Positions 1 to 64,000 of a stretch of 64,000 bases of DNA are shown here, piece by piece. A program made the translations under genes and the position numbers. Under the pieces are notes generated by a model. That model was not told the origin of the DNA and made no database searches. It was given only the letters and a program-made list of their open reading frames with translations. The DNA comes from Paracoccaceae bacterium (GTDB lineage Bacteria; Pseudomonadota; Alphaproteobacteria; Rhodobacterales; Rhodobacteraceae): contig SDAL01000001.1 of NCBI GenBank assembly GCA_004153385.1, forward strand, positions 558,001-622,000. Reading direction: 5' to 3'. Position 1 is the stretch's first letter. Each line of letters opens with the position of its first letter.

Positions 1-650
1 ACTATTCTGAATCCTTCGAGCCTGTTGGCGCCTATTATGCGGGTCAGCTGGCCACAGCCAGACCACAGCGCGGCGAGCAATACGAGATCGGTTCGAAATT
101 CCGCCCCGAAGGCATGAATGCGCTTTTCACAATTGCCGCGTTCGATCTTAGCCAGACCAATGTGGCGCGCAGCAATGCAGATTTCTCGATCTCGCAGGTG
201 GGGCAGGTCGATGTGCGCGGACTGGAACTGGAAGGTCGCGCGGAATTGAGCGATCATTTCAACCTGAGCCTTGCCTATTCCTATTGGGATGCGGAAATCA
301 AGGATGGCGCGAATGCCGGCAACCGTCCGCAATTGACGCCTGAGCATCTGGTCTCGCTTTGGGCGGATTATACCATCGCCGGAAACGATACATGGGGCGA
401 TTTGACCCTTGGCGGCGGGCTGCGCTATCTGGGCCGTCGGTATGCTGACGATGCCAATGAGGCGTCTATTTCCTCCAATGTTCTGGTGGATGCGATGGCA
501 AGCTACCAGATCGACAAACAGACCGAGGTGGCGCTCAATGTCACAAACCTTATGGACCGTGAATATGTCTCGACGCCCAGTCTGGATGGCACGGCGCTTT
601 TCTACGGCCCCGAGCGGGAGGTGCAGGTAACCTTGCGCCGCAGCTGGTAG
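1..650 (+). CDS. TonB-dependent siderophore receptor, 3' end (partial)
   Basis: This is the C-terminal ~215 residues of an outer-membrane TonB-dependent receptor. The frame is open from base 3, and the 5' part lies before the window. The text YSESFEP, then QYEIGSKF, then alternating beta-strand segments (VEVRG-like VDVRGLELEGRAEL, LSLAYSYWDAEI, LGGGLRYLGRRYAD, VALNVTNLMDREYVS) and a terminal Arg-Arg-Ser-Trp match the barrel end of the FhuA/FoxA-type family, which ends in an aromatic residue. The family takes ferric siderophores across the outer membrane using TonB energy. A binding protein, two FecCD permeases and an ATPase follow on the same strand, which supports a siderophore substrate. 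The actual siderophore cannot be told from this fragment. Confidence 0.9.
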   Translation, partial: YSESFEPVGAYYAGQLATARPQRGEQYEIGSKFRPEGMNALFTIAAFDLSQTNVARSNADFSISQVGQVDVRGLELEGRAELSDHFNLSLAYSYWDAEIKDGANAGNRPQLTPEHLVSLWADYTIAGNDTWGDLTLGGGLRYLGRRYADDANEASISSNVLVDAMASYQIDKQTEVALNVTNLMDREYVSTPSLDGTALFYGPEREVQVTLRRSW

Positions 651-789
651 GGGGTGTTCGGGATCGGGGGCGCCCTTACAGGCCGCGTCGACCCGCATCA
701 CAATGACCACGTGCCACGTGGCGTATGTCCCCCCCCCGCTGCGGTTCGGGGGGCATGCGCCATTTCGCACAAGAAGAAGGGGCCACGCA

Positions 790-1833
790 ATGCGGGGATC
801 ACATCATACCAAGGCTCGCGGGGGCATGGATCGTCGCCAGCTGCTGGCGTTGGGGGCGGCTGGCGTGGCCACGATGGCGGGGCCATGGCCCGCGTCTGCC
901 CAGCCTGCGGCACCGGACCCTTGGCCGCGCCTGTTTTCGCATGTTTATGGCCGCGCGGTTCTGGAGGCGCCCGCGCGCCGTGTGGTGTCTTTGGGCTATA
1001 CGAACCAAGATCCGCTTCTTGCGCTGGGGGTGGTGCCGGTGGCGTTGCGTTATTGGTATGGCGACGAGCCGAACAGCGTTTGGCCTTGGGCGCGCGCACA
1101 TTTGGGGCAGGCCACACCGCAGGTCCTGCGCGGGGAAAGCAACATCGAGGCGATCGCCGCGCTGCAGCCGGATCTGATTGTTGCGGTCGGGGCAGGGATT
1201 ACACGCGCGGAATATGATATCCTGTCACAGATCGCGCCGGTTTTGATGCAACCCGAAGGCACGCCCACCTACGGGCTTGGCTGGGAAGAGACCACGCGGA
1301 TGTTCGGGCGGGCCGTCGCGCGCGAAGACCGCGCCTTGGCGATGATCACAAAGACCAAGCAGGCCTTTGCCGCCGCCCGCGACCGCCATCCCGAATGGGC
1401 AGGCCGCAGGGCTGTGGCCGCCTATCACAGCGCAGGTGAAACCGGGGTGTTTGCGGCAATCGACGGGCGCGCACGGTTCTTGCAATCGCTGGGGTTTGTG
1501 CTGCCCGATGATGCAGCCTTCGGCGGCGGCGAGGCGTTCTATCATCCGCTTTCGCCAGAAGATCTGTCACCTCTGGATGCGGATGTGTTGTTGTGGATCG
1601 CTGCAGGCACCGAGGCGTCCGATCTGGCCGCCTTGCCGATGCGCAAGCTGTTGGACGCACATAAACAAGGCCGCGAGGTCTATGCAGGCCCGCTTCACGC
1701 AGCCGCCCTGTCGTTCAGTTCTGTGCTGTCGCTGCCATTTGCGATCAATGCGCTCGAGGCAGATATCGCAGCCGCCGCTGACGGTGATCCCGACACGGTC
1801 GTGCAAAGCACGCAAGCCGCAGGGCTTTTGTGA
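790..1833 (+). CDS. ABC transporter periplasmic iron-siderophore binding protein
   Basis: A substrate-binding protein of the FecB/FhuD type, about 347 residues. The ATG at 790 is preferred because AAGAAGG lies about 10 bases upstream; a second ATG at 826 would give MDRRQLLALGAAG, which looks like a twin-arginine or Sec signal ending near ASAQPAAP. Mature features include VVSLGYTNQDPLLALGV, a run of the kind IEAIAALQPDLIVAVG (the usual 'I..L.PDLII' of this class) and YDILSQIAPVLM, all typical of helical-backbone metal and siderophore binding proteins. It would deliver ferri-siderophore from the receptor to the permease pair encoded just downstream. The exact ligand is not predictable. Confidence 0.88.
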   Translation: MRGSHHTKARGGMDRRQLLALGAAGVATMAGPWPASAQPAAPDPWPRLFSHVYGRAVLEAPARRVVSLGYTNQDPLLALGVVPVALRYWYGDEPNSVWPWARAHLGQATPQVLRGESNIEAIAALQPDLIVAVGAGITRAEYDILSQIAPVLMQPEGTPTYGLGWEETTRMFGRAVAREDRALAMITKTKQAFAAARDRHPEWAGRRAVAAYHSAGETGVFAAIDGRARFLQSLGFVLPDDAAFGGGEAFYHPLSPEDLSPLDADVLLWIAAGTEASDLAALPMRKLLDAHKQGREVYAGPLHAAALSFSSVLSLPFAINALEADIAAAADGDPDTVVQSTQAAGLL

Positions 1834-1906
1834 ACATGCCTGTGGCAAGAGCGTGCGACGACGCTGACCATCCTCGCGATCTTGCGGCCGGACGGCGGGC
1901 GGGCAC

Positions 1907-2896
1907 ATGAGGGCTGCTGTGATCTTTGCGCTGTTTGTGGCTGGCATCTGGTCGAGCCTTGCGCTCGGGGTGCAGGCTGTGGGGCTGGACGATATGATCG
2001 GGGCCGTTTTGCACGCGGCGCCACAAACACCGGCAGAGCTGGTGTTTATGCAAATCCGTTTGCCGCGGATGGCCACAGGTCTTCTGGCGGGGGCCGCTTT
2101 TGCTATGGCAGGGGTGGTCATGCAATCGCTCACCCGCAATCCGTTGGCCGATCCGGGGCTCCTGGGCGTCAATGCGGGGGCTGCGGCAAGCGTGGTGCTG
2201 GCGGCGCTGCTTACCGGACATACCGATGCCGCGACCCAAGCGCTTTGGGGGTTTCCCGGGGCGATGATCGCGGCGGTCACTATTTTCGCATTGGGCGGCG
2301 GGTTGCGCGGTGATCGGGCACCTGTGCGCCTGATACTGGCAGGTGTGGCGTTGAACGCGCTGATCCTGTCGGCCCTTACAGCCCTGATAGTGTTACGCTC
2401 TGATGCGCTGGAGGTGTTTCGTTTCTGGATGGCGGGCACGTTGGCGCAAGGCGGGCAAAAGCCGCTGGTGGTTTTGGCGTTCATTGTGATGTGTGGCGGG
2501 GCGATTGCGATCCTGCTTGCCCCCGCGCTCGAGGCGCTGGCCTTGGGCCACGGGCTGGCGCGGGGCCTGGGCTTGCGCCCGCGCCGCACACAGGCGGGCG
2601 CGCTGATCGCGCTGACATTGATGACCGCAGCAGGCGTGGCCGCGGCCGGCCCGATTGCCTTTCTGGGTCTGATCGTGCCGCCGCTTGCACGCCATCTGGC
2701 AGGTCCCCAGCTGCGCACACAGATCGCGGCGGGGGCCTTGCTGGGGCCTGCGGTTCTGCTGCTGGCGGATACCGCAGGCCGTTTGCTGATCGCGCCTGCC
2801 GAAATTCGCGTGGGCGTGATGACGGCGATCATCGGCGGACCGGTCTTCATCTGGCTTGCGCGGCGGATGCGTACCACGCGCAATGGTGCGCCATGA
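1907..2896 (+). CDS. FecCD-family iron-siderophore permease, first subunit
   Basis: An integral membrane permease of the FecCD/BtuC family, 329 residues. The hallmark region is present: RLPRMATGLLAGAAFAMAG followed by VMQSLTRNPLADPGLLGVN, and the C-terminal coupling part GPIAFLGLIVPPLARHL. Many hydrophobic helices are visible along the whole length, which is normal for the family. Its TGA stop overlaps the ATG of the second permease (ATGA), so the two are translationally coupled. The two subunits probably form a heterodimeric channel in the inner membrane, energised by the ATPase two genes on. Confidence 0.93.
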   Translation: MRAAVIFALFVAGIWSSLALGVQAVGLDDMIGAVLHAAPQTPAELVFMQIRLPRMATGLLAGAAFAMAGVVMQSLTRNPLADPGLLGVNAGAAASVVLAALLTGHTDAATQALWGFPGAMIAAVTIFALGGGLRGDRAPVRLILAGVALNALILSALTALIVLRSDALEVFRFWMAGTLAQGGQKPLVVLAFIVMCGGAIAILLAPALEALALGHGLARGLGLRPRRTQAGALIALTLMTAAGVAAAGPIAFLGLIVPPLARHLAGPQLRTQIAAGALLGPAVLLLADTAGRLLIAPAEIRVGVMTAIIGGPVFIWLARRMRTTRNGAP

Positions 2897-3876
2897 GCAG
2901 ACTGCGTGCCGCCCTTATTGCCGCGCTGATCGCATTGGTCTGCGTCCTGTCGCTGATGATCGGCGCGGTGCATATCGGGCCTTGCGATCTGTGGCGCGGA
3001 TTGATCGATAACGAGGGGCCTGCCGCTTTCACAGTGCGGGTCTTGCGCGCGCCACGTCTGTTGTGCGCGTTGGGGGCAGGGGCGGCGCTGGGGCTATCGG
3101 GTACGATCTTCCAGATGCTGCTGCGCAATCCTCTGGCGGCCCCAGATGTGATGGGATTTAACGCAGGCGCCGGGTTTGCAGTGATTGTGGCAATCAGCAC
3201 AGGCGTGAACTGGCCCATGCCTTTGGTTGCGGCCATGGGCGGCGGTGTGGCGGCGGTTCTGGTTGCGGCGCTATCCTACCGGCGTGGCCGCATGCCAGAT
3301 AACCTGACGCTGATCTTGGTGGGGTTGGGCGTCGGATTTTCGGCAAGCGGACTGTCCACGCTGTTGGGCCTGCGTCTGCCCGATACACTGGCCGCAGAGG
3401 CACAGCGCTGGATTACCGGATCACTCAGCGCGCGCAGCTGGACCCATGTCGCCCAGATCTGGGGGTTGGGCGCGGTTCTATGTGCCATGCTCGTGGTACA
3501 GGTGCGGGGATTGGGGCTGTTGCAGCTGGGGCCGGCCTTGGCGGCAGGCCTGGGGCTGCATCTGGGCCGGTCGCGGGCCGGATTGCTGGCCACGGCTGTG
3601 CTGCTTGCGGCCTGCGGTGTGGCCGTGGCGGGGCCGGTCCCGTTTGTGGCGCTGATGGCAGGCCCGTTGGGCATTGCGATCACGCGGGCGCGCGGCCCTG
3701 CCGCCCGTTTGCTGGCAGGGGCGGGATCGGGCGCGTTGATCACGGCAGCAGCCGACCTTCTGGCGCGGGCGCTGTGGCTCGGGGTGCAACTACCGGTGGG
3801 TGTGATGACGGGGCTTCTGGGCGCGCCCTATCTATTGTGGTTTTTATCCCGCGCGGCCAAGGAAGGGACGCTATGA
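2893..3876 (+). CDS. FecCD-family iron-siderophore permease, second subunit
   Basis: The second permease, 327 residues from the ATG at 2893, which overlaps the preceding stop. Longer upstream reading in this frame is a shadow of the first permease. Family signatures are RVLRAPRLLCALGAGAALGL, then FQMLLRNPLAAPDVMGFN, and the coupling segment GPVPFVALMAGPLG. It pairs with the first permease to form the membrane pore for ferri-siderophore or related metal chelate import. It is followed by another ATGA overlap with the ATPase gene at 3873, giving a tightly packed C-D-E operon order. Confidence 0.93.
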   Translation: MSRLRAALIAALIALVCVLSLMIGAVHIGPCDLWRGLIDNEGPAAFTVRVLRAPRLLCALGAGAALGLSGTIFQMLLRNPLAAPDVMGFNAGAGFAVIVAISTGVNWPMPLVAAMGGGVAAVLVAALSYRRGRMPDNLTLILVGLGVGFSASGLSTLLGLRLPDTLAAEAQRWITGSLSARSWTHVAQIWGLGAVLCAMLVVQVRGLGLLQLGPALAAGLGLHLGRSRAGLLATAVLLAACGVAVAGPVPFVALMAGPLGIAITRARGPAARLLAGAGSGALITAAADLLARALWLGVQLPVGVMTGLLGAPYLLWFLSRAAKEGTL

Positions 3877-4664
3877 GCAAATCGCCAAAGCCCGCAGGGC
3901 TGCAAACGCACCATCTGTGTCTGGGATACGACGGGCGCGATGTGATTGCGGATCTGTCGCTGGAGCTGCCTGTGGGCAAGGTCAGCGCGATCCTCGGGCC
4001 TAACGGATGCGGCAAGTCCACCCTGCTGCATGCGCTGGCCCGGCTGGAACGGCCGCGCGCAGGGCGGGTGTTGCTGGAGGGCGATGATATTCACGCAACC
4101 GACACGCGCGCGCTGGCGCGGCGTCTGGCGATCCTGCCGCAGGCACCGCTTGCACCACCCGGGATCAGCGTGGGCGATCTGGTCCGGCGCGGGCGCGCGC
4201 CATGGCGCGGTGTGTTGCAGCGGTTTTCGCAAGCGGATGCGGCGGCTTGTGCGGCGGCCCTTGAGGCCGTGGATATGACCGCGCTGCGCGATCGGGATCT
4301 GGACGCATTGTCGGGCGGCCAGCGCCAGCGGGCATGGATCGCGCTGACGCTGGCGCAAACCGCGCCGTTTCTGTTGCTTGACGAGCCCACGACTTGGCTG
4401 GACCTTCCCCACCAGATCGAAATTTTGCGCCTGTTGCAACGCCTCAACCGGACCCAAGGGGTCAGCGTGGTGTCGGTGTTGCACGATCTTAATCTGGCTG
4501 CGCGGTTTTGCGACCATCTGGTATTGTTCGGCCCACACGGTCTGGTGGCGACCGGCACCCCCCGTGCGGTCCTGAGCGAAGACAACCTGCGCACGGCGTT
4601 TGGGCTGGACGCACGGGTCGTGGCCTGTCCGGTCAGCGGTGCGCCGATGGTCTGCCCGATATGA
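3873..4664 (+). CDS. ABC transporter ATP-binding protein, FecE/FhuC type
   Basis: The ATPase of the siderophore importer, 263 residues from the ATG at 3873 (overlaps the upstream stop). Walker A is GPNGCGKST (about residues 45-53), the ABC signature is LSGGQRQRAWIA, Walker B is LLLDEPTTWLDL, and the H-loop is VLHDLNLAARF. The pattern DEPTTxLD plus HDLN is characteristic of the FecE/FhuC/BtuD subclass. It works in the cytoplasm on the FecCD pair encoded just upstream. An ORF extension reaching back to 3480 is not real, since it lies within the permease gene. Confidence 0.94.
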   Translation: MSKSPKPAGLQTHHLCLGYDGRDVIADLSLELPVGKVSAILGPNGCGKSTLLHALARLERPRAGRVLLEGDDIHATDTRALARRLAILPQAPLAPPGISVGDLVRRGRAPWRGVLQRFSQADAAACAAALEAVDMTALRDRDLDALSGGQRQRAWIALTLAQTAPFLLLDEPTTWLDLPHQIEILRLLQRLNRTQGVSVVSVLHDLNLAARFCDHLVLFGPHGLVATGTPRAVLSEDNLRTAFGLDARVVACPVSGAPMVCPI

Positions 4665-4779
4665 TCCGCCCCCGAACGCCACTCGTACCGGGCCGGAGTG
4701 CGCCGGTCGGGCAGGCCTGCGTCCTTTGCCTTGCGATTGTGTGTGGCCCGCGACAGGGCGCACCGGAACTGGAAAAGAT

Positions 4780-6516
4780 ATGACAGACATGATCCGGCAG
4801 TTTGCCGACTATTACCGCCCCCATAAGACGCTTTTCATACTGGATTTCGGCAGTGCCGTTCTGGCAGGGTTGATGGAGCTGGCCTTTCCGCTGGCGGTGA
4901 CCTTGTTTATCGACAAGCTGCTGCCCACGGGCGAGTTGGGGCGGATCGGGCTGGCGGCCTTGGGGCTGCTTGCGATCTATACGGTCAATGCGGGCCTACA
5001 GGTGATCGTCACATATTGGGGCCACATGCTGGGCCTGCGTATCGAGACCGAAATGCGCGCCCGTGCGTTCGATCATTTGCAAAAGCTGTCTTTCGGATTT
5101 TTTGACAATACCAAGACCGGCCATCTGGTCGCGCGCCTGACCAAGGACCTCGAAGAGATCGGCGAGATTGCGCATCACGGCCCCGAGGATCTGTTCATCG
5201 CGATCATGACATTGCTCGGGGCGTTTGTGCTGATGTGGAACCTGCATCCGCCGCTGGCGCTGATCACGGCAGTGATCGTGCCTGTCACCGGGTTTGTGAC
5301 TGCGCATTACGGTGCGAAAATGACCAAGACATGGCATGCGATCTACGGAAGGGTTGCCGAATTCAACACGCGCATCGAGGAAAACGTAGGCGGCATGCGG
5401 GTGGTGCAGGCCTTCACCAACGAAGATCACGAGCGTAAACTGTTTGCGGGCAACAACCAGAACTACCTTGATACCAAAATGCGGGCCTACAAGGTAATGG
5501 CGATGTCGCTTTCGCTATCGTATCTGTCGATGCGCTTTGTGCAGGTTGTCGTGATGTTGGCGGGGGCATGGTATGTTTTGCGCGGGGAACTGAGCCAGGG
5601 CGGGTTCGTAGGATTTTTGCTGCTGGTTAATGTGTTTTTCCGGCCTGTGGAAAAGATCAATGCCATTCTGGAGACCTATCCGCGCGGTATTGCCGGGTTT
5701 TCGCGCTATCAGGCGTTCCTGAACACCGCGCCCGAAATCGCCAACAGCCCCGCCGCCCGCGATCCGGGCAGGCTGGGCGGCCGGATCACCTTCGAGGGCG
5801 TCAGCTTCGGGTATCAGGGCGAGCGCTCGACATTGTCGGATCTGTCGCTGGGGATCATGCCGGGGGAGACGGTGGCGTTGGTCGGTGCATCGGGCGCTGG
5901 AAAGTCTACGATCTGTGCACTTTTGCCAAGATTTTACGAGGTGCGCTCCGGTGCGATTACCATTGATAATGTCGATATCCGCGATATGACGCTGCATGGT
6001 TTGCGCCGCAATATCGGGGTGGTGGCGCAAGATGTGTTCCTGTTTGGCGGCACGGTGCGCGAGAACATCGCCTATGGCAGTCTTGAGGCAAGTGATGCCG
6101 ATATCTGGCAGGCGGTGCGTGCCGCGCGCCTTGAGGATGTGATCGCAGACCTGCCCGAAGGGCTTGAGACGATCATCGGCGAGCGTGGCGTGAAATTGTC
6201 GGGCGGGCAGAAACAACGCCTGTCGATTGCGCGGGTGTTTTTGAAAAACCCGCCGATCCTGATTTTGGACGAGGCAACATCTGCGCTGGATACGGCGACC
6301 GAACGGGCCATTCAGGCCTCGCTGGCGGACCTGTCGCGCGGACGCACCACGCTTGTGGTGGCCCACCGTCTGGCCACGATCAAAGGCGCAGACAGGATCG
6401 TCGTGCTCGATCACGGCAGGGTGCTGGAAAGCGGCACACATGCGGATCTGGTGGCACATGACGGCGCCTATTGCGCGCTGTTGCGCGCCCAGTCAATGGA
6501 CCCCGATGTGGCCTGA
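4780..6516 (+). CDS. ABC transporter half-unit, fused membrane and ATPase domains (exporter fold)
   Basis: A 578-residue ABC half-transporter. The start is ATG at 4780 with GGAAAAG just upstream; the frame is open further back but reads through the end of the previous gene. The N-terminal ~310 residues are a six-helix membrane domain (FILDFGSAVLAGLMELAFPL and following), with the family text FGFFDNTKTGHLVARLTKDL. The ATPase domain has Walker A GASGAGKST, signature LSGGQKQRLSIARVF and Walker B ILILDEATSALDTATE. The MsbA/LmrA-like class normally exports lipids or drugs, but exporter-fold proteins such as YbtPQ and IrtAB import metal-siderophores. Its place 115 bases after a siderophore operon makes a siderophore role possible. 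It would act as a homodimer unless a partner lies elsewhere. Confidence 0.9.
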   Translation: MTDMIRQFADYYRPHKTLFILDFGSAVLAGLMELAFPLAVTLFIDKLLPTGELGRIGLAALGLLAIYTVNAGLQVIVTYWGHMLGLRIETEMRARAFDHLQKLSFGFFDNTKTGHLVARLTKDLEEIGEIAHHGPEDLFIAIMTLLGAFVLMWNLHPPLALITAVIVPVTGFVTAHYGAKMTKTWHAIYGRVAEFNTRIEENVGGMRVVQAFTNEDHERKLFAGNNQNYLDTKMRAYKVMAMSLSLSYLSMRFVQVVVMLAGAWYVLRGELSQGGFVGFLLLVNVFFRPVEKINAILETYPRGIAGFSRYQAFLNTAPEIANSPAARDPGRLGGRITFEGVSFGYQGERSTLSDLSLGIMPGETVALVGASGAGKSTICALLPRFYEVRSGAITIDNVDIRDMTLHGLRRNIGVVAQDVFLFGGTVRENIAYGSLEASDADIWQAVRAARLEDVIADLPEGLETIIGERGVKLSGGQKQRLSIARVFLKNPPILILDEATSALDTATERAIQASLADLSRGRTTLVVAHRLATIKGADRIVVLDHGRVLESGTHADLVAHDGAYCALLRAQSMDPDVA

Positions 6517-6573
6517 TCATGCGGCGGGGGACCTAAGGCCCCGCTGGGAGATGTAAGACCACCTGCCAGTGCG

Positions 6574-6601
6574 CCCCGGTGCCTAATGCGCCGGGGGTTT
6601 T
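6574..6601 (+). terminator. Weak hairpin terminator between convergent genes
   Basis: CCCCGG (6574-6579) pairs with CCGGGG (6591-6596) around an 11-base loop, and a short T run follows at 6598-6601. It lies after the ABC half-transporter and overlaps the 3' end of the convergent efflux gene. The short T run makes it a weak call. Confidence 0.4.
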
Positions 6602-8145
6602 GCATCTGCCTTGGGCGGTTTCATCGCCAGCGCCATAACCGCAAGCCCTGCAAACAGCGCCGTGAGCAGCAAGAACACATCGATAAATGACATCACGGTC
6701 GCTTGCCGTGCCACGCGGCTGGACAGTTGCGCCAGTGCCGCCTTGTCCGCGTCAAGCCCGGCTGCGGCCATATTGGCCGTCATTGTTTTCAATTGGGCAA
6801 GTGCTTCTGGATTGCTCCAGCTCAGCCCCTCAGACAGGCGGGCGCGGTGCAGGGCCTGGGTGTCGGTCAATGTGGTGTTGATCACCGCAAGGCCGACCGC
6901 GCCGCCCAGATTGCGCATCAGGTTATACAGCCCCGAGGCGCTTTTCATCTGCTGGGGCGGCAAGGTGCCAAGGGCCAGATTGTTGATCGGCACCATGCAA
7001 ATCATCAAAGACACGCCGCGCAGGATTTGCGGCCACAGAAGTTCCTGAAAATCCCAATCCGGCGTCAATCCGGTCAACATCCAGCTGGAGGTGCCAAAGC
7101 CCAAAAAGCCGAGCAAAAGCATCAGCCGAAGGTCGATACGCGACGACAACATACCGGCAACCGGGGCTGTGACAAACATTGCCAGCCCCGAAACGAACAC
7201 CGTCTCGCCGGTCATCAGACTATCATAGCCGCGCACAGATGAGAGATAGAGCGGATAGAGATAGGTCATCCCGTAAAGACCGATCCCCATCACAAAGGAA
7301 AACACCGACCCCACCGCGAAATTCGTATCCCGAAAGGCCGAGAAATCGACCACCGGATTGGCCCGCGTGAAGGCGCGCCAAAAGGTCAGGATGCCGCCTG
7401 TGCACATCAACACAAACAAGATGGCCACGGCGTCGTCTTGCAGCCAGTCGTTGGCGGGGCCTTCTTCCAGAACATATTCCATCCCGCCTAGGAAACACGC
7501 AAGCGCGCCCAGTCCGATCCAGTCGAATTTGTCAAACAGCGACCATTCGGGCTTGTCGAAATCAACAAGCGCCAGCACCCCCAGCGTGACCCCGATACCT
7601 GCGGGCACATTGACCAGAAACAACCAGTGCCATGAAAACGCGTGGCTGAGGTAGCCGCCCACAGTGGGCCCCACGGTGGGCGCCAAGGTCGCCACAAGCC
7701 CGATCATTGGCGACACCACGCTGCGCTTCGATGCAGGAAAGATCGTGAAGGCGGCGGCGAAGACAGACGGAATCATGCCCCCACCCAGAAATCCCTGCAG
7801 TGCGCGCCACAAGATCATTTCGTTGATCGAGGTGGAGGTTGCGCATAAAAACGAGGCTGCGGTAAATCCGGCAGCCGACGCGGCAAACAGATACCGTGTG
7901 GACATCATCCGCCCAAGCAGCCCCGAGAGCGGGATCATGATGACCTCGGCGATCAGATAGGCGGTCTGGACCCATGATATCTCGTCGCTGGATGCGCCAA
8001 GGCCCGCCTGGATTTCAGGCAGCGAGGCCGAGACGATCTGGATGTCGAGGATCGCCATGAACATGCCGAAGACCATGATGAAAAACGCCGCAATCCTGCG
8101 TGGCGTCAACTCCGGCGCGTCGGACTGTTGGACAGGCGCGTTCAT
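6583..8145 (-). CDS. DHA2-family MFS multidrug efflux permease (EmrB type)
   Basis: A 14-helix major facilitator of 520 residues. It starts MNAPVQQSD, then enters FFIMVFGMFMAILDIQIVSASLPEI, the DHA2 family opening with the Asp in helix 1. The text LSGLLGRMMSTRYLF is motif A (G.L.D/GR...R), and LVATLAPTVGPTVGGYL is the antiporter motif C region. Length and pattern match EmrB, which exports hydrophobic drugs using the proton gradient in complex with an EmrA adaptor and an outer-membrane factor. The start ATG overlaps the adaptor stop (ATGA at 8142-8145), so the two are co-translated. No TolC gene is nearby. The drug range cannot be predicted. Confidence 0.93.
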   Translation of the reverse strand: MNAPVQQSDAPELTPRRIAAFFIMVFGMFMAILDIQIVSASLPEIQAGLGASSDEISWVQTAYLIAEVIMIPLSGLLGRMMSTRYLFAASAAGFTAASFLCATSTSINEMILWRALQGFLGGGMIPSVFAAAFTIFPASKRSVVSPMIGLVATLAPTVGPTVGGYLSHAFSWHWLFLVNVPAGIGVTLGVLALVDFDKPEWSLFDKFDWIGLGALACFLGGMEYVLEEGPANDWLQDDAVAILFVLMCTGGILTFWRAFTRANPVVDFSAFRDTNFAVGSVFSFVMGIGLYGMTYLYPLYLSSVRGYDSLMTGETVFVSGLAMFVTAPVAGMLSSRIDLRLMLLLGFLGFGTSSWMLTGLTPDWDFQELLWPQILRGVSLMICMVPINNLALGTLPPQQMKSASGLYNLMRNLGGAVGLAVINTTLTDTQALHRARLSEGLSWSNPEALAQLKTMTANMAAAGLDADKAALAQLSSRVARQATVMSFIDVFLLLTALFAGLAVMALAMKPPKADAKPPAH

Positions 8146-9251
8146 TGCGCGTGCGCCACCCGCGGTGCATCCTGCCCGCTGCGTTCGTCGATCTCGACCA
8201 CGGCAGAGAGCCCTGCGCGCATGCCACGGGCATCGTCGGGCAGGGCGATGCGTACCGGCACACGCTGCACGATTTTGGTAAAGTTTCCGGTGGCATTATC
8301 TGCGGGCAGCAGTGAGAAAACCGATCCGGTGGCTGGCGCAAGCGAGATGACCGTGCCTTCGATGGTGTCATCTTCCATTGCGTCGATTGTCACACGGGCC
8401 TTGGCGCCCAGATGGATGCCGGCCAGTTGCGTCTCCTTGAAATTCGCCTCGATATAGAAGCCGTGATCGGGCACGACTGCGGCCAGACGCGCGCCCACGC
8501 TGACCAGTTCGCCTTCCTCGATTGCCACATTGGCGACCGTGCCGTCGAACGGTGCCCGTAACACCGTGTGGCCCAGATCGCGCTCGGCTTGGGCGACCGA
8601 CAGTTCCATTTCCTTACGGCTTGATTCCGTCTCGGCGCGTTCGGCCTTCAACACTTCGACCTGTGCCTCGGCCCCGGCGATTGCGGCCTGCGCGGCGGCC
8701 CGATTGGCGATCGCGGTTTCCAGCGTTTCGTTGGCCGTATCCAGATCGGATTGCGACACCACACGACGCGCGGCCAGATCTTTGGATCGTGTGGCATTGG
8801 TGCGGGCGGTTTTCAGCGCGGCCTCGGTTGCGGACAGCTGCGCTTGGGTTTGCGAGACATCCGCCTGCGCGGCCACCACCTGCGCATCAATCCGCGCCAA
8901 CGTCCGCGCAAGTGTGGGTAACTTGGCCTGCGCCAGTTCAAGGGCGATCTTGTAATCCCCGTCATCAATCTTCACCAGCACATCGCCTTTGTTGACATGC
9001 TGGTTGGCCTTAACGGGGATCTCGGCGACATAGCCTTGCAGTTTGGCCGCAACCAGCGAAACATCCGCCTGCACATAGGCATCATCGGTTTTGATCATGA
9101 AGCGGCCTGTGGTCCACCACGACCAACCGAAATACGCCCCGCCCAGCAGCGCCACCACACCGAGTGTCGCCAGTACCAGTTTCTTGCGGCTTTTGGGCGC
9201 GGACTCAGGGGTGGTTTGATGGTCGTGCACACTGGAAGATTGGGACGTCAT
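8142..9251 (-). CDS. HlyD/EmrA-family membrane fusion (adaptor) protein
   Basis: A periplasmic adaptor of 369 residues from the ATG at 9251; an upstream in-frame ATG at 9314 falls inside a regulatory palindrome and lacks a good ribosome site, so it is not used. One membrane helix is seen near residues 25-43 (LVLATLGVVALLGGAYFGW). It is followed by the biotinyl-lipoyl-like half motif (DDAYVQADVSLVAAKLQGYVAEI), a long coiled-coil hairpin (DIDAQVVAAQADVSQTQ region, rich in Ala, Glu and Gln), the second lipoyl half (LRAPFDGTVANVAIEEGELV) and a beta-barrel domain. It bridges the EmrB-type pump encoded next to it to an outer-membrane channel. It diverges from a tetR gene that probably controls it. 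Confidence 0.93.
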   Translation of the reverse strand: MTSQSSSVHDHQTTPESAPKSRKKLVLATLGVVALLGGAYFGWSWWTTGRFMIKTDDAYVQADVSLVAAKLQGYVAEIPVKANQHVNKGDVLVKIDDGDYKIALELAQAKLPTLARTLARIDAQVVAAQADVSQTQAQLSATEAALKTARTNATRSKDLAARRVVSQSDLDTANETLETAIANRAAAQAAIAGAEAQVEVLKAERAETESSRKEMELSVAQAERDLGHTVLRAPFDGTVANVAIEEGELVSVGARLAAVVPDHGFYIEANFKETQLAGIHLGAKARVTIDAMEDDTIEGTVISLAPATGSVFSLLPADNATGNFTKIVQRVPVRIALPDDARGMRAGLSAVVEIDERSGQDAPRVAHAQ

Positions 9252-9286
9252 GAAGAAAACCTTTGTGAAGCCACGATCTGGTCTGT

Positions 9287-9314
9287 ATGGATCGAACTGG
9301 CCGGTTCGATCCAT
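9287..9314. promoter_or_regulatory. Palindrome 1, probable TetR operator
   Basis: Arms ATGGATCGAAC (9287-9297) and GTTCGATCCAT (9304-9314) are perfect inverted copies around TGGCCG. The site is 36 bases upstream of the adaptor gene start. It shares the half-site ATCGAAC with the second palindrome at 9347, which suggests both bind the product of the divergent tetR gene. Confidence 0.65.
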
Positions 9315-9346
9315 CTAGACGACGCCATCCCAACGTTCAACAGTTT

Positions 9347-9366
9347 ATCGAACCGTGCGGTTCGAT
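9347..9366. promoter_or_regulatory. Palindrome 2, probable TetR operator
   Basis: ATCGAACCG and CGGTTCGAT form perfect 9-base arms around TG. It lies 36 bases before the tetR start, on the other side of the divergent intergenic region from palindrome 1, with centre-to-centre spacing of about 56 bases. Confidence 0.65.
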
Positions 9367-9401
9367 TATGATGCGAATACGATCAACAAAACGCGAAATC
9401 C

Positions 9402-10076
9402 ATGTGCAGCAAATCACCTTCGGACCAGCCACGTCCCTCTGCCCGCCACGCGGCAGGTACAGATCCCGCCAAACGTTCGCAGATCATGGCGGGTGCGTGG
9501 TCGGTGTTTCTTGAACATGGTTTTGATGCAGCGTCCATGAACCAGATCTGTAAAGCGGCGGGCGTGTCGAAAAGCACGCTCTATGTCTACTTTAATGACA
9601 AACAGGACCTGTTTGTGGCCTTGATCGAGGCGCGCAGCCAGGCGTTCCTGATCGATATCCGTGCCAACCTTACCCAAAGCGGCACACAGTTCAGCCGCCT
9701 GCTGGCCGCAGCGCTTAGCTTGTCACGCTTGATCACATCCGTAGAGGTGATCCGCGTGCAGCGTATCGTGATTTCGGTTGCTGACCGGATGCCCGATCTT
9801 ATCCGGCGCTTTTATGAAGCGGGCGCGGAGAATTTCTTGAAGGTGCTGGCAGACTGGTTGGCCGCCGAGAACGCGGCCTCGCGTATGGTGGTGCCAGATC
9901 CCGATCTGGCCGCACACCAATTTGCAGAGCTGGTCACCGCGGGGCTCTGGCGCAAGCAACTGCTCGGATACCGCGGCGGCCCGCCTGCACCCGCCGATAT
10001 CGAGGCGGTTGCCCGCGCAGGCGTAGGCGTATTTCTAGCCGCATACGGCAGGGGGCCGGATTGTGCGTCCGCGTGA
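9402..10076 (+). CDS. TetR-family transcriptional regulator of the adjacent efflux pair
   Basis: A 224-residue TetR-family repressor. The N-terminal domain reads RSQIMAGAWSVFLEHGFDA, then a helix-turn-helix with MNQICKAAGVSKSTLYVYF, followed by NDKQDLFVAL, which is the standard TetR_N pattern. The C-terminal part contains FYEAGAENFLKVLADWL and a TetR_C-like ligand domain. It is divergent from the emrAB-type genes, and two palindromes with a shared half-site lie between them. By analogy with such pairs it would repress the pump and itself and release the DNA on binding a pump substrate. The inducer is unknown. Confidence 0.92.
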   Translation: MCSKSPSDQPRPSARHAAGTDPAKRSQIMAGAWSVFLEHGFDAASMNQICKAAGVSKSTLYVYFNDKQDLFVALIEARSQAFLIDIRANLTQSGTQFSRLLAAALSLSRLITSVEVIRVQRIVISVADRMPDLIRRFYEAGAENFLKVLADWLAAENAASRMVVPDPDLAAHQFAELVTAGLWRKQLLGYRGGPPAPADIEAVARAGVGVFLAAYGRGPDCASA

Positions 10077-10433
10077 CGGATGCGCCGAAGCGAACGCTAT
10101 ATCCAAGTGCTGCGCGTTCCGTACTGCGGGCCAGCTTGCGCCGCAAAGATTTACACAAACGGCTAAATTTTTGAGCTTTAATAGGCATTGCTTCCTAATG
10201 GCGCGCCAGTTTTCCGGATCCGTATTAGCTGATTACAACCGTCTGACCGCCCTTTTATACGGGGAATTGGGCCTCAAAAGCTTTTGTATCTGGCATTTTC
10301 TTGCGGGGCGTGAGCGCCAAAGATTGTGAGCATAGTCGATTATGCCTGAGTATTTTTCTAAGGTTGCTGCAGTGTTCGCATTGACAAATATCCGCATACC
10401 AGAGATTGTTTCTGTAAATATGAATTCAGGTTA
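10077..10433. other. Intergenic region without a recognisable gene
   Basis: Some 357 bases between the tetR and gntR-like genes. Small frames here lack a ribosome site and resemble no family. It presumably carries the promoter of the gene at 10434; no clear operator was seen. Confidence 0.5.
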
Positions 10434-11117
10434 ATGAATAATACTTTCGAATGTTGCATGCCGTCTAAATCGAATAACGCCACGGGCGAGGAAAAACGTA
10501 TAATTTCGGCCTTGGAAGAGGGGATTGTTTTCGGCCAGTTCGCCCCGCGCGAACGTCTGGTTGAATCCGATCTGATGGCCCAGTTCCACACACGCCGTCA
10601 TATCATTCGCAGTGCGATATCGGAGCTGGAACGGTTCGGGCTGGTTATTCGCCGTCCCAACCGCGGGGCAAGCGTGTGCGATCTGACCCGTGAACAGATT
10701 AGCAATCTGTATGATATGCGTATCGTGTTGCAGGATGCGGCCGCGAAATGTCTGGCCCTGCCTGTCAGCACGTCCGTGCTGGCCGATCTGCACAGCCAGC
10801 AGTCGCAGTATGAAACGGCTATCGCCGAGAATGATCTACGCGCTGCGTTTCGTGCAAATGATAAGTTCCACGATATATTGAACGGTCTGGTGACCAACCC
10901 CTATCTGCGCGATACATTAGTAATGTACACGCTGCGCACGAAACTGGCACGATTTACCGCCTTTCGCAGGTCCACCCTTTTTGAAGATCATTGGCAGCAG
11001 CATGGCGCGATTATTGATGCGCTTGGCTCAGGTGACTGCGCTAGATTGAACAGATTGTTGATTGCGCATCTCGAGGCGTCGAAAAATGCCTATCTGGCGG
11101 GGCTTGGAACGCATTGA
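10434..11117 (+). CDS. GntR-family regulator with FCD effector domain
   Basis: A 227-residue regulator. The winged helix-turn-helix is near residues 17-80: RIISALEEGIVFGQFAPRERL, then ESDLMAQFHTRRHIIRSAISELERFGLVIRRPNRGASV, which is the GntR pattern. The C-terminal all-helical half (LYDMRIVLQDAAAKCLAL, FHDILNGLVTNPYL, HGAIIDALGSGD) fits the FCD domain of the FadR subgroup, where conserved Asp and His residues often hold a metal and bind small carboxylic acids. No metabolic operon lies next to it in the expected direction, so its target is unknown. An alternative ATG is at 10458. Confidence 0.87.
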   Translation: MNNTFECCMPSKSNNATGEEKRIISALEEGIVFGQFAPRERLVESDLMAQFHTRRHIIRSAISELERFGLVIRRPNRGASVCDLTREQISNLYDMRIVLQDAAAKCLALPVSTSVLADLHSQQSQYETAIAENDLRAAFRANDKFHDILNGLVTNPYLRDTLVMYTLRTKLARFTAFRRSTLFEDHWQQHGAIIDALGSGDCARLNRLLIAHLEASKNAYLAGLGTH

Positions 11118-11196
11118 TCTTTCGGGGCGTCGGGGCGTCGGGGCGTCCCGACAGCTACACCGAATGCCAGAATACGCCGCTGGTCGGGGCACCCTA

Positions 11197-12045
11197 TCAG
11201 TGGTTTTTCAAAGTGATTGCTCTGAACATCGACAGAAAGCTCAGGTCGGGATCGTCTTCCAGCTGCCCCCCGCTTCGCCACGAAATGGACAGGGCGATTT
11301 TCACCATGGCCCATTCCAGCAATCTTACTTGTTCGACGCCGAAGACGTGGCTCCACGTTTTTGCGAGATAGTCCACTCTATCAGGACTTTGAACAATTCG
11401 GGAGGCGCCTTTCGGGTTGCGGAATGCATTTGCAAGCTCATAGGTTTTTTCGCCTAAAACGCCCTTGGCATCGAAGGCGCAATATCCGCGCGCACCCAAC
11501 CGGATATTATCGTGGTGAAGGTCACCATGCAGCGGCCTTACCTGTGTTTGGGAGGCGAGCAGGCGGCGCGCGACATTCTGACAATACAGCATATCACACC
11601 GTGATTGCGCAGAAACGTGGTGTGAGAGTTGCAGGTCGAAAAGGGGCTGAAGCCATTGAGATATATGTGGAAGCTCGGCTTTGATGTCACGGTCTTCGGA
11701 GTGGATCTTGTTTGCCACACAAGCCAGTATCGCGCTGGCTTCAATATCGCGGCCCTGCCGTGTAAGATCGCCAAGAGAGGGGCCGTTCAACCACTCCAGT
11801 AGAACCTCCCCCTTGGTGACTTTTAGCACACGTGCGGCGGCGCATCCGTCGAGTGCAGACAGGAAGGCGAGACCAGGCCGCTCGTTTTTCATGTTCTGCT
11901 GGTGATAGACCTTTAGCGCGGCGGGGTGGCCATCTGGCCTGATCACCTTCCAGATATTTGCAATTTTCGTTGTGTCGACCAGTACCGGCACAGACACATT
12001 GAAAGCTTGTAATATGTCGTCGGGCAGGGTGGGCTGAATGTTCAT
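11197..12045 (-). CDS. Aminoglycoside/hydroxyurea phosphotransferase-like kinase (APH(6)/HUR family)
   Basis: A 282-residue protein kinase-fold antibiotic kinase. The catalytic loop RPLHGDLHHDNI and the metal site text YCAFDAKGVLGEKTYEL are the family hallmarks of streptomycin 6-kinase and hydroxyurea kinase (Pfam PF04655). A glycine-poor N lobe has AALKVYH with the Lys, and LLEWLNGPSLGDL is the hinge region. The start is ATG at 12045, although the open frame extends back to 12207 and the ribosome site is weak. Chromosomal copies are common in marine bacteria and often do not confer strong resistance. Whether this one phosphorylates streptomycin, hydroxyurea or another amino-sugar compound is not known. 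Confidence 0.8.
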   Translation of the reverse strand: MNIQPTLPDDILQAFNVSVPVLVDTTKIANIWKVIRPDGHPAALKVYHQQNMKNERPGLAFLSALDGCAAARVLKVTKGEVLLEWLNGPSLGDLTRQGRDIEASAILACVANKIHSEDRDIKAELPHISQWLQPLFDLQLSHHVSAQSRCDMLYCQNVARRLLASQTQVRPLHGDLHHDNIRLGARGYCAFDAKGVLGEKTYELANAFRNPKGASRIVQSPDRVDYLAKTWSHVFGVEQVRLLEWAMVKIALSISWRSGGQLEDDPDLSFLSMFRAITLKNH

Positions 12046-12974
12046 ACATGTAGTGTATTTCAATCGACCCTTCCTTGGTAGGCTGGACGCGGGGCGTGAG
12101 GACCATAAAATCGCGGCTGCGCGTTGATATGGCCTGCTCAAATGACGCAAGCGCGCGACCTGAATGGCCGGGACTATGCGTTTTGCGGCTGACTTCGTCC
12201 CTGCCATCTGCGTTTCTTCGGGATGGGCGGCTTTGATCTGGGATGTCTGGCCAACGCGGTGGCGGAGCGTGTGGAGCGTCGCGCCATGGCGCTGACAGAC
12301 TCAAAAAATGCCACAAGAAGAAACAGGAAGGAAAAACACACGGTCATCTGGCGAGGCGGCCCCGTATTTGTAAAACCGCATATAGAGAAAGGCTGTTACA
12401 GACCTTGGTGTCAAATGAAACTTATGCTTTCTATCTGCGGCGATACGTGGCGTGGGGCGTCGCTTGCGCGGATCAGGACCAGCGCTTGTGAAATGGAAGA
12501 AGAAGATGTTGGCCGGCCCGATCTACAGGCATCGGCCGATTGCGAACGAGGGTTTGCAATAATCAGATCTTCGCAATCTGGACCGTCAGAAGTGGAGGAT
12601 CCTGCGACGGTTCTCCGGTTGGACCTGTCACATTTCCGAACGCAAGGTGGCCCAAACAAGCACCGGCGGGCGGCATTAAAGCGTGACAGGCCCAATCCGG
12701 TCGTGCTCGGACAATCTGCGTGCGATGATACACACGATCAACCGGTCCATGATGCGCAAAGACAGCGGCCAATGTCTGGTTTTTTGCAAAACTCGGGCAC
12801 GCATTGACGCCAGCGTCAGATGGAGCCGCGCTGCAAGTGATGGTCGCCAGAATGCGGCCTTCAGAACTAGAAACGAGCGACCCGCATTTCGGGAATTTAG
12901 CCAACAGTGCTGTGTGACACTTTACATACGCAATTCAGCCTATGCCTTGATTATCAAGGGCTTAGTTGTTGAAT
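12046..12974. other. Gene-poor stretch
   Basis: About 930 bases between the kinase gene and tRNA-Asn. Several open frames exist on both strands (up to 194 residues) but their translations look like composition shadows, with no family pattern, no membrane segment and no good ribosome site. No transposase motif was recognised. Confidence 0.5.
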
Positions 12975-13049
12975 TGGCTCCGGCGGTAGGGATCGAACCT
13001 ACGACCAATTGATTAACAGTCAACTGCTCTACCGCTGAGCTACGCCGGA
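12975..13049 (-). tRNA. tRNA-Asn(GTT), copy 1
   Basis: The reverse strand reads TCCGGCG for the acceptor 5' strand, TAGCTCAGCGGTAGAGCA as D arm, anticodon loop CTGTTAATC with anticodon GTT, GGTTCGATCC as T arm, and CGCCGGA-G-CCA at the end. CCA is encoded. Identical to the second copy 44 bases away. Confidence 0.97.
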
Positions 13050-13093
13050 ACACGGTATGTCCATCTATTTATTCCCCGATGGTGGGGGAGTGT

Positions 13094-13168
13094 TGGCTCC
13101 GGCGGTAGGGATCGAACCTACGACCAATTGATTAACAGTCAACTGCTCTACCGCTGAGCTACGCCGGA
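13094..13168 (-). tRNA. tRNA-Asn(GTT), copy 2
   Basis: Same sequence as the copy at 12975-13049 over the whole 75 bases, with the 44-base spacer being different. Being upstream in transcription order, it is probably co-transcribed with the other copy. Confidence 0.97.
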
Positions 13169-13237
13169 ACACGAGGCGGTGTATAGCTATCGGTTTTCAG
13201 CTTCGCAAGAGGGAAATGACGTTTTTTTGGCAGAGAT

Positions 13238-14110
13238 TTAGCGCAAGTGGAAAACCGTCGCGACGTCAATCTCGGTTTCGGCTAAAACCACGCCTTTTGA
13301 TGCGAAATCAATAAGATGTGCGAGTGTGTTGCGGGTGGCGGCGGCGGCGATCCGGGGCGGTTGGGGGCCATAGATACGTGCGGCGATGTCTGATGCACAG
13401 GCGGGTGTTTGCGAAAGATGCGCGTGGATCTGATCCGATCTGCGGTGACGGTGGTCGCGCAGTGCTGCCAGACGTGCGCGGGGGGCGGTGATCTTATCGC
13501 CATGGCCCGGGTGGAAAACGCAGGCATCGAGCCCATCTAACCGCGTCAGGCTGTGGAAGTAATCCCCTAAATCGCCGTCGGGAGGCGAGATCAAGGTGCT
13601 GGTCCAGCCCATCACGATATCGCCCGTGAACACGGCACCATCTGCCTGAAAGCTCAGATGGTTGCAAAAGTGGCCCGGTGTGTGATGGGCCTGAATGACC
13701 CAGTCGGCTGCGCGCACCTGCTGGCCGTCTTGTAACGCGATATCGGGGCGAAACCCGTGATCCACGCCTTCGCCGCCACCGACTGTACCGCGCGCGGCGA
13801 TACGTGCCATCACTGCGCTGCGTCCGGCCCAGGGCGGGCCGAAGGCAAGAACAGGCGCGCCGGTCAGATCCGCCATGGCCCGTGCACCGGCGCTATGATC
13901 GAGATGCGCATGGGTCACAAAGATATGGCTGATGTGTTCGCCCTTGTGCAGCGCGGATAAAATGGCACGATGATGGTGTGGATCGTTCGGGCCGGGGTCG
14001 ATCAGGGCGACTTGGCCGCGTCCGACCAGATAAGAGTTGGTGCCGTTTTGCGTCATGGCGGACGGGTTCGGCGCAAGGATGATGCGGATCGGCGGATAGG
14101 GGGGTGTCAT
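13238..14110 (-). CDS. MBL-fold metallo-hydrolase (LACTB2-like)
   Basis: A 290-residue metallo-beta-lactamase-fold protein. The start is ATG at 14110, with AAAGGGA 6 bases upstream. The metal motif is VTHAHLDHSAGARA (HxHxDH), with further ligands in HHTPGHFCNHLSF, FTGDIVMGW and FHPGHGDKI. The middle part NSYLVGRGQVALIDPGPNDP is typical of the LACTB2/glyoxalase-II-like group, and the C-terminal winged-helix-like tail (ARIYGPQPPRIAAAATRNTLAHLIDFASKGVV) is also seen in LACTB2 relatives. Substrate unknown; related proteins are ribonucleases or thioester hydrolases. Divergent from the sensor kinase gene that follows. Confidence 0.88.
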   Translation of the reverse strand: MTPPYPPIRIILAPNPSAMTQNGTNSYLVGRGQVALIDPGPNDPHHHRAILSALHKGEHISHIFVTHAHLDHSAGARAMADLTGAPVLAFGPPWAGRSAVMARIAARGTVGGGEGVDHGFRPDIALQDGQQVRAADWVIQAHHTPGHFCNHLSFQADGAVFTGDIVMGWTSTLISPPDGDLGDYFHSLTRLDGLDACVFHPGHGDKITAPRARLAALRDHRHRRSDQIHAHLSQTPACASDIAARIYGPQPPRIAAAATRNTLAHLIDFASKGVVLAETEIDVATVFHLR

Positions 14111-14162
14111 CAATCGTCCCTTTGCTCTGGCCGTGGTATGGAAGGCGCGCTAGGAGTTTGGC

Positions 14163-15506
14163 ATGAATTTCAAATGGCTGAAACAAATGATGCCGCGCGG
14201 CCTTTACGGGCGGGGCGCGATGATTCTGCTGCTGCCGATCGTATCAATGCAACTTGTGGTGTCGGTGGTGTTTATTCAACGCCATTTCGAACGTGTGACC
14301 CAGCAGCTGACCGGATCGATGCTGCTGGAATTGCAGATGCTGGACAGCTGGGTCGACAGCGCGCCGGATGCGAAAACCGCACGCGACAGGGCCGCAGCTC
14401 TGGCCGCGCCTCTGGCGCTGTCGGTCACACTGCCGTCGCCTGTGCCGGAATTCGACGGGACGCCGCGGCGGTTTTATGATTTCACAGGGATCGTGGTCAC
14501 CGACCAATTGAAGCTGGGGCTTTATGATCTGCAGGCTGTCGACTTGTCAGACGGGGGATGGGTCCGGTTGTGGCTTGGTACGCGTTTCGGGTCCATGGAG
14601 GTGTCTTTCCCGCGCGACCGGGCCTCGGCGTCCAATCCGCACCAGCTGTTGGTGTTGATGGTCGCGGTCGGGTTGCTCATGACGCTGATTGCCTATCTTT
14701 TCTTGCGCAACCAGTTGCGGCCCATCAGACGGCTTGCCGTGATGGCAGAGGCGTTCGGCAAGGGGCAGAACGTGACCTACCGGATTTCGGGTGCGACCGA
14801 GGTACGTTCGGCGGGGGCTGCGTTTTTGGATATGCGCGCGCGTATCGAGCGCAATATCGAACAACGCACGATGATGCTGTCGGCCATCAGCCATGATTTG
14901 CGCACGCCGTTGACCCGTTTGAGGCTGGGGCTGTCGATGATGCCGCAAGATCCGGAATACGCACAGGATGTGACGGATATGGAGCGTGACGTCGACGAAA
15001 TGGGACGATTGATCGATGCATTTCTGGATTTTTCGCGCCGCGACGCACAGGCCGCGCCAGCGGAGGATGTGGATCTGGGCCAGCTTGTGCGTGAGGCGGT
15101 GAACCACGCCAGCCGCGGTGGCCGGCCGGTAGAGTTACGCGATTGTCCGCAGCCGGGCGCATTGATCATGCATCTTCGCGCAGATGATATCCGTCGCGCC
15201 GTGGACAACCTGATCGGCAATGCACTGCGCTATGGCGACAGGGCGGTGGTGTCGCTTGTCGCAAGCGAACGTACCGCCCGCGTCTCTGTAGAGGATGCAG
15301 GTCCCGGCATCGCCCCTGACCGCCATGACGAGGCGCTGCGTCCGTTTACGCGGCTGGATCCGTCGCGCAACCAAGACAGAGGGCAGGGGGTCGGGCTGGG
15401 GCTTTCGATCGCGCTGGATATTGTGCGCAGCCATGGTGGCAATCTTTATTTACGCAAAAGCGCCGAACTGGGCGGGCTATGGGCCGAGATTACGCTGCCG
15501 CGATAG
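14163..15506 (+). CDS. EnvZ-like sensor histidine kinase
   Basis: A membrane histidine kinase of 447 residues, with AGGAG 6 bases before the ATG. Helices at about residues 19-38 and 161-181 flank a periplasmic domain of about 120 residues. A HAMP-like linker follows, then the H box AISHDLRTPLTRLRL with the phosphorylated His near 244. The ATPase domain has NLIGNALRYG (N box), DAGPGIAPD (G1) and GQGVGLGLSIA (G2). This order and the H box match EnvZ-type osmosensors. No OmpR-like regulator gene is adjacent (the only downstream regulator in the window is CtrA at 57 kb), so the partner must lie elsewhere. Confidence 0.88.
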   Translation: MNFKWLKQMMPRGLYGRGAMILLLPIVSMQLVVSVVFIQRHFERVTQQLTGSMLLELQMLDSWVDSAPDAKTARDRAAALAAPLALSVTLPSPVPEFDGTPRRFYDFTGIVVTDQLKLGLYDLQAVDLSDGGWVRLWLGTRFGSMEVSFPRDRASASNPHQLLVLMVAVGLLMTLIAYLFLRNQLRPIRRLAVMAEAFGKGQNVTYRISGATEVRSAGAAFLDMRARIERNIEQRTMMLSAISHDLRTPLTRLRLGLSMMPQDPEYAQDVTDMERDVDEMGRLIDAFLDFSRRDAQAAPAEDVDLGQLVREAVNHASRGGRPVELRDCPQPGALIMHLRADDIRRAVDNLIGNALRYGDRAVVSLVASERTARVSVEDAGPGIAPDRHDEALRPFTRLDPSRNQDRGQGVGLGLSIALDIVRSHGGNLYLRKSAELGGLWAEITLPR

Positions 15507-15644
15507 GCCGCGTGTCTTTTTCGCCTTTGTGAAGGGCATCGCTACAGGGTGTCGGGTGTTCTTTTGTCATTTACGAAGTTTGCGACTGTGCCCTTGCGGT
15601 GGGCAGTTCCGTCGCGCATTGTGGCCGACCAAATTCGAGAGATG

Positions 15645-15674
15645 GTTGAATGGGGCGGTCCGGCCCCCTAAATA
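15645..15674 (+). promoter_or_regulatory. Candidate heat-shock (RpoH) promoter of lon
   Basis: GTTGAAT at 15645-15651 and CCCCCTAAATA at 15664-15674 lie 12 bases apart, close to the E. coli sigma-32 pattern CTTGAAA-N11-16-CCCCATNT. It lies about 70 bases upstream of the lon start. lon is a classical heat-shock gene, which makes this plausible but unproven. Confidence 0.45.
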
Positions 15675-15743
15675 CCGCAAGACCGGGAAGGGACGGAGCT
15701 GCCGATACGGGGCCCAAGCCCTTTCGCCAATGAAGGAATGACA

Positions 15744-18161
15744 ATGACCGAAAATTCCCCGCAGACCCATCCTGTCCTGCCGCTGCGCGATATTGTGGTC
15801 TTTCCGCATATGATTGTGCCGTTGTTTGTGGGGCGCGAAAAATCGGTGCGTGCACTGGAAGAGGTGATGGCGGAAGATCGCCAGATCCTGTTGGCCAGCC
15901 AGATCGACGCATCGGTTGACGATCCCAAAAGCGACGAGATTTTCCGCGTTGGCGTGCTGGCCAATGTGCTGCAGCTTTTGAAATTGCCCGATGGCACCGT
16001 CAAAGTGCTGGTAGAGGGCAAGACCCGTGTGAAAATCACAGAGTTTTCTGCCACCGATTCATTCTTCGAGGCGTCCGTCGAGGCGCTTGACGAGGAATTG
16101 GGCGACGAAGAAACTATCGCGGCCCTTCTTGGCACCGTGGCCGAAGAGTTCGAGCGCTACGCCAAGATCAAGAAAAACATCCCCGAAGAGGCGCTTTCGG
16201 CAGTGGCCGACACCCGCGAACCTGCGGAGCTTGCAGATCTGGTTTCGGGGCATCTGGGGCTGGAAGTGTCCCAAAAGCAGGAGCTTTTGGAAACGCTTAC
16301 CGTAAGCGAGCGTCTTGAGAAAGTTTACGGCTTGATGCAGGGCGAGGTCTCGGTCTTGCAAGTCGAGAAAAAGATCAAATCGCGCGTCAAGAACCAGATG
16401 GAAAAGACCCAGCGCGAATATTATCTGAACGAACAGATGAAGGCGATCCAGAAAGAACTGGGTGACGGTGACGAAGGCCAGAACGAGATCGCGGAGCTTG
16501 AGGAGAAGATCGCCAAAACCGATCTGTCCAAAGAAGCCCGCGAGAAGGTCGATGCCGAACTGAAAAAGCTCAAGAATATGAGCCCGATGTCGGCCGAGGC
16601 CACCGTGGTGCGCAACTACCTTGACTGGATGCTTTCGATCCCGTGGGGCACGAAGTCACGTGTGAAAAAAGACCTTGGCCGGGCAGAGAAAATCCTTGAT
16701 GACGATCATTATGGTCTGGAAAAGGTCAAGGAGCGGATCGTCGAATATCTGGCCGTGCAGGCGCGCAGTCAGAAGCTGAAAGGCCCGATCATGTGTCTGG
16801 TTGGCCCGCCGGGCGTGGGGAAAACCTCGCTGGGGCGGTCTGTCGCCAAGGCCACCGGGCGCGAGTTCATCCGTATCAGCTTGGGGGGCGTGCGCGACGA
16901 GTCCGAGATCCGCGGCCATCGCCGGACGTATATCGGCTCCATGCCGGGGAAAATCATTCAGGCGCTGAAGAAGGCCAAAACCACCAATCCGCTTATCCTG
17001 CTCGATGAAATCGACAAGATGGGGCAGGATTTCCGTGGCGATCCGGCAAGTGCGATGCTGGAGGTCCTCGACCCAGAACAAAACGGCACTTTTGTGGATC
17101 ACTATCTGGAGGTCGAATACGATCTGTCCAATGTGATGTTCCTGACCACGGCCAACAGCTATAATATGCCGGGGCCACTTCTGGACCGGATGGAGATCAT
17201 CTCGCTTTCGGGCTATACCGAAGACGAGAAGGCCGAAATCGCCAAGCAGCACCTGATCGAGAAACAGGTGAAGGAACACGGGCTGAAGAAATCCGAGTTC
17301 ACGCTGGAAGATAGCGCGCTGACAGACATCATCCGCTATTATACCCGCGAGGCAGGTGTGCGGAACCTTGAACGCGAGATCGCCAAGGTTGCGCGTAAAG
17401 CCGTGACCGAGATCATCAAGTCGAAAGGCACCGTTAAAAAGGTCGATGTCGACGAGGCTAAGCTGAATGATTATCTGGGTGTGAAAAAATTCAGCTATGG
17501 TCTGGCAGAGAAAGAAGACCAGATCGGCGTTGTCACGGGTCTTGCTTGGACGCAGGTGGGGGGCGATCTGCTTCATATCGAAGCGCTTCGTCTGCCTGGT
17601 AAGGGGCGTATGAAGACCACCGGTAAGCTTGGCGATGTGATGAAAGAATCCATTGATGCGGCGGCAAGCTATGTCCGGTCTGTGGCGCCCGAAATCGGGG
17701 TGAAACCGCCCCGGTTTGAAAAGTGGGATATCCACGTGCACGTGCCTGACGGGGCAACGCCGAAAGATGGGCCATCGGCTGGCCTTGCGATGGTCACCTC
17801 CATTGTTTCGGTTCTGACCCAGATTCCGGTGCGCAAGGATATTGCCATGACGGGCGAGGTGTCTTTGCGCGGCAATGCGATGCCAATCGGTGGTTTGAAG
17901 GAAAAACTTCTGGCCGCACTGCGAGGCGGGATAAAAACGGTCTTTATTCCGGAAGAGAATGAAAAAGATCTGGCCGAGATTCCCGATAATGTAAAACAGG
18001 GTTTGAAAATCATTCCTGTCACGCATGTAAAAGAGGTTCTGGACCAAGCATTGTTGCGCAAACCAGACCCGATCGAATGGGACGAGGAAGCCGAAGAAGC
18101 CGCAGCTGCCGCCAAAGCGGCGGCCGAAAAACCCAGCGAGCAGGGAACGGTTACGCACTAA
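15744..18161 (+). CDS. lon: ATP-dependent protease Lon
   Basis: A full-length Lon of about 805 residues that degrades misfolded and some regulatory proteins in the cytoplasm. The chosen ATG at 15744 lies 6 bases after AAGGA; an ATG at 15738 directly abuts that site and is less likely. It has the LON substrate domain at the N-terminus (LPLRDIVVFPHMIVPLFVGR), a coiled middle region, the AAA+ module with Walker A GPPGVGKTS (about 354-362) and Walker B LILLDEIDK, and the protease domain with catalytic Ser in KDGPSAGLAM (about residue 678). The catalytic Lys is in GGLKEKLLAA. A strong terminator follows at 18183. No clpX or hupB operon link beyond the HU-like gene next door. Confidence 0.98.
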   Translation: MTENSPQTHPVLPLRDIVVFPHMIVPLFVGREKSVRALEEVMAEDRQILLASQIDASVDDPKSDEIFRVGVLANVLQLLKLPDGTVKVLVEGKTRVKITEFSATDSFFEASVEALDEELGDEETIAALLGTVAEEFERYAKIKKNIPEEALSAVADTREPAELADLVSGHLGLEVSQKQELLETLTVSERLEKVYGLMQGEVSVLQVEKKIKSRVKNQMEKTQREYYLNEQMKAIQKELGDGDEGQNEIAELEEKIAKTDLSKEAREKVDAELKKLKNMSPMSAEATVVRNYLDWMLSIPWGTKSRVKKDLGRAEKILDDDHYGLEKVKERIVEYLAVQARSQKLKGPIMCLVGPPGVGKTSLGRSVAKATGREFIRISLGGVRDESEIRGHRRTYIGSMPGKIIQALKKAKTTNPLILLDEIDKMGQDFRGDPASAMLEVLDPEQNGTFVDHYLEVEYDLSNVMFLTTANSYNMPGPLLDRMEIISLSGYTEDEKAEIAKQHLIEKQVKEHGLKKSEFTLEDSALTDIIRYYTREAGVRNLEREIAKVARKAVTEIIKSKGTVKKVDVDEAKLNDYLGVKKFSYGLAEKEDQIGVVTGLAWTQVGGDLLHIEALRLPGKGRMKTTGKLGDVMKESIDAAASYVRSVAPEIGVKPPRFEKWDIHVHVPDGATPKDGPSAGLAMVTSIVSVLTQIPVRKDIAMTGEVSLRGNAMPIGGLKEKLLAALRGGIKTVFIPEENEKDLAEIPDNVKQGLKIIPVTHVKEVLDQALLRKPDPIEWDEEAEEAAAAAKAAAEKPSEQGTVTH

Positions 18162-18182
18162 CTGCTTAAAAATGTTGATTAA

Positions 18183-18215
18183 GGGCGCGAATTGGATAAT
18201 TCGCGCCCTTTTTTT
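18183..18215 (+). terminator. Strong intrinsic terminator after lon
   Basis: GGGCGCGAATT (18183-18193) pairs perfectly with AATTCGCGCCC (18198-18208) around the loop GGAT, followed by a run of seven T (18209-18215). An 11-bp perfect stem plus T run is a confident terminator. Confidence 0.93.
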
Positions 18216-18350
18216 ATACTTACAATATTGGTTATTGGATTCTCTTGCTTTGAATGGTTTGATAATTTTAGAGCGTTTATAAAGTTTATTTCTAACCCAT
18301 TGCGGATTGGTTCCACAGCAATGTCTGCTCAGGTATTTGTAGGAGAAATC

Positions 18351-18785
18351 ATGGTTGCGAAAAAAACGACGTCTTTAAAGCCTGCCACGGCCGCCAAAGC
18401 CGCACCCAAAGCTGGCGCAAGTACCAAGGCTGAGCCCACCGTAACCGCTGCACAGGATACTCCCGCGATGACGGGCAATGACGGTCAGCCTAAAGTCGGT
18501 AAGGGTGATTTTCTGGATCGTGTGGTCGAGCGTAGCGGAATGAAAAAATCAGACGTGAAGACAGCGATGGACGCGGTGTTCGAAGAGATGAGCGTGGCCC
18601 TTGGCAGCGGCGAGGTTCTGGCGTTGCATCCGCTGGGCAAGATGCGCGTGGCACGCACGGAGAGCAAAGAGGACGGTGAGATGATGGTCATCAAACTTCG
18701 CCGTAAAGACAACCTGCCCAAAACGGGTGACGAGAGGGACAAAAACCGCAAAGAGGGCCTTGCACCTACGAACGAGGACCGTTAA
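18351..18785 (+). CDS. HU-family DNA-binding protein with basic Ala-rich N-terminal tail
   Basis: A 144-residue nucleoid-type protein. The start is ATG at 18351, with AGGAG 5 bases before it; the open frame extends upstream without a ribosome site. Residues 1-50 are rich in Ala, Lys, Thr and Pro (MVAKKTTSLKPATAAKAA and after), followed by an HU-like fold: GDFLDRVVERSGMKKSDVKTAMDAVFEEMSVALGSGEVLALHPLGKMRVARTE. Ordinary HU is about 90 residues, so the extra N-terminal tail is the odd feature; similar tails occur in alphaproteobacterial HU-like proteins. It would bind and bend DNA. It lies downstream of the lon terminator and just before tRNA-Val. Confidence 0.82.
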   Translation: MVAKKTTSLKPATAAKAAPKAGASTKAEPTVTAAQDTPAMTGNDGQPKVGKGDFLDRVVERSGMKKSDVKTAMDAVFEEMSVALGSGEVLALHPLGKMRVARTESKEDGEMMVIKLRRKDNLPKTGDERDKNRKEGLAPTNEDR

Positions 18786-18800
18786 ACACCGCGCCACGGA

Positions 18801-18875
18801 GGGCGATTAGCTCAGTGGTAGAGCGCATCGTTCACATCGATGATGTCGGGGGTTCAAATCCCTCATCGCCCACCA
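18801..18875 (+). tRNA. tRNA-Val(CAC)
   Basis: GGGCGAT acceptor, TAGCTCAGTGGTAGAGC D arm, anticodon loop with CAC (ATCGTTCACATCGAT), GGGTTCAAATCCC T arm, and ATCGCCC-A-CCA at the end. CCA is encoded. The first gene of the pair of inverted tRNA-Val genes that bracket the 18.9-26.5 kb accessory stretch. Confidence 0.97.
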
Positions 18876-19196
18876 TTTCACATATAAGCGTTGAAATTAG
18901 ATATAATCTTTTTTCTAACGCAACTCAGCCAGATGAAATATCGCGGGCTGATCTTCGTGCCGTAGATGTGCGAAGGTTTTCTGTATGGCAGATTTTCTTG
19001 TGTAATGTTGAGATTTTCGCCACTGACCAGTCCTGTTCACGCCTAATAAGCCGACGACTGTTCTGGGCGTTACGCTGATGGTCTTTAACAGCATCTGACT
19101 GATCCGTGGCATGCGCCGTGACATGGATCAGACCTTCGTTCGAAGCTTCGAGCTATATCTTCGCCACGACACCTTCGTCTTATTAGATACTGCGTA
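18876..19196. other. Intergenic stretch after tRNA-Val, no gene seen
   Basis: About 320 bases downstream of tRNA-Val(CAC). A 69-residue reverse frame exists but has no family pattern or ribosome site. No copy of the tRNA 3' end was found within it. Confidence 0.45.
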
Positions 19197-19541
19197 TCAC
19201 GTGGGCCAGCCTACGAAAAACCCGATGGCCATAAGAATAAGCGCTGCCAGAGGGATCGCGAGCATCCAGGCAATGGCCCATTTTTTCAAAGAATCTTTGA
19301 ACTTGTCTAACGGTTGCACAGCTGTGTGTGGCACGGGGGGGCGTGCTCTAACGCGCGTTTCCGCACCCTTAACGTCACTTAGGTTGCGAAATTGGTCAGG
19401 TGCGACTTCATGAATATGCTCGCCACTAAAAATAGGCATATTTTTCTGTGATTTACTGGAAATAGACACAAGATTCACGCCGTTTTCTTCTGCGCGAGCA
19501 TGCTCGGTGGGCGGGAAGACTGTGCGGGGTTCCGGGGTCAT
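19197..19541 (-). CDS. Hypothetical protein with C-terminal membrane helix
   Basis: A 114-residue reading frame. The N-terminal ~80 residues are hydrophilic (MTPEPRTVFPPTEHARAEEN, then KNMPIFSGEHIHEVAPDQFR) and the last 30 form one membrane helix (AIAWMLAIPLAALILMAIGFFVGW). The arrangement, a soluble head with a C-terminal anchor, is plausible for a real protein, but there is no good ribosome site and no recognised family. Neighbours give no clue. It lies in the accessory stretch behind tRNA-Val. Confidence 0.4.
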   Translation of the reverse strand: MTPEPRTVFPPTEHARAEENGVNLVSISSKSQKNMPIFSGEHIHEVAPDQFRNLSDVKGAETRVRARPPVPHTAVQPLDKFKDSLKKWAIAWMLAIPLAALILMAIGFFVGWPT

Positions 19542-20163
19542 GGGGTAATCGCTTTGTTTTGAAGGTCATTAAAACGTCGAGGTATCAAATACTCGCGAGG
19601 CGTTAACGCATCTGCATTTACGGTTCTGGTTCGGAGTTCCGAATAATACGTGTGTAGCCCAATAAAGTTCCTGTTGACGTTCCGTAGCCCTTAGGTGCGT
19701 TATCGCGCGTTTGAACGGGCAGGCAAAGAAATTGCTGCTATACCATAGGTCGGTCTTTCCAAAGTTGAGCGGGCTGAACAATTGCCCCAGTATAGTCTGG
19801 TTGCCTATGAAAGCTCAATGAACCTGCCTCCGGTTAAGTGGCGAAGGCATGCACAAGCTATCCGGGCCAAATCTGCCCAGCGGCGGTACTCCTTATAACA
19901 CATTCACTGATGATTGTTTGTTCATTTTTTTACAGTTTATTATCTTCTTCTCCAAGAGAATAAACTGTCTACAAGAAGATAAGAACATTTGTTCTGCTTT
20001 GAATGAGAAGATCTTGCGTCCGCTAGTGAGTGTTCGCTGCCCGCTCAGGGGAGGTCCATCCTAATTTTGGAGACGTGGATTTTCTCAGTGCGATCAGGGA
20101 TCTGCGAACGAACCTGAAGGAAATTGCCACCAGATCAACGGGCTTTGCGGCTTGAGGTTGTTC
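19542..20163. other. Non-coding stretch with overlapping inverted repeats
   Basis: No believable gene in about 620 bases. It contains the two overlapping inverted repeats described separately (19932-19982) in an AT-rich part; otherwise no recognised element. Confidence 0.5.
19932..19982. repeat. Two overlapping inverted repeats (alternative hairpins)
   Basis: ACAGTTTATT (19932-19941) is an exact inverted copy of AATAAACTGT (19959-19968), giving a 10-bp stem. TTATCTTCTT (19940-19949) is an exact inverted copy of AAGAAGATAA (19973-19982), giving a second 10-bp stem. The two stems cannot form together. Function not known. Confidence 0.6.
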
Positions 20164-20805
20164 TCAAATCTGGTCGTTGTTTAGATTATCGATCACCATC
20201 TGCCGGATTTTTTTACGTTCTTTTCGACTGGAAATCTGCTTGGTCGCCGGACCGATGGGGATGACTTTCCAAGGGGTTACGCTGGTATCGATACGAAATT
20301 CACGGGTTGCCGCGATTTCCAGATCATCTCCACCGAAAGCCGAAATCACCATAATTTCCATTGTGTCGATCTTGCCTGCCAGGTTGTCGATCCCGTCGGG
20401 GAATTCTTTAGAACGTTCTGACGTAACAGCTAACATGTTTTTGAACGTGCCCATGCTTACAAACTCCCCCTGATTGAGCGGACCTTGGCTGGTCACGCCG
20501 TCAGGGCGTTGATCGCGACCGGATTCCTGCAAGATTTCACGATCCGTTATCGCGGCGGCGCAGGTGCCATTCTGGTGATGGATCGTGCAGTAGATATTCT
20601 GGGTGTAGACCGGTTCTTGGCTCATATTGGAGACAATGCAGATCGCGTCCACATCCGAACCATAACTGCGATTGATAATGATCCGCGGTTTGCGGCTGCG
20701 CAGATAGGTGATCAGAAAAAGCTGCAGATAAACGATCCAGATGAAGAGCATCCCGAGGTTTGTAATAAAGTTCAATGCGTTGCTGTGATCGGAGATCCAG
20801 TTCAT
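20164..20805 (-). CDS. Hypothetical membrane-anchored protein
   Basis: A 213-residue protein. The ATG at 20805 has AAAAGG 6 bases upstream; a GTG at 20841 would add 12 residues and is less likely. One membrane helix lies near residues 16-38 (FITNLGMLFIWIVYLQLFLI), followed by LRSRKPRIIINRSYGSDVDAICIVSNMSQEPVYTQNIY and a soluble domain of about 170 residues. The ordered text (a helix and then a beta-rich domain) suggests a real gene, but no family name is known to me. It lies next to phage-like small genes, so it may be part of an acquired segment. Confidence 0.6.
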   Translation of the reverse strand: MNWISDHSNALNFITNLGMLFIWIVYLQLFLITYLRSRKPRIIINRSYGSDVDAICIVSNMSQEPVYTQNIYCTIHHQNGTCAAAITDREILQESGRDQRPDGVTSQGPLNQGEFVSMGTFKNMLAVTSERSKEFPDGIDNLAGKIDTMEIMVISAFGGDDLEIAATREFRIDTSVTPWKVIPIGPATKQISSRKERKKIRQMVIDNLNNDQI

Positions 20806-21226
20806 TACGGGCCTTTTTGATGGTTTTGGAGTTTGCGTCACTGGCTCAGCTAGCGCGGCTGCACGCCATTGCCAGCCCGTCGCACGGGGCTGCGCCTATG
20901 ACGGATGAATGATTGCCCGACATGGTGGCGCAACAGTATGCGAGGTGCACCGCACGATACCTTCATCGTCTTTAAGGTTTGCGCCGATATCACCAATAGG
21001 CCGAGCAAAAAGCTGCATCGGGCTGCATGCCGACAGCGGTTGTCTGGCGCCCAAGGCGCATGATCGTAGGGGCATCCGAAGGCATAAGAAACGAACAGCA
21101 TTTGCGGCTGTGGCAAAGCCATACCGGGCGTGGCCAGTCGGGCGTTGAGATATGATGAAGCCGTCCAGTGACGCACTGGGTTCGCGCAGGGCGCTATGTT
21201 GATAAAACTGAAAAGGAATAGAGATT
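20806..21226. other. Intergenic region, no gene seen
   Basis: About 420 bases between divergent genes at 20164 and 21227. Open frames overlap on both strands but look like shadows. It should hold promoters for both genes; no clear motif seen. Confidence 0.45.
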
Positions 21227-21592
21227 ATGCAACTGATACTCGCATCCATCGAGCCATATTTTCTCGAGCTTTTGAGTGTTGTGATTACTGCGATGCTGGG
21301 CGTTGCTATCGCATTTGCGAAGGATCGGTTTGGACTTGAGATCGAGGCGCGTCATCGAGAGGCCCTGCACAGCGCGTTGATGACAGGGGCGCGTCTTGCA
21401 TTGTCCCGTATGGGGGCGCACGGGTCCAATAGCGCAATGATCGACGCTGCGCTTTCCTATGCCCATATGTCCGTACCGGATTCAATCAAACGCCTACGTC
21501 CGAGCGAAAATCTGCTCGCAGAACTGGCTGAAAGCAAGCTTTCGCTGGCAGAGGCGGAGAAGCACATGAGCCCTCAGGTTGAGGCACGTTAA
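21227..21592 (+). CDS. Small membrane protein, phage-holin-like (LL-H type)
   Basis: A 121-residue protein with an AAAAGGA site about 9 bases before its ATG. One N-terminal membrane helix near residues 10-32 (FLELLSVVITAMLGVAIAF) is followed by a helical tail: HREALHSALMTGARLALSRMG, then IDAALSYAHMSVPDSIKRLRPSENLLAELAE. This layout (short anchor, then 'Y....PD.IK.L' repeat-like helices) recalls the LL-H family of phage holins, but the match is by eye. With the lectin-like gene 100 bases downstream it may be a relic of a prophage or a tail-like particle cluster. No lysin or terminase gene lies near. Confidence 0.5.
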   Translation: MQLILASIEPYFLELLSVVITAMLGVAIAFAKDRFGLEIEARHREALHSALMTGARLALSRMGAHGSNSAMIDAALSYAHMSVPDSIKRLRPSENLLAELAESKLSLAEAEKHMSPQVEAR

Positions 21593-21691
21593 CCAAGACC
21601 GCAGCGGAGTTGATCGGGTCTGTAAATACGACCCGTTTATCAGTTCCAAAGCGCTTCGGTTTTTCTAAAATTCTATTTTGGAGTATCCACC

Positions 21692-22621
21692 ATGAATATC
21701 TCGATCGGCATGCCTATCTCGATATCGCCGCTTGTCGGGAGATCTGAACATTCAGGGCCACGGATCCGGATTTCGTCTGGGAGTGGCTATGCGGGATCGG
21801 TTCTCACCTCAACTCAAGCGGATCAATGGACTGTGGACGGTGTTGCGATTGATGGCGAGACCGGGGCAACGTTTACCATGACAACCGCTTTGGAAGGGCG
21901 TTCTATCCGGTGTGGTTCAAGCAACGCGATACGTATGTGGATGCCGACCGATCTGGATGATGCGCTTAAAGCGGTTTGGCTTGACCCTAAGCGCGCACAG
22001 TCAGTGCAAGATGGTAAAGTGACGGGCTGGCCTGATCAATTCGGCCACACTGATTTCACACAAGATAGTGTATCGCGACAGCCGGCGGCAGCCGTTCTGG
22101 GCGGGTATGCCGCGGCGGTCTGGCCGGAAGAGGGGGCATTTGTATCATTGCAATCGCTTGAGGCGTTGTCGGTCGGCTGGTGGGCGGTTGTCTTGCAATA
22201 CAAAGACGGGATGGCCGAGACGTTTGACAACTATGATCCAATCATCGGCAATGGATCGGAGACAAGTAATACGCGGATTCTTGGTAATTTGGGCGAATCG
22301 GAGCTATTTTTGCCCGCATTCACCGACCAGGTCTCCATCAATGGCGGGGAAACGACAGATATCATTTTGCCACGACCTAAAAGCATGGTGAGTTTCGAGT
22401 GGACGACTGCGGCTGATCTATGGGGACTGGGGTTGTCCAATTTTCCCAGATCTAGCGCCGAGCGGAAGTGGCGGGGGCCTATGTTTGAGGCGCTCGCGTT
22501 GCGCACCCGTCCAACAGGCGATACGCTGGACCGGATCACGGCCTGCATTATGCACCGAAACGGGCTGTCGGGGCACATCCCCACCGCAAATCCTTACAAG
22601 ACCACAGGGCCTATGCGCTGA
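21692..22621 (+). CDS. Hypothetical protein, possible phage tail or lectin-like protein
   Basis: A 309-residue protein with GGAG 8 bases before the ATG. No signal peptide or membrane helix is visible. The N-terminal part (GPRIRISSGSGYAGSVLTS, then DQWTVDGVAIDGETGATFTM) looks like an Ig-like or baseplate-like fold. The middle part contains VWLDPKRAQSVQDGKVTGWPDQFG and the C-terminal end has the pattern IMHRNGLSGHIPTANPYKTTGPM, which resembles the end of concanavalin-like (LamG-like) domains found in phage tail proteins. The link is tentative. It follows the holin-like gene, which supports a phage origin. Confidence 0.5.
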   Translation: MNISIGMPISISPLVGRSEHSGPRIRISSGSGYAGSVLTSTQADQWTVDGVAIDGETGATFTMTTALEGRSIRCGSSNAIRMWMPTDLDDALKAVWLDPKRAQSVQDGKVTGWPDQFGHTDFTQDSVSRQPAAAVLGGYAAAVWPEEGAFVSLQSLEALSVGWWAVVLQYKDGMAETFDNYDPIIGNGSETSNTRILGNLGESELFLPAFTDQVSINGGETTDIILPRPKSMVSFEWTTAADLWGLGLSNFPRSSAERKWRGPMFEALALRTRPTGDTLDRITACIMHRNGLSGHIPTANPYKTTGPMR

Positions 22622-23075
22622 ATTTTGCGCGTGGATTACGGGGCGGTCAGCCTGCCACACGCGCACGGCATCCGAAAGAAGCCACGCGAAAAGGCCGGTT
22701 TGCGAGGCGTTTGTGGGTGCTCGCGGTGGTATGCAACGATCAGCCATCTAAGATATCGGCCAGTAGGGTGACCTTATACCGCCGTACTCTGATGGTGGGA
22801 GGAGTTGGCGAGCACCAGCATGTCATGCGCCCATCCGATTTAGGGACGGGCTTTGAGACATAACCGTTTGTTGTTTCTTTGAGACAATGGCTTAGCGGGT
22901 GTTATGGGGCTGCTTGGTGGCAACGCAAAATGCGCGCCTGTGGCATGTCTTCAAGCGATGTCACTCGTTTGCCCCGAACCGACACGAGGCCCGGCTGAAC
23001 GCGGTGCGTAGAACCGGTCAGATGTCTTTTGTGTGTTGGCCGTCCTGCCTGTGATACGGTGGCAGGGTCGGCAGA
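22622..23075. other. Gap without a recognisable gene
   Basis: About 450 bases, only short open frames on either strand. No hairpin terminator, tRNA or transposase signal seen. Confidence 0.45.
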
Positions 23076-23624
23076 TCACCGTTCCGATTTTTTCCATTTG
23101 ACCGGCGTTACATACACGATCTGATCGTCGGCACTGATCATGACCTCACCATCTTGTATATTGACCTGCAACTTCATCGCGCGGCTGGCCAGTTTTTCAA
23201 GCGCGTTGGTATCTGCGTCGGTAAGATTGAAAACCTGCAAATTATCAAAACGGTTGGTGCTATTTTGGATCTTGTCCCACCACATCTCTGCGGTGCGACC
23301 CCCGTAAGAATAAATGACGACCTTATCGGCTTTGCCACTGGACTGACGCACCAGCTTTTCGCTTGGAAGGCCCAACGTCACCCATAGCTCCAACTCGCCG
23401 CTCAGGCTTTTTTGCCAGATGTCCGGTTCGTCATCCGTTGAAAGACCCTTGGTCATTTCCAGATGCTCATGGGCATTCAGCGCGAACGCAAGGATGCGCA
23501 CCATCAACCTCTCCTCCGTTTCGGAGGGATGTTTGGCAACGGTAAGTTTATGCGTCTCGTAATAATGGCGATCCATATCCGATACGGAAAGTTCAACTTT
23601 ATAGATGGTGGATTTTTGCGCCAT
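23076..23624 (-). CDS. yaeQ: YaeQ-family protein
   Basis: A YaeQ protein of 182 residues, the usual length, from the ATG at 23624. An open extension back to 23717 has no ribosome site. Recognisable text: MAQKSTIYKVELSVSDMDRHYYE, then HPSETEERLMVRILAFALNAHEHLEMTKGLSTDDEPDIW, and LWVTLGLPSEKLVRQSSGKADKVVIYSYG. YaeQ proteins have a PD-(D/E)XK nuclease-like fold; the biochemical role is not settled (one member rescues a RfaH mutant). It stands alone. Confidence 0.93.
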   Translation of the reverse strand: MAQKSTIYKVELSVSDMDRHYYETHKLTVAKHPSETEERLMVRILAFALNAHEHLEMTKGLSTDDEPDIWQKSLSGELELWVTLGLPSEKLVRQSSGKADKVVIYSYGGRTAEMWWDKIQNSTNRFDNLQVFNLTDADTNALEKLASRAMKLQVNIQDGEVMISADDQIVYVTPVKWKKSER

Positions 23625-23916
23625 GATGTGCCCCGAACAATCAGTGATTGGGATGCCTACTGTGTCTGGTGACGGTGGGAAAGCAGATAAATAGAGTGCG
23701 CTTAGGGATGTTGCCAAGATGCGTGATCAGGTGCTCTTGGTGGCGGCGTCTCTCGCGGTGCAGGCCAAGCAGGTCGTGGCATCAGGCGGTGCGGTGTGGC
23801 AAGGCAATTTCAGGGCTTTTCAAAAATCCGCTACGTCCATTTTGAGGCTTGGCGCAGGGCCCATTGGTTTCAGGTCTGCTGCGTGTTTCACGGCTCGCCA
23901 AAAAAGGCGCGGTGAA

Positions 23917-24027
23917 CTGTCTGAGCTATTCTGGCAGACCGAAGCGCAGATCGCGCGCTTGCAGTCCTATGACCCGAAGCCTCACCGCACGCCTCGCGTT
24001 GATGGCCGATGCGAGCTGGAAAGATAG
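23917..24027 (+). pseudogene. Scrap of IS5-family transposase N-terminus
   Basis: The frame reads LFWQTEAQIARL, then [16 protein letters not shown], which matches the opening of IS5-type transposases of the kind LFWLTDAQMARLxPxFPKSHGxPRVDDR. It stops after about 35 residues, and the rest of the element is missing. A longer, also decayed relative lies at 52934-53642. No inverted repeats were found. Confidence 0.7.
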
Positions 24028-24193
24028 CCGTCATCAGTCCGGTGCCAAACGCTAGAGCGCCGCTGTATCAGGCGACGAAGAAGGTGGCCTCTATCGTCGA
24101 AGAGTTGAGATGGGAGGCGTTTCGCGACAAGCTGAACGAACAGGCCGGACAGGGGGTGGATTGCCTTGCCATCCGCGCGGGGCGGGCGTCTGG

Positions 24194-24664
24194 TTATTGC
24201 GCGTTCTCGCCGCGCTCGCGTTTGCGGTTTCCTATGTAGATCAGTGCCATCGCAACAAACAGCAAGGCGATCGCGCACCAACGTTGCAGATCAAGCGGGA
24301 TTTCTGCATTGCCGAGCCATGCGAAATTGTCGATCAGAAGGCTCATCGTTAACTGTCCGGTAATCACGGCAGCAGTCGCGGCCGCAATCCCGACTTGTGG
24401 AACAGAAAACACCATGGCGATGATGTAGAACACGCCAAAAAACGCGCCGGTCAGTTGCCAGCGTGGCGCATCCAGCAATGTGAGCTCCTGCGGGGGTTGG
24501 GCAAACAGCACCAAAAGCACGCTGATCAGCGCGCCCAAAACAAATGTCAGCCACGCGGCGGCCAGCACCCCGACCGCGCCGCCCAGACGACCGTTGACCG
24601 AGGATTGCACCGAAAGGGCGATTCCACCCAGAAGTGCCAATAGAATCAAGAGTATAGTTATCAT
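24194..24664 (-). CDS. DMT-family transporter of YdcZ (DUF606) type, second of a pair
   Basis: A 156-residue membrane protein with about five helices. It opens with [23 protein letters not shown], the signature of the DUF606/YdcZ group, and ends in [24 protein letters not shown]. Such short proteins are half the size of normal DMT exporters and are often encoded in pairs. A partner is encoded 9 bases upstream at 24674-25105, so the two probably form one transporter. Substrate not known. A divergent LysR gene at 25189 is the likely controller. Confidence 0.85.
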
Positions 24665-24673
24665 AAGAAACCT

Positions 24674-25105
24674 TTAGTGAATGAGTGCAAGAGCGCCGGC
24701 AATCAGGGCAAGCGCGGCCAGCCTGTATCCGTCGACCCGCTGGCGGGCGGCGCCGAATGCGCCGAAATGGTCCAGCACCAGCCCTGCGCCGATCTGTCCG
24801 AACAAGATCGCGACCATGGTTGTGCCGATGCCAAGAAATGGCGTGACGCTTGTGATAATCACGACGTAAACCGGCCCCAGAATGCCACCGCTCAGCATCC
24901 AGCGCGGTTGTGAAAACATCTCTCTCAGCGCACGGTCGCGCGCAAATACGAGCGCGAATGACAGCAGCAGACTGCCCACCAGAAAAATGCAAAACGTAGC
25001 GGACATATGCCCCACCATTTCGCCGAGCGGTCCGAGCAGACCGGCCTCGACCGACAGCCCCATGCCTGCGGCAAAGACCACGCAAAGGGTCAGAATTTGT
25101 TTCAT
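24674..25105 (-). CDS. DMT-family transporter of YdcZ (DUF606) type, first of a pair
   Basis: A 143-residue membrane protein from the ATG at 25105, with GGAGG at 25109-25113; the open frame reaches 25141 but that start is weaker. Text: MKQILTLCVVFAAGMGLSVEAGLLGPLGEMVGHM, then four to five helices, ending AALALIAGALALIH. It is co-directional with the second YdcZ-like gene and separated by 9 bases, and the two genes are divergent from the LysR regulator gene. Likely a heterodimeric exporter of unknown substrate. Confidence 0.85.
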   Translation of the reverse strand: MKQILTLCVVFAAGMGLSVEAGLLGPLGEMVGHMSATFCIFLVGSLLLSFALVFARDRALREMFSQPRWMLSGGILGPVYVVIITSVTPFLGIGTTMVAILFGQIGAGLVLDHFGAFGAARQRVDGYRLAALALIAGALALIH

Positions 25106-25188
25106 TGTGCCTCCGTTGACTTGCGAAAGCAGGTAATTCAATCGATTATCGACAACAATACACGGTATCTGGAAAGCATTTTTGCAAT

Positions 25189-26124
25189 ATGGGCAATGAT
25201 ATCACCCTGACCGCTTTGCGGCTTTTTGCGGAGGTTGCAAAACATGGCAGCTTCAGCGAAGTCGCCAGACGCTCCGGCCTGCCGGTGTCGTCGGTCTCGC
25301 GCCATCTCGGCGCACTCGAGGCAGCGCTGGGATTGCGTGTGCTGGTGCGAAATACCAGATCGGTGCGGTTGACCGACGCCGGTGCGCAGTATCTTCGCGC
25401 TGTGCGCGAAGGGCTCGATTTGCTGGATATGGCGGCAGAAGAGGCGCGCGCGGGCGCGGGAACACCGGAAGGGATTTTGCGTTTGAACGCGCCGGTGGCC
25501 TTTGGACGGCGCCACATCGCCCCGCATCTGGCACGCTTTCAGGCGCTGTATCCCGCGTTGGAGGTGGAACTAATTCTGACAGACGCCTTCATAGACCCGA
25601 TTTCTGATGGGGCAGATGTCGTCGTGCGCATCGGTGTGCTTGGGGATTCCAATCTGGTTGCCCGCAAGCTGTCGGAGCAGACTTATGTTCTGGCCGCCGC
25701 GCCAGAGTACCTTGAACGATGCGGAACGCCCGTGACCCCAGAGGCGCTGGCTGCGCACAATTGCCTGACATACAAGGGCGCGCATGGGGTGCGTCCGTGG
25801 CTGTTTCGCCAGTCTACAGGGCGCTACCGGCACCATGTGGTCACCGGTGACATGCGCAGTAACGATGCAGATAGCCTGATTGCCGCAGCATTGGCAGGGC
25901 AGGGTATCATTCTGTTTCCAACATGGCTTTTGCATCTGCCTTTGCAAAATGGGGGACTGGTTCCGCTTCTGACAGATTGGACTGTGTTGTCGGATGTCGA
26001 GGAAGGCGCGATCCACATGCTGATCCCCGAAAGCCGTATGCGGTCACTGAAAGTGAGCGCGTTTCTGGATTTCATGTCCCAGACGATTGGTCGCCAGCCA
26101 TATTGGGAGCAGTTGAATTTCTAA
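25189..26124 (+). CDS. LysR-family transcriptional regulator
   Basis: A 311-residue LysR-type regulator. The N-terminal helix-turn-helix reads LTALRLFAEVAKHGSFSEVARRSGLPVSSVSRHLGALEAALGLRVLVRNTRSVRLTDAG, a textbook match. The ligand-binding half carries VALRL-like text such as EGILRLNAPVAFGRRHIAPHLARF and ISDGADVVVRIGVLGDSNLVARKL. It diverges from the YdcZ-type pair with 83 bases between start codons, so it probably controls that pair and itself. The inducer is unknown. Confidence 0.95.
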   Translation: MGNDITLTALRLFAEVAKHGSFSEVARRSGLPVSSVSRHLGALEAALGLRVLVRNTRSVRLTDAGAQYLRAVREGLDLLDMAAEEARAGAGTPEGILRLNAPVAFGRRHIAPHLARFQALYPALEVELILTDAFIDPISDGADVVVRIGVLGDSNLVARKLSEQTYVLAAAPEYLERCGTPVTPEALAAHNCLTYKGAHGVRPWLFRQSTGRYRHHVVTGDMRSNDADSLIAAALAGQGIILFPTWLLHLPLQNGGLVPLLTDWTVLSDVEEGAIHMLIPESRMRSLKVSAFLDFMSQTIGRQPYWEQLNF

Positions 26125-26473
26125 TCCGTCAGAAAGGGCGAACGGGGGGCAAAGCCGCTGTCGCGCAGCCGGCAGGTCAAGCCGATAGGGCTACGGGGGA
26201 AAACTCCAGATCGCACGGTGCCGCAATGCTCAAGCGGGCGGGTGGCACAGGATCGCGATAGGGGTACGGTCCCGCACGCGCGGTCGCTCTGGGCACAAAG
26301 CCCGAGGGCAAACCTTGCCCGTTCGGAAAAGCATGGACCGGAGGGGGGGCTAGGCAATAGCGTGACTGCCGGTTCTGGGACGCTCAATTTCAAAATCAGC
26401 GGTCCCAAAGGGTATTCACGCATGGGACATTTTTCCCACACGATCGGGCAAGCGTTTGACTATCGTGATTAAA
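26125..26473. other. Gap before tRNA-Val(TAC)
   Basis: About 350 bases, no believable gene. The overlapping frames on both strands are shadows. The tRNA is transcribed toward this stretch. Confidence 0.45.
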
Positions 26474-26549
<76 letters not shown>

Positions 26550-26760
26550 GCCTTGGTGATGTCTTTAGCTTTGAGATGCAGGGGTGGCAAGAGGGATTGT
26601 GTCAAATTCTTGATGAAATTCCGGTTGCCGTTGCGACATGGTTTGTGATGGTAAAGGCAATGATCTTGCAATCGCGGCCTCTGCCGGATCGCATCCCGAT
26701 GCGCCGGTCAAGGTCTGGGAACGGTTAAAGGGGCAAAGGTCGATAGAAAAGGCGATTGAG

Positions 26761-27153
26761 TTGGGCGTTTCGAAAGAGTTTCCAGACTATGTTCAGGATC
26801 AACTGGCACCCTATGGTGAGGTCTGCGCACGGCGGATGTTCGGCTGCGTCGGGCTGTTTCATGCAGGTTCGATGTTTGGATTGATAGACGGCGATGATCG
26901 TTTTTATCTGAAAGCCGATCCGGTGACACGCGCGCAGTTCATTCAGGCCGGATGTCCGCAATTCACCTATACCACCACTCGCAAAGGTCAGGCCGTGAAA
27001 GCGGCCCTGTCGTATTTCGAGCTGCCAGACGGGGTTCTGGACGCGTCCGACAGGTTGGAGGTGTGGGTCGGTCTTGCTTTTGGTGCCGCCAGACGCAGCG
27101 CATTGTCGAGGCGGGGAGAAGACATGCACCACGTGGCGGCTCGCGAACGGTAA
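26761..27153 (+). CDS. TfoX N-terminal domain protein
   Basis: A protein of about 130 residues related to the N-terminal domain of TfoX/Sxy: LGVSKEFPDYVQDQLAPYGEV, then RRMFGCVGLFHAGSMFGLI and DRFYLKADPVTRAQFI, ending in a predicted YFELPDGVLDASDRLEVWV. The best start is TTG at 26761 (AAAAGG 8 bases upstream), because family members begin right before VSKEF; an in-frame ATG at 26638 would add about 40 residues without homology. TfoX-type proteins regulate competence in gamma-proteobacteria, but the single-domain alphaproteobacterial forms have no defined role. Confidence 0.8.
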   Translation: MGVSKEFPDYVQDQLAPYGEVCARRMFGCVGLFHAGSMFGLIDGDDRFYLKADPVTRAQFIQAGCPQFTYTTTRKGQAVKAALSYFELPDGVLDASDRLEVWVGLAFGAARRSALSRRGEDMHHVAARER

Positions 27154-27208
27154 GGGGGCCGCCACGGCGCGCAGATGCGCCCGCCATGGCCGTTTAAATG
27201 TAGGAATA

Positions 27209-27648
27209 TTAGATCATCGTCTTGTCGTTCGTCGCGTCCTCTGGCACGGGTTGGGTCACGTCTTGATGCTCAACGATCATCCCCTTATCGACGCAAAACA
27301 CATCCAATACGGCTGTGCCCTTGTCGTCTTTGCCATTTGTTGAATGGATATGAGGCCAGATCCGATCACCATCTGCCGCGCTACGCATGATTTCGGCCCG
27401 CGCATGCGTTTTTTCCGCAAAGAAACCGGTGAAAACGACACGAGCGGCACCTTGCCATCGGGCACACTCGGAGTGTGCTGGATATAGTCCTTGGCACTCC
27501 CGCGCGATGCGGCCTTGGTCTCATGGGCATTGAAGAACTGGTCAGAGAAATTCATGACCAATACCCGGCTGGCGTCCTCGGTGCCCAGATCGCGCGTACT
27601 GGCCTGGGCGCATGCCACGATTGGCAAGGCAATGACCGTGACGGCCAA
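27209..27648 (-). pseudogene. SnoaL-like (NTF2-fold) protein with signal peptide, broken by a frameshift
   Basis: Reverse-strand frame 1 gives an Ala-rich signal-like start (VTVIALPIVACAQA), then MNFSDQFFNAHETKAA and YIQHTPSVPDGKVPLVS. The matching continuation is in another frame: FFTGFFAEKTHARAE, DGDRIWPHIHSTNGKDD, VFCVDKGMIVEHQDV and TQPVP up to the TAA at 27209. The change occurs at the run of A at 27432-27435 and would be repaired by one extra A. The pattern 'YIQH.P..PDG', 'DGD...H' and 'DV.....I.EH.D..Q..P' is typical of SnoaL-like NTF2 proteins. The start codon is unclear (a TTG at 27648, directly behind the upstream gene's stop). A sequencing error cannot be excluded. Confidence 0.7.
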
Positions 27649-27693
27649 GGCCGCAGGTTTCAGCGTATTCAGAAGAACTTCCGGAGTTCGGGC

Positions 27694-28302
27694 TTAGTAA
27701 CCAACCGTGAAACGACGGCGGATATGGCGCGGGCTTTCAAGCTCATCCACCATCGCGACCGCGAAATCCTCAAATGAAATGCGCGATCCGTGTTCCGTGA
27801 CCAATAAATCGTCTTCGCTTAGTCTGAACACGCCGGTGCGGTTGCCGGGCACAAACTCTGCAGATGGTGACAGAAACGTCCACTCCAGCCCTTGGGTGCT
27901 TTTCAGCTTGGCAAGAAATGCCACACCCGCGCTGGCTTCGGGACGATAGGCATCAGGAAAATCGGGTTGGTCGATCACACGCTCACCTGAGGGTAATTTC
28001 AGGCTGCCAGCCCCGCCCACAACCAGATACCGCGATACGCCGGAGGCCTGCACCGCCGCGATCAGCGTATCGGCATCGGTGGTATGAAACGGCAAGGCGC
28101 TGATGACCGCGTCATGGCCTGTGATCGCTGTCACGAAGGCCGGGGTGTCCGCAAGATCGGCAGACATGGCCGTGACGCCGGGCAGATCTGCGATCCGCTC
28201 GGGGTTGCGGGCGATCGCCGTGACCGTGTGATTGCGATCCGACAGTTCTTGCAGCAGGCGGGACCCTGCGTTTCCAGAGGCCCCGACGAGAGCGACTTTC
28301 AT
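27694..28302 (-). CDS. NmrA-like NAD(P)-binding protein
   Basis: A 202-residue Rossmann-fold protein starting MKVALVGASGNAGSRLLQEL, with the nucleotide motif GASGNAG (GxxGxxG) at the very N-terminus, then VTAIARNPER and DLADTPAFVTAITGHDAVISALPF. This is the short NmrA/YwnB type of atypical short-chain dehydrogenase, in which the catalytic Tyr-x-x-x-Lys is usually lost; they often serve as redox-sensing or quinone-reductase-like proteins. AAAGGAG precedes the ATG. It is divergent from the HxlR regulator gene, a common pairing, and it precedes the broken SnoaL-like gene in the same direction. Confidence 0.88.
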   Translation of the reverse strand: MKVALVGASGNAGSRLLQELSDRNHTVTAIARNPERIADLPGVTAMSADLADTPAFVTAITGHDAVISALPFHTTDADTLIAAVQASGVSRYLVVGGAGSLKLPSGERVIDQPDFPDAYRPEASAGVAFLAKLKSTQGLEWTFLSPSAEFVPGNRTGVFRLSEDDLLVTEHGSRISFEDFAVAMVDELESPRHIRRRFTVGY

Positions 28303-28471
28303 GATAGGTCTCCTTTACCATCCGGCTCGATAGGTGAGTTAGGTGTGTGATTAATACCAGGTCTTGATAACATACCTAGAGTTAGAAATGATGCACGCAC
28401 ACCGCAAGAAGTCATCTTGGGATGACCAGGTCAGCCCAACATGACCAATGGATGAATAAAGGAGAAAGCCC

Positions 28472-28819
28472 GTGCATGATGACGGATTTGTGTTTCAACA
28501 ACCGTGCCCCATCCGTGATGTTCTGGACCGGATCGGAGACCAGTGGAGCCTGCTGATTCTGCAGACGCTGTCACACGGGACCTTGCGCTTCAACGAGCTG
28601 ATGCGGGCCCTGGGGGATGTATCAAAGCAGATGTTGTCCAAAACCCTTAAACGATTGGAGCAGGACGGCTTCGTTCAGCGGACTGTCTATGCACAGGTGC
28701 CGCCGCGGGTCGAGTATGCGCTGACCGATTTGGGGCGGTCCTTTCTGGAGCCTTTGGGGATTCTGACCGAGTGGGCCGAGCGCAACCACCGTACAATTGT
28801 CGAGGCCCGGAACAGGTGA
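28472..28819 (+). CDS. HxlR-family transcriptional regulator
   Basis: A 115-residue winged-helix regulator with a GTG start (AAAGGAG 7 bases upstream). It reads CPIRDVLDRIGDQWSLLILQTLSHGTLRFNELMRALGDVSKQMLSKTLKRLEQDGFV, the canonical HxlR pattern, with the Cys near residue 12 that senses electrophiles or oxidants in some members (YodB, HypR). It diverges from the NmrA-like gene by 170 bases, so that gene is the likely target. The upstream stretch contains the partly symmetrical TAGGTGTG...ACCTAG. Confidence 0.92.
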   Translation: MHDDGFVFQQPCPIRDVLDRIGDQWSLLILQTLSHGTLRFNELMRALGDVSKQMLSKTLKRLEQDGFVQRTVYAQVPPRVEYALTDLGRSFLEPLGILTEWAERNHRTIVEARNR

Positions 28820-29010
28820 TCCGGTTCTGTGAAGCTCCGTTGCACCATTATCGTGATGGGTGGTGTCGACACAGTGTCGTTCATGGCGACCGTGGTGGGC
28901 CACTTGGGGAGATAGCGCAGGAGCTTTAAGAGCCGCGCCTGGAAAAAGACATGGGGGCATCGGTAAGGACAGTAGCTGTGTTTGGTATTCAAAACAGTAC
29001 TGAAAATAAA

Positions 29011-29100
29011 TGGCGGAGAGACAGGGATTCGAACCCTGGGAACCCTTTCGGGCTCAACGGTTTTCGAGACCGCCCCGTTCGACCACTCCGGCACCTCTCC
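29011..29100 (-). tRNA. tRNA-Ser(CGA)
   Basis: Reverse strand: GGAGAGG acceptor, long variable arm, anticodon loop GGTCTCGAAAACC with CGA, GGTTCGAATCC T arm, and CTCTCC-G-CCA. Length 90 bases is normal for a class II tRNA-Ser. CCA is encoded. Confidence 0.96.
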
Positions 29101-29425
29101 GCGCTGGTTGATCTGTCGATCAGGTAGCGGCGATGTAACTTCTTGGCGCGGCGGGTGCAACCTGAATTTTAGAATTTACCAGCATTTTTTATAGATATTT
29201 TGCTGCCCTAACGTTAATCACCGGTCGTCATGACCTGCATCATTTACAGGCATCGCGGTTAGCGCTGAGTTCCAATCGGCAACAATCAGCCCATCTTATC
29301 GCTGATCACATGGTGCTCTTTTTCTTGTGATCGATATGCCACTCCCCTTCGATGAAAATATCACTATGTGGGGTGATATGGACTTGAGAGGGACAGCCCT
29401 CAAGAAGAATAATGAGGAGAGTAAA

Positions 29426-29998
29426 ATGAAAACTCTGATCTTGGCATCCACTGCCGTACTCGCAACCGCCGGTTTCGCAATGGCCGGTGGGTACACCCAA
29501 CCCGTTGTTGAAGCGCCTGTTGTTGAGCCGGTTGCTGCCGTTGTTGCAGCACCCAGCGTAAACTGGACCGGCTTCTACGCTGGTGCACAATTGGGCTATA
29601 ACAACACCGAAGGCGACTTCTCCGACGACCGTGGCGGTTCGGCCGGTCTGCAAGCGGGTTACCTGTACGACATGGGTCAATACGTTGTGGGTGCAGAAGC
29701 AGATTATGCTGCTGTAGATTCCGACCAGATCAAAGGCATGGGTCACCTTAAAGGCCTCGCCGGTGTGAAAAGCGGCCAATGGCTGTATTACGGTACCTTG
29801 GGTGCGGGCTACATCGATTCTGACATCGATGGTCGTGACGATACCGTCCTTACCGCAGGTGCTGGTGTGAACTACATGTATAACGAAAACTGGATCCTTG
29901 GCGGCGAAGTTCTGTACCACGACACCAATGATTTCGACAACACCGATCAGGACTTCAACCAAACCACCGTTTCGTTGAAAGCATCCTACAAATTCTGA
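29426..29998 (+). CDS. Outer-membrane beta-barrel protein (Omp25/31-like porin)
   Basis: A 190-residue outer-membrane protein. The ATG at 29426 has GAGGAG upstream; the frame is open back to 29327 but that part is not coding. A Sec signal ends at AMAG (MKTLILASTAVLATAGFAMA), followed by a linker with several Val/Pro/Glu residues and eight short strands such as WTGFYAGAQLGYNNTEGDF, AGLQAGYLYDMGQYVVGAEADYA and TTVSLKASYKF, ending in Phe. This is the small porin class (Omp25/Omp31, PF13505) typical of alphaproteobacteria. Probably abundant. A good terminator follows. Confidence 0.9.
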   Translation: MKTLILASTAVLATAGFAMAGGYTQPVVEAPVVEPVAAVVAAPSVNWTGFYAGAQLGYNNTEGDFSDDRGGSAGLQAGYLYDMGQYVVGAEADYAAVDSDQIKGMGHLKGLAGVKSGQWLYYGTLGAGYIDSDIDGRDDTVLTAGAGVNYMYNENWILGGEVLYHDTNDFDNTDQDFNQTTVSLKASYKF

Positions 29999-30055
29999 TT
30001 TGAGGGGCATTGCCCTGATGTCAGGATATGTTGAGATCCTTGATCTAGTATTGAA

Positions 30056-30087
30056 ATACGCCGCTCGTTTGAGTGGCGTATTTTTTT
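30056..30087 (+). terminator. Terminator after the outer-membrane protein gene
   Basis: ATACGCCGCTC (30056-30066) and GAGTGGCGTAT (30071-30081) form an 11-bp stem (one G-T pair) around GTTT, followed by T run 30081-30087. Confidence 0.9.
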
Positions 30088-30113
30088 GCTGACGCTGGGG
30101 CAAAACGGTGATT

Positions 30114-30737
30114 TCAGCTGAGCCGATCAGGCGGCAGGACGCCAAGACCGCGCAGATAGATGCCTATGCCGCTTTCCAGAAGGTCTTCGGGGTCATAGGG
30201 GGCATGGGCACCGGGGCGGGCGCGGCTGTGCAACTCGACCACACCATGTGCCATTGCAGCAACATGTGCTGACACCATGGCGGAAGGTGGGCGGGCATGT
30301 GCTGGCAGATGGGCCAGCATCGCATCTGTCGCACGTAAAATCACCCCTTGCGCCCGTTCCGAGGCAAGCGCCAGATCCGGGGAGCGATTTGGAGAAAGGC
30401 CGCTTTCAAACATTGCCATATAATGACCGGGATGGTTTTGCGCGAAGGTCAGATACGCCCGACTGACCGCACCAAAGGCCGCCAGAGACGAAGGGCTGCC
30501 CGCATTCCAGGCGCGTTCCATCGTGTCACCAAACATCACATAGCCCATCCGCGCGCATTCTGCGATCAGGTCTTCCCGGCCTGCAAAATGGCGGTAGACG
30601 GCGGCGGGTGTAACACCTGCGGATTTTGCAGCCTCCGACAACGTAAACCCGGTCGGGCCCTTTGTTTTGATCAGCTGCAAGGCAGCCTCCATCAGCGCCA
30701 TGCGAAGATTGCCGTGATGATAGCCTTGCTTAGACAT
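30114..30737 (-). CDS. TetR-family regulator
   Basis: A 207-residue TetR protein starting [58 protein letters not shown]. This is the standard N-terminal DNA-binding domain. The C-terminal half ([24 protein letters not shown]-like text) matches the WHG/TetR_C_13 domain. Its start overlaps the end of the ppk2 gene by 8 bases, so it is likely co-transcribed behind it. Its targets are not evident; the neighbours do not show an efflux operon. Confidence 0.93.
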
Positions 30738-31626
30738 TCAAGATATCAATTCCGCCACAGATTCCGGTATCGATTTCGCCAATCGCTTTCTGATCTTTGC
30801 CCGGGTAATCAACCGCTTGCAAGACTGTTTGGATCGCGGCGATGCGCGCGCGTTTTTTGTCATCGGCGCGGATCACGGTCCAGGGGGCCGCCGGGTGGTT
30901 GCTACGGCTAAGTGTCTCTTCGATTGCAACGGAGTAGGCGTCCCATTTCTTCAGACCCTCGACATCGACCCAGCTCAGCTTCCACTGTTTGCGCGGATCG
31001 CTTTCGCGGCTCAAAAACCGGCGCAGCTGTTCGGCACGATCAACATTCAGCCACAATTTTACCAACACAAGGTCATCGTTCACCAGCATTTTTTCGAAAT
31101 CGGGCAATTGATAGAAAAAATGCTCGCGCTGGGATTGAGTGCAGAATTCGAAGACTTTCTCTACCACGCCGCGATTATACCACGACCGGTCAAACAACGC
31201 GATTTCGCCTACCGCTGGCAATCTGGCTACATATCGCTGGAAATACCATTGCGAGGCTTCGCGATCAGACGGCGTGGGCAGGGCCACAACATAGGCAGAG
31301 CGGGGGTTGAGGTTTTCACGTATACGCTTGATCGTTCCGCCTTTTCCGGCCGCATCACGGCCCTCGAACAACACCGCCAGCCGCTTGCCGGTTTTGCGCA
31401 AACCATAAAGCATTTTCACAAGCTCTACCTGCAACAGCTCCATGTGCGCATCATAGTCCTTGCCCGACATTTCCGTGCGATAGGGATAGCTTGGCGCGAT
31501 GATATCCTTGCCTTTGGCCTCTTCGATCGCTTTGCGAATGTCTTTGGGCGCGTCGTTTTCAAGATATTGTGTGATCTGGCCTACGAAGGGAACTTCGACG
31601 CCGATGGTTTCGATAGTCTTGGCCAT
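30730..31626 (-). CDS. ppk2: Polyphosphate kinase 2
   Basis: A 298-residue class-I-like PPK2, which transfers phosphate between polyphosphate and nucleotides. The ATG at 31626 has GGAGGG before it. Walker A-like [75 protein letters not shown] carries the hallmark AGKGG and FDRSWYNR with the Walker B Asp (both are diagnostic). The C-terminal part contains [22 protein letters not shown]. It is followed by the TetR gene with an 8-base overlap. PPK2 may support nucleotide pools in phosphate-variable seawater. Confidence 0.96.
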
Positions 31627-31743
31627 GATGCCCTCCGGATTATGGTCTATCTTAGGCCCGATGGCCGTGCCGGTGCAAGCCACGCCCTTGAGATACGCGC
31701 TCCACACGCCTGCGGGCGGCGCTTGACGATGGCGTCCATCCGC

Positions 31744-32715
31744 TTAGCGCAGACCAGCGCGCAGCGCCGCGCGGTCGACCGCCTGCCGGTCCGCGGTGAC
31801 TCTGGTTTGCTGGATCATATGACCGGCGCCGGGCAAAACCGTCAGCGTCGCGCCGGGTATCTGGGCGGCAGTTTTGCGCGAGTGGATATCCAGTCCGACC
31901 GTGGTATCCTGATCGCCATGAAGCAGCTCCACCGGCAGATCCAGCCGTGGATAGTTGGGTACCATCATCGCGATTTCTTGCTTTAGCCCCGCGCGCTGTC
32001 GCGCATTGGCGCGCATGGTGACCCGTCTAAGCGTCATCTCGGGCCCGAAATGATCGCTGTAGCCTCGCGGAACAGCCTCGGGGGAAAATACATCTGCAAC
32101 AGCATTTTCAACCGTGCTTTCAGGTGCCCATGCACTGATCAACGGAACCGCTACAGCCTGCCCCAAGGGGGGAGCGGTGATCTGGTAGAGAAAAGGCAGG
32201 CCGCCATCCCAGGTTTGCGATGCGGCTGCCAGCAAAACCAGTGCGGATGGTTTGTCCTTTGCCTCGAACGCCCATGCAAGTGCCACCGCACCGCCATAGG
32301 AATGGCCCAGCACAATCGGGTGACGCGCGCCGGCGCGCGTGGCCGCCTGCGACAGCAATCGGGATTGGGCGAAAATCGTATCGTTCTGCAGCGGCGTCGA
32401 ATACCCGAACCCCGGCCGGTCGAACGCGTAGATATGATAGGTATCTGCAAGGGCAGGTGCCAGCCGGAAGGTCATGTCGCGCAACGAGCCAGACGCGCCG
32501 TGGATCAGCACCAGATCGGGGCCGTCTGGGTTGCCCATTTCTTTCAGATGCACGCTCTGGCCTGCAAATTCCCCATCATCGAAACGGATCATCTGGCCGC
32601 CCGGCGGATACTCCGCCTCGGCTGCCGCCTCGCGACGATCCGCCTGCCAAGAGGTGCAGCCCGTGCTCAGGCCGGCCACAAGCAGAAGGTTAAAGACCGA
32701 TGTCCATAATCTCAT
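31744..32715 (-). CDS. Alpha/beta hydrolase lipoprotein
   Basis: A 323-residue alpha/beta hydrolase from the ATG at 32715 (26 bases inside the end of metA; longer in-frame starts exist but overlap metA further). The N-terminal text [20 protein letters not shown] with LSTGC ahead of Thr-Ser looks like a lipoprotein signal with the lipidated Cys near residue 20. The oxyanion region [12 protein letters not shown] is followed by [14 protein letters not shown] (nucleophile elbow GxSxG), and a His is in GAGHMIQ. The catalytic Asp is likely in [13 protein letters not shown]. Substrate unknown. Confidence 0.85.
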
Positions 32716-33610
32716 AGGGCGTTCCCTGATAGATTTCATTGATCCAGTTGCCGTATAGCAAGTGTGAATGGCTGCGCCACCGATTGCGCGGCGCTTGGGC
32801 CGGATCGTCATCGGGATAATAGTTGAGCGGCAGCTGCGCAGTTTTCCCCGCGGCCGCATCACGATCATATTCTTCCTTCAAGGTGGTGCTGTCGTATTCG
32901 AAGTGGTTGAACACATACAGCGCCCGCGTCGACCGGTCCTGAACCAGACCCGGCCCTGTTTGCGTGGAATCCAGAAGCATTTTCAGACCGGCGGCGGTGA
33001 TGTCGTCGCGGCGCATTTCCGTCCAGCGGCTGACCGGCACCAAAAAATCATCCGAAAACCCGCGTAAAAACGGCGATGTCGGGTCGCAGTTTTCATGCAT
33101 GAAACAGCCGAAGGCCTTGTTTTGCAGATCGTATTTCGGGATGCCGTGGAAATGGTAGGCCATCGCCATGCCGCCCCAGCACACCCCGAAGGTGGAGTGC
33201 ACATGGGTTTGTGTCCAATCCATGACACGGCGCAGTTCGTCCCAATAGGTGACTTCGGTAAATGGCAAATGCTCTATCGGGGCGCCTGTGATGATCAGCC
33301 CGTCAAACTTCTCGCCAGTGGCCTCAACCTCTGCAAAGGGGCGGTAGAACTGCTCCATATGCTCAGCTGCGGTGTTTTTGGTCTGGTGTTCCGTCATCCG
33401 GATCAGGTGGAATTCGATCTGCAACGGGGTGGCGCCGATCACCCTTGCAAACTGGTTTTCCGTCTGGATTTTCTTGGGCATCAGATTCAGAAGACCGATC
33501 CGCAGGGGCCGGATGTCCTGGGTGGCCGCACGCCCCGGGTTCATCACCATAACGCCTTCCTTGGACAAGATGTCAAAGGCGGGAAGTGCGTCGGGCAGGG
33601 TGATGGGCAT
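32690..33610 (-). CDS. metA: Homoserine O-acyltransferase (MetA), probably acetyl-CoA type
   Basis: A 306-residue MetA of the class-I glutamine amidotransferase-like fold: activates homoserine for methionine synthesis. It reads [32 protein letters not shown], then [14 protein letters not shown], then FGVCWGGMA with the nucleophile Cys about residue 144, and [16 protein letters not shown] with His and Glu of the triad. The residue after GAP-I is Glu (about residue 113), where the succinyl-specific E. coli enzyme has Gly; enzymes with Glu here use acetyl-CoA. The ATPase gene at 33682 is upstream. No SAM riboswitch was found in the short 71-base gap. Confidence 0.94.
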
Positions 33611-33681
33611 TATCGTATCCTCAAGGTGTCTTCCGGGGCCACAAGTATCGGCCTGTATTCGTGCAGATAGTGTTTACAAGA

Positions 33682-34539
33682 TCATTGTGGAAGGGCTGCG
33701 GCGATCAGGGCTGTGAAATCGGCCTCGTCGCGCACGGTGGCCACGTCCTCTGCGGTGACCGTGACACCCCAGTTATCGGCCATGGCCTGATAGCGCGGCT
33801 GGCGGTGTTCCAGCGCCTGGCGATAGGTCCAGCGCACGAAATCATCCGGGTCCACCTGCGTTTCGGTCAGCCCGCGCTCCACCCGATAATCGATCCACTT
33901 CCGCTCCAGAAACTGCGGCTGGTAATACATCGGCTTGGGCGCACGATCAAAGCGTTTGACCAGCTCGTCGGTATGCGCCTCCGATCCCTTGATCCAGACC
34001 ATCAGCGTCTGGCCGGACAGCTCGTTGAGAATGGGATCTTGCGGGTCTTCGGGGTTCACGACTTCGCAGATCGAGCCGCCGGAATCGCATACGAAATGCG
34101 GAATGTCATAAATCAGACGCGCGCGTTTGATGAAATGCGTCGTGTCGAGCAGTGCCGAGGTTTCTGCGCGCTGATGCTGGCGCTGGCGCTCCATGTATTC
34201 ATCAAAAGCCAGCCCGTTTTTCATCGCCATACCCGGCTTGCCCAGATAGGTCGAGAGCGGGGCAAGGTTATCAAACGTGATATTGGAGGCGATATAGACG
34301 CTGTCTTGCATCAGCAATTCGCGCAAAAGCGGAACTTTCATTGCCTCGCGCTTGAAATTGTCGGCAATATATTCGCCCATATACCGCGTGCCGATACGGT
34401 AATCGATCGAGTAATGGAACCACGCGCCGTGATCGCGCAACATACTTGAAAGATAGGTCTTTCCCAGCCCCGACATCGCAAACAGCAACACTCGTTTGTG
34501 CTTGGCCTGCAGCCAGCTTGCGCGCGTCTTGTAAAGCAT
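33682..34539 (-). CDS. P-loop ATPase-like protein of unknown role
   Basis: A 285-residue protein with an N-terminal P-loop GLGKTYLSS inside KRVLLFAMSGLGKTYLSSML. The text that follows (WFHYSIDYRIGTRYMGEY, VPLLRELLMQDSVYIASNITFDNLAPLSTYLGK, FVCDSGGSICEVVNP, WIKGSEAHTDELVKRF) is conserved in an orphan family often annotated only as 'ATPase' in Rhodobacterales. It resembles adenylate-kinase/P-loop nucleotide kinase architecture, but no catalytic assignment is possible. It is upstream of metA in the same direction with 71 bases between, and it may share regulation. Confidence 0.75.
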   Translation of the reverse strand: MLYKTRASWLQAKHKRVLLFAMSGLGKTYLSSMLRDHGAWFHYSIDYRIGTRYMGEYIADNFKREAMKVPLLRELLMQDSVYIASNITFDNLAPLSTYLGKPGMAMKNGLAFDEYMERQRQHQRAETSALLDTTHFIKRARLIYDIPHFVCDSGGSICEVVNPEDPQDPILNELSGQTLMVWIKGSEAHTDELVKRFDRAPKPMYYQPQFLERKWIDYRVERGLTETQVDPDDFVRWTYRQALEHRQPRYQAMADNWGVTVTAEDVATVRDEADFTALIAAALPQ

Positions 34540-34623
34540 CAGATATTACCTTCGTGGATCGAAAATGGGCAAGGCGATATCTAAGGGTCTATCGTGCACG
34601 CGCCGGAAGGTCACGAGGGGTTT

Positions 34624-34767
34624 TTACCTGTTAGGGCCTGCAAGTGCAAAAACAAGCCAGCCAAGCCCCCACAGGCCGCACAGCCCGAGCGCAAGAAGAA
34701 GCGCGGCCCATACGGTCATCCGGGGATGGGGCAGGCGGATCTGTGAAATGGGTGTTTTCCTGCTCAT
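34624..34767 (-). CDS. Possible small membrane protein (47 residues)
   Basis: A short reverse-strand frame, MSRKTPISQIRLPHPRMTVW followed by one hydrophobic helix (AALLLALGLCGLWGLAWLVFALAG) and PNR. The charge distribution (positive start, then a helix) looks like a genuine tiny membrane protein. No ribosome site close to the ATG, so the call is weak. It lies in a gap between the P-loop ATPase gene and the FemAB-like gene, where no other gene is seen. Confidence 0.4.
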   Translation of the reverse strand: MSRKTPISQIRLPHPRMTVWAALLLALGLCGLWGLGWLVFALAGPNR

Positions 34768-34890
34768 GTGTGCGCAGCGGACCTTTCGAATGAAACCTGG
34801 GCAGGGCCATGCGTTACCAGTGGCCCTTGCCAGTATCGTCGGTCGGTATTCATTAAGAATGCGTTAAGCAAACCTGTGCTTAAAGCTTGT

Positions 34891-35835
34891 ATGGATGCGA
34901 TGACGATCACACAATCGGACTGGACCGCCGCTGGTTGGGATGCGCATCTCGGCCGGAGTATCGGGGGCTCTGTCGCCTTGCAGCAATCGGGATGCTATGG
35001 CGCGATTGCTGCTGCCGGCGGTTGTCGGGTTGTGCGCTATTCGATCTGGCGCAACGGCCGGCTGATCGGGGCGGCGCAGGTGTTGCAGCGGCGTGGTCTG
35101 GCATGGCTGGGGCGAGGACCCGTTTGGCAGGCAGGTCTTTCGCCTGCCGTCAAGCGCACAGGCCTGCGCAGCCTTGCACGCGCGCTTTTCCCCCTGCCAC
35201 TCATCGCAACCGCTGCGCATTGTGATGATCCACCCTCTGGCGTGCCGCTTGTCACACAGCGCGCACATGCGATGTGGGATCTCGGGCCGTGTACGGCCGA
35301 TTTGCAGGCGAGGCTTTATCCTAAGTGGCGCAATGCCATGCTGCGTGCCCTGCGGTCTGATCTGGTATTGACCCAAGAAGACGATCCGGCATGGCTTGTA
35401 GGCGCCGAGGCGGCACAGCGAAAGGCGCGGGGTTACAGTGGTTTGCCGTCGGCATTTGTCGAGGCGTGGGCGTCTGAGGGCGGGGGGCGTCTGGCCCTTG
35501 CGTTACGCGATGCGCAAGGCCAGCCCCACGCTGGAATGGTTTTCTTGTGCCACGGCGATACGGCCAGCTATCATCTGGGCTGGCGTGATCCTCGTCGCCC
35601 CACAAGCGGCGTGCATGCGGCGCTTTTGTGGCAATCGGCGTTGTGGTTGCGGGCAGGGGGGATGGCATGGCTGGATCTTGGCGGGGTCGACAGCACACAA
35701 ACCCCCGGTCTGATGCGGTTCAAGCTGGGCACAGGGGCGGGTGTCCATACGCTGGGGGCGACCACATGGGTTTTTCCCGCATTCTCGCGCTTGCGTCCTG
35801 ATAAAGCGACCCGCATGTGCGATAGTGCGCAATGA
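34891..35835 (+). CDS. FemAB/GNAT-like acyltransferase-fold protein
   Basis: A 314-residue protein with an ATG at 34891 (a second is at 34900). It starts MDAMTITQSDWTAAGWDAHLG, has a first half with a VVRYSIWRNGRLIGAAQVL and AWLGRGPVW, and a second half LYPKWRNAMLRALRSD, GVHAALLWQSALWLRAGGMAWLDLGGVD, TPGLMRFKLGTGAGVHTLG. Two GNAT-fold halves of this kind occur in the FemAB/peptidoglycan bridge and CelD/BcsL-type family. The substrate is not evident. It sits just before guaB, on the same strand, with 80 bases between. Confidence 0.72.
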   Translation: MDAMTITQSDWTAAGWDAHLGRSIGGSVALQQSGCYGAIAAAGGCRVVRYSIWRNGRLIGAAQVLQRRGLAWLGRGPVWQAGLSPAVKRTGLRSLARALFPLPLIATAAHCDDPPSGVPLVTQRAHAMWDLGPCTADLQARLYPKWRNAMLRALRSDLVLTQEDDPAWLVGAEAAQRKARGYSGLPSAFVEAWASEGGGRLALALRDAQGQPHAGMVFLCHGDTASYHLGWRDPRRPTSGVHAALLWQSALWLRAGGMAWLDLGGVDSTQTPGLMRFKLGTGAGVHTLGATTWVFPAFSRLRPDKATRMCDSAQ

Positions 35836-35873
35836 AACCCCGCTTTGGGGTTGTGTTTGGTCTGGTTAGGTGA

Positions 35874-37364
<1,491 letters not shown>

Positions 37365-37384
37365 TCTGCCGTATGATTTGAAAG

Positions 37385-37416
37385 AAAAGGGCGGACCGCT
37401 TGGTGCGCCCTTTTTT
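37385..37416 (+). terminator. Terminator after guaB
   Basis: AAAAGGGCG (37385-37393) pairs with CGCCCTTTT (37406-37414) around a GACCGCTTGGT middle that adds the inner pairs ACC/GGT. T run 37411-37416. Confidence 0.8.
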
Positions 37417-37514
37417 CCGTGAAAACTGCCCGTTGAATCATTCAAAGCGCTTTGAAATATGCAATATGCGCATTTTCTTTCCGAAGTCCTGCACCGACCC
37501 CTCCAGAGGATAAC

Positions 37515-38681
37515 ATGACCCCAGCAGCCCGAATTGCCGCCGCTATAGAGATTTTGGACCAGATTGCGCAGGGTGAACTGGCAGAACGGTGCTTGACCGC
37601 CTGGGCACGCGGGCATCGTTTCGCGGGCTCCAAGGATCGGGCCGCCATCCGTGACCATGTGTATGATGCATTGCGCTGTCGCGGCAGCTTTGGTCGCTTG
37701 GGCGGCGGCACGGATGGGCGGGCGCTGATGATCGGGGCGCTACGGGCAACTGAACAGGATGTAGACGCGATTTTCTCTGGTCTGGGTCATGCGCCGGCAC
37801 CACTGACACCAAAAGAACGTCAGGTTTGCGAGCCGCTTGCCGCCGGAGATCTGGCCGATCTGGACTGGCCCGACTGGCTGCGCCCGCAGATGCAGGCCGA
37901 TCTGGGATTAGCATATGATACCGTAAGCCAAACGGCGCGCCAGCGGGCACCGGTGTTTTTGCGTGTCAACCGTGCCAGAACGGATGTGGCGCAGGCACAG
38001 GCGCGTTTGAAAGACGACGGCATCGAGACGGTGGCTGTTCCTTTGGCGCAGTCTGCGTTGCAAGTGATCGCGGGCGCGCGACGCCTCAGGCAGACCGAAG
38101 CTTATCTGCAGGGAGTAGTGGAACTGCAGGATGCGGCCTCCCAAGCGGCGGTCGAGGCGCTGCCGCTCGACGCCTGTCAAACCGCTTTGGATTTTTGTGC
38201 GGGTGGGGGCGGCAAAGCATTGGCTATGGCCGCCCGAGCCCCTGATCTGAACGTAACGGCACATGACGCCAATCCGGCGCGAATGAAGGATTTGGCGGTG
38301 CGTGCAGATCGCGCAGGCACACCAATCAACCAAGTGAAAACCCAAGACCTGAGAGGGGTGTGGGATCTTGTTTTGGTGGACGCACCCTGTTCCGGCTCTG
38401 GCACGTGGCGGCGCACACCCGATGCGAAATGGCGTCTTACCCAAAGCGGTTTGGACGATCTGGTCGCGCTGCAAGCCGGGATTTTGAAGGATGCCTCGTC
38501 CTACGTCGCCCCAAATGGCATGCTGGTTTATATGACGTGTTCGATGCTTCGCGCTGAAAATCACGATCAGGTTTCAGCATTCACAGCCTCCGGCAAATGG
38601 GACCTGTTCGAAGACCGTGCGATGACGCCCGTGGATGGCGGGGACGGGTTTTATTATGCGATTTTGAAGCGCTGTGTTTGA
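37515..38681 (+). CDS. rsmB: 16S rRNA m5C methyltransferase RsmB-like
   Basis: A 388-residue RNA methyltransferase of the RsmB (Fmu) type, starting ATG at 37515 with AGAGGA upstream. An N-terminal RNA-binding helical domain (MTPAARIAAAIEILDQIAQG) is followed by the Rossmann methyltransferase: ALDFCAGGGGKALAMAARA (SAM-binding), DLVLVDAPCSGSGTWRR with the catalytic Cys, and MLVYMTCSMLRAEN with the second Cys. Members methylate C967 of 16S rRNA. The N-terminal part lacks the full NusB-like length, which is common in alphaproteobacteria. It follows guaB. Confidence 0.9.
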   Translation: MTPAARIAAAIEILDQIAQGELAERCLTAWARGHRFAGSKDRAAIRDHVYDALRCRGSFGRLGGGTDGRALMIGALRATEQDVDAIFSGLGHAPAPLTPKERQVCEPLAAGDLADLDWPDWLRPQMQADLGLAYDTVSQTARQRAPVFLRVNRARTDVAQAQARLKDDGIETVAVPLAQSALQVIAGARRLRQTEAYLQGVVELQDAASQAAVEALPLDACQTALDFCAGGGGKALAMAARAPDLNVTAHDANPARMKDLAVRADRAGTPINQVKTQDLRGVWDLVLVDAPCSGSGTWRRTPDAKWRLTQSGLDDLVALQAGILKDASSYVAPNGMLVYMTCSMLRAENHDQVSAFTASGKWDLFEDRAMTPVDGGDGFYYAILKRCV

Positions 38682-38745
38682 GGATCGCGAGAATTCGCGA
38701 AAGCGTCGGGGTTTTCAGAGTATTTTTCGCGTGTAGGTGGCTCTG

Positions 38746-38760
38746 TTAACCGTCTGTTAA
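38746..38760 (+). promoter_or_regulatory. CtrA binding site upstream of cckA
   Basis: TTAA (38746-38749), seven bases, TTAA (38757-38760), followed by C: the full consensus TTAA-N7-TTAAC. It lies 15 bases upstream of the first cckA ATG, so bound CtrA could block or activate transcription depending on the start site. Confidence 0.75.
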
Positions 38761-38775
38761 CCGCTCTGCCGCCTG

Positions 38776-41115
38776 ATGCAGAGGATGGAACACAAACGCT
38801 CCACCCCTGTTATGATTGGCAATCCCGCGTGGCTCAGAATGCGGCGGACGCTTGGCGATCTGTCTCCTGCTGCCAGTTATCTGGCGATGTCTGGCGGTGG
38901 GGCGGTGTGCCTTGCGGTTCTGGTGAACGACCGCGCCGCGGTTTTGTTGCTGTGCTCGGTTGCGCTGGCCTTTGGCATTCTGGCCGCAGCGATGCATGTT
39001 TACCAGATTTATCACGAAAAGCGTCGCATTGCCTTGCACGAATTGATCGCAGCCGTCGTAGACAGCGACGCGATGCCCGCATTCTTGACCGATGTGCACA
39101 CGAAGGTTGCCTATCAGAACACAGCTGCGCTGACGGTGTTTGGTGGGCAAGGGGCCAACAGCCTGACTTATGCGCTTAGGGAACATCTGGCAGAGCCGAA
39201 AACCCTCCTGCGCAGGCTGCAGAAATCGGCGCAAAAACACGGGTCGGCTTGCGAGGATGTGCTCACACGGCGCGGACATGTTAGGGTGGGTGTACATTGT
39301 GTGGGAGAAGAGGATTTTCTGTGGCGGTTGGAAGATTTAACGGGGCAGCCATCAATGAGCCATATGAACGATAGCATCAGCATGCCGATGCTGGTGGCTG
39401 CAAGCAACGGCGATGTCTTGTCGATGAATGCGGCCATGAAGCGATTGATCGGTAAAGATGTTCAAACGTTGGATCACCTGTTCACGGATTTGCCACTGAA
39501 AGCGGGCACGGTGCACGAGGTTTCTACCCGACATGGTCCGCTGGATCGGATGGTCGCGGAGATTGATCAGGGCGCAGGACACCGCGAGATCTATCTTGTG
39601 CCGGTGGCCGGAGGCCAGTCCTTGCGCGATGATTCAAATTGTTTCGATGTGTTGCCAGTCGCGCTTTTGCGTCTTGACGGCGATGGTAAGATTATCACCA
39701 GCAATTTAGCGGGCCGCACCTTGTTAGGCGATCTTTCGGACCAGCCGAATATGGCTGATGTGTTCGAGGGGCCTGGTCGTCCGGTGCGTGACTGGGTGCA
39801 CGAGGCGTTCACCGGACGTATGGAGAACCGGCCGGAAGTTTTGCGCGCGGTGCGTGGCGAGCAAGAGCTTTATCTGCAGATCTCGCTTAGCCGGGTGGTC
39901 GATGCCAAGGGCGCGGGGCTGGTGGCTATCTTGTCTGATGCGACAAAGCTGAAGACACTGGAGGCGCAGTTCGTGCAAAGCCAGAAGATGCAGGCGATCG
40001 GGCAGCTTGCTGGCGGTGTGGCGCATGATTTCAACAATCTTCTTACGGCGATTTCCGGTCACTGTGACCTGTTGATGTTACGCCATGCCAAAGGTGATCC
40101 TGATTTCGCCGATCTCGATCAAATCAGCCAGAATGCCAACCGGGCCGCCGCGCTGGTCGGACAGTTGTTAGCCTTTTCACGCAAGCAAACCCTGAAGCCG
40201 CAAATTGTGGATTTACGCGATTCCCTCGCTGATCTGACCCATCTGCTCAATCGTCTTGTGGGCGAAAAAATCCAGCTGGGTCTGACCCATGCCCCGGATC
40301 TGCGCCGGATCAAGGTGGACAAGCGCCAGTTGGAGCAGGTGGTTATGAATTTGGTCGTCAACGCGCGTGATGCGATGGTCAATGGCGGCGCGATCCAGAT
40401 TGAAACTGAGAATGTGGAGTTTTCGCAGGACTTTAAGCGCGAGCGCGTGTCTGTCCCAAAAGGAACATATGTGAGTGTTAAGGTGATTGACGAGGGCACC
40501 GGGATCGCCGCTGACAAACTCGACAAGATATTCGAGCCTTTCTTCACCACCAAACGCACGGGCGAGGGCACCGGGCTGGGCTTGTCCACCGCCTATGGTA
40601 TCATCAAGCAAACCGGCGGTTATATCTTTTGCGATACGGTCATCGGCGTGGGGACCAGCTTTACATTGCTGCTGCCCGCCTATGACGATCCGGTGCCGGA
40701 GCCTGTGATACCCGCACACCATAGTGCCGCGCCTGCTGGTGGATCACAGCGCCTGGCCACTGTCCTTCTGGTGGAAGACGAGGCCCCTGTCAGGGCGTTT
40801 GCCGCGCGTGCGCTGACGCTGCGCGGCTATGAGGTCTTGGAGGCGGAAAATGCCGAGGCTGCGCTGGACACCCTGCAAGACCCCGACCTTGGGATCGATG
40901 TTTTTGTCACCGATGTGATCATGCCCGGAATGGATGGTCCGACATGGGTAATGGAGGCGCTAAAGACACGGCCCGATACAGCTGTGGTCTTCATGTCGGG
41001 CTACGCCGAGGAGGTGTTTCACGACGGCGCACCACCGATTAAAGGATCGATCTTCTTGCCCAAACCGTTTTCTTTAAGCGAGCTGACGGCCGCGGTTGAA
41101 AAACAGCTAAACTAA
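38776..41115 (+). CDS. cckA: Hybrid histidine kinase CckA
   Basis: The cell-cycle kinase CckA, 779 residues, which phosphorylates CtrA through ChpT. A later ATG at 38785 is also possible. Two membrane helices lie near residues 33-75 (PAASYLAMSGGGAVCLAVLV; LLLCSVALAFGILAAAMHV). PAS-like sensor regions follow, then the H box QAIGQLAGGVAHDFNNLLTAI with His about 417, N box MNLVVNARDAM, G boxes DEGTGIAADKL and GEGTGLGLSTAYGI, and a receiver domain TVLLVEDEAPVRAFAARAL with Asp about 713 in VTDVIMPGMDG and KPF near the end. CtrA and SciP are encoded 16 kb downstream. A CtrA box precedes the gene. Confidence 0.96.
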   Translation: MQRMEHKRSTPVMIGNPAWLRMRRTLGDLSPAASYLAMSGGGAVCLAVLVNDRAAVLLLCSVALAFGILAAAMHVYQIYHEKRRIALHELIAAVVDSDAMPAFLTDVHTKVAYQNTAALTVFGGQGANSLTYALREHLAEPKTLLRRLQKSAQKHGSACEDVLTRRGHVRVGVHCVGEEDFLWRLEDLTGQPSMSHMNDSISMPMLVAASNGDVLSMNAAMKRLIGKDVQTLDHLFTDLPLKAGTVHEVSTRHGPLDRMVAEIDQGAGHREIYLVPVAGGQSLRDDSNCFDVLPVALLRLDGDGKIITSNLAGRTLLGDLSDQPNMADVFEGPGRPVRDWVHEAFTGRMENRPEVLRAVRGEQELYLQISLSRVVDAKGAGLVAILSDATKLKTLEAQFVQSQKMQAIGQLAGGVAHDFNNLLTAISGHCDLLMLRHAKGDPDFADLDQISQNANRAAALVGQLLAFSRKQTLKPQIVDLRDSLADLTHLLNRLVGEKIQLGLTHAPDLRRIKVDKRQLEQVVMNLVVNARDAMVNGGAIQIETENVEFSQDFKRERVSVPKGTYVSVKVIDEGTGIAADKLDKIFEPFFTTKRTGEGTGLGLSTAYGIIKQTGGYIFCDTVIGVGTSFTLLLPAYDDPVPEPVIPAHHSAAPAGGSQRLATVLLVEDEAPVRAFAARALTLRGYEVLEAENAEAALDTLQDPDLGIDVFVTDVIMPGMDGPTWVMEALKTRPDTAVVFMSGYAEEVFHDGAPPIKGSIFLPKPFSLSELTAAVEKQLN

Positions 41116-41711
41116 ACATTTGCAACGTGCTCATAAAGCGCGAAATCCTGCGCCATGAAGCTGCGAAGCCTATCTTGCGTGCTCGCGCTTAGATGGGTTT
41201 CAACAGCAGGGGGCACGTTAATGCGCGGCAGGGTAATTTCGAACAAAAGGCGGTCTTCCAGAAACCGCACGAACTGACCGATTTCCTCATAGCGGTAAAG
41301 CTGGTCCACAAGCAGTGTGCCGGCTGCATCTGTCAGGTAATCCGATTGTGATGAAAGGCGGGCATGTTGGGGGCAGTCCTGCGCCATGTAGTCGTTTGCG
41401 AAATCTTCAAAGCTACGCCCGCGCATCGGATGGGTGGGATCATCGAAATTGTCACGCTGCAAGAAACGGTACCATGAGCGCAACCATTCAATTGGATGGC
41501 GGATCAGGGCGACCGTGGTGAAGTGATCGTTGGTGCATGCTTCAAGATAGGGGGCAAGCGAGCGATAAAAATCTTGCGCAGACATGTGTTTGAGCGGATC
41601 TGGCCGCTGCATGGCGACACTTGCCAGCGGCTCCAGCGCGGCCTGCACGGCGGTCGAGGCGGTTTTGGGTGTGGCTAGAAATACGAGCCGTTGCTCCCAG
41701 AAAATAAGCAT
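41112..41711 (-). CDS. Sulfotransferase-like protein
   Basis: A 199-residue sulfotransferase-fold protein. The PAPS 5'-phosphosulfate loop is FLATPKTASTAVQAAL near the N-terminus, and the 3' phosphate site is in TVALIRHPIEWLRSWYRF. It contains RSFEDFANDYM and YRYEEIGQFVRFLED, as in bacterial sulfotransferase family 2. The acceptor is unknown; such genes are common in Roseobacters and may modify a surface polysaccharide. The stop overlaps the last codons of cckA in convergent orientation. Confidence 0.8.
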   Translation of the reverse strand: MLIFWEQRLVFLATPKTASTAVQAALEPLASVAMQRPDPLKHMSAQDFYRSLAPYLEACTNDHFTTVALIRHPIEWLRSWYRFLQRDNFDDPTHPMRGRSFEDFANDYMAQDCPQHARLSSQSDYLTDAAGTLLVDQLYRYEEIGQFVRFLEDRLLFEITLPRINVPPAVETHLSASTQDRLRSFMAQDFALYEHVANV

Positions 41712-41861
41712 AGGCGAGAGTGTCCCTGTTTTTCTCCAGAAATACTGATCTGGTGTTCAATCGTAAACCTTAGATTAACTACAGTTATCCACTGTGACTT
41801 TGATGTGGACCAAATAGGGCCATAAAAAATGTTCTTGTTTTGATCTGAAAGTCGGGGTAGG

Positions 41862-41876
41862 GAACATTAATCGAAC
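41862..41876 (+). promoter_or_regulatory. LexA SOS box of recA
   Basis: GAAC-ATTAATC-GAAC, an exact match to the alphaproteobacterial LexA box (GTTC-N7-GTTC on the other strand), 60 bases before the recA start. A weaker half-match GTTC-N7-GATC lies at 41831-41845. Confidence 0.88.
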
Positions 41877-41936
41877 ATTCACCATGCCGGGACGATTGTG
41901 ATCCCGCGTGCTCTGTGAAATAAGGAGATGATCCTG

Positions 41937-43007
41937 ATGGCAATGGCGGGCCTTTTCGATATGGCGGACAAGATGAAAGCAGATAAGCAAAAGGCGTTGG
42001 ATTCGGCGCTTTCCCAAATCGAACGTCAGTTCGGTAAGGGATCTATCATGAAACTTGGGGCCGACGGCGCCAAGATGGAAATTGAATCAACATCGACCGG
42101 ATCGCTGGGGCTGGATATCGCCCTTGGAATTGGTGGTCTGCCCAAGGGGCGGATTGTCGAAATCTACGGACCGGAAAGCTCGGGTAAAACAACCCTGACG
42201 CTGCATACGATTGCCGAAGAGCAGAAAAAGGGCGGGATTTGCGCGTTTGTGGATGCAGAGCATGCGCTTGATCCCTCTTATGCGCGCAAACTTGGCGTAA
42301 ACCTTGATGATCTGCTTATTTCGCAGCCCGATACGGGCGAGCAGGCGCTTGAGATCGTTGAAACGCTGGTGCGCTCGGGTGCGGTCAGCATGGTTGTGAT
42401 CGATTCGGTTGCGGCATTGACGCCGAAAGCCGAAATCGAAGGCGACATGGGCGATGCGACCGTGGGCGCACAAGCTAGGCTGATGAGCCAGGCCATGCGC
42501 AAACTGACCGCATCGATCGGCCGGTCAAACTGTATGGTTGTGTTCATCAACCAGATCCGGATGAAAATCGGCGTGATGTTCGGCAGCCCGGAGACCACAT
42601 CCGGCGGCAACGCATTGAAATTCTATGCGTCGGTCCGGCTGGATATCCGCCGTATCGGATCGGTCAAGGACCGTGACGAGGTGGTTGGCAACTCTACACG
42701 CGTCAAGGTGGTTAAAAACAAGGTGGCCCCGCCCTTCAAGCAGGTCGAGTTCGATATCATGTATGGCGAAGGTATTTCCAAGGTTGGTGAGTTGATCGAT
42801 CTTGGCGTGAAAGCCGGCGTGGTCGAGAAATCTGGTGCATGGTATTCCTACGGCGACGAACGGGTGGGCCAAGGGCGCGAAAACGCCAAGCAGTTCATGC
42901 GCGACCACCCCGATATGGCGGCCGAAATCGAAAGCAAGATCCGGGCAAGTCACGGGTTGGTTCTGGATGCGGATCACGAAGACAGCGCGCTGACAGAAGA
43001 CGAGTGA
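41937..43007 (+). CDS. recA: Recombinase RecA
   Basis: RecA, 356 residues. The ATG at 41937 is taken because AAGGAG ends 9 bases upstream; an ATG at 41928 abuts that site. Walker A is [12 protein letters not shown], and the hallmark text is [35 protein letters not shown] and [38 protein letters not shown]. It binds single-stranded DNA for recombination and helps LexA cleave itself in the SOS response. A LexA box lies just upstream and a terminator follows. Confidence 0.99.
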
Positions 43008-43060
43008 TGATCGCCACGCGGCGTTCTTGAATGGGTCATAAAACGACATGAGTCATAAAG

Positions 43061-43087
43061 CCGGGCCTGTGCACAGGTCCGGTTTTT
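43061..43087 (+). terminator. Terminator after recA
   Basis: CCGGGCCTG (43061-43069) pairs with CAGGTCCGG (43074-43082) with one G-T pair around TGCA, then T run 43083-43087. Confidence 0.88.
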
Positions 43088-43147
43088 ACTTGCACAGCAA
43101 AATTAACTGACTAGTGTCGCGTAAAGTAAAAGACACAGGTCAGGTAT

Positions 43148-44023
43148 ATGAGCGGCTCGGATATTCAACGGCTTCGTCGGTTCAATCGCATTATCACATC
43201 AGCGCTTGGTGTGCTGGATGATCACTATCTGGGCCGCGGACGGTCGCTTGGTGCGGCCCGCGTTTTGCAAGCCATCGGCTGGGGGGTGCATGATCTGGCG
43301 ATGCTTCGCAAGCGGCTTGATCTTGATTCAGGGTTGATGAGTCGGTTGCTGCGCGGGCTCGAGGCCGAGGATCTTGTGGCTTTGCACGCAGATCCGAATG
43401 ATGCACGCAAAAGGCTTGTGTCGCTGACACCGCGCGGGCAGGCGGAACATTCGGCCTATGAAGAGCTGTCTGATGATTTCGCCCGAACGATCTTGCATCA
43501 TACCCGTGACCGCGATGCGTTTTTGCAATCGGTTGATCAGGTGGCAGCCACAATGGGGCGCGCAAATGTTGTGATTTCCCCCTGCGATCCCGAAACACCT
43601 GACGCCCAATCCGCGCTTGAAGCCTATTGCGCGGAAATCGCGGCGCGATTGTCCCATGGGTTTGATCCCTCGGCCTCGGGGGGGGCGTGTTCCGACATGA
43701 TGCGTGCGCCTAGGGGATGCTTTTTGCTTGCGATGTCTGATGATCTGGCCGTGGGATGTGTGGGGTTGCAGCCATTGGGCCCCGCCTTGGGGGAGGTCAA
43801 GCGTTTGTGGGTTGCGCCGAGCTATCGCGGCACGGGGATTTCGCGGCGTTTGATGGGCGATATCGAGATGCAGGCCCGTGATATGGGAATGGACCGTCTG
43901 CGCCTTGATACAGCAGAAGAATTGCCAGAGGCCCGCGCGCTGTACTTGCGAAGCGGCTGGCGCGAGATCGACCGCTACAACCGCAACCCCTATGCGGCCT
44001 ATTTCTTCGAAAAAATCCTCTAG
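43148..44023 (+). CDS. MarR regulator fused to a GNAT acetyltransferase
   Basis: A 291-residue two-domain protein. Residues about 1-140 are MarR-like: [87 protein letters not shown]. Residues about 150-291 are [74 protein letters not shown]. The acetyl-CoA loop is R-G-T-G. Such fusions are known; substrate and target are unknown. It stands between recA and alaS, no operon link. Confidence 0.9.
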
Positions 44024-44118
44024 GCGGCCGCATTGATTTCAGATCGCGGGGCGGGCTTGCTGGACAGGCGCGCCCGTGGACGCTAAACGAGAGAAAATCC
44101 CTCAAAAGGGCGAGAGAA

Positions 44119-46773
44119 ATGGCCAGTCTGAACGAGATCCGTTCCACCTTCCTGAACTACTTCGAGCGTAACGGCCACAAGGTCGTGCCCAGCTCACCGC
44201 TGGTTCCGCGCAACGATCCGACTTTAATGTTTGTAAACTCCGGTATGGTGCAATTCAAAAATTGCTTCACCGGTGTTGAAAAGCGCGATTACAATCGTGC
44301 GACCACGGCGCAGAAATGCGTGCGCGCCGGTGGCAAACACAACGATCTCGACAATGTCGGATACACGGCCCGTCACCACACATTTTTCGAAATGATGGGG
44401 AATTTCTCTTTCGGGGATTACTTCAAAGAGCAGGCAATCACACATGCCTGGACCCTGCTGACCAAAGATTTCGGCATCCCGCAGGAAAAGCTTCTGGTGA
44501 CCGTCTATCACACCGATGACGAGGCCGCCAATCTTTGGAAAAAGATCGCCGGCCTGACCGACGACCGGATCATCCGTATTCCGACGTCCGACAACTTCTG
44601 GCAGATGGGGCCGACCGGCCCCTGTGGGCCATGTTCGGAGATTTTCTACGATCACGGCCCCGATATCTGGGGCGGTCCGCCCGGCAGCCCCGAGGAAGAC
44701 GGCGACCGGTTCATCGAAATCTGGAACATCGTTTTCATGCAAAACGAACAGTTCGAAGATGGCTCGATGCGCGCGCTTGATATGCAGTCGATCGATACCG
44801 GCATGGGGCTGGAACGGATCGGGGCCTTGTTGCAAGGCAAGCATGATAACTACGACACCGACCTGATGCGTCATCTGATCGAGGCGTCCGCCAATGTCAC
44901 TTCGGTCGATCCCGATGGACCGGGCAAAGTGCATCATCGTGTGATCGCCGATCACTTGCGCTCGACGGCGTTTTTGATTGCCGATGGCGTGATGCCGTCC
45001 AATGACGGGCGTGGCTATGTTTTGCGCCGGATCATGCGCCGTGCGATGCGTCATGCGCATATGCTGGGCACGAAAGATCCGGTGATGTTCAAGCTGGTGC
45101 CTGCACTGGTGCGCGAAATGGGGGCGGCCTATGGCGAGCTGGGGCGCGCGCAATCGCTGATCGAAGAAACCTTGAAGCTGGAAGAAACCCGGTTCCGCCA
45201 AACGCTGGACCGTGGGTTGAAGCTGCTTGACGAGGAACTTTCGGGCCTGCCGGATGGGGCGGAACTGCCCGGCCGTGCGGCATTCAAGCTGTATGACACT
45301 TATGGCTTTCCGCTGGACCTGACGCAGGATGCCTTGCGCGAAAAGGGCCGCAGCGTTGAAACCGATGGCTTTGACGCCGCCATGGCGGAACAGAAGGCCT
45401 TGGCGCGCGCGTCGTGGTCCGGCTCTGGCGAGAGTGCCGATAGCACGCTTTGGTTCGATCTTGCCCAGAAACATGGCGTGACAGAGTTTCTGGGCTATGA
45501 CACCGAAACTGTTGAAGGGCAGATTACGGCCGTGATCACCGATGGCGCGGAAGTGTCACAAAGCACAGGCCAGTGTCAGATCGTGGTCAATCAAACGCCG
45601 TTTTATGCGGAATCGGGCGGTCAGGTCGGGGATACCGGCGTGATTGTCACCGAAACCGGAACAGCCAAAATCACCGATACGAAAAAAGTGGCGGGGGTGT
45701 TTATCCATTTCGCCGAAGTGACCGAAGGCACGATCACGCGCGGGCAGGGGGCGCGTCTGGTTGTGGACCATGCGCGCCGCTCGGCCATTCGGGCCAATCA
45801 CTCTGCCACACACCTTCTGCACGAAGCGCTGCGCCGTGCCTTGGGCGATCATGTGGCACAGCGTGGCTCGCTCAATGCCGAAGACCGGCTGCGGTTCGAT
45901 TTCAGCCACACCAAGGCCATGACCCCAGACGAACTGTCCAAGGTCGAGGCGGAGGTGAACGAATTTATCCGCCAGAATTCCGGTGTGGACACGCGCATAA
46001 TGACCCCCGACGAGGCCCGCGGTCTTGGTGCGCAGGCACTTTTCGGCGAAAAATACGGTGATGAGGTACGTGTGGTGTCGATGGGCACGCTTGAAGGTAC
46101 GAAAAAAGGTGCCACTGGCGATGTCTATTCGCTGGAGCTTTGCGGCGGCACACATGTGGCGCGTACGGGCGATATAGGCGCGTTTGTGGCGCTTGGCGAT
46201 AGTGCATCGGCCTCCGGTGTGCGCCGGTTCGAGGCGCTGACGGGGCAGGTCGCGCTGGACTACCTCAAGGCGCAGGACATGCGGTTGCAAGACGTCGCGC
46301 AGGTTTTGAAAACATCGTCTGCAGACGTGGTCGAGCGGGTCAAGTCCTTGGCCGACGAGCGTAAGGCGCTCGCCAACGAGGTGGCACAGCTGCGTCGTGA
46401 GCTGGCGATGGGATCGGGGCCTGCAGGGGGTGCCGATGCGATCGAGATCAACGGGATCAAGCTGATTGCGCAGGCGATTTCCGGCGTAACCGGTAAGGAT
46501 CTGCCACCCCTGGTTGACGAGTTGAAGGCAAAAGTCGGCTCTGGCGCAGTACTGGTTGTGGCCGACACCGGTGGCAAGGCGGCTGTGGCCGCTGGTGTTA
46601 CCTCCGATTTGACCGGCACGATTTCTGCGGTTGATATGGTGCGTGCGGCAGCGCAGGCATTGGGTGGCAAAGGCGGTGGCGGACGAGCCGATATGGCACA
46701 GGCCGGTGGTGCTGATCCGTCCAAGTCAGACGATGCGATAGCCGCAGTCAAAACCCTGATCGAAGGAGTATAA
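44119..46773 (+). CDS. alaS: Alanyl-tRNA synthetase
   Basis: AlaRS, 884 residues, charges tRNA-Ala. It starts [47 protein letters not shown] (class II motif 1 region), and includes the editing domain text [42 protein letters not shown] with the zinc-type His and the later [15 protein letters not shown]. The C-terminal C-Ala domain closes with [16 protein letters not shown] and the acidic tail. The small DUF1330 gene follows 3 bases after the stop with an AAGGAG in front. Confidence 0.99.
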
Positions 46774-46776
46774 ACG

Positions 46777-47067
46777 ATGCCTGGTGCGTATTGGATTGCA
46801 CATGTAACGGTGACTGATGCCGAAGCCTACGGTAAATATGCCGAAGGGGCAGGGCCTGCGATTGCCAAATTCGGTGGCAAGTTTCTGGCACGTGGCACGG
46901 CCTATAAACAGCTTGAAGGCAATGACCGCGCCCGCAATGTGGTGGCGTTTTTCCCCAGCCTTCAGGCGGCTGAAGATTGCTATAACAGCCCCGAGTATCA
47001 GGCCGCGCTCCAACATGCGATTGGTGCAGCCGAGCGTGATCTGGTCATTGTCGAGGCGATGGAATAA
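46777..47067 (+). CDS. DUF1330 family protein
   Basis: A 96-residue protein starting MPGAYWIAHVTVTDAEAYGKYAEGAGPAIAKFGGKFLARG, then NVVAFFPSLQAAEDCYNSPEYQAAL. This is the DUF1330 pattern: a dimeric ferredoxin-like alpha/beta-barrel fold, proposed to be a heme or small-molecule handling protein, with no proven activity. AAGGAG precedes the ATG, and it is 3 bases after alaS, so it is likely in one transcript ending at the terminator 47075. Confidence 0.9.
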   Translation: MPGAYWIAHVTVTDAEAYGKYAEGAGPAIAKFGGKFLARGTAYKQLEGNDRARNVVAFFPSLQAAEDCYNSPEYQAALQHAIGAAERDLVIVEAME

Positions 47068-47074
47068 GATTGGA

Positions 47075-47101
47075 AAGGCGCCCCCCGCGGGCGCCTTTTT
47101 T
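47075..47101 (+). terminator. Terminator of the alaS-DUF1330 unit
   Basis: AAGGCGCCC (47075-47083) pairs with GGGCGCCTT (47089-47097) over the loop CCCGC, followed by T run 47096-47101. Separates the alaS unit from cysS. Confidence 0.9.
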
Positions 47102-47231
47102 CATCAATACGTCCTATGGCTGAACGCTGTCACACAGGCGCGGGTTGCAAGCAGCTAAAGATGGTGAACTCCGCTGTGTCATAAGATGGTTTGGGCTTCA
47201 CAATGATGGATCCGCGCGTTAAGACGGGCCC

Positions 47232-47276
47232 ATGACCCAGACTGCAACCAACATGATTTGCTGCATTACCGGCTGA
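47232..47276 (+). CDS. Cys-Cys leader peptide upstream of cysS
   Basis: ATG ACC CAG ACT GCA ACC AAC ATG ATT TGC TGC ATT ACC GGC TGA gives MTQTATNMICCITG, 14 residues with two adjacent Cys codons at positions 10-11. It lies 90 bases before cysS. A weak ribosome-like GACGGG precedes the ATG, and the stop codon lies within the first stem of the attenuator described at 47268. Reading two Cys codons in a row is what a cysteine-charge sensor would need. Expression is not proven. Confidence 0.6.
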   Translation: MTQTATNMICCITG

Positions 47277-47340
47277 CATCCGTCAGGCGGTCCGGTCATG
47301 CTTTCCCAAGCTCTGCCCCGGGGACCCGCTGACGGGGAGC
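47268..47340 (+). promoter_or_regulatory. Candidate cysteine attenuator between leader peptide and cysS
   Basis: Three alternative stems can form. Stem A: CTGAC (47273-47277, covers the leader stop) with GTCAG (47282-47286), extended by ACCG/CGGT. Stem B: CCGTCAG (47280-47286) with CTGACGG (47329-47335), 7 perfect pairs. Stem C: GCT and CCCCG (47310-47320) with CGGGG and AGC (47333-47340). Stem B excludes A and C. No T run follows, so it may act on translation or through Rho rather than as an intrinsic terminator. Confidence 0.5.
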
Positions 47341-47365
47341 CTATGGCAAGGGAGCCTTGAGACCC

Positions 47366-48757
47366 ATGACACGGACAACGATCCGATTGCGCAACAGCCT
47401 CAGCCGCAAGGTGGAGCCTTTTGTTCCGATTGATCCTGAAAACCTGCGGCTGTATCTGTGTGGGCCGACGGTCTATGACCGCGCGCATCTGGGCAATGCC
47501 CGCCCCGTCGTGGTCTTTGATGTCCTGAACCGGTTGTTGCGGCATGTTTATGGGGCCCACCAGGTTACGTATGTACGCAATTTTACCGATGTAGATGACA
47601 AGATCAACGCTACGGCTTTGGCGCGAAAAAATGCAGGCGCCGACAGCAGCCTTGAGGCGCTGATCCGCGAGCGGACCGAAGAAACCATACGTTGGTATCA
47701 CGAAGATATGGATGCCTTGGGCGCTGATCGCCCCGATCACGAGCCCCGCGCCACGGATTACATCGATGCGATGATCCGTATGATCGCAGGCCTGATCGAG
47801 AGCGGCCATGCCTACGCCGCCCAAGGGCATGTGATGTTCCGGGTACGGTCATTTGCGGAATATGGAAAGCTTTCGGGGCGTTCTGTCGATGATATGATCG
47901 CAGGCGCGCGCGTCGAGGTCGCCCCCTACAAAGAAGATCCGATGGATTTCGTGATGTGGAAACCTTCGGATGACGAACTTCCCGGATGGGATAGCCCTTG
48001 GGGACGTGGACGGCCCGGCTGGCATATCGAGTGCTCGGCCATGAGTTATGAATTATTTGGCGACAGCTTTGATATTCATGGCGGCGGTATTGATTTGCAG
48101 TTTCCACATCATGAAAACGAGATGGCCCAAAGCTGCTGCGCCCATCCGCAGGGGGATTTCGCGCGCTACTGGCTTCACAACGAGATGTTGCAGGTCGAAG
48201 GCAAGAAAATGTCCAAATCCTTGGGCAACTTCTTTACCGTTCGTGATCTTCTTGATCAGGGCATCCCCGGTGAGGTGATCCGGTTTGTGTTTTTGCAGAC
48301 CCATTATGCCAAACCGATGGATTGGACTGCCGAGAAGGCACGCCAGGCCGAGGTGACGTTGCGCAAGTGGCATGCGCTTACGGCGGGCATCGAACCCGCC
48401 GCAAGCGCCGCGCCGTCGGTGGTTGATGCGCTGGCGGATGACCTGAACACTGCAGGCGCGATTGCGGCATTGCATGCGTTACGCGATCCGGCCGTGCTAA
48501 AGGCATCGGCGCATCTGCTAGGATTATTGCAGACGGATATGGCTGGATGGGCACAAACCGCAGATGTCGATTTAACCATGTGGGCCGACAAGCTTGCGGA
48601 CCTGCGCACGGCTGCCATGCAAACCAAGGATTTTGCGCCAGTCGATGCGTTGAAGCAGGCGTTGGTTGCGGCGGGGGTCGAGGTGCGCATGTCGAAAGCA
48701 GGCGTCGAACTGTTGCCGGGCGCGGGGTTCGATCCCAGCCAGTTACCTGAACTGTAA
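47366..48757 (+). CDS. cysS: Cysteinyl-tRNA synthetase
   Basis: CysRS, 463 residues, charges tRNA-Cys. The ATG at 47366 is used; a TTG at 47357 is closer to the AGGGAG site. It carries [26 protein letters not shown] with the HIGH-type HLGN and zinc Cys, [31 protein letters not shown], and KMSKSLGNF (KMSKS). The upstream leader peptide and stems suggest its level responds to cysteine supply. cimA follows 10 bases later. Confidence 0.97.
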
Positions 48758-48767
48758 GGAGAAGAGT

Positions 48768-50387
48768 TTGTCCAAAGAGCGTCTTTATCTATACGACACG
48801 ACGCTGCGCGATGGCCAGCAGACACAGGGTGTGCAATTTTCGGTCTCGGAGAAGATCACGATTGCCAAGGCACTGGACGAGATCGGGATAGATTATATCG
48901 AAGGCGGTTGGCCGGGTGCCAATCCCACAGACAGTGATTTTTTCGATGTGCGGCCTGAAACGCGTGCGACCTTCACCGCCTTTGGCATGACAAAGCGCAC
49001 GGGACGTTCCGCGGAAAACGACGAGGTGCTGGCAGGGGTCATGAATGCGCGCACTCCTGCGGTGTGTCTGGTGGGCAAGACCCATGATTTTCATGTCACT
49101 GCGGCGCTTGGAATCACGACACAGGAAAATATCGAAAATATTCGTGCGTCAGTAGCGCATATGGTTGCCCAAGGTCGCGAAGCGCTGTTCGATGCCGAGC
49201 ATTTTTTTGACGGCTATAAGGCCAACCCGGAATATGCGCTGGCATGTATTCGGGCGGCAATGGAAGCCGGCGCACGTTGGGTGGTGTTATGTGATACCAA
49301 TGGCGGCAGTTTGCCCGACGAAATTTCGCATATTGTGGGCGAGTTGATCGCAAGCGGTTTGTCAGGCGCCCGTTTGGGGATCCACTGTCATGACGATATG
49401 GGCATGGCCGTGGCGGGGTCTTTGGCGGCGGTGGAGGCCGGTGTACGCCAGATACAAGGCACGCTTAACGGCTTGGGCGAACGTTGCGGCAATGCCAATC
49501 TGATCTCGATTATCCCGACCTTATTGTTGAAACCGGCCTATTCAAACCGTTTTGAGACGCAAGTGACTACGGCCGCGCTGGTGCATCTGACGGCTGTATC
49601 GCGCAAGCTTGACGATCTTCTGAACCGTGTACCATCACGGGCTGCACCCTATGTTGGTGCCTCTGCCTTTACCCATAAGGCAGGGCTTCATGCGAGCGCG
49701 ATTTTGAAGGACCCATCGACCTACGAACATATCGATCCTGAATGTGTGGGCAACACGCGCCTGATCCCGATGTCCAATCAGGCAGGCCAATCGAATTTGC
49801 GCGCGCGGCTTCTGGATATGGGGCTGACGGTCGAAAAGGGTGATCCACGCCTGACCCGGATTTTGGATGAGGTGAAGTTACGCGAGGATGCAGGCTATGC
49901 CTATGACGGGGCGCAGGCGAGTTTCGAGCTGGTGGCGCGGCGGATCTTGTCCGAACTGCCGGCATTTTTCAGCGTTGAACGATACCGTGTGGTGATAGAG
50001 CGCCGTCATGACGGACATAAAATGGCAAGCAGCTCCGAGGCGGTCGTGGTGCTGAACGTGGGCGGTGAGCGGATGCTTTCGGTATCGGAAAGCTGGGACG
50101 AGGCCGGCAGTGATCGCGGGCCGGTCAATGCGCTTTGGCAGGCGCTTGCCCGCGATTTAGGCCCCTATCAGCGGTATATCGAAGATATGAAGCTGGTCGA
50201 TTTCCGTGTTCGTATCACCGGCGGCGGGACGGCGGCGGTCACCCGCGTGGTGATCGATTCAGAAGACGGTACAGGCCAGCGCTGGTCCACCGTCGGGGTG
50301 AATGCCAATCTTGTGGATGCCTCTTTTGAAGCGCTTTTGGAGGCAATCGAATGGAAACTTCTGCGCGACGGGGTGGTGCCGCGATGA
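48768..50387 (+). CDS. cimA: Citramalate synthase
   Basis: A 539-residue enzyme that joins pyruvate and acetyl-CoA to citramalate, an isoleucine route. The start is TTG at 48768 with AAGGAG 6 bases upstream; ATG starts further upstream lie in the end of cysS. It opens LSKERLYLYDTTLRDGQQTQGVQFSVSEK, has GGWPGANPTDSDFFD, and the LeuA-dimer regulatory end (LELVDFRVRI-like text near TGGGTAAVTRVVIDSEDG). The pattern DTTLRDGQQTQGV identifies it as CimA or (R)-citramalate type rather than isopropylmalate synthase LeuA. Close to cysS, probably co-transcribed. Confidence 0.93.
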   Translation: MSKERLYLYDTTLRDGQQTQGVQFSVSEKITIAKALDEIGIDYIEGGWPGANPTDSDFFDVRPETRATFTAFGMTKRTGRSAENDEVLAGVMNARTPAVCLVGKTHDFHVTAALGITTQENIENIRASVAHMVAQGREALFDAEHFFDGYKANPEYALACIRAAMEAGARWVVLCDTNGGSLPDEISHIVGELIASGLSGARLGIHCHDDMGMAVAGSLAAVEAGVRQIQGTLNGLGERCGNANLISIIPTLLLKPAYSNRFETQVTTAALVHLTAVSRKLDDLLNRVPSRAAPYVGASAFTHKAGLHASAILKDPSTYEHIDPECVGNTRLIPMSNQAGQSNLRARLLDMGLTVEKGDPRLTRILDEVKLREDAGYAYDGAQASFELVARRILSELPAFFSVERYRVVIERRHDGHKMASSSEAVVVLNVGGERMLSVSESWDEAGSDRGPVNALWQALARDLGPYQRYIEDMKLVDFRVRITGGGTAAVTRVVIDSEDGTGQRWSTVGVNANLVDASFEALLEAIEWKLLRDGVVPR

Positions 50388-51136
50388 AGGATTCGGAGAT
50401 TGCTTGCGCGCGCTTGGTAGAAACAGGCGACCCAGAACGGTTCCGCGCGATTATGGCAGTGCCTGTCTCTTATCGCCGGCCATTATGGCCCCTGCATGCG
50501 CTTAATCTCGAGGTTGCGCGTGCGCCATGGGCTTCGAAAGAGCCATTGGTGGCGGAGATGCGGCTGCAGTGGTGGGTAGATGCGCTGGAACGGCTGGCCG
50601 ACGATGGCGTGGTCCCACCGCATGAAATCGGTCCGGCACTTGGCGTATTGCGTCCTGTCGCCCCTATTCTAAGCGCTTTGGCTGATGCAAGGCGGGTGGA
50701 TTGCTGGCCCGATCCTTTTACCAAGACAGATGATCTGTGGCTGTATCTTGATGGAACTGCAGGCAATCTGTTTTGGGCAAGTGCGAAGCTTTTGGGGGCC
50801 CCTGATAGCGAAGAACCCCGTGTGCGCGCGCAGGGGACCGCGATGGGGCTTGCCGCCTATCTGATGGCCGTCCCTGAGCTTGAGCGCCTTGGCCGACACC
50901 CGCTGCCAGATGGCCGTGCCGATGCGATTGCCCGACTGGCAATACAAGGCCGCGATACGCTGCGCATCAAAACCTCGCTGTCAAAGCCGGCCCGCTGTGC
51001 CCTGTTGCCGGGGTGGGAGGCGGAGGCTGTTTTATCGCGTGTGGCGCGCGAACCCGGCCGTGTCGCCGCAGGCGCGTTTCATGGCGCCGAGATCGGGCGC
51101 CGCTTCGGGCTGTTACGCGCGGCATGGCGGTGTTGA
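50384..51136 (+). CDS. Squalene/phytoene synthase family protein
   Basis: A 250-residue all-helical protein of the squalene/phytoene synthase fold. It begins MKDSEIACARLVETGDPERFRAIMAVPVSYRRPLWPLHALNLEVARAPWASKEPLVAEMRLQWWVDALERL; the first Asp-rich motif typical of synthases is not well kept, which resembles the NDUFAF6-like subgroup, complex I assembly factors in alphaproteobacteria and mitochondria. The ATG overlaps the cimA stop (ATGA). A prenyl-transfer activity is not certain; a role in respiratory complex assembly is an inference. Confidence 0.8.
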   Translation: MKDSEIACARLVETGDPERFRAIMAVPVSYRRPLWPLHALNLEVARAPWASKEPLVAEMRLQWWVDALERLADDGVVPPHEIGPALGVLRPVAPILSALADARRVDCWPDPFTKTDDLWLYLDGTAGNLFWASAKLLGAPDSEEPRVRAQGTAMGLAAYLMAVPELERLGRHPLPDGRADAIARLAIQGRDTLRIKTSLSKPARCALLPGWEAEAVLSRVAREPGRVAAGAFHGAEIGRRFGLLRAAWRC

Positions 51137-51303
51137 GCTTTTCCTTGCGTTCTTAAATCTATCTTCAGGACTTGTCGGCAGGTTGCAGGAGCGGCGCAGA
51201 AAATTTCTGCCGTAAGATAGGCCCGACCCCGGTTGCAATGCGCATTGCTTTCAGCATCGCGTTGCGGCGGACATGTGGCGAGTTGCAAGGAATGAGAGGC
51301 AGT

Positions 51304-52344
51304 ATGAGCGTCACGCGCGTCCTGATCGTAGACGATTCCGCCACGATCCGGTCATTGATCCGGTCCCGATTGGACAGTGATCCACGGTTGAGTGTGGTGG
51401 GTGAGGCGGCCGATCCCTATGATGCTCGCGAAAAGATAAAGGCGCTGTCTCCTGATGTGTTGACACTGGACGTCGAGATGCCGCGCATGGATGGCATCGC
51501 ATTTTTAGAAAAACTGATGCGATTGCGTCCGATCCCTGTTGTGATGGTCTCCACACTAACGCACCGAGGGTCCGCCAAAGCGATGGAGGCGTTGTCTCTC
51601 GGTGCGGTGGAATGTGTTGGCAAACCACGCAACGGCAACCCGAGTGCCGCCTTCGATAATTTGCCGGACCTGTTGGTAATGGCCGCTCGCGCGCAGCTGC
51701 GCACCGGACCGCGCAAGGCGGCAAGCCCGCCGCAAAGCTTTTCGTGGAGCGGCAAGACGGTGCTGATCGGCTCATCAACAGGTGGCGTCGAAGCGTTGGA
51801 GACGGTTTTGTCCGGGTATCCGCGCAATTGTCCGCCCACTTTGATCACCCAGCATATGCCAGAAAGCTTTCTGGCAAGCTTTGCGCGGCGGTTGCAACGA
51901 CTGATCGTGCCGCAACTTGTGCTGGCGCAGGATGGTATGGCTCTACGGGAGGGACACGTTTATCTGGCACCGGGTGGCAATTTTCATTTGGCGCTCACCC
52001 CCGGGGAGCCTGCAAAATGCAGGCTTGTCGCCTCTGAAAAATGCAACGGCCATCGTCCATCGGTCGAGGTTTTGTTTGATTCAGCCTTGCCTATGGCGCC
52101 CAGACTTGTGTGTGTGATGCTAACAGGCATGGGCCGCGATGGGGCCGATGCCATGCTGCGCTTGCGCCGTGCGGGCGCGCGCTGCATTGCTCAGGATGCG
52201 ACCACATCAGTGGTTTATGGTATGCCAAAGGCTGCGATAGAGAACGGCGCTGCTGAAAAAGCCTATCCGTTAACAAAAATATCCGATGCGATTTTGTCTC
52301 TGTCAGGGCGACAAACAGCAGTCGCACACCGAAAGAGAGGTTGA
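51304..52344 (+). CDS. cheB: Chemotaxis methylesterase/glutaminase CheB
   Basis: CheB, 346 residues: a receiver domain then a methylesterase. Start ATG at 51304 with GAGAGGC upstream. The receiver reads RVLIVDDSATIRSLIRSRLDSDPR, Asp about 56 in LTLDVEMPRMDGIAFLEKL, Thr/Lys positions VSTLTHRG and VGKP. The catalytic domain has LIGSSTGGVEALE with Ser about 158, His in ITQHMPESF and Asp in MLTGMGRDGADAM. It removes methyl groups from receptors. cheD follows after 4 bases, but no cheA, cheW, cheR, cheY or receptor gene lies in the window. Confidence 0.97.
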   Translation: MSVTRVLIVDDSATIRSLIRSRLDSDPRLSVVGEAADPYDAREKIKALSPDVLTLDVEMPRMDGIAFLEKLMRLRPIPVVMVSTLTHRGSAKAMEALSLGAVECVGKPRNGNPSAAFDNLPDLLVMAARAQLRTGPRKAASPPQSFSWSGKTVLIGSSTGGVEALETVLSGYPRNCPPTLITQHMPESFLASFARRLQRLIVPQLVLAQDGMALREGHVYLAPGGNFHLALTPGEPAKCRLVASEKCNGHRPSVEVLFDSALPMAPRLVCVMLTGMGRDGADAMLRLRRAGARCIAQDATTSVVYGMPKAAIENGAAEKAYPLTKISDAILSLSGRQTAVAHRKRG

Positions 52345-52348
52345 GTGT

Positions 52349-52867
52349 ATGGTGCTTTTAACCAACGGCCGCCCGAAACACATTTCGCAAGGCGAGTTCG
52401 AGATCGGGGTGAACGAGGCCGGATCTATCTCAACAATTCTAGGATCATGTGTTGCCACGTGTCTTTATGATGATGTCGCGCGTGTCGGCGGGATGAACCA
52501 TTTTCTTTTGCCCGAAGGCATAGGCAATACCGCAAGTTTTGGCGTGAATGCGATGGAGTTGTTGATCAACGAAATTATCAAGAACGGTGGCGTTAGATCG
52601 CGTCTGTGTGCAAAGGTGTTTGGCGGTGCGAGGATGATCGCAGGGCTTTCGGATGTGGGCGCGCGCAATGCAGTATTTGTGACAGAATTCCTTGCCAAAG
52701 AGGGGATAAAATGTGTGGGCCAAAGCCTTGGCGGCACGCAGGCCCGACGCGTGGAATTCTGGCCTGCAGATGGTCGAGCGCGTCAGCGGTTGCTTGGTGA
52801 AACACAGCTGGTTGAAAAAGCGCCGCCGCCGCCCAAACCTGTGTCAAATGATGTGGAGTTGTTCTAG
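52349..52867 (+). CDS. cheD: Chemoreceptor glutamine deamidase CheD
   Basis: CheD, 172 residues, from the ATG at 52349. It has the GSC nucleophile motif GSISTILGSCVATCLYDDVARVGGMNHFLLPEG with catalytic Cys and His, and KVFGGARMIAGLSDVGARN. It deamidates receptor glutamines and cooperates with CheB or CheC. It follows cheB by 4 bases, so the two form an operon. Decayed transposase sequence begins about 70 bases after its stop. Confidence 0.97.
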   Translation: MVLLTNGRPKHISQGEFEIGVNEAGSISTILGSCVATCLYDDVARVGGMNHFLLPEGIGNTASFGVNAMELLINEIIKNGGVRSRLCAKVFGGARMIAGLSDVGARNAVFVTEFLAKEGIKCVGQSLGGTQARRVEFWPADGRARQRLLGETQLVEKAPPPPKPVSNDVELF

Positions 52868-52933
52868 GCTGAAGGCCCCATTGCCAATCAAAGACGGTTG
52901 AACGAGAGCGATGGCAGAGAAGACCATCTTTGC

Positions 52934-53642
52934 TCACCAGTTGTATCTGGTTGCCACGCGCCGCCAGTCCTTGGGTCTACCAAGCATGATCTGGATATGG
53001 TTGCGGCGTTTGTAGCGGCGCTTGTCGTATTTCACGATTGTCTTGCGGTACTTTCGGCCAAGGACGCAGGCACGTATCGCTTGTCCTGAAAGGCGTCCCG
53101 GAACCAGTCGGCGTCGTGGCTCCGGTCTGCGGGCCGCCAGTCGACATCGGGTAGGCTACCGAGCAATTCCTGCGCCGCGATGGAACCGCTGACCTGTTCG
53201 GCAAGAATGAAGGCGTTGATCGGGAGGCCCTTGCTGGCGCAAATGGTATGACGCCTTGTGAACATGCCGCCCTTGGTGCACCCCATCAGGTGGCCATGCC
53301 CCCGTTTTTCGCGCCTAGGCTGGACGCTGTGCCTTCAGAGGCTTGCTCGACTGCATGGCGATCGCCCATACACTTCGATCAGCATGGAGTTCGTGTCGCC
53401 GTGCTGAGCCGCCACGCTGGCCATTATCTGCGCGAAGATCATTATCGCGCCACCGCGTCCAGTGGTTGTAGACCGCCTTGTACAGCCCACACGCCTTCCG
53501 AGCCTCACACCACTTCAAGTCATTGCGATCGATAGATATAATGGGGCACAGTGCGCGCGTGTCATCAACACCATGCGTACCGTGGGGCTTCGGAAAACAG
53601 CGCTGCAAGCGCGCGATCTGCGCTTCGGTCAGCTAAAGGAGG
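52934..53642 (-). pseudogene. Decayed IS5-family transposase
   Basis: The reverse strand holds, in several frames, all parts of an IS5-type transposase: LTEAQIARLQRCFPKPHG near the start, then DLKWCEARKACGLYK, then TKGGMFTRRHTICASKGLP, INAFILAEQVS, DVDWRPADRSHDADWFRDAFQ and the ending KRRYKRRNHIQIMLGRPKDW. Stop codons and shifts separate these blocks. It is the same family as the scrap at 23917. It starts about 70 bases after cheD and marks the edge of a decayed region that reaches about 55 kb. Confidence 0.85.
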
Positions 53643-54281
53643 CTAGGCATGCCACCGCGCCTTATTGGCGAGCCGTTAGCTATGCAGCAGACCTGGAATC
53701 AATGAGCCCTTCGCCGAGTGGGGAACTCATCTGGCGATGTTTAACACCTTTCCCTGTTGGCGTAGGATGCGCAGTTACATGCCATCGCGCGGTCTGAGGC
53801 ACATGAAAATGCATGCAAGCCACGGGTCTGGCCAAGGCGAGAAACCCGAGGGACGGGGTGCGGTCGTATAATGGACTGGCGTAATGTGTTCGCCTCACGC
53901 CGATGAAATATGCGCTGGGGTTAAGCACAACTCCAGAGACGGACCTCTAGTGGGGACGCGAAACGTTTTGCGCTATGGATACCATGAAGGTGTCACCGCT
54001 CATCTTGGCGCGATCCTGATCTGCATAGCTTATTCTAATAATGGCTGTAAATGTCAGTGCCTGCGCTGTGCCGCCAAACGCTGCAAACGCTGCGAGCTGC
54101 CCGTCATTCACGCTTGAACTGCTGACAAGGCTGGGCACGTTGAAACGATTAGTTCCACGTATGAGCATTGGCTAAAACTTTCCCGATCGTGAGATGGAAG
54201 GCCGTTCCATCCGGCGATCCTTTCGGTAAGACCGGCATATTTTCTGTGCTGAGGACGGCGCAAACAAAACGAGACCTGAGC
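53643..54281. other. Decayed region between IS relics
   Basis: No believable gene in about 640 bases. Several short frames on both strands lack family patterns. Probably old insertion-derived or eroded DNA. Confidence 0.5.
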
Positions 54282-54975
54282 ATGGAGCTGGACGTTCATC
54301 CGAACGCGGCGCCTGAGCGCGATACCCATCCGGCCAACCGCCGCGATGGCCGTAGCCAAAAGACGGTTGCGACCGAAAGTGACAAGGCCACCATAGACAT
54401 CCTGCACGACCACACCGCGATCTTCAATTCGTTGCTGATTGCCAAGTATAAGCGCCGGTTTTCAGGGTCCGGACGCAGGAGCATCCGTAGTCATACGCGT
54501 GGTATGATCACGCGAGAGATCGAGGGCCACGTCACAGAAATCTCTGGTATCGAGGGGGTAGCCGGCCTGATCTGAGCGGTTACCTACGCCGTCATGGACG
54601 AGGTCACAGCGTGACAGGATCCGCCCGTGGGCCCTTGGCTATCCGGTCGTCTTCATAGATACGATTTTTGGTCAATAACCGCAGCGGCGGGAACGTATCG
54701 CATAAGGCGGCCTACAGGACGCTGACGATTCAGCCGGAGAGCAAACGCAACATTCTGGGCCTTTCGTTTCAGGCATATGAGGGCACAAAATACTCGGCCA
54801 AGGTGCAAGACGGTTTGCGCAAACGGGGTGTTCAGCAGAGTCTGATCACCGATATGGACGGACGCGCCTCACCCAAGCCATCGAGGCGACCTTTTCTCAG
54901 GCGCAGATTAAACCTGCGTTATGCATCTATTTGCGCCACTCCATGAGCTTCGCCAGCCACAAAGCCTCAACACCG
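54282..54975 (+). pseudogene. Decayed IS256-family transposase
   Basis: Blocks in different frames match IS256-type transposases: SQKTVATESDKATIDI (family SPKTV..T...V.LDIPRDR), LLIAKYKRRFSGSG (LIAKYQRRFPGFDD), HTRGMITREIEGHVTEISGIEGV (MSTREI.GHL.E.YGI.VS), then VSHKAAYRTLTIQPESKRNILGLSFQAYEG and KVQDGLRKRGVQQSLITDMDG, then CIYLRHSMSFASHK. The catalytic Asp positions fall in the DMDG block. Stop codons separate blocks, so it is dead. Confidence 0.8.
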
Positions 54976-55717
54976 TGCCGCCGCCCTGATGCCCCTCCGC
55001 GTGGCCACTTCCCCTGCGATGATACCGTGACCGAGTTGGTCTATCACGTGCTGGGTACCACCAAAGTGGACGCGCTCCGTGCTCGAATGGCACGCTATTA
55101 TAAGGCAGTTCGCCATGATGATCGAAGACTTGTTCCCAATAGTGGAACAAAATGCGCATCGCAAGGCAACCCGCGCCGTTTGACACCTATGCGATCTATG
55201 TGGATGAAATATGCGTGATCAAGGTGCTCAAGCCCAAGCGGACTATCGATGAGAATGATCCACGGCCATATGTATGCTTGGAATGCAAACCAAAAAATAC
55301 AGGGGGATCATCGGGCAGGCGATGGTCAGAATAATGTCCGGTTTTTGTGTCAGGAAGCATGATCCCCCGACCGACAGGCGTCATAGCGGCAGCTGCCACG
55401 TCACGACCGATGCGTGCGCGCCTTCAGCTTTATACCGGCCCATATGTCGCAAAGACATCATGTAGGGGGCCGTCATTATGTCCAGCAACAGGATATCGAC
55501 ATCAAGCCATCTGGCAAAAGAACCGCAAGCGCGGTGGCGTACAATTTTCGCGGCGACCCCCGCCATCAGCGATCATTATTGGCATGGTGTCTGCGAGGAT
55601 TTGGGTCATGAAAAGCACAAAGGCCCTCCATTTGCATGTCGGGCCTTTGTCAGAATGTTCATGTGTCAGGTCCATCGCGCAGATGTCACAATGCGTATCA
55701 TGCGCCGAGATGGCAGG
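54976..55717. other. Gap before mnmA, no gene seen
   Basis: About 740 bases with only short frames. It contains the possible mnmA terminator at 55619. No recognised family in the small frames. Confidence 0.5.
55619..55648 (-). terminator. Possible terminator of mnmA
   Basis: AAAGGCCC (55619-55626) is the inverted copy of GGGCCTTT (55641-55648), an 8-bp stem about 70 bases after the mnmA stop on its strand. The following T run is short (GCTTTT), so it is moderate. Confidence 0.5.
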
Positions 55718-56857
55718 TCAGTGGCCTTTCCAGATCCATCCACCGCCGAAAATCCGGCTGTCCTCCGGAGCATAAAACACGCATGCCTGGCCGGGGGCGA
55801 CCCCTTCCTCGGGCACAATAAGCTCGACCTCGGCTTCCGTCTCGGACAAGGGACGAATGATCGCCTCGCGCGGGGGACGTGTCGAGCGCACCTTGACAGA
55901 CAAATGCCATTCTTTTTGCGACGTGAACGGCGTATCGCCAAGCCAGTTGATCTCGCGCACGGGAATGGTCCGTGTGGCCAGCGCCTCTTTCGGACCGACA
56001 ATGACGCGATGCATATCGGGATCGAGTTTGACGACGTACAGCGGATCGCTACGTCCCCCAATCCCCAAACCGCGGCGTTGCCCGATCGTATAGTGGATCA
56101 CGCCTTTATGCGTGCCCAGCACGTTGCCCTGCAGATCGACGATTTCGCCCGGATCGGCCGCGCCCGGGCGTAATTTCTCGATCACGCTTGCATAATCGCC
56201 ATTGGGTACAAAGCAGATATCCTGACTGTCAGGCTTGTCAGCAACGGGCAGGCCATGTTTGGCCGCAAGCGCGCGTGTTTCTGCTTTGGAATGCAGATGC
56301 CCAAGGGGAAAACGCAAATAATTCAGTTGATCGGGCTTCGTCGAAAACAGAAAATAGCTTTGATCGCGGTTTGCATCGGCGGCGCTGTGCAGTTCCGGCC
56401 CGTGTTGGCCTTCCTTGCGCTGGATATAATGGCCTGTTGCCATGCAATCCGCGTCCAGATCCTTCGCCGTCTCCAGCAGGTCCTTGAATTTGACGCGCTC
56501 GTTGCAGCGAATACACGGAACCGGGGTTGCGCCACCCAGATAGGCATCGGCAAATTCATCAATGACAGCTTCCTGAAAGATGTTCTCGTAATCAAGAACA
56601 TAATGCGGGAAGCCCATCGTCTCGGCCACACGGCGCGCATCGTGAATGTCGCGGCCAGCGCAGCAGGCACCTTTCTTGGCAAGCGCTGCGCCATGATCGT
56701 AAAGCTGAAGCGTGACGCCGACCACGTCATAGCCTTGCTCGGCCAATTCAGCGGCCACGACAGAACTGTCGACACCGCCTGACATGGCGACGACGACTCG
56801 CGTATCCTCGGGGCGTTTGGCGAAACCGAGCGAATTCAGCGGCATGTCCTTGCTCAT
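55718..56857 (-). CDS. mnmA: tRNA 2-thiouridylase MnmA
   Basis: MnmA (TrmU), 379 residues: thiolates U34 of tRNA-Lys, Glu and Gln. The PP-loop is [18 protein letters not shown] (about residues 20-38), the catalytic Cys is in [13 protein letters not shown], and the second Cys is in [11 protein letters not shown]. The middle NRDQSYFLF and the C-terminal beta-barrel follow the family. AAGGGA lies before the ATG. It diverges from sciP with 126 bases between. A decayed transposon region begins behind its 3' end. Confidence 0.97.
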
Positions 56858-56983
56858 GGAAATATTCCCTTAACCAGGTCGGCAGAAATATAGGAAAATA
56901 GGCCCTTTTCACAAGAGCTAGTTTCATCCGTCGTTAAGAGGAAGCGGTGCAAATTCACATCAGGAGACAGAAGGGGTGTGCAA

Positions 56984-57262
56984 ATGTATCTCAAGAAGGT
57001 GGACGGGCCACGATCGGTGACTTTGCCGGATGGATCTATTTTAAGCCGCGCGGATCTTCCATCTGAACAAACGCGACGCTGGGTGGCGTCGCGCAAGGCG
57101 GTGGTGGTGCAAGCGGTGCTTTACGGATTAATCACAAAATCGGATGTGCTGACGAAATACGAAATTTCAGATGAAGAGCTTGATCTTTGGATTGATGCGG
57201 TAACGCGCCATGGTCTGGCGGGTTTAAAAGTGACGGCGCTGCAGAAATTCAGACAATTGTAA
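56984..57262 (+). CDS. sciP: CtrA inhibitor SciP (DUF1153)
   Basis: SciP-like helix-turn-helix protein, 92 residues. The ATG at 56984 is 7 bases after AAGGGG; a GTG at 56978 is possible. It starts MYLKKVDGPRSVTLPDGSI, then LPSEQTRRWVASRKAVVVQAVLYGLI, ISDEELDLWIDAVTRHGLAGLKVTALQKFRQL. In Caulobacter SciP binds CtrA and blocks activation of CtrA targets in G1 phase. The location just before ctrA is consistent with partner genes. Only CtrA half-sites are seen upstream. Confidence 0.95.
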   Translation: MYLKKVDGPRSVTLPDGSILSRADLPSEQTRRWVASRKAVVVQAVLYGLITKSDVLTKYEISDEELDLWIDAVTRHGLAGLKVTALQKFRQL

Positions 57263-57355
57263 AATTGAAATAAACTCTTCGTAGAGAGTAATTCTGTGTT
57301 AACCAAATGGTGTCACGGTTGGTGGTGATCAGATGATTAATGCGGAGAACATGGA

Positions 57356-58063
57356 ATGCGGATTTTGTTAGTTGAAGACGATCCCGCCACGTCGCGCAGC
57401 ATCGAATTGATGCTGACGCATGCCAACTTGAACGTATATTGTACCGATCTTGGTGAAGAAGGCGTCGACCTTGCCAAGTTATATGATTATGACTTGATCC
57501 TTCTGGATTTGAATTTGCCAGATATGAATGGTCATGAAGTTTTGCGCCAGCTCCGTTTATCAAAGGTCGATACGCCTATTTTAATTCTTAGCGGTGCTGA
57601 TGATACTGAAAACAAGATCAAAGGATTTGGTTTTGGTGCGGATGACTACATGACGAAACCGTTCCACCGTGAAGAACTGGTGGCGCGCATCCATGCGATC
57701 ATCCGTCGCTCCAAAGGGCATGCGCAATCTATCATCCATACAGGCAAGATCTCTGTAAATCTTGATGCTAAAACGGTTGAGACAGACGATGGCACAGTGC
57801 ATTTGACGGGTAAAGAGTATCAAATGCTTGAGTTACTCAGCCTCCGTAAAGGGACCACCTTAACTAAGGAGATGTTTCTCAATCATCTTTACGGCGGCAT
57901 GGATGAGCCAGAGCTTAAGATTATTGATGTCTTTATTTGCAAGCTTCGCAAAAAATTGGCAGATGCAACAGGGGGGTGCAATTATATAGAAACGGTATGG
58001 GGCCGTGGGTATGTTTTGCGTGATCCGTCTTCGGATGAAGATAGAAGCCGACTGGCTGTTTGA
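57356..58063 (+). CDS. ctrA: Cell-cycle response regulator CtrA
   Basis: CtrA, 235 residues: an OmpR-type receiver plus winged-helix master regulator of the alphaproteobacterial cell cycle, motility and gene transfer. The receiver is [20 protein letters not shown] with Asp51 in [13 protein letters not shown] and Lys in [11 protein letters not shown]; the DNA-binding part is [68 protein letters not shown]. It receives phosphate from CckA via ChpT. It follows sciP by 93 bases on the same strand. The C-terminal tail EDRSRLAV lacks a clear AA degradation signal. Confidence 0.98.
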
Positions 58064-59062
58064 TATTATAAAAATCTAATTTAAATAATAAATTTATATA
58101 TAAGAATATAGCATTATCCAAAATTTCGGCATTTCGAAGATTTCAGGCGTGTTTTAAGGCGCTCAGTCTTTACAATCAGTGTCTTATTCCCTTGCCTAAG
58201 AGCTATGGCTAGTAATTTGAATGTAAAGAAAAATGTAGCATCATCTCCTTTGCAGTCGATATATTTTGCTGATGCTTGCCTTCGTCTTTGATCCGGTATT
58301 CAGGAATGTAGGTGAACGTATTCATAATCTCATGCGGGCCGCACTTGTTGATCGTTTTGTGCAACGCAGCGACGTGAAACTCTGCCTGCAGCGTTTTTCC
58401 CTGCGCCAAGCCAGCACTTTTCGCGTGGGCCAGCCCATGTTGGAAGCCGAAAACCGGCTTGGAGTGGCATCGGCAGATAAGGTCTTCAAGTGGTCCTCGG
58501 CGCTTAGGATAGTATCGTTTGTGTTTGGCTTCCCGCGCGGATTTGTTCAAAGTCAGCCCGTTTGATGATTCATCTTGGCATAAAGTCATCACCAATTTTT
58601 GAGCAGCTGATACGGCCCAGATTTTTTTCGACAAAGCAGGAAATTGGCATTATTTTACAGAGCTTTACGTCCTATGCTTTGGTATTCGGCTCGCAAAATC
58701 AATGTCGTCAGATTGATCGTAATCGCTCGATAGGGGCCGCAGGTCACTTTTGAACTATTGGATCGATCAGGGTGACTGTCTTCGCGGCGAGGTAGAAGGC
58801 TGTTCCTATGACGTCTCGTCGAGATCTAACCCTTCACTCCCCGTAGTCAGGCGACGGATGCTGCGATGCATCTACCAACCTAGTCAGCATAATAGGCGCG
58901 GCCAGCAAACTGAACATCTGCTCTTGTCTCCCAAAACACGATGTGGCGATTGCCAAGTTCGGCTCCATCGCGTTCCGTTTTCATGCGCGACGGGATTCCC
59001 TAGAGAATACTGCGGAAAAAACCGTTTTTACATGTTACCGCATCGAGTGCAGCTTGACTGTT
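58064..59062. other. AT-rich and gene-poor stretch behind ctrA
   Basis: The first about 70 bases (58064-58130) are strongly AT-rich compared with the rest of the window. Frames at 58209-58634 (reverse) and 58266-58565 (forward) lie over each other; neither has a ribosome site or family pattern. No terminator of ctrA was found. Confidence 0.5.
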
Positions 59063-59880
59063 CTAGGCATCGGCTGGTGCCCACGTGCCACGGCAAAACT
59101 CGTCCGGTCTGTTGATCTGATTGTAGTAGCTTTCGAGGATATCGGCAAGACAGGCCTGCGCATCAGAAGCATTCAGCTTGGTGGTGTCGATGATGGTCAT
59201 GGCGCGTGAGAGAGGTTCCGCGCCTGTGTTGTCCACCGCATAGAGCCGGTTCTTGCGGCCCTTTCCAATAGGGCGCCGGGCGCTCGGCAGGATCGTTGTG
59301 GATGGCCACGCGACCGTCGGCCAGGAAAACACTGAAGGCCTTCATCCGCGCGGCTATAGGGAAAGGCCTTGGCCAGATCGCTTTTACTTGATGCGGGGGG
59401 AGCTGCTGTTCGGACCATGCAAAGAATGCCGTTATGGCTCAGCTGGTGACGTGCCGTATAGTGTACGACAGCGGGCGGCCCGTTACGGTCCCGTTCGATG
59501 TGATAGACCTTGCCGATCCTGTCGCGCGTTTGGCGGGCGATCTTGGATTTGGTTGCGGTCCAGACGTCGTGGCGGTCACGCCGCAGACAGGCCTCGCAGG
59601 CCGCCTCACTCATCCCCTTGCGCATATCCGTCACGCCACAGGCCGGACACATCTGGACACCGGCGCCACGCCCGATCATGCGGCGGCCTCCGGCACTCGG
59701 GTCGCCACTGGCACATCCAAAGGAGACCAAAGGCCCGCCCGCGTTACCTCATGGCGCTGCGCAATATGTGTCACCCTCGCGCCATCGACCCCAACCGGCA
59801 GGACCATCTCGAGCGTGTTACCATCGCTCCACCGCGAGACAGGCGGCGACACTGGAGCGCGCACCAATGCGCGCGTCTAG
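59063..59880 (-). pseudogene. Decayed IS66-family element
   Basis: Reading the reverse strand from 59880 down: RRWSDG-like text WSDGNTLEMVLPVGVDG and AQRHEVTRAG (orf1, TnpA-like), then ACGVTDMRKGMSEAACEAC (orf2, TnpB-like), then IARQTRDRIGKVYHIERDRN and PERPAPYWKG, LYAVDNTGAEPLSRAMTIIDTTKLN, ACLADILESYYNQINRPDEF and the stop at 59063 (C-terminal end of orf3, TnpC). Frameshifts and deletions separate the blocks, so the element is dead. Terminal repeats were not found. Confidence 0.75.
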
Positions 59881-62691
<2,811 letters not shown>

Positions 62692-62692
62692 A

Positions 62693-64000
62693 ATGGCGGG
62701 ACGTCCTGAAATTCTGTTTCCACTGTTTGGCGCGTTGGAAAGCCTGCCGGGGATCGGCCCCAAGCTTGCACAGACAATGGCCGCATCGGGGATCGACAAA
62801 CCGCGCGATCTGCTGTTCACCTTGCCCCACAGCGTGATTGATCGACGTCCGGTGCCAACGGTTCAGGGGCTGGGACATGGACAGATCGTCACGGTTGAGG
62901 TGCGCGTCTTGCGCCACCACAGGGCCGCGCGTTCGGGCGCGCCCTCGCGCGTGGTCGTTGAGGATGCCCAGACCGAGCTGACGCTGGTGTTCTTTCGCGG
63001 GTCCGACCAGTGGCTTGAACGCCAGCTGCCGGTGGGCGCGCAGCGGCTGGTTTCCGGCAAGATCGAATTTTATGACGGGCGTGCGCAAATCGTGCATCCC
63101 GATTACATCGTCCCCCCTGAGGACGTCGATCAGCTGCCGCGGTTCGAGCCGGTGTACCCCTTGACCCAAGGCGTCAGCCAGAAGGTGATGAGCAAAGCCA
63201 CCCAAGGCGGACTTGCGCGGCTGCCCGCGCTTGAGGAGTGGATTGATCCGGGCGTGATGAAACGCGAGGCGTGGCCGGCGTGGGGGGACGCGCTTCATCA
63301 GGCCCATGCGCCACAACATCAGGCCGATTGTGCACCGGATGCACCTGCGCGTGCGCGACTGGCGTATGACGAGTTGTTTGCCCATCAGTTGACGCTGGCG
63401 CTTGCGCGCAGGTCCGTCAGGCGCAAGGCGGGGCGTGCCACACGTGGCGACGGGCGTATTTCAACACGGGTGATGGGGGCATTGCCCTATACCCCGACGG
63501 GGGCACAATCGCGCGCCCTGTCACAGATCCGCGATGACATGGCCCAACCCCAGCGTATGAACCGGCTGTTGCAAGGCGATGTGGGCTCGGGCAAAACCCT
63601 TGTGGCCCTGCTTTCTATGGTAACGGCTGTTGAGGCGGGCGGGCAGGCTGTGATGATGGCGCCTACAGAAATCCTCGCACGTCAGCACTTTGAAAGCCTT
63701 GCGCCACTTGCCCAGCAGGCCGGTTTGAATATTGCGGTTCTGACAGGGCGCGACAAAGGGGCTGATCGGGCCGCCAAGCTGGCCGATCTGGCGCAAGGTC
63801 GCATCGATATGTTGCTGGGCACCCATGCCGTCTTCCAAAAAGACGTTCATTTCCATGATCTGCGGTTGGTGATTATTGATGAACAGCACCGCTTTGGTGT
63901 GGCTCAACGCATGGAGTTGGGCGCCAAGGGGCGCGCCGTCGATATACTTGTGATGACTGCCACGCCGATCCCGCGCTCTCTCGCGCTGACGCAATATGGG
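62693..64000 (+). CDS. recG: ATP-dependent DNA helicase RecG, 5' part (partial)
   Basis: RecG, first about 436 residues, extending past the window. Starts ATG at 62693 (MAGRPEILFPLFGALESLPGIGPKLAQ), one base after the ligA stop. The wedge/OB domain with LPGIGPKLA and DLLFTLPHSVIDRRP is followed by the helicase Walker A LLQGDVGSGKTLVALL, PTEILARQHFESL, GTHAVFQKDV, Walker B-like VIIDEQHRFGVAQR and MTATPIPRSLALT. RecG remodels stalled forks and Holliday junctions. No ribosome site is clear, so it may be translationally coupled to ligA. Confidence 0.95.
   Translation, partial: MAGRPEILFPLFGALESLPGIGPKLAQTMAASGIDKPRDLLFTLPHSVIDRRPVPTVQGLGHGQIVTVEVRVLRHHRAARSGAPSRVVVEDAQTELTLVFFRGSDQWLERQLPVGAQRLVSGKIEFYDGRAQIVHPDYIVPPEDVDQLPRFEPVYPLTQGVSQKVMSKATQGGLARLPALEEWIDPGVMKREAWPAWGDALHQAHAPQHQADCAPDAPARARLAYDELFAHQLTLALARRSVRRKAGRATRGDGRISTRVMGALPYTPTGAQSRALSQIRDDMAQPQRMNRLLQGDVGSGKTLVALLSMVTAVEAGGQAVMMAPTEILARQHFESLAPLAQQAGLNIAVLTGRDKGADRAAKLADLAQGRIDMLLGTHAVFQKDVHFHDLRLVIIDEQHRFGVAQRMELGAKGRAVDILVMTATPIPRSLALTQYG

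Follow-up and report, generated by a model that had tools for sequence, protein, structure and literature searches.

A cysteine-codon leader upstream of cysS in Rhodobacteraceae, a candidate ribosome-stalling attenuator

Introduction

What is the role of a short open reading frame (ORF) with two adjacent cysteine codons that lies in front of cysS, the gene encoding cysteine--tRNA ligase, in a member of the Rhodobacteraceae? The locus belongs to a stretch of 64,000 nucleotides of a Paracoccaceae bacterium (assembly GCA_004153385.1, contig SDAL01000001.1, positions 558,001 to 622,000 of the forward strand), referred to here as the window, whose numbering is used throughout. A first-pass annotation interpreted the ORF and the stems around it as a translation attenuator sensing charged tRNA-Cys and knew of no established element of this kind for cysS in Rhodobacterales. 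This claim of novelty has to be withdrawn, as a 2021 prediction, the uORFC-8-2 motif, had already described 145 examples found exclusively upstream of Rhodobacterales cysS, with two tandem Cys codons, two stems and a U-run, and had proposed attenuation (PMC8632094).

As far as the text of that paper describes the motif, the window shares with it the location upstream of cysS in Rhodobacterales and the AUG-started short ORF with two tandem Cys codons, and the mechanism considered, ribosome-mediated attenuation by charged tRNA-Cys, is the same. They differ in that the Cys codons of the published motif are usually codons 14-15 and a U run ends its consensus, whereas those of the window are codons 10-11 of 14 and no U-run is present. 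Isoleucine, cimA, citramalate, leaderless and antiterminator are absent from the text of PMC8632094 (a statement on the text, as distinct from the figure and supplements), and no other paper reporting cysS leader attenuation in Rhodobacterales was found among those judged by title and the start of the abstract. The basic element had already been predicted; what is added here is a proposed dual Cys/Ile reading, a probable leaderless start, strands 3 and 4 and a likely bypass promoter. As judged from sequence comparisons, the element is probably (roughly 0.8) a ribosome-stalling attenuator of cysS of the uORFC-8-2 kind.

The leader ORF and its conservation in the family

The features of the locus are collected in Table 1. 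The leader reads ATG ACC CAG ACT GCA ACC AAC ATG ATT TGC TGC ATT ACC GGC TGA, with the tandem Cys codons at 47259-47264, exactly as the first-pass annotation had it (14 codons, two adjacent Cys codons, end at 47276); that annotation was silent on the Ile codons, the leaderless start and the second promoter of the relatives. An alternative in-frame start of cysS, TTG, is found at 47357. No Rfam match, riboswitch or T-box, was obtained at E up to 1 for positions 46000-49500 of the window and six relatives. Farther upstream, 3' of the DUF1330 gene, a GC-rich inverted repeat with six T (47077-47101) was noticed by eye, which looks a far better terminator than anything after the cysS leader; it is absent from the list given by the scan of that strand.

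Table 1. Features of the cysS locus in the numbering of the window
Feature	Coordinates	Strand	Basis or remark
alaS	44119-46773		window
Small DUF1330 gene, between alaS and the cysS leader	46777-47067		PF07045, E 1.3e-35
Promoter P1 (putative): TTCACA (47197-47202), 17 nt, TAAGAC (47220-47225)	47197..47225	+	sequence; base frequencies in 110 relatives
Leader ORF MTQTATNMICCITG	47232..47276	+	no Shine-Dalgarno, probably leaderless; sequence and relatives
Proposed sensing codons Ile-Cys-Cys-Ile (ATT TGC TGC ATT)	47256..47267	+	codons -6 to -3 from the end; statistics on 107 leaders
Strand 1, last leader codons and stop, CCGGCTGAC	47269..47277	+	pairing and covariation tests
Strand 2, proposed partner of strand 1 (off) or strand 3 (on)	47280..47290	+	CCGTCAG-g-CGG
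5' arm of hairpin over the cysS start	47290..47300	+	partner 47365-47376; minimum-energy fold of the window itself
Strand 3, CCGCTGACGG, forms 10 bp with strand 2 in the window; reads GCCCGC in relatives	47326..47335	+	sequence, covariation
cysS, cysteine--tRNA ligase	47366..48757	+	TIGR00435, 407.6 bits, cut-off 340
cimA, citramalate synthase, directly 3' of cysS	48759..50387	+	TIGR00977, 561 bits, cut-off 450; start approximate

A search with CysS gave matches in all 16 genus genomes and in 234 of the 248 family genomes. The 124 upstream regions compared come from 15 of the 16 genus genomes (G015, with only part of cysS at a contig end, was left out) and from 109 of the 233 matching genomes elsewhere in the family, which belong mostly to the upper part of the similarity ranking and do not constitute a random sample. 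A script found the leader in 110 of these 124 regions; three of them (L075, L086 and L107) were set aside as degenerate, leaving 107 leaders for the later statistics. Cys-rich ORFs missed by the script are present in L085, L088 and L108, and eleven regions are without an acceptable leader, including L038 and L110, which offer just 159 and 89 nt of upstream sequence; L038 shows no two-Cys leader.

Short Cys-rich ORFs (ATG start, 8-25 codons, at least two Cys) occur between -250 and -20 in 108 of 122 regions versus 4 of 122 in a control zone between -480 and -250. The leader has 13 or 14 codons in 101 of 110 cases and ends with TGA in 108, and its Cys codons are TGC (274) rather than TGT (18). 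The expectation that start, Cys codons and stop would be conserved upstream of cysS in other Rhodobacterales is borne out in this sample of the family.

A scan of the genome collection with the pattern of the leader end gave at least 119 stretches. Among the 80 matches listed, 63 sit 46-125 nt upstream of cysS and every one of them has an ATG that opens an ORF of 9-18 codons, while the other 17 comprise 12 from other taxa and five from Rhodobacterales records, namely L144, at a contig end and with a leader-like ORF, and L179, L200, L202 and L209, without a cysS match. In other alphaproteobacterial families, an ORF with at least two Cys was found in the 250-nt zone at 9 of 28 loci versus 6 of 112 control windows. 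Among those 28 loci, L277 and L262 are the only ones that by eye resemble the family design (Cys and Ile codons, cimA homolog adjacent), with short ORFs carrying Cys and Ile at -189..-141 (MSNAHTIFICPIICR) and -182..-116 (...FCIIDWIICDR) relative to cysS, suggesting that the design may extend beyond the family. A longer leader, MKSQTTIISSIICCIIISC, with seven Ile and starting 147 nt before the cysS match, is present in L297 and L298 and exceeds the length limit of the scripts.

Two mutually exclusive stems and their covariation

The window contains two stems with one strand in common: stem 1:2 joins CCGGCTGAC to GTCAGGCGG (47282-47290) with one mismatch, and stem 2:3 joins 47280-47290 to 47326-47335 through 10 pairs and one bulge. 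The mutually exclusive stems of the first-pass annotation are both present, and in the minimum-energy fold a third pairing closes over the cysS start (47290-47300 with 47365-47376). At the level of the family, strand 2 reads GUCA(n)GCGGG, strand 3 is GCCCGC about 45 nt further, and strand 4 is the stretch up to the cysS Shine-Dalgarno (SD).

Covariation was evaluated in a set of 93 sequences, the window plus one leader-bearing genome per genus. When arms were swapped between sequences, own arms paired better than swapped ones in stem 1:2 (z -7.2) as well as in stem 2:3 (z -6.7), with 0/1000 swaps in each case. The control pairs gave z 0.3 (tract with ribosome site), 0.5 (leader start with strand 3) and +5.7 (leader start with ribosome site), the last one evidencing that the swap statistic can move without a structure. 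At least five uninterrupted pairs in both helices are found in 85 of the 93 sequences. In a separate alignment, A1, of 49 rows hand-picked from 65 references, the covariation score was 0.146 versus 0.116 after shuffling for stem 1:2 and 0.131 versus 0.075 for stem 2:3 (0/500 shuffles each), and the outer pair of 2:3 was G-C in 17 rows, C-G in 15, G-U in 2 and unpaired in 15. L091 has an A in strand 2 that is matched by a U in strand 1 and another in strand 3.

The consensus given by RNAalifold was nearly empty (-0.44 kcal/mol, 3 pairs), perhaps because mutually exclusive stems offset each other, yet this result gives no support. On a cysS tree of 63 loci, a test with a small label set and few controls, same-branch changes that keep a pair were few, 4 over the eight pairs of 2:3, 5 over the nine of 1:2 and 2 over nine pairings of one control column, because strand 2 is almost invariant. 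The compensatory changes anticipated for the stems are evident as covariation of both in the permutation and shuffle tests, but few as tree-aware double changes and practically missing from the RNAalifold consensus.

For stem 3:4, examined in 90 sequences (rows with anchor gaps or odd spacing dropped, as also in the masking test below), three of four segment choices gave z -3.9 to -4.1 (0/1000) and the fourth -1.7 (49/1000), while an earlier choice gave -1.9 (31/1000), so that the result depends on the segment chosen; the local hairpin is scarcely more stable than shuffles (mean z -0.31). The single-sequence fold of the window is unexceptional (z -1.18, 27/200 shuffles as good); the evidence comes from conservation. 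A family-wide pairing between the pyrimidine tract and the cysS SD/start was considered and rejected for lack of covariation (z 0.3); it is kept only as the window's own hairpin.

A stalling model and the level of control

In the proposed mechanism, transcription from P1 would begin at the leader AUG, as the position of the promoter indicates. When charged tRNA-Cys is plentiful, the ribosome would complete the leader, strand 1 would pair with strand 2 and cysS expression would be kept low; under a shortage of charged tRNA, the ribosome would stall with codons -5 to -3 in the A site and cover strand 1, upon which strand 2 would pair with strand 3 and cysS and the following cimA would be switched on. 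A Cys codon stands at -5 in 85 and at -4 in 78 of the 107 leaders, and given the usual ribosome footprint a stall at -5 to -3 should mask strand 1 and leave strand 2. Two features characteristic of leader-peptide attenuators are found together at this locus, codons placed so that a stall masks one arm of the switch and two mutually exclusive conserved stems.

Stalling was simulated by masking a ribosome footprint of the usual size, which by construction leaves most of strand 1 unpaired; predicted pairs went from 5.5 to 1.5 in stem 1:2, from 1.5 to 3.1 in 2:3 and from 3.1 to 1.8 in 3:4 (n = 90). At least one pair of 3:4 is lost on stalling in 41 of the 90 sequences and two sequences gain. The predicted accessibility of the SD was no different between the free and the stalled state (0.42 vs 0.43, n = 90; 0.43 vs 0.41, n = 93). 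In the full-length RNA of the window 3:4 and 2:3 had 0.0 pairs each, free or stalled, and 2:3 was predicted only for transcripts that end with strand 3 (5.5 pairs in the free and 7.2 in the stalled state). In the window, formation of 2:3 would sequester the arm that could otherwise fold over the start codon of cysS, which makes translation control the more likely output there.

Taking the attenuator as given, the chances that translation is the level of control are about even. The geometry favours it, as strand 3 lies beyond any terminator point and stem 3:4 reaches the cysS ribosome site. As to the translation attenuator sensing Cys-tRNA postulated by the first-pass annotation, its sensing part is strongly supported across genera, with both stems covarying; its translational part is favoured by geometry, but predicted SD accessibility is unchanged.

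The explanation proposed in print, in which stem 1:2 and the U-rich tract form an intrinsic terminator and stalling at the Cys codons prevents termination (the published view of uORFC-8-2, according to the text of PMC8632094), is a serious possibility although well short of even odds. It accords with the probability of stem 1:2 in RNA ending at the tract, 0.74 free versus 0.27 stalled (n = 93; window 0.89 vs 0.00), and with the T found at +5 after the stem in 86% of the sequences bearing the second promoter-like block described below (P2) and 85% of those lacking it. Nevertheless, the tract begins 4-5 nt past the stem, and at least five T in eight occur in 36/73 P2-bearing but only 3/20 P2-lacking sequences (the 20 set by eye), the window (tract CCGGTCATGCTT) being among those that fail. 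As had been claimed from the sequence, no U run follows stem 1:2 in the window, where the tract CCGGTCATGCTTTCCC has just a late TTT. Moreover, strand 3 lies past the tract and is transcribed after it, so that its covariation with strand 2 would have no role in termination; selection on 2:3 argues against a pure intrinsic terminator. A further reading, in which the U-rich tract is simply the -35 element of P2, was rejected, because sequences without P2 retain the T at +5.

It is unlikely that Rho terminates transcription in the C/U-rich stretch that separates leader and cysS, with the stalled ribosome either blocking or permitting this. Such a mechanism would suit the window, which has no good U-run, and a Rho mechanism was suggested for actinobacterial Cys leaders (in the part of PMC1262725 that concerns them), but it needs neither stem 2:3 nor stem 3:4.

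A probable leaderless start and a likely second promoter

The spacing of P1 would put +1 on or beside the A of the leader ATG. The dinucleotide TA is located at -13/-12 or -12/-11 from this ATG in 100 of 107 leaders and in 0-6 of 107 at six shifted places; 15 of the 107 had several possible in-frame ATGs and the choice among them preferred TA at promoter distance, which slightly favours a leaderless reading. In the 110 sequences aligned on the leader ATG, TTGGC-like letters stand at -36..-32, position -1 is C (87%) or T (11%), and no Shine-Dalgarno precedes the ATG. From the position of the promoter it can be inferred that transcription starts at or within one base of the AUG and that the leader is probably leaderless.

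A second promoter-like block, P2 (TTTYCA-17 nt-TAAG with TGN ahead), a sequence match rather than a mapped promoter, lies between leader and cysS. Of the 107 leader-bearing regions, 86 score above the 99% background level for it, as do 7 of the 11 leader-lacking ones, which were outside the training set; in the leader-lacking L038, L098 and L110 the scores are 7.9-8.0 versus a threshold of 8.5 (L038 7.9), and L134 fails. P2 is likely a second promoter and would yield a cysS mRNA free of the leader. It was not found in the window nor in the relatives L002, L003 and L005 (scores -4.6 to 6.0), where the attenuator would therefore stand in series with the gene.

These frequencies would also fit an arrangement in which the blocks conserved between the leader and cysS serve solely as a second promoter, while the leader gives rise to a small RNA or peptide acting in trans, as S. 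meliloti trpL does. Such an arrangement is quite improbable, since 18 of the 93 sequences, the window included, are without P2 by score, yet stems 1:2 (z -3.7, 1/1000) and 2:3 (z -3.6, 0/1000) covary in them. That leader and stems arose by chance in intergenic DNA rich in GC, a view to which the ordinary fold of the window would lend itself, has a negligible probability in the face of the 108/122 versus 4/122 regions with Cys-rich ORFs and the 13-14 codons of 101/110 leaders.

Isoleucine codons and a possible link with cimA

The attenuator may respond to more than cysteine. In the 107 leaders Ile accounts for 406 of 1460 residues and Cys for 286, and Ile is present in all 107. Codons -5, -4 and -3 are Cys or Ile in 97, 103 and 103 of the 107 leaders (91-96%), and position -3 is Ile in 101. 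Of the 248 A/T-rich codons at -9..-6, 218 encode Ile, versus 178 of 821 in codons 2-20 of cysS, evidencing that low GC alone does not explain the Ile codons. A stall at -8 or -7 would, with the usual footprint, miss strand 1, and the Ile codons located there may have another role.

A cimA homolog (E up to 1e-8) lies 3' of cysS at 66 of 69 loci in the family and at 14 of the 28 from other families. Citramalate was reported to carry 80% of the isoleucine flux of Roseobacter denitrificans on pyruvate (as given in the part of PMC2749216 dealing with this flux), and literature joining cysS and cimA in a Cys/Ile-sensing sense was not found among the records judged by listing. Four cysS genes found without cimA (L292, L295 and L303, of one genus, and L094) have no convincing leader; upstream of L292, L295 and L303 only an element like GCGCTAAG or GCGCTAGA was seen close to cysS. 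A tight link between leader loss and cimA loss was rejected as a rule, because cimA is still present in 7 of the 8 leader-lacking regions that were followed downstream. It is proposed, tentatively and at slightly less than even odds, that the leader reads Cys and Ile on behalf of a two-gene operon, cysS for charging of tRNA-Cys and cimA for citramalate-dependent isoleucine synthesis, Ile sensing being suggested by codon positions and gene order.

Related systems and significance

The four-strand logic of 1:2 plus 3:4 versus 2:3 is like that of ermC-type translation attenuators, although ermC senses a drug. In reading several amino acids the leader would be like thrL and ilvL, which differ in having intrinsic terminators and in sensing amino acids other than Cys. 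Judged from the title of the report, the leaderless polycysteine short ORFs of mycobacteria are likewise Cys-responsive operon attenuators, in another phylum (Canestrari 2020), and Cys leaders had been predicted earlier for actinobacterial cys operons (in the relevant part of PMC1262725). Among the Alphaproteobacteria, the attenuator trpL/rnTrpL of S. meliloti has a leader of 14 codons, with the RNA starting at its ATG; as described in the portion of PMC7298713 that treats it, it differs in serving trp genes and in acting by transcription attenuation.

A classic feedback loop arises when a synthetase gene responds to how well its own tRNA is charged, and the one proposed here is conserved across a large bacterial family. 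The map of promoter and strands makes the published prediction directly testable and puts intrinsic termination in question. If the Ile codons count, a single 14-codon leader would tie cysteine charging to isoleucine synthesis, an unusual pairing.
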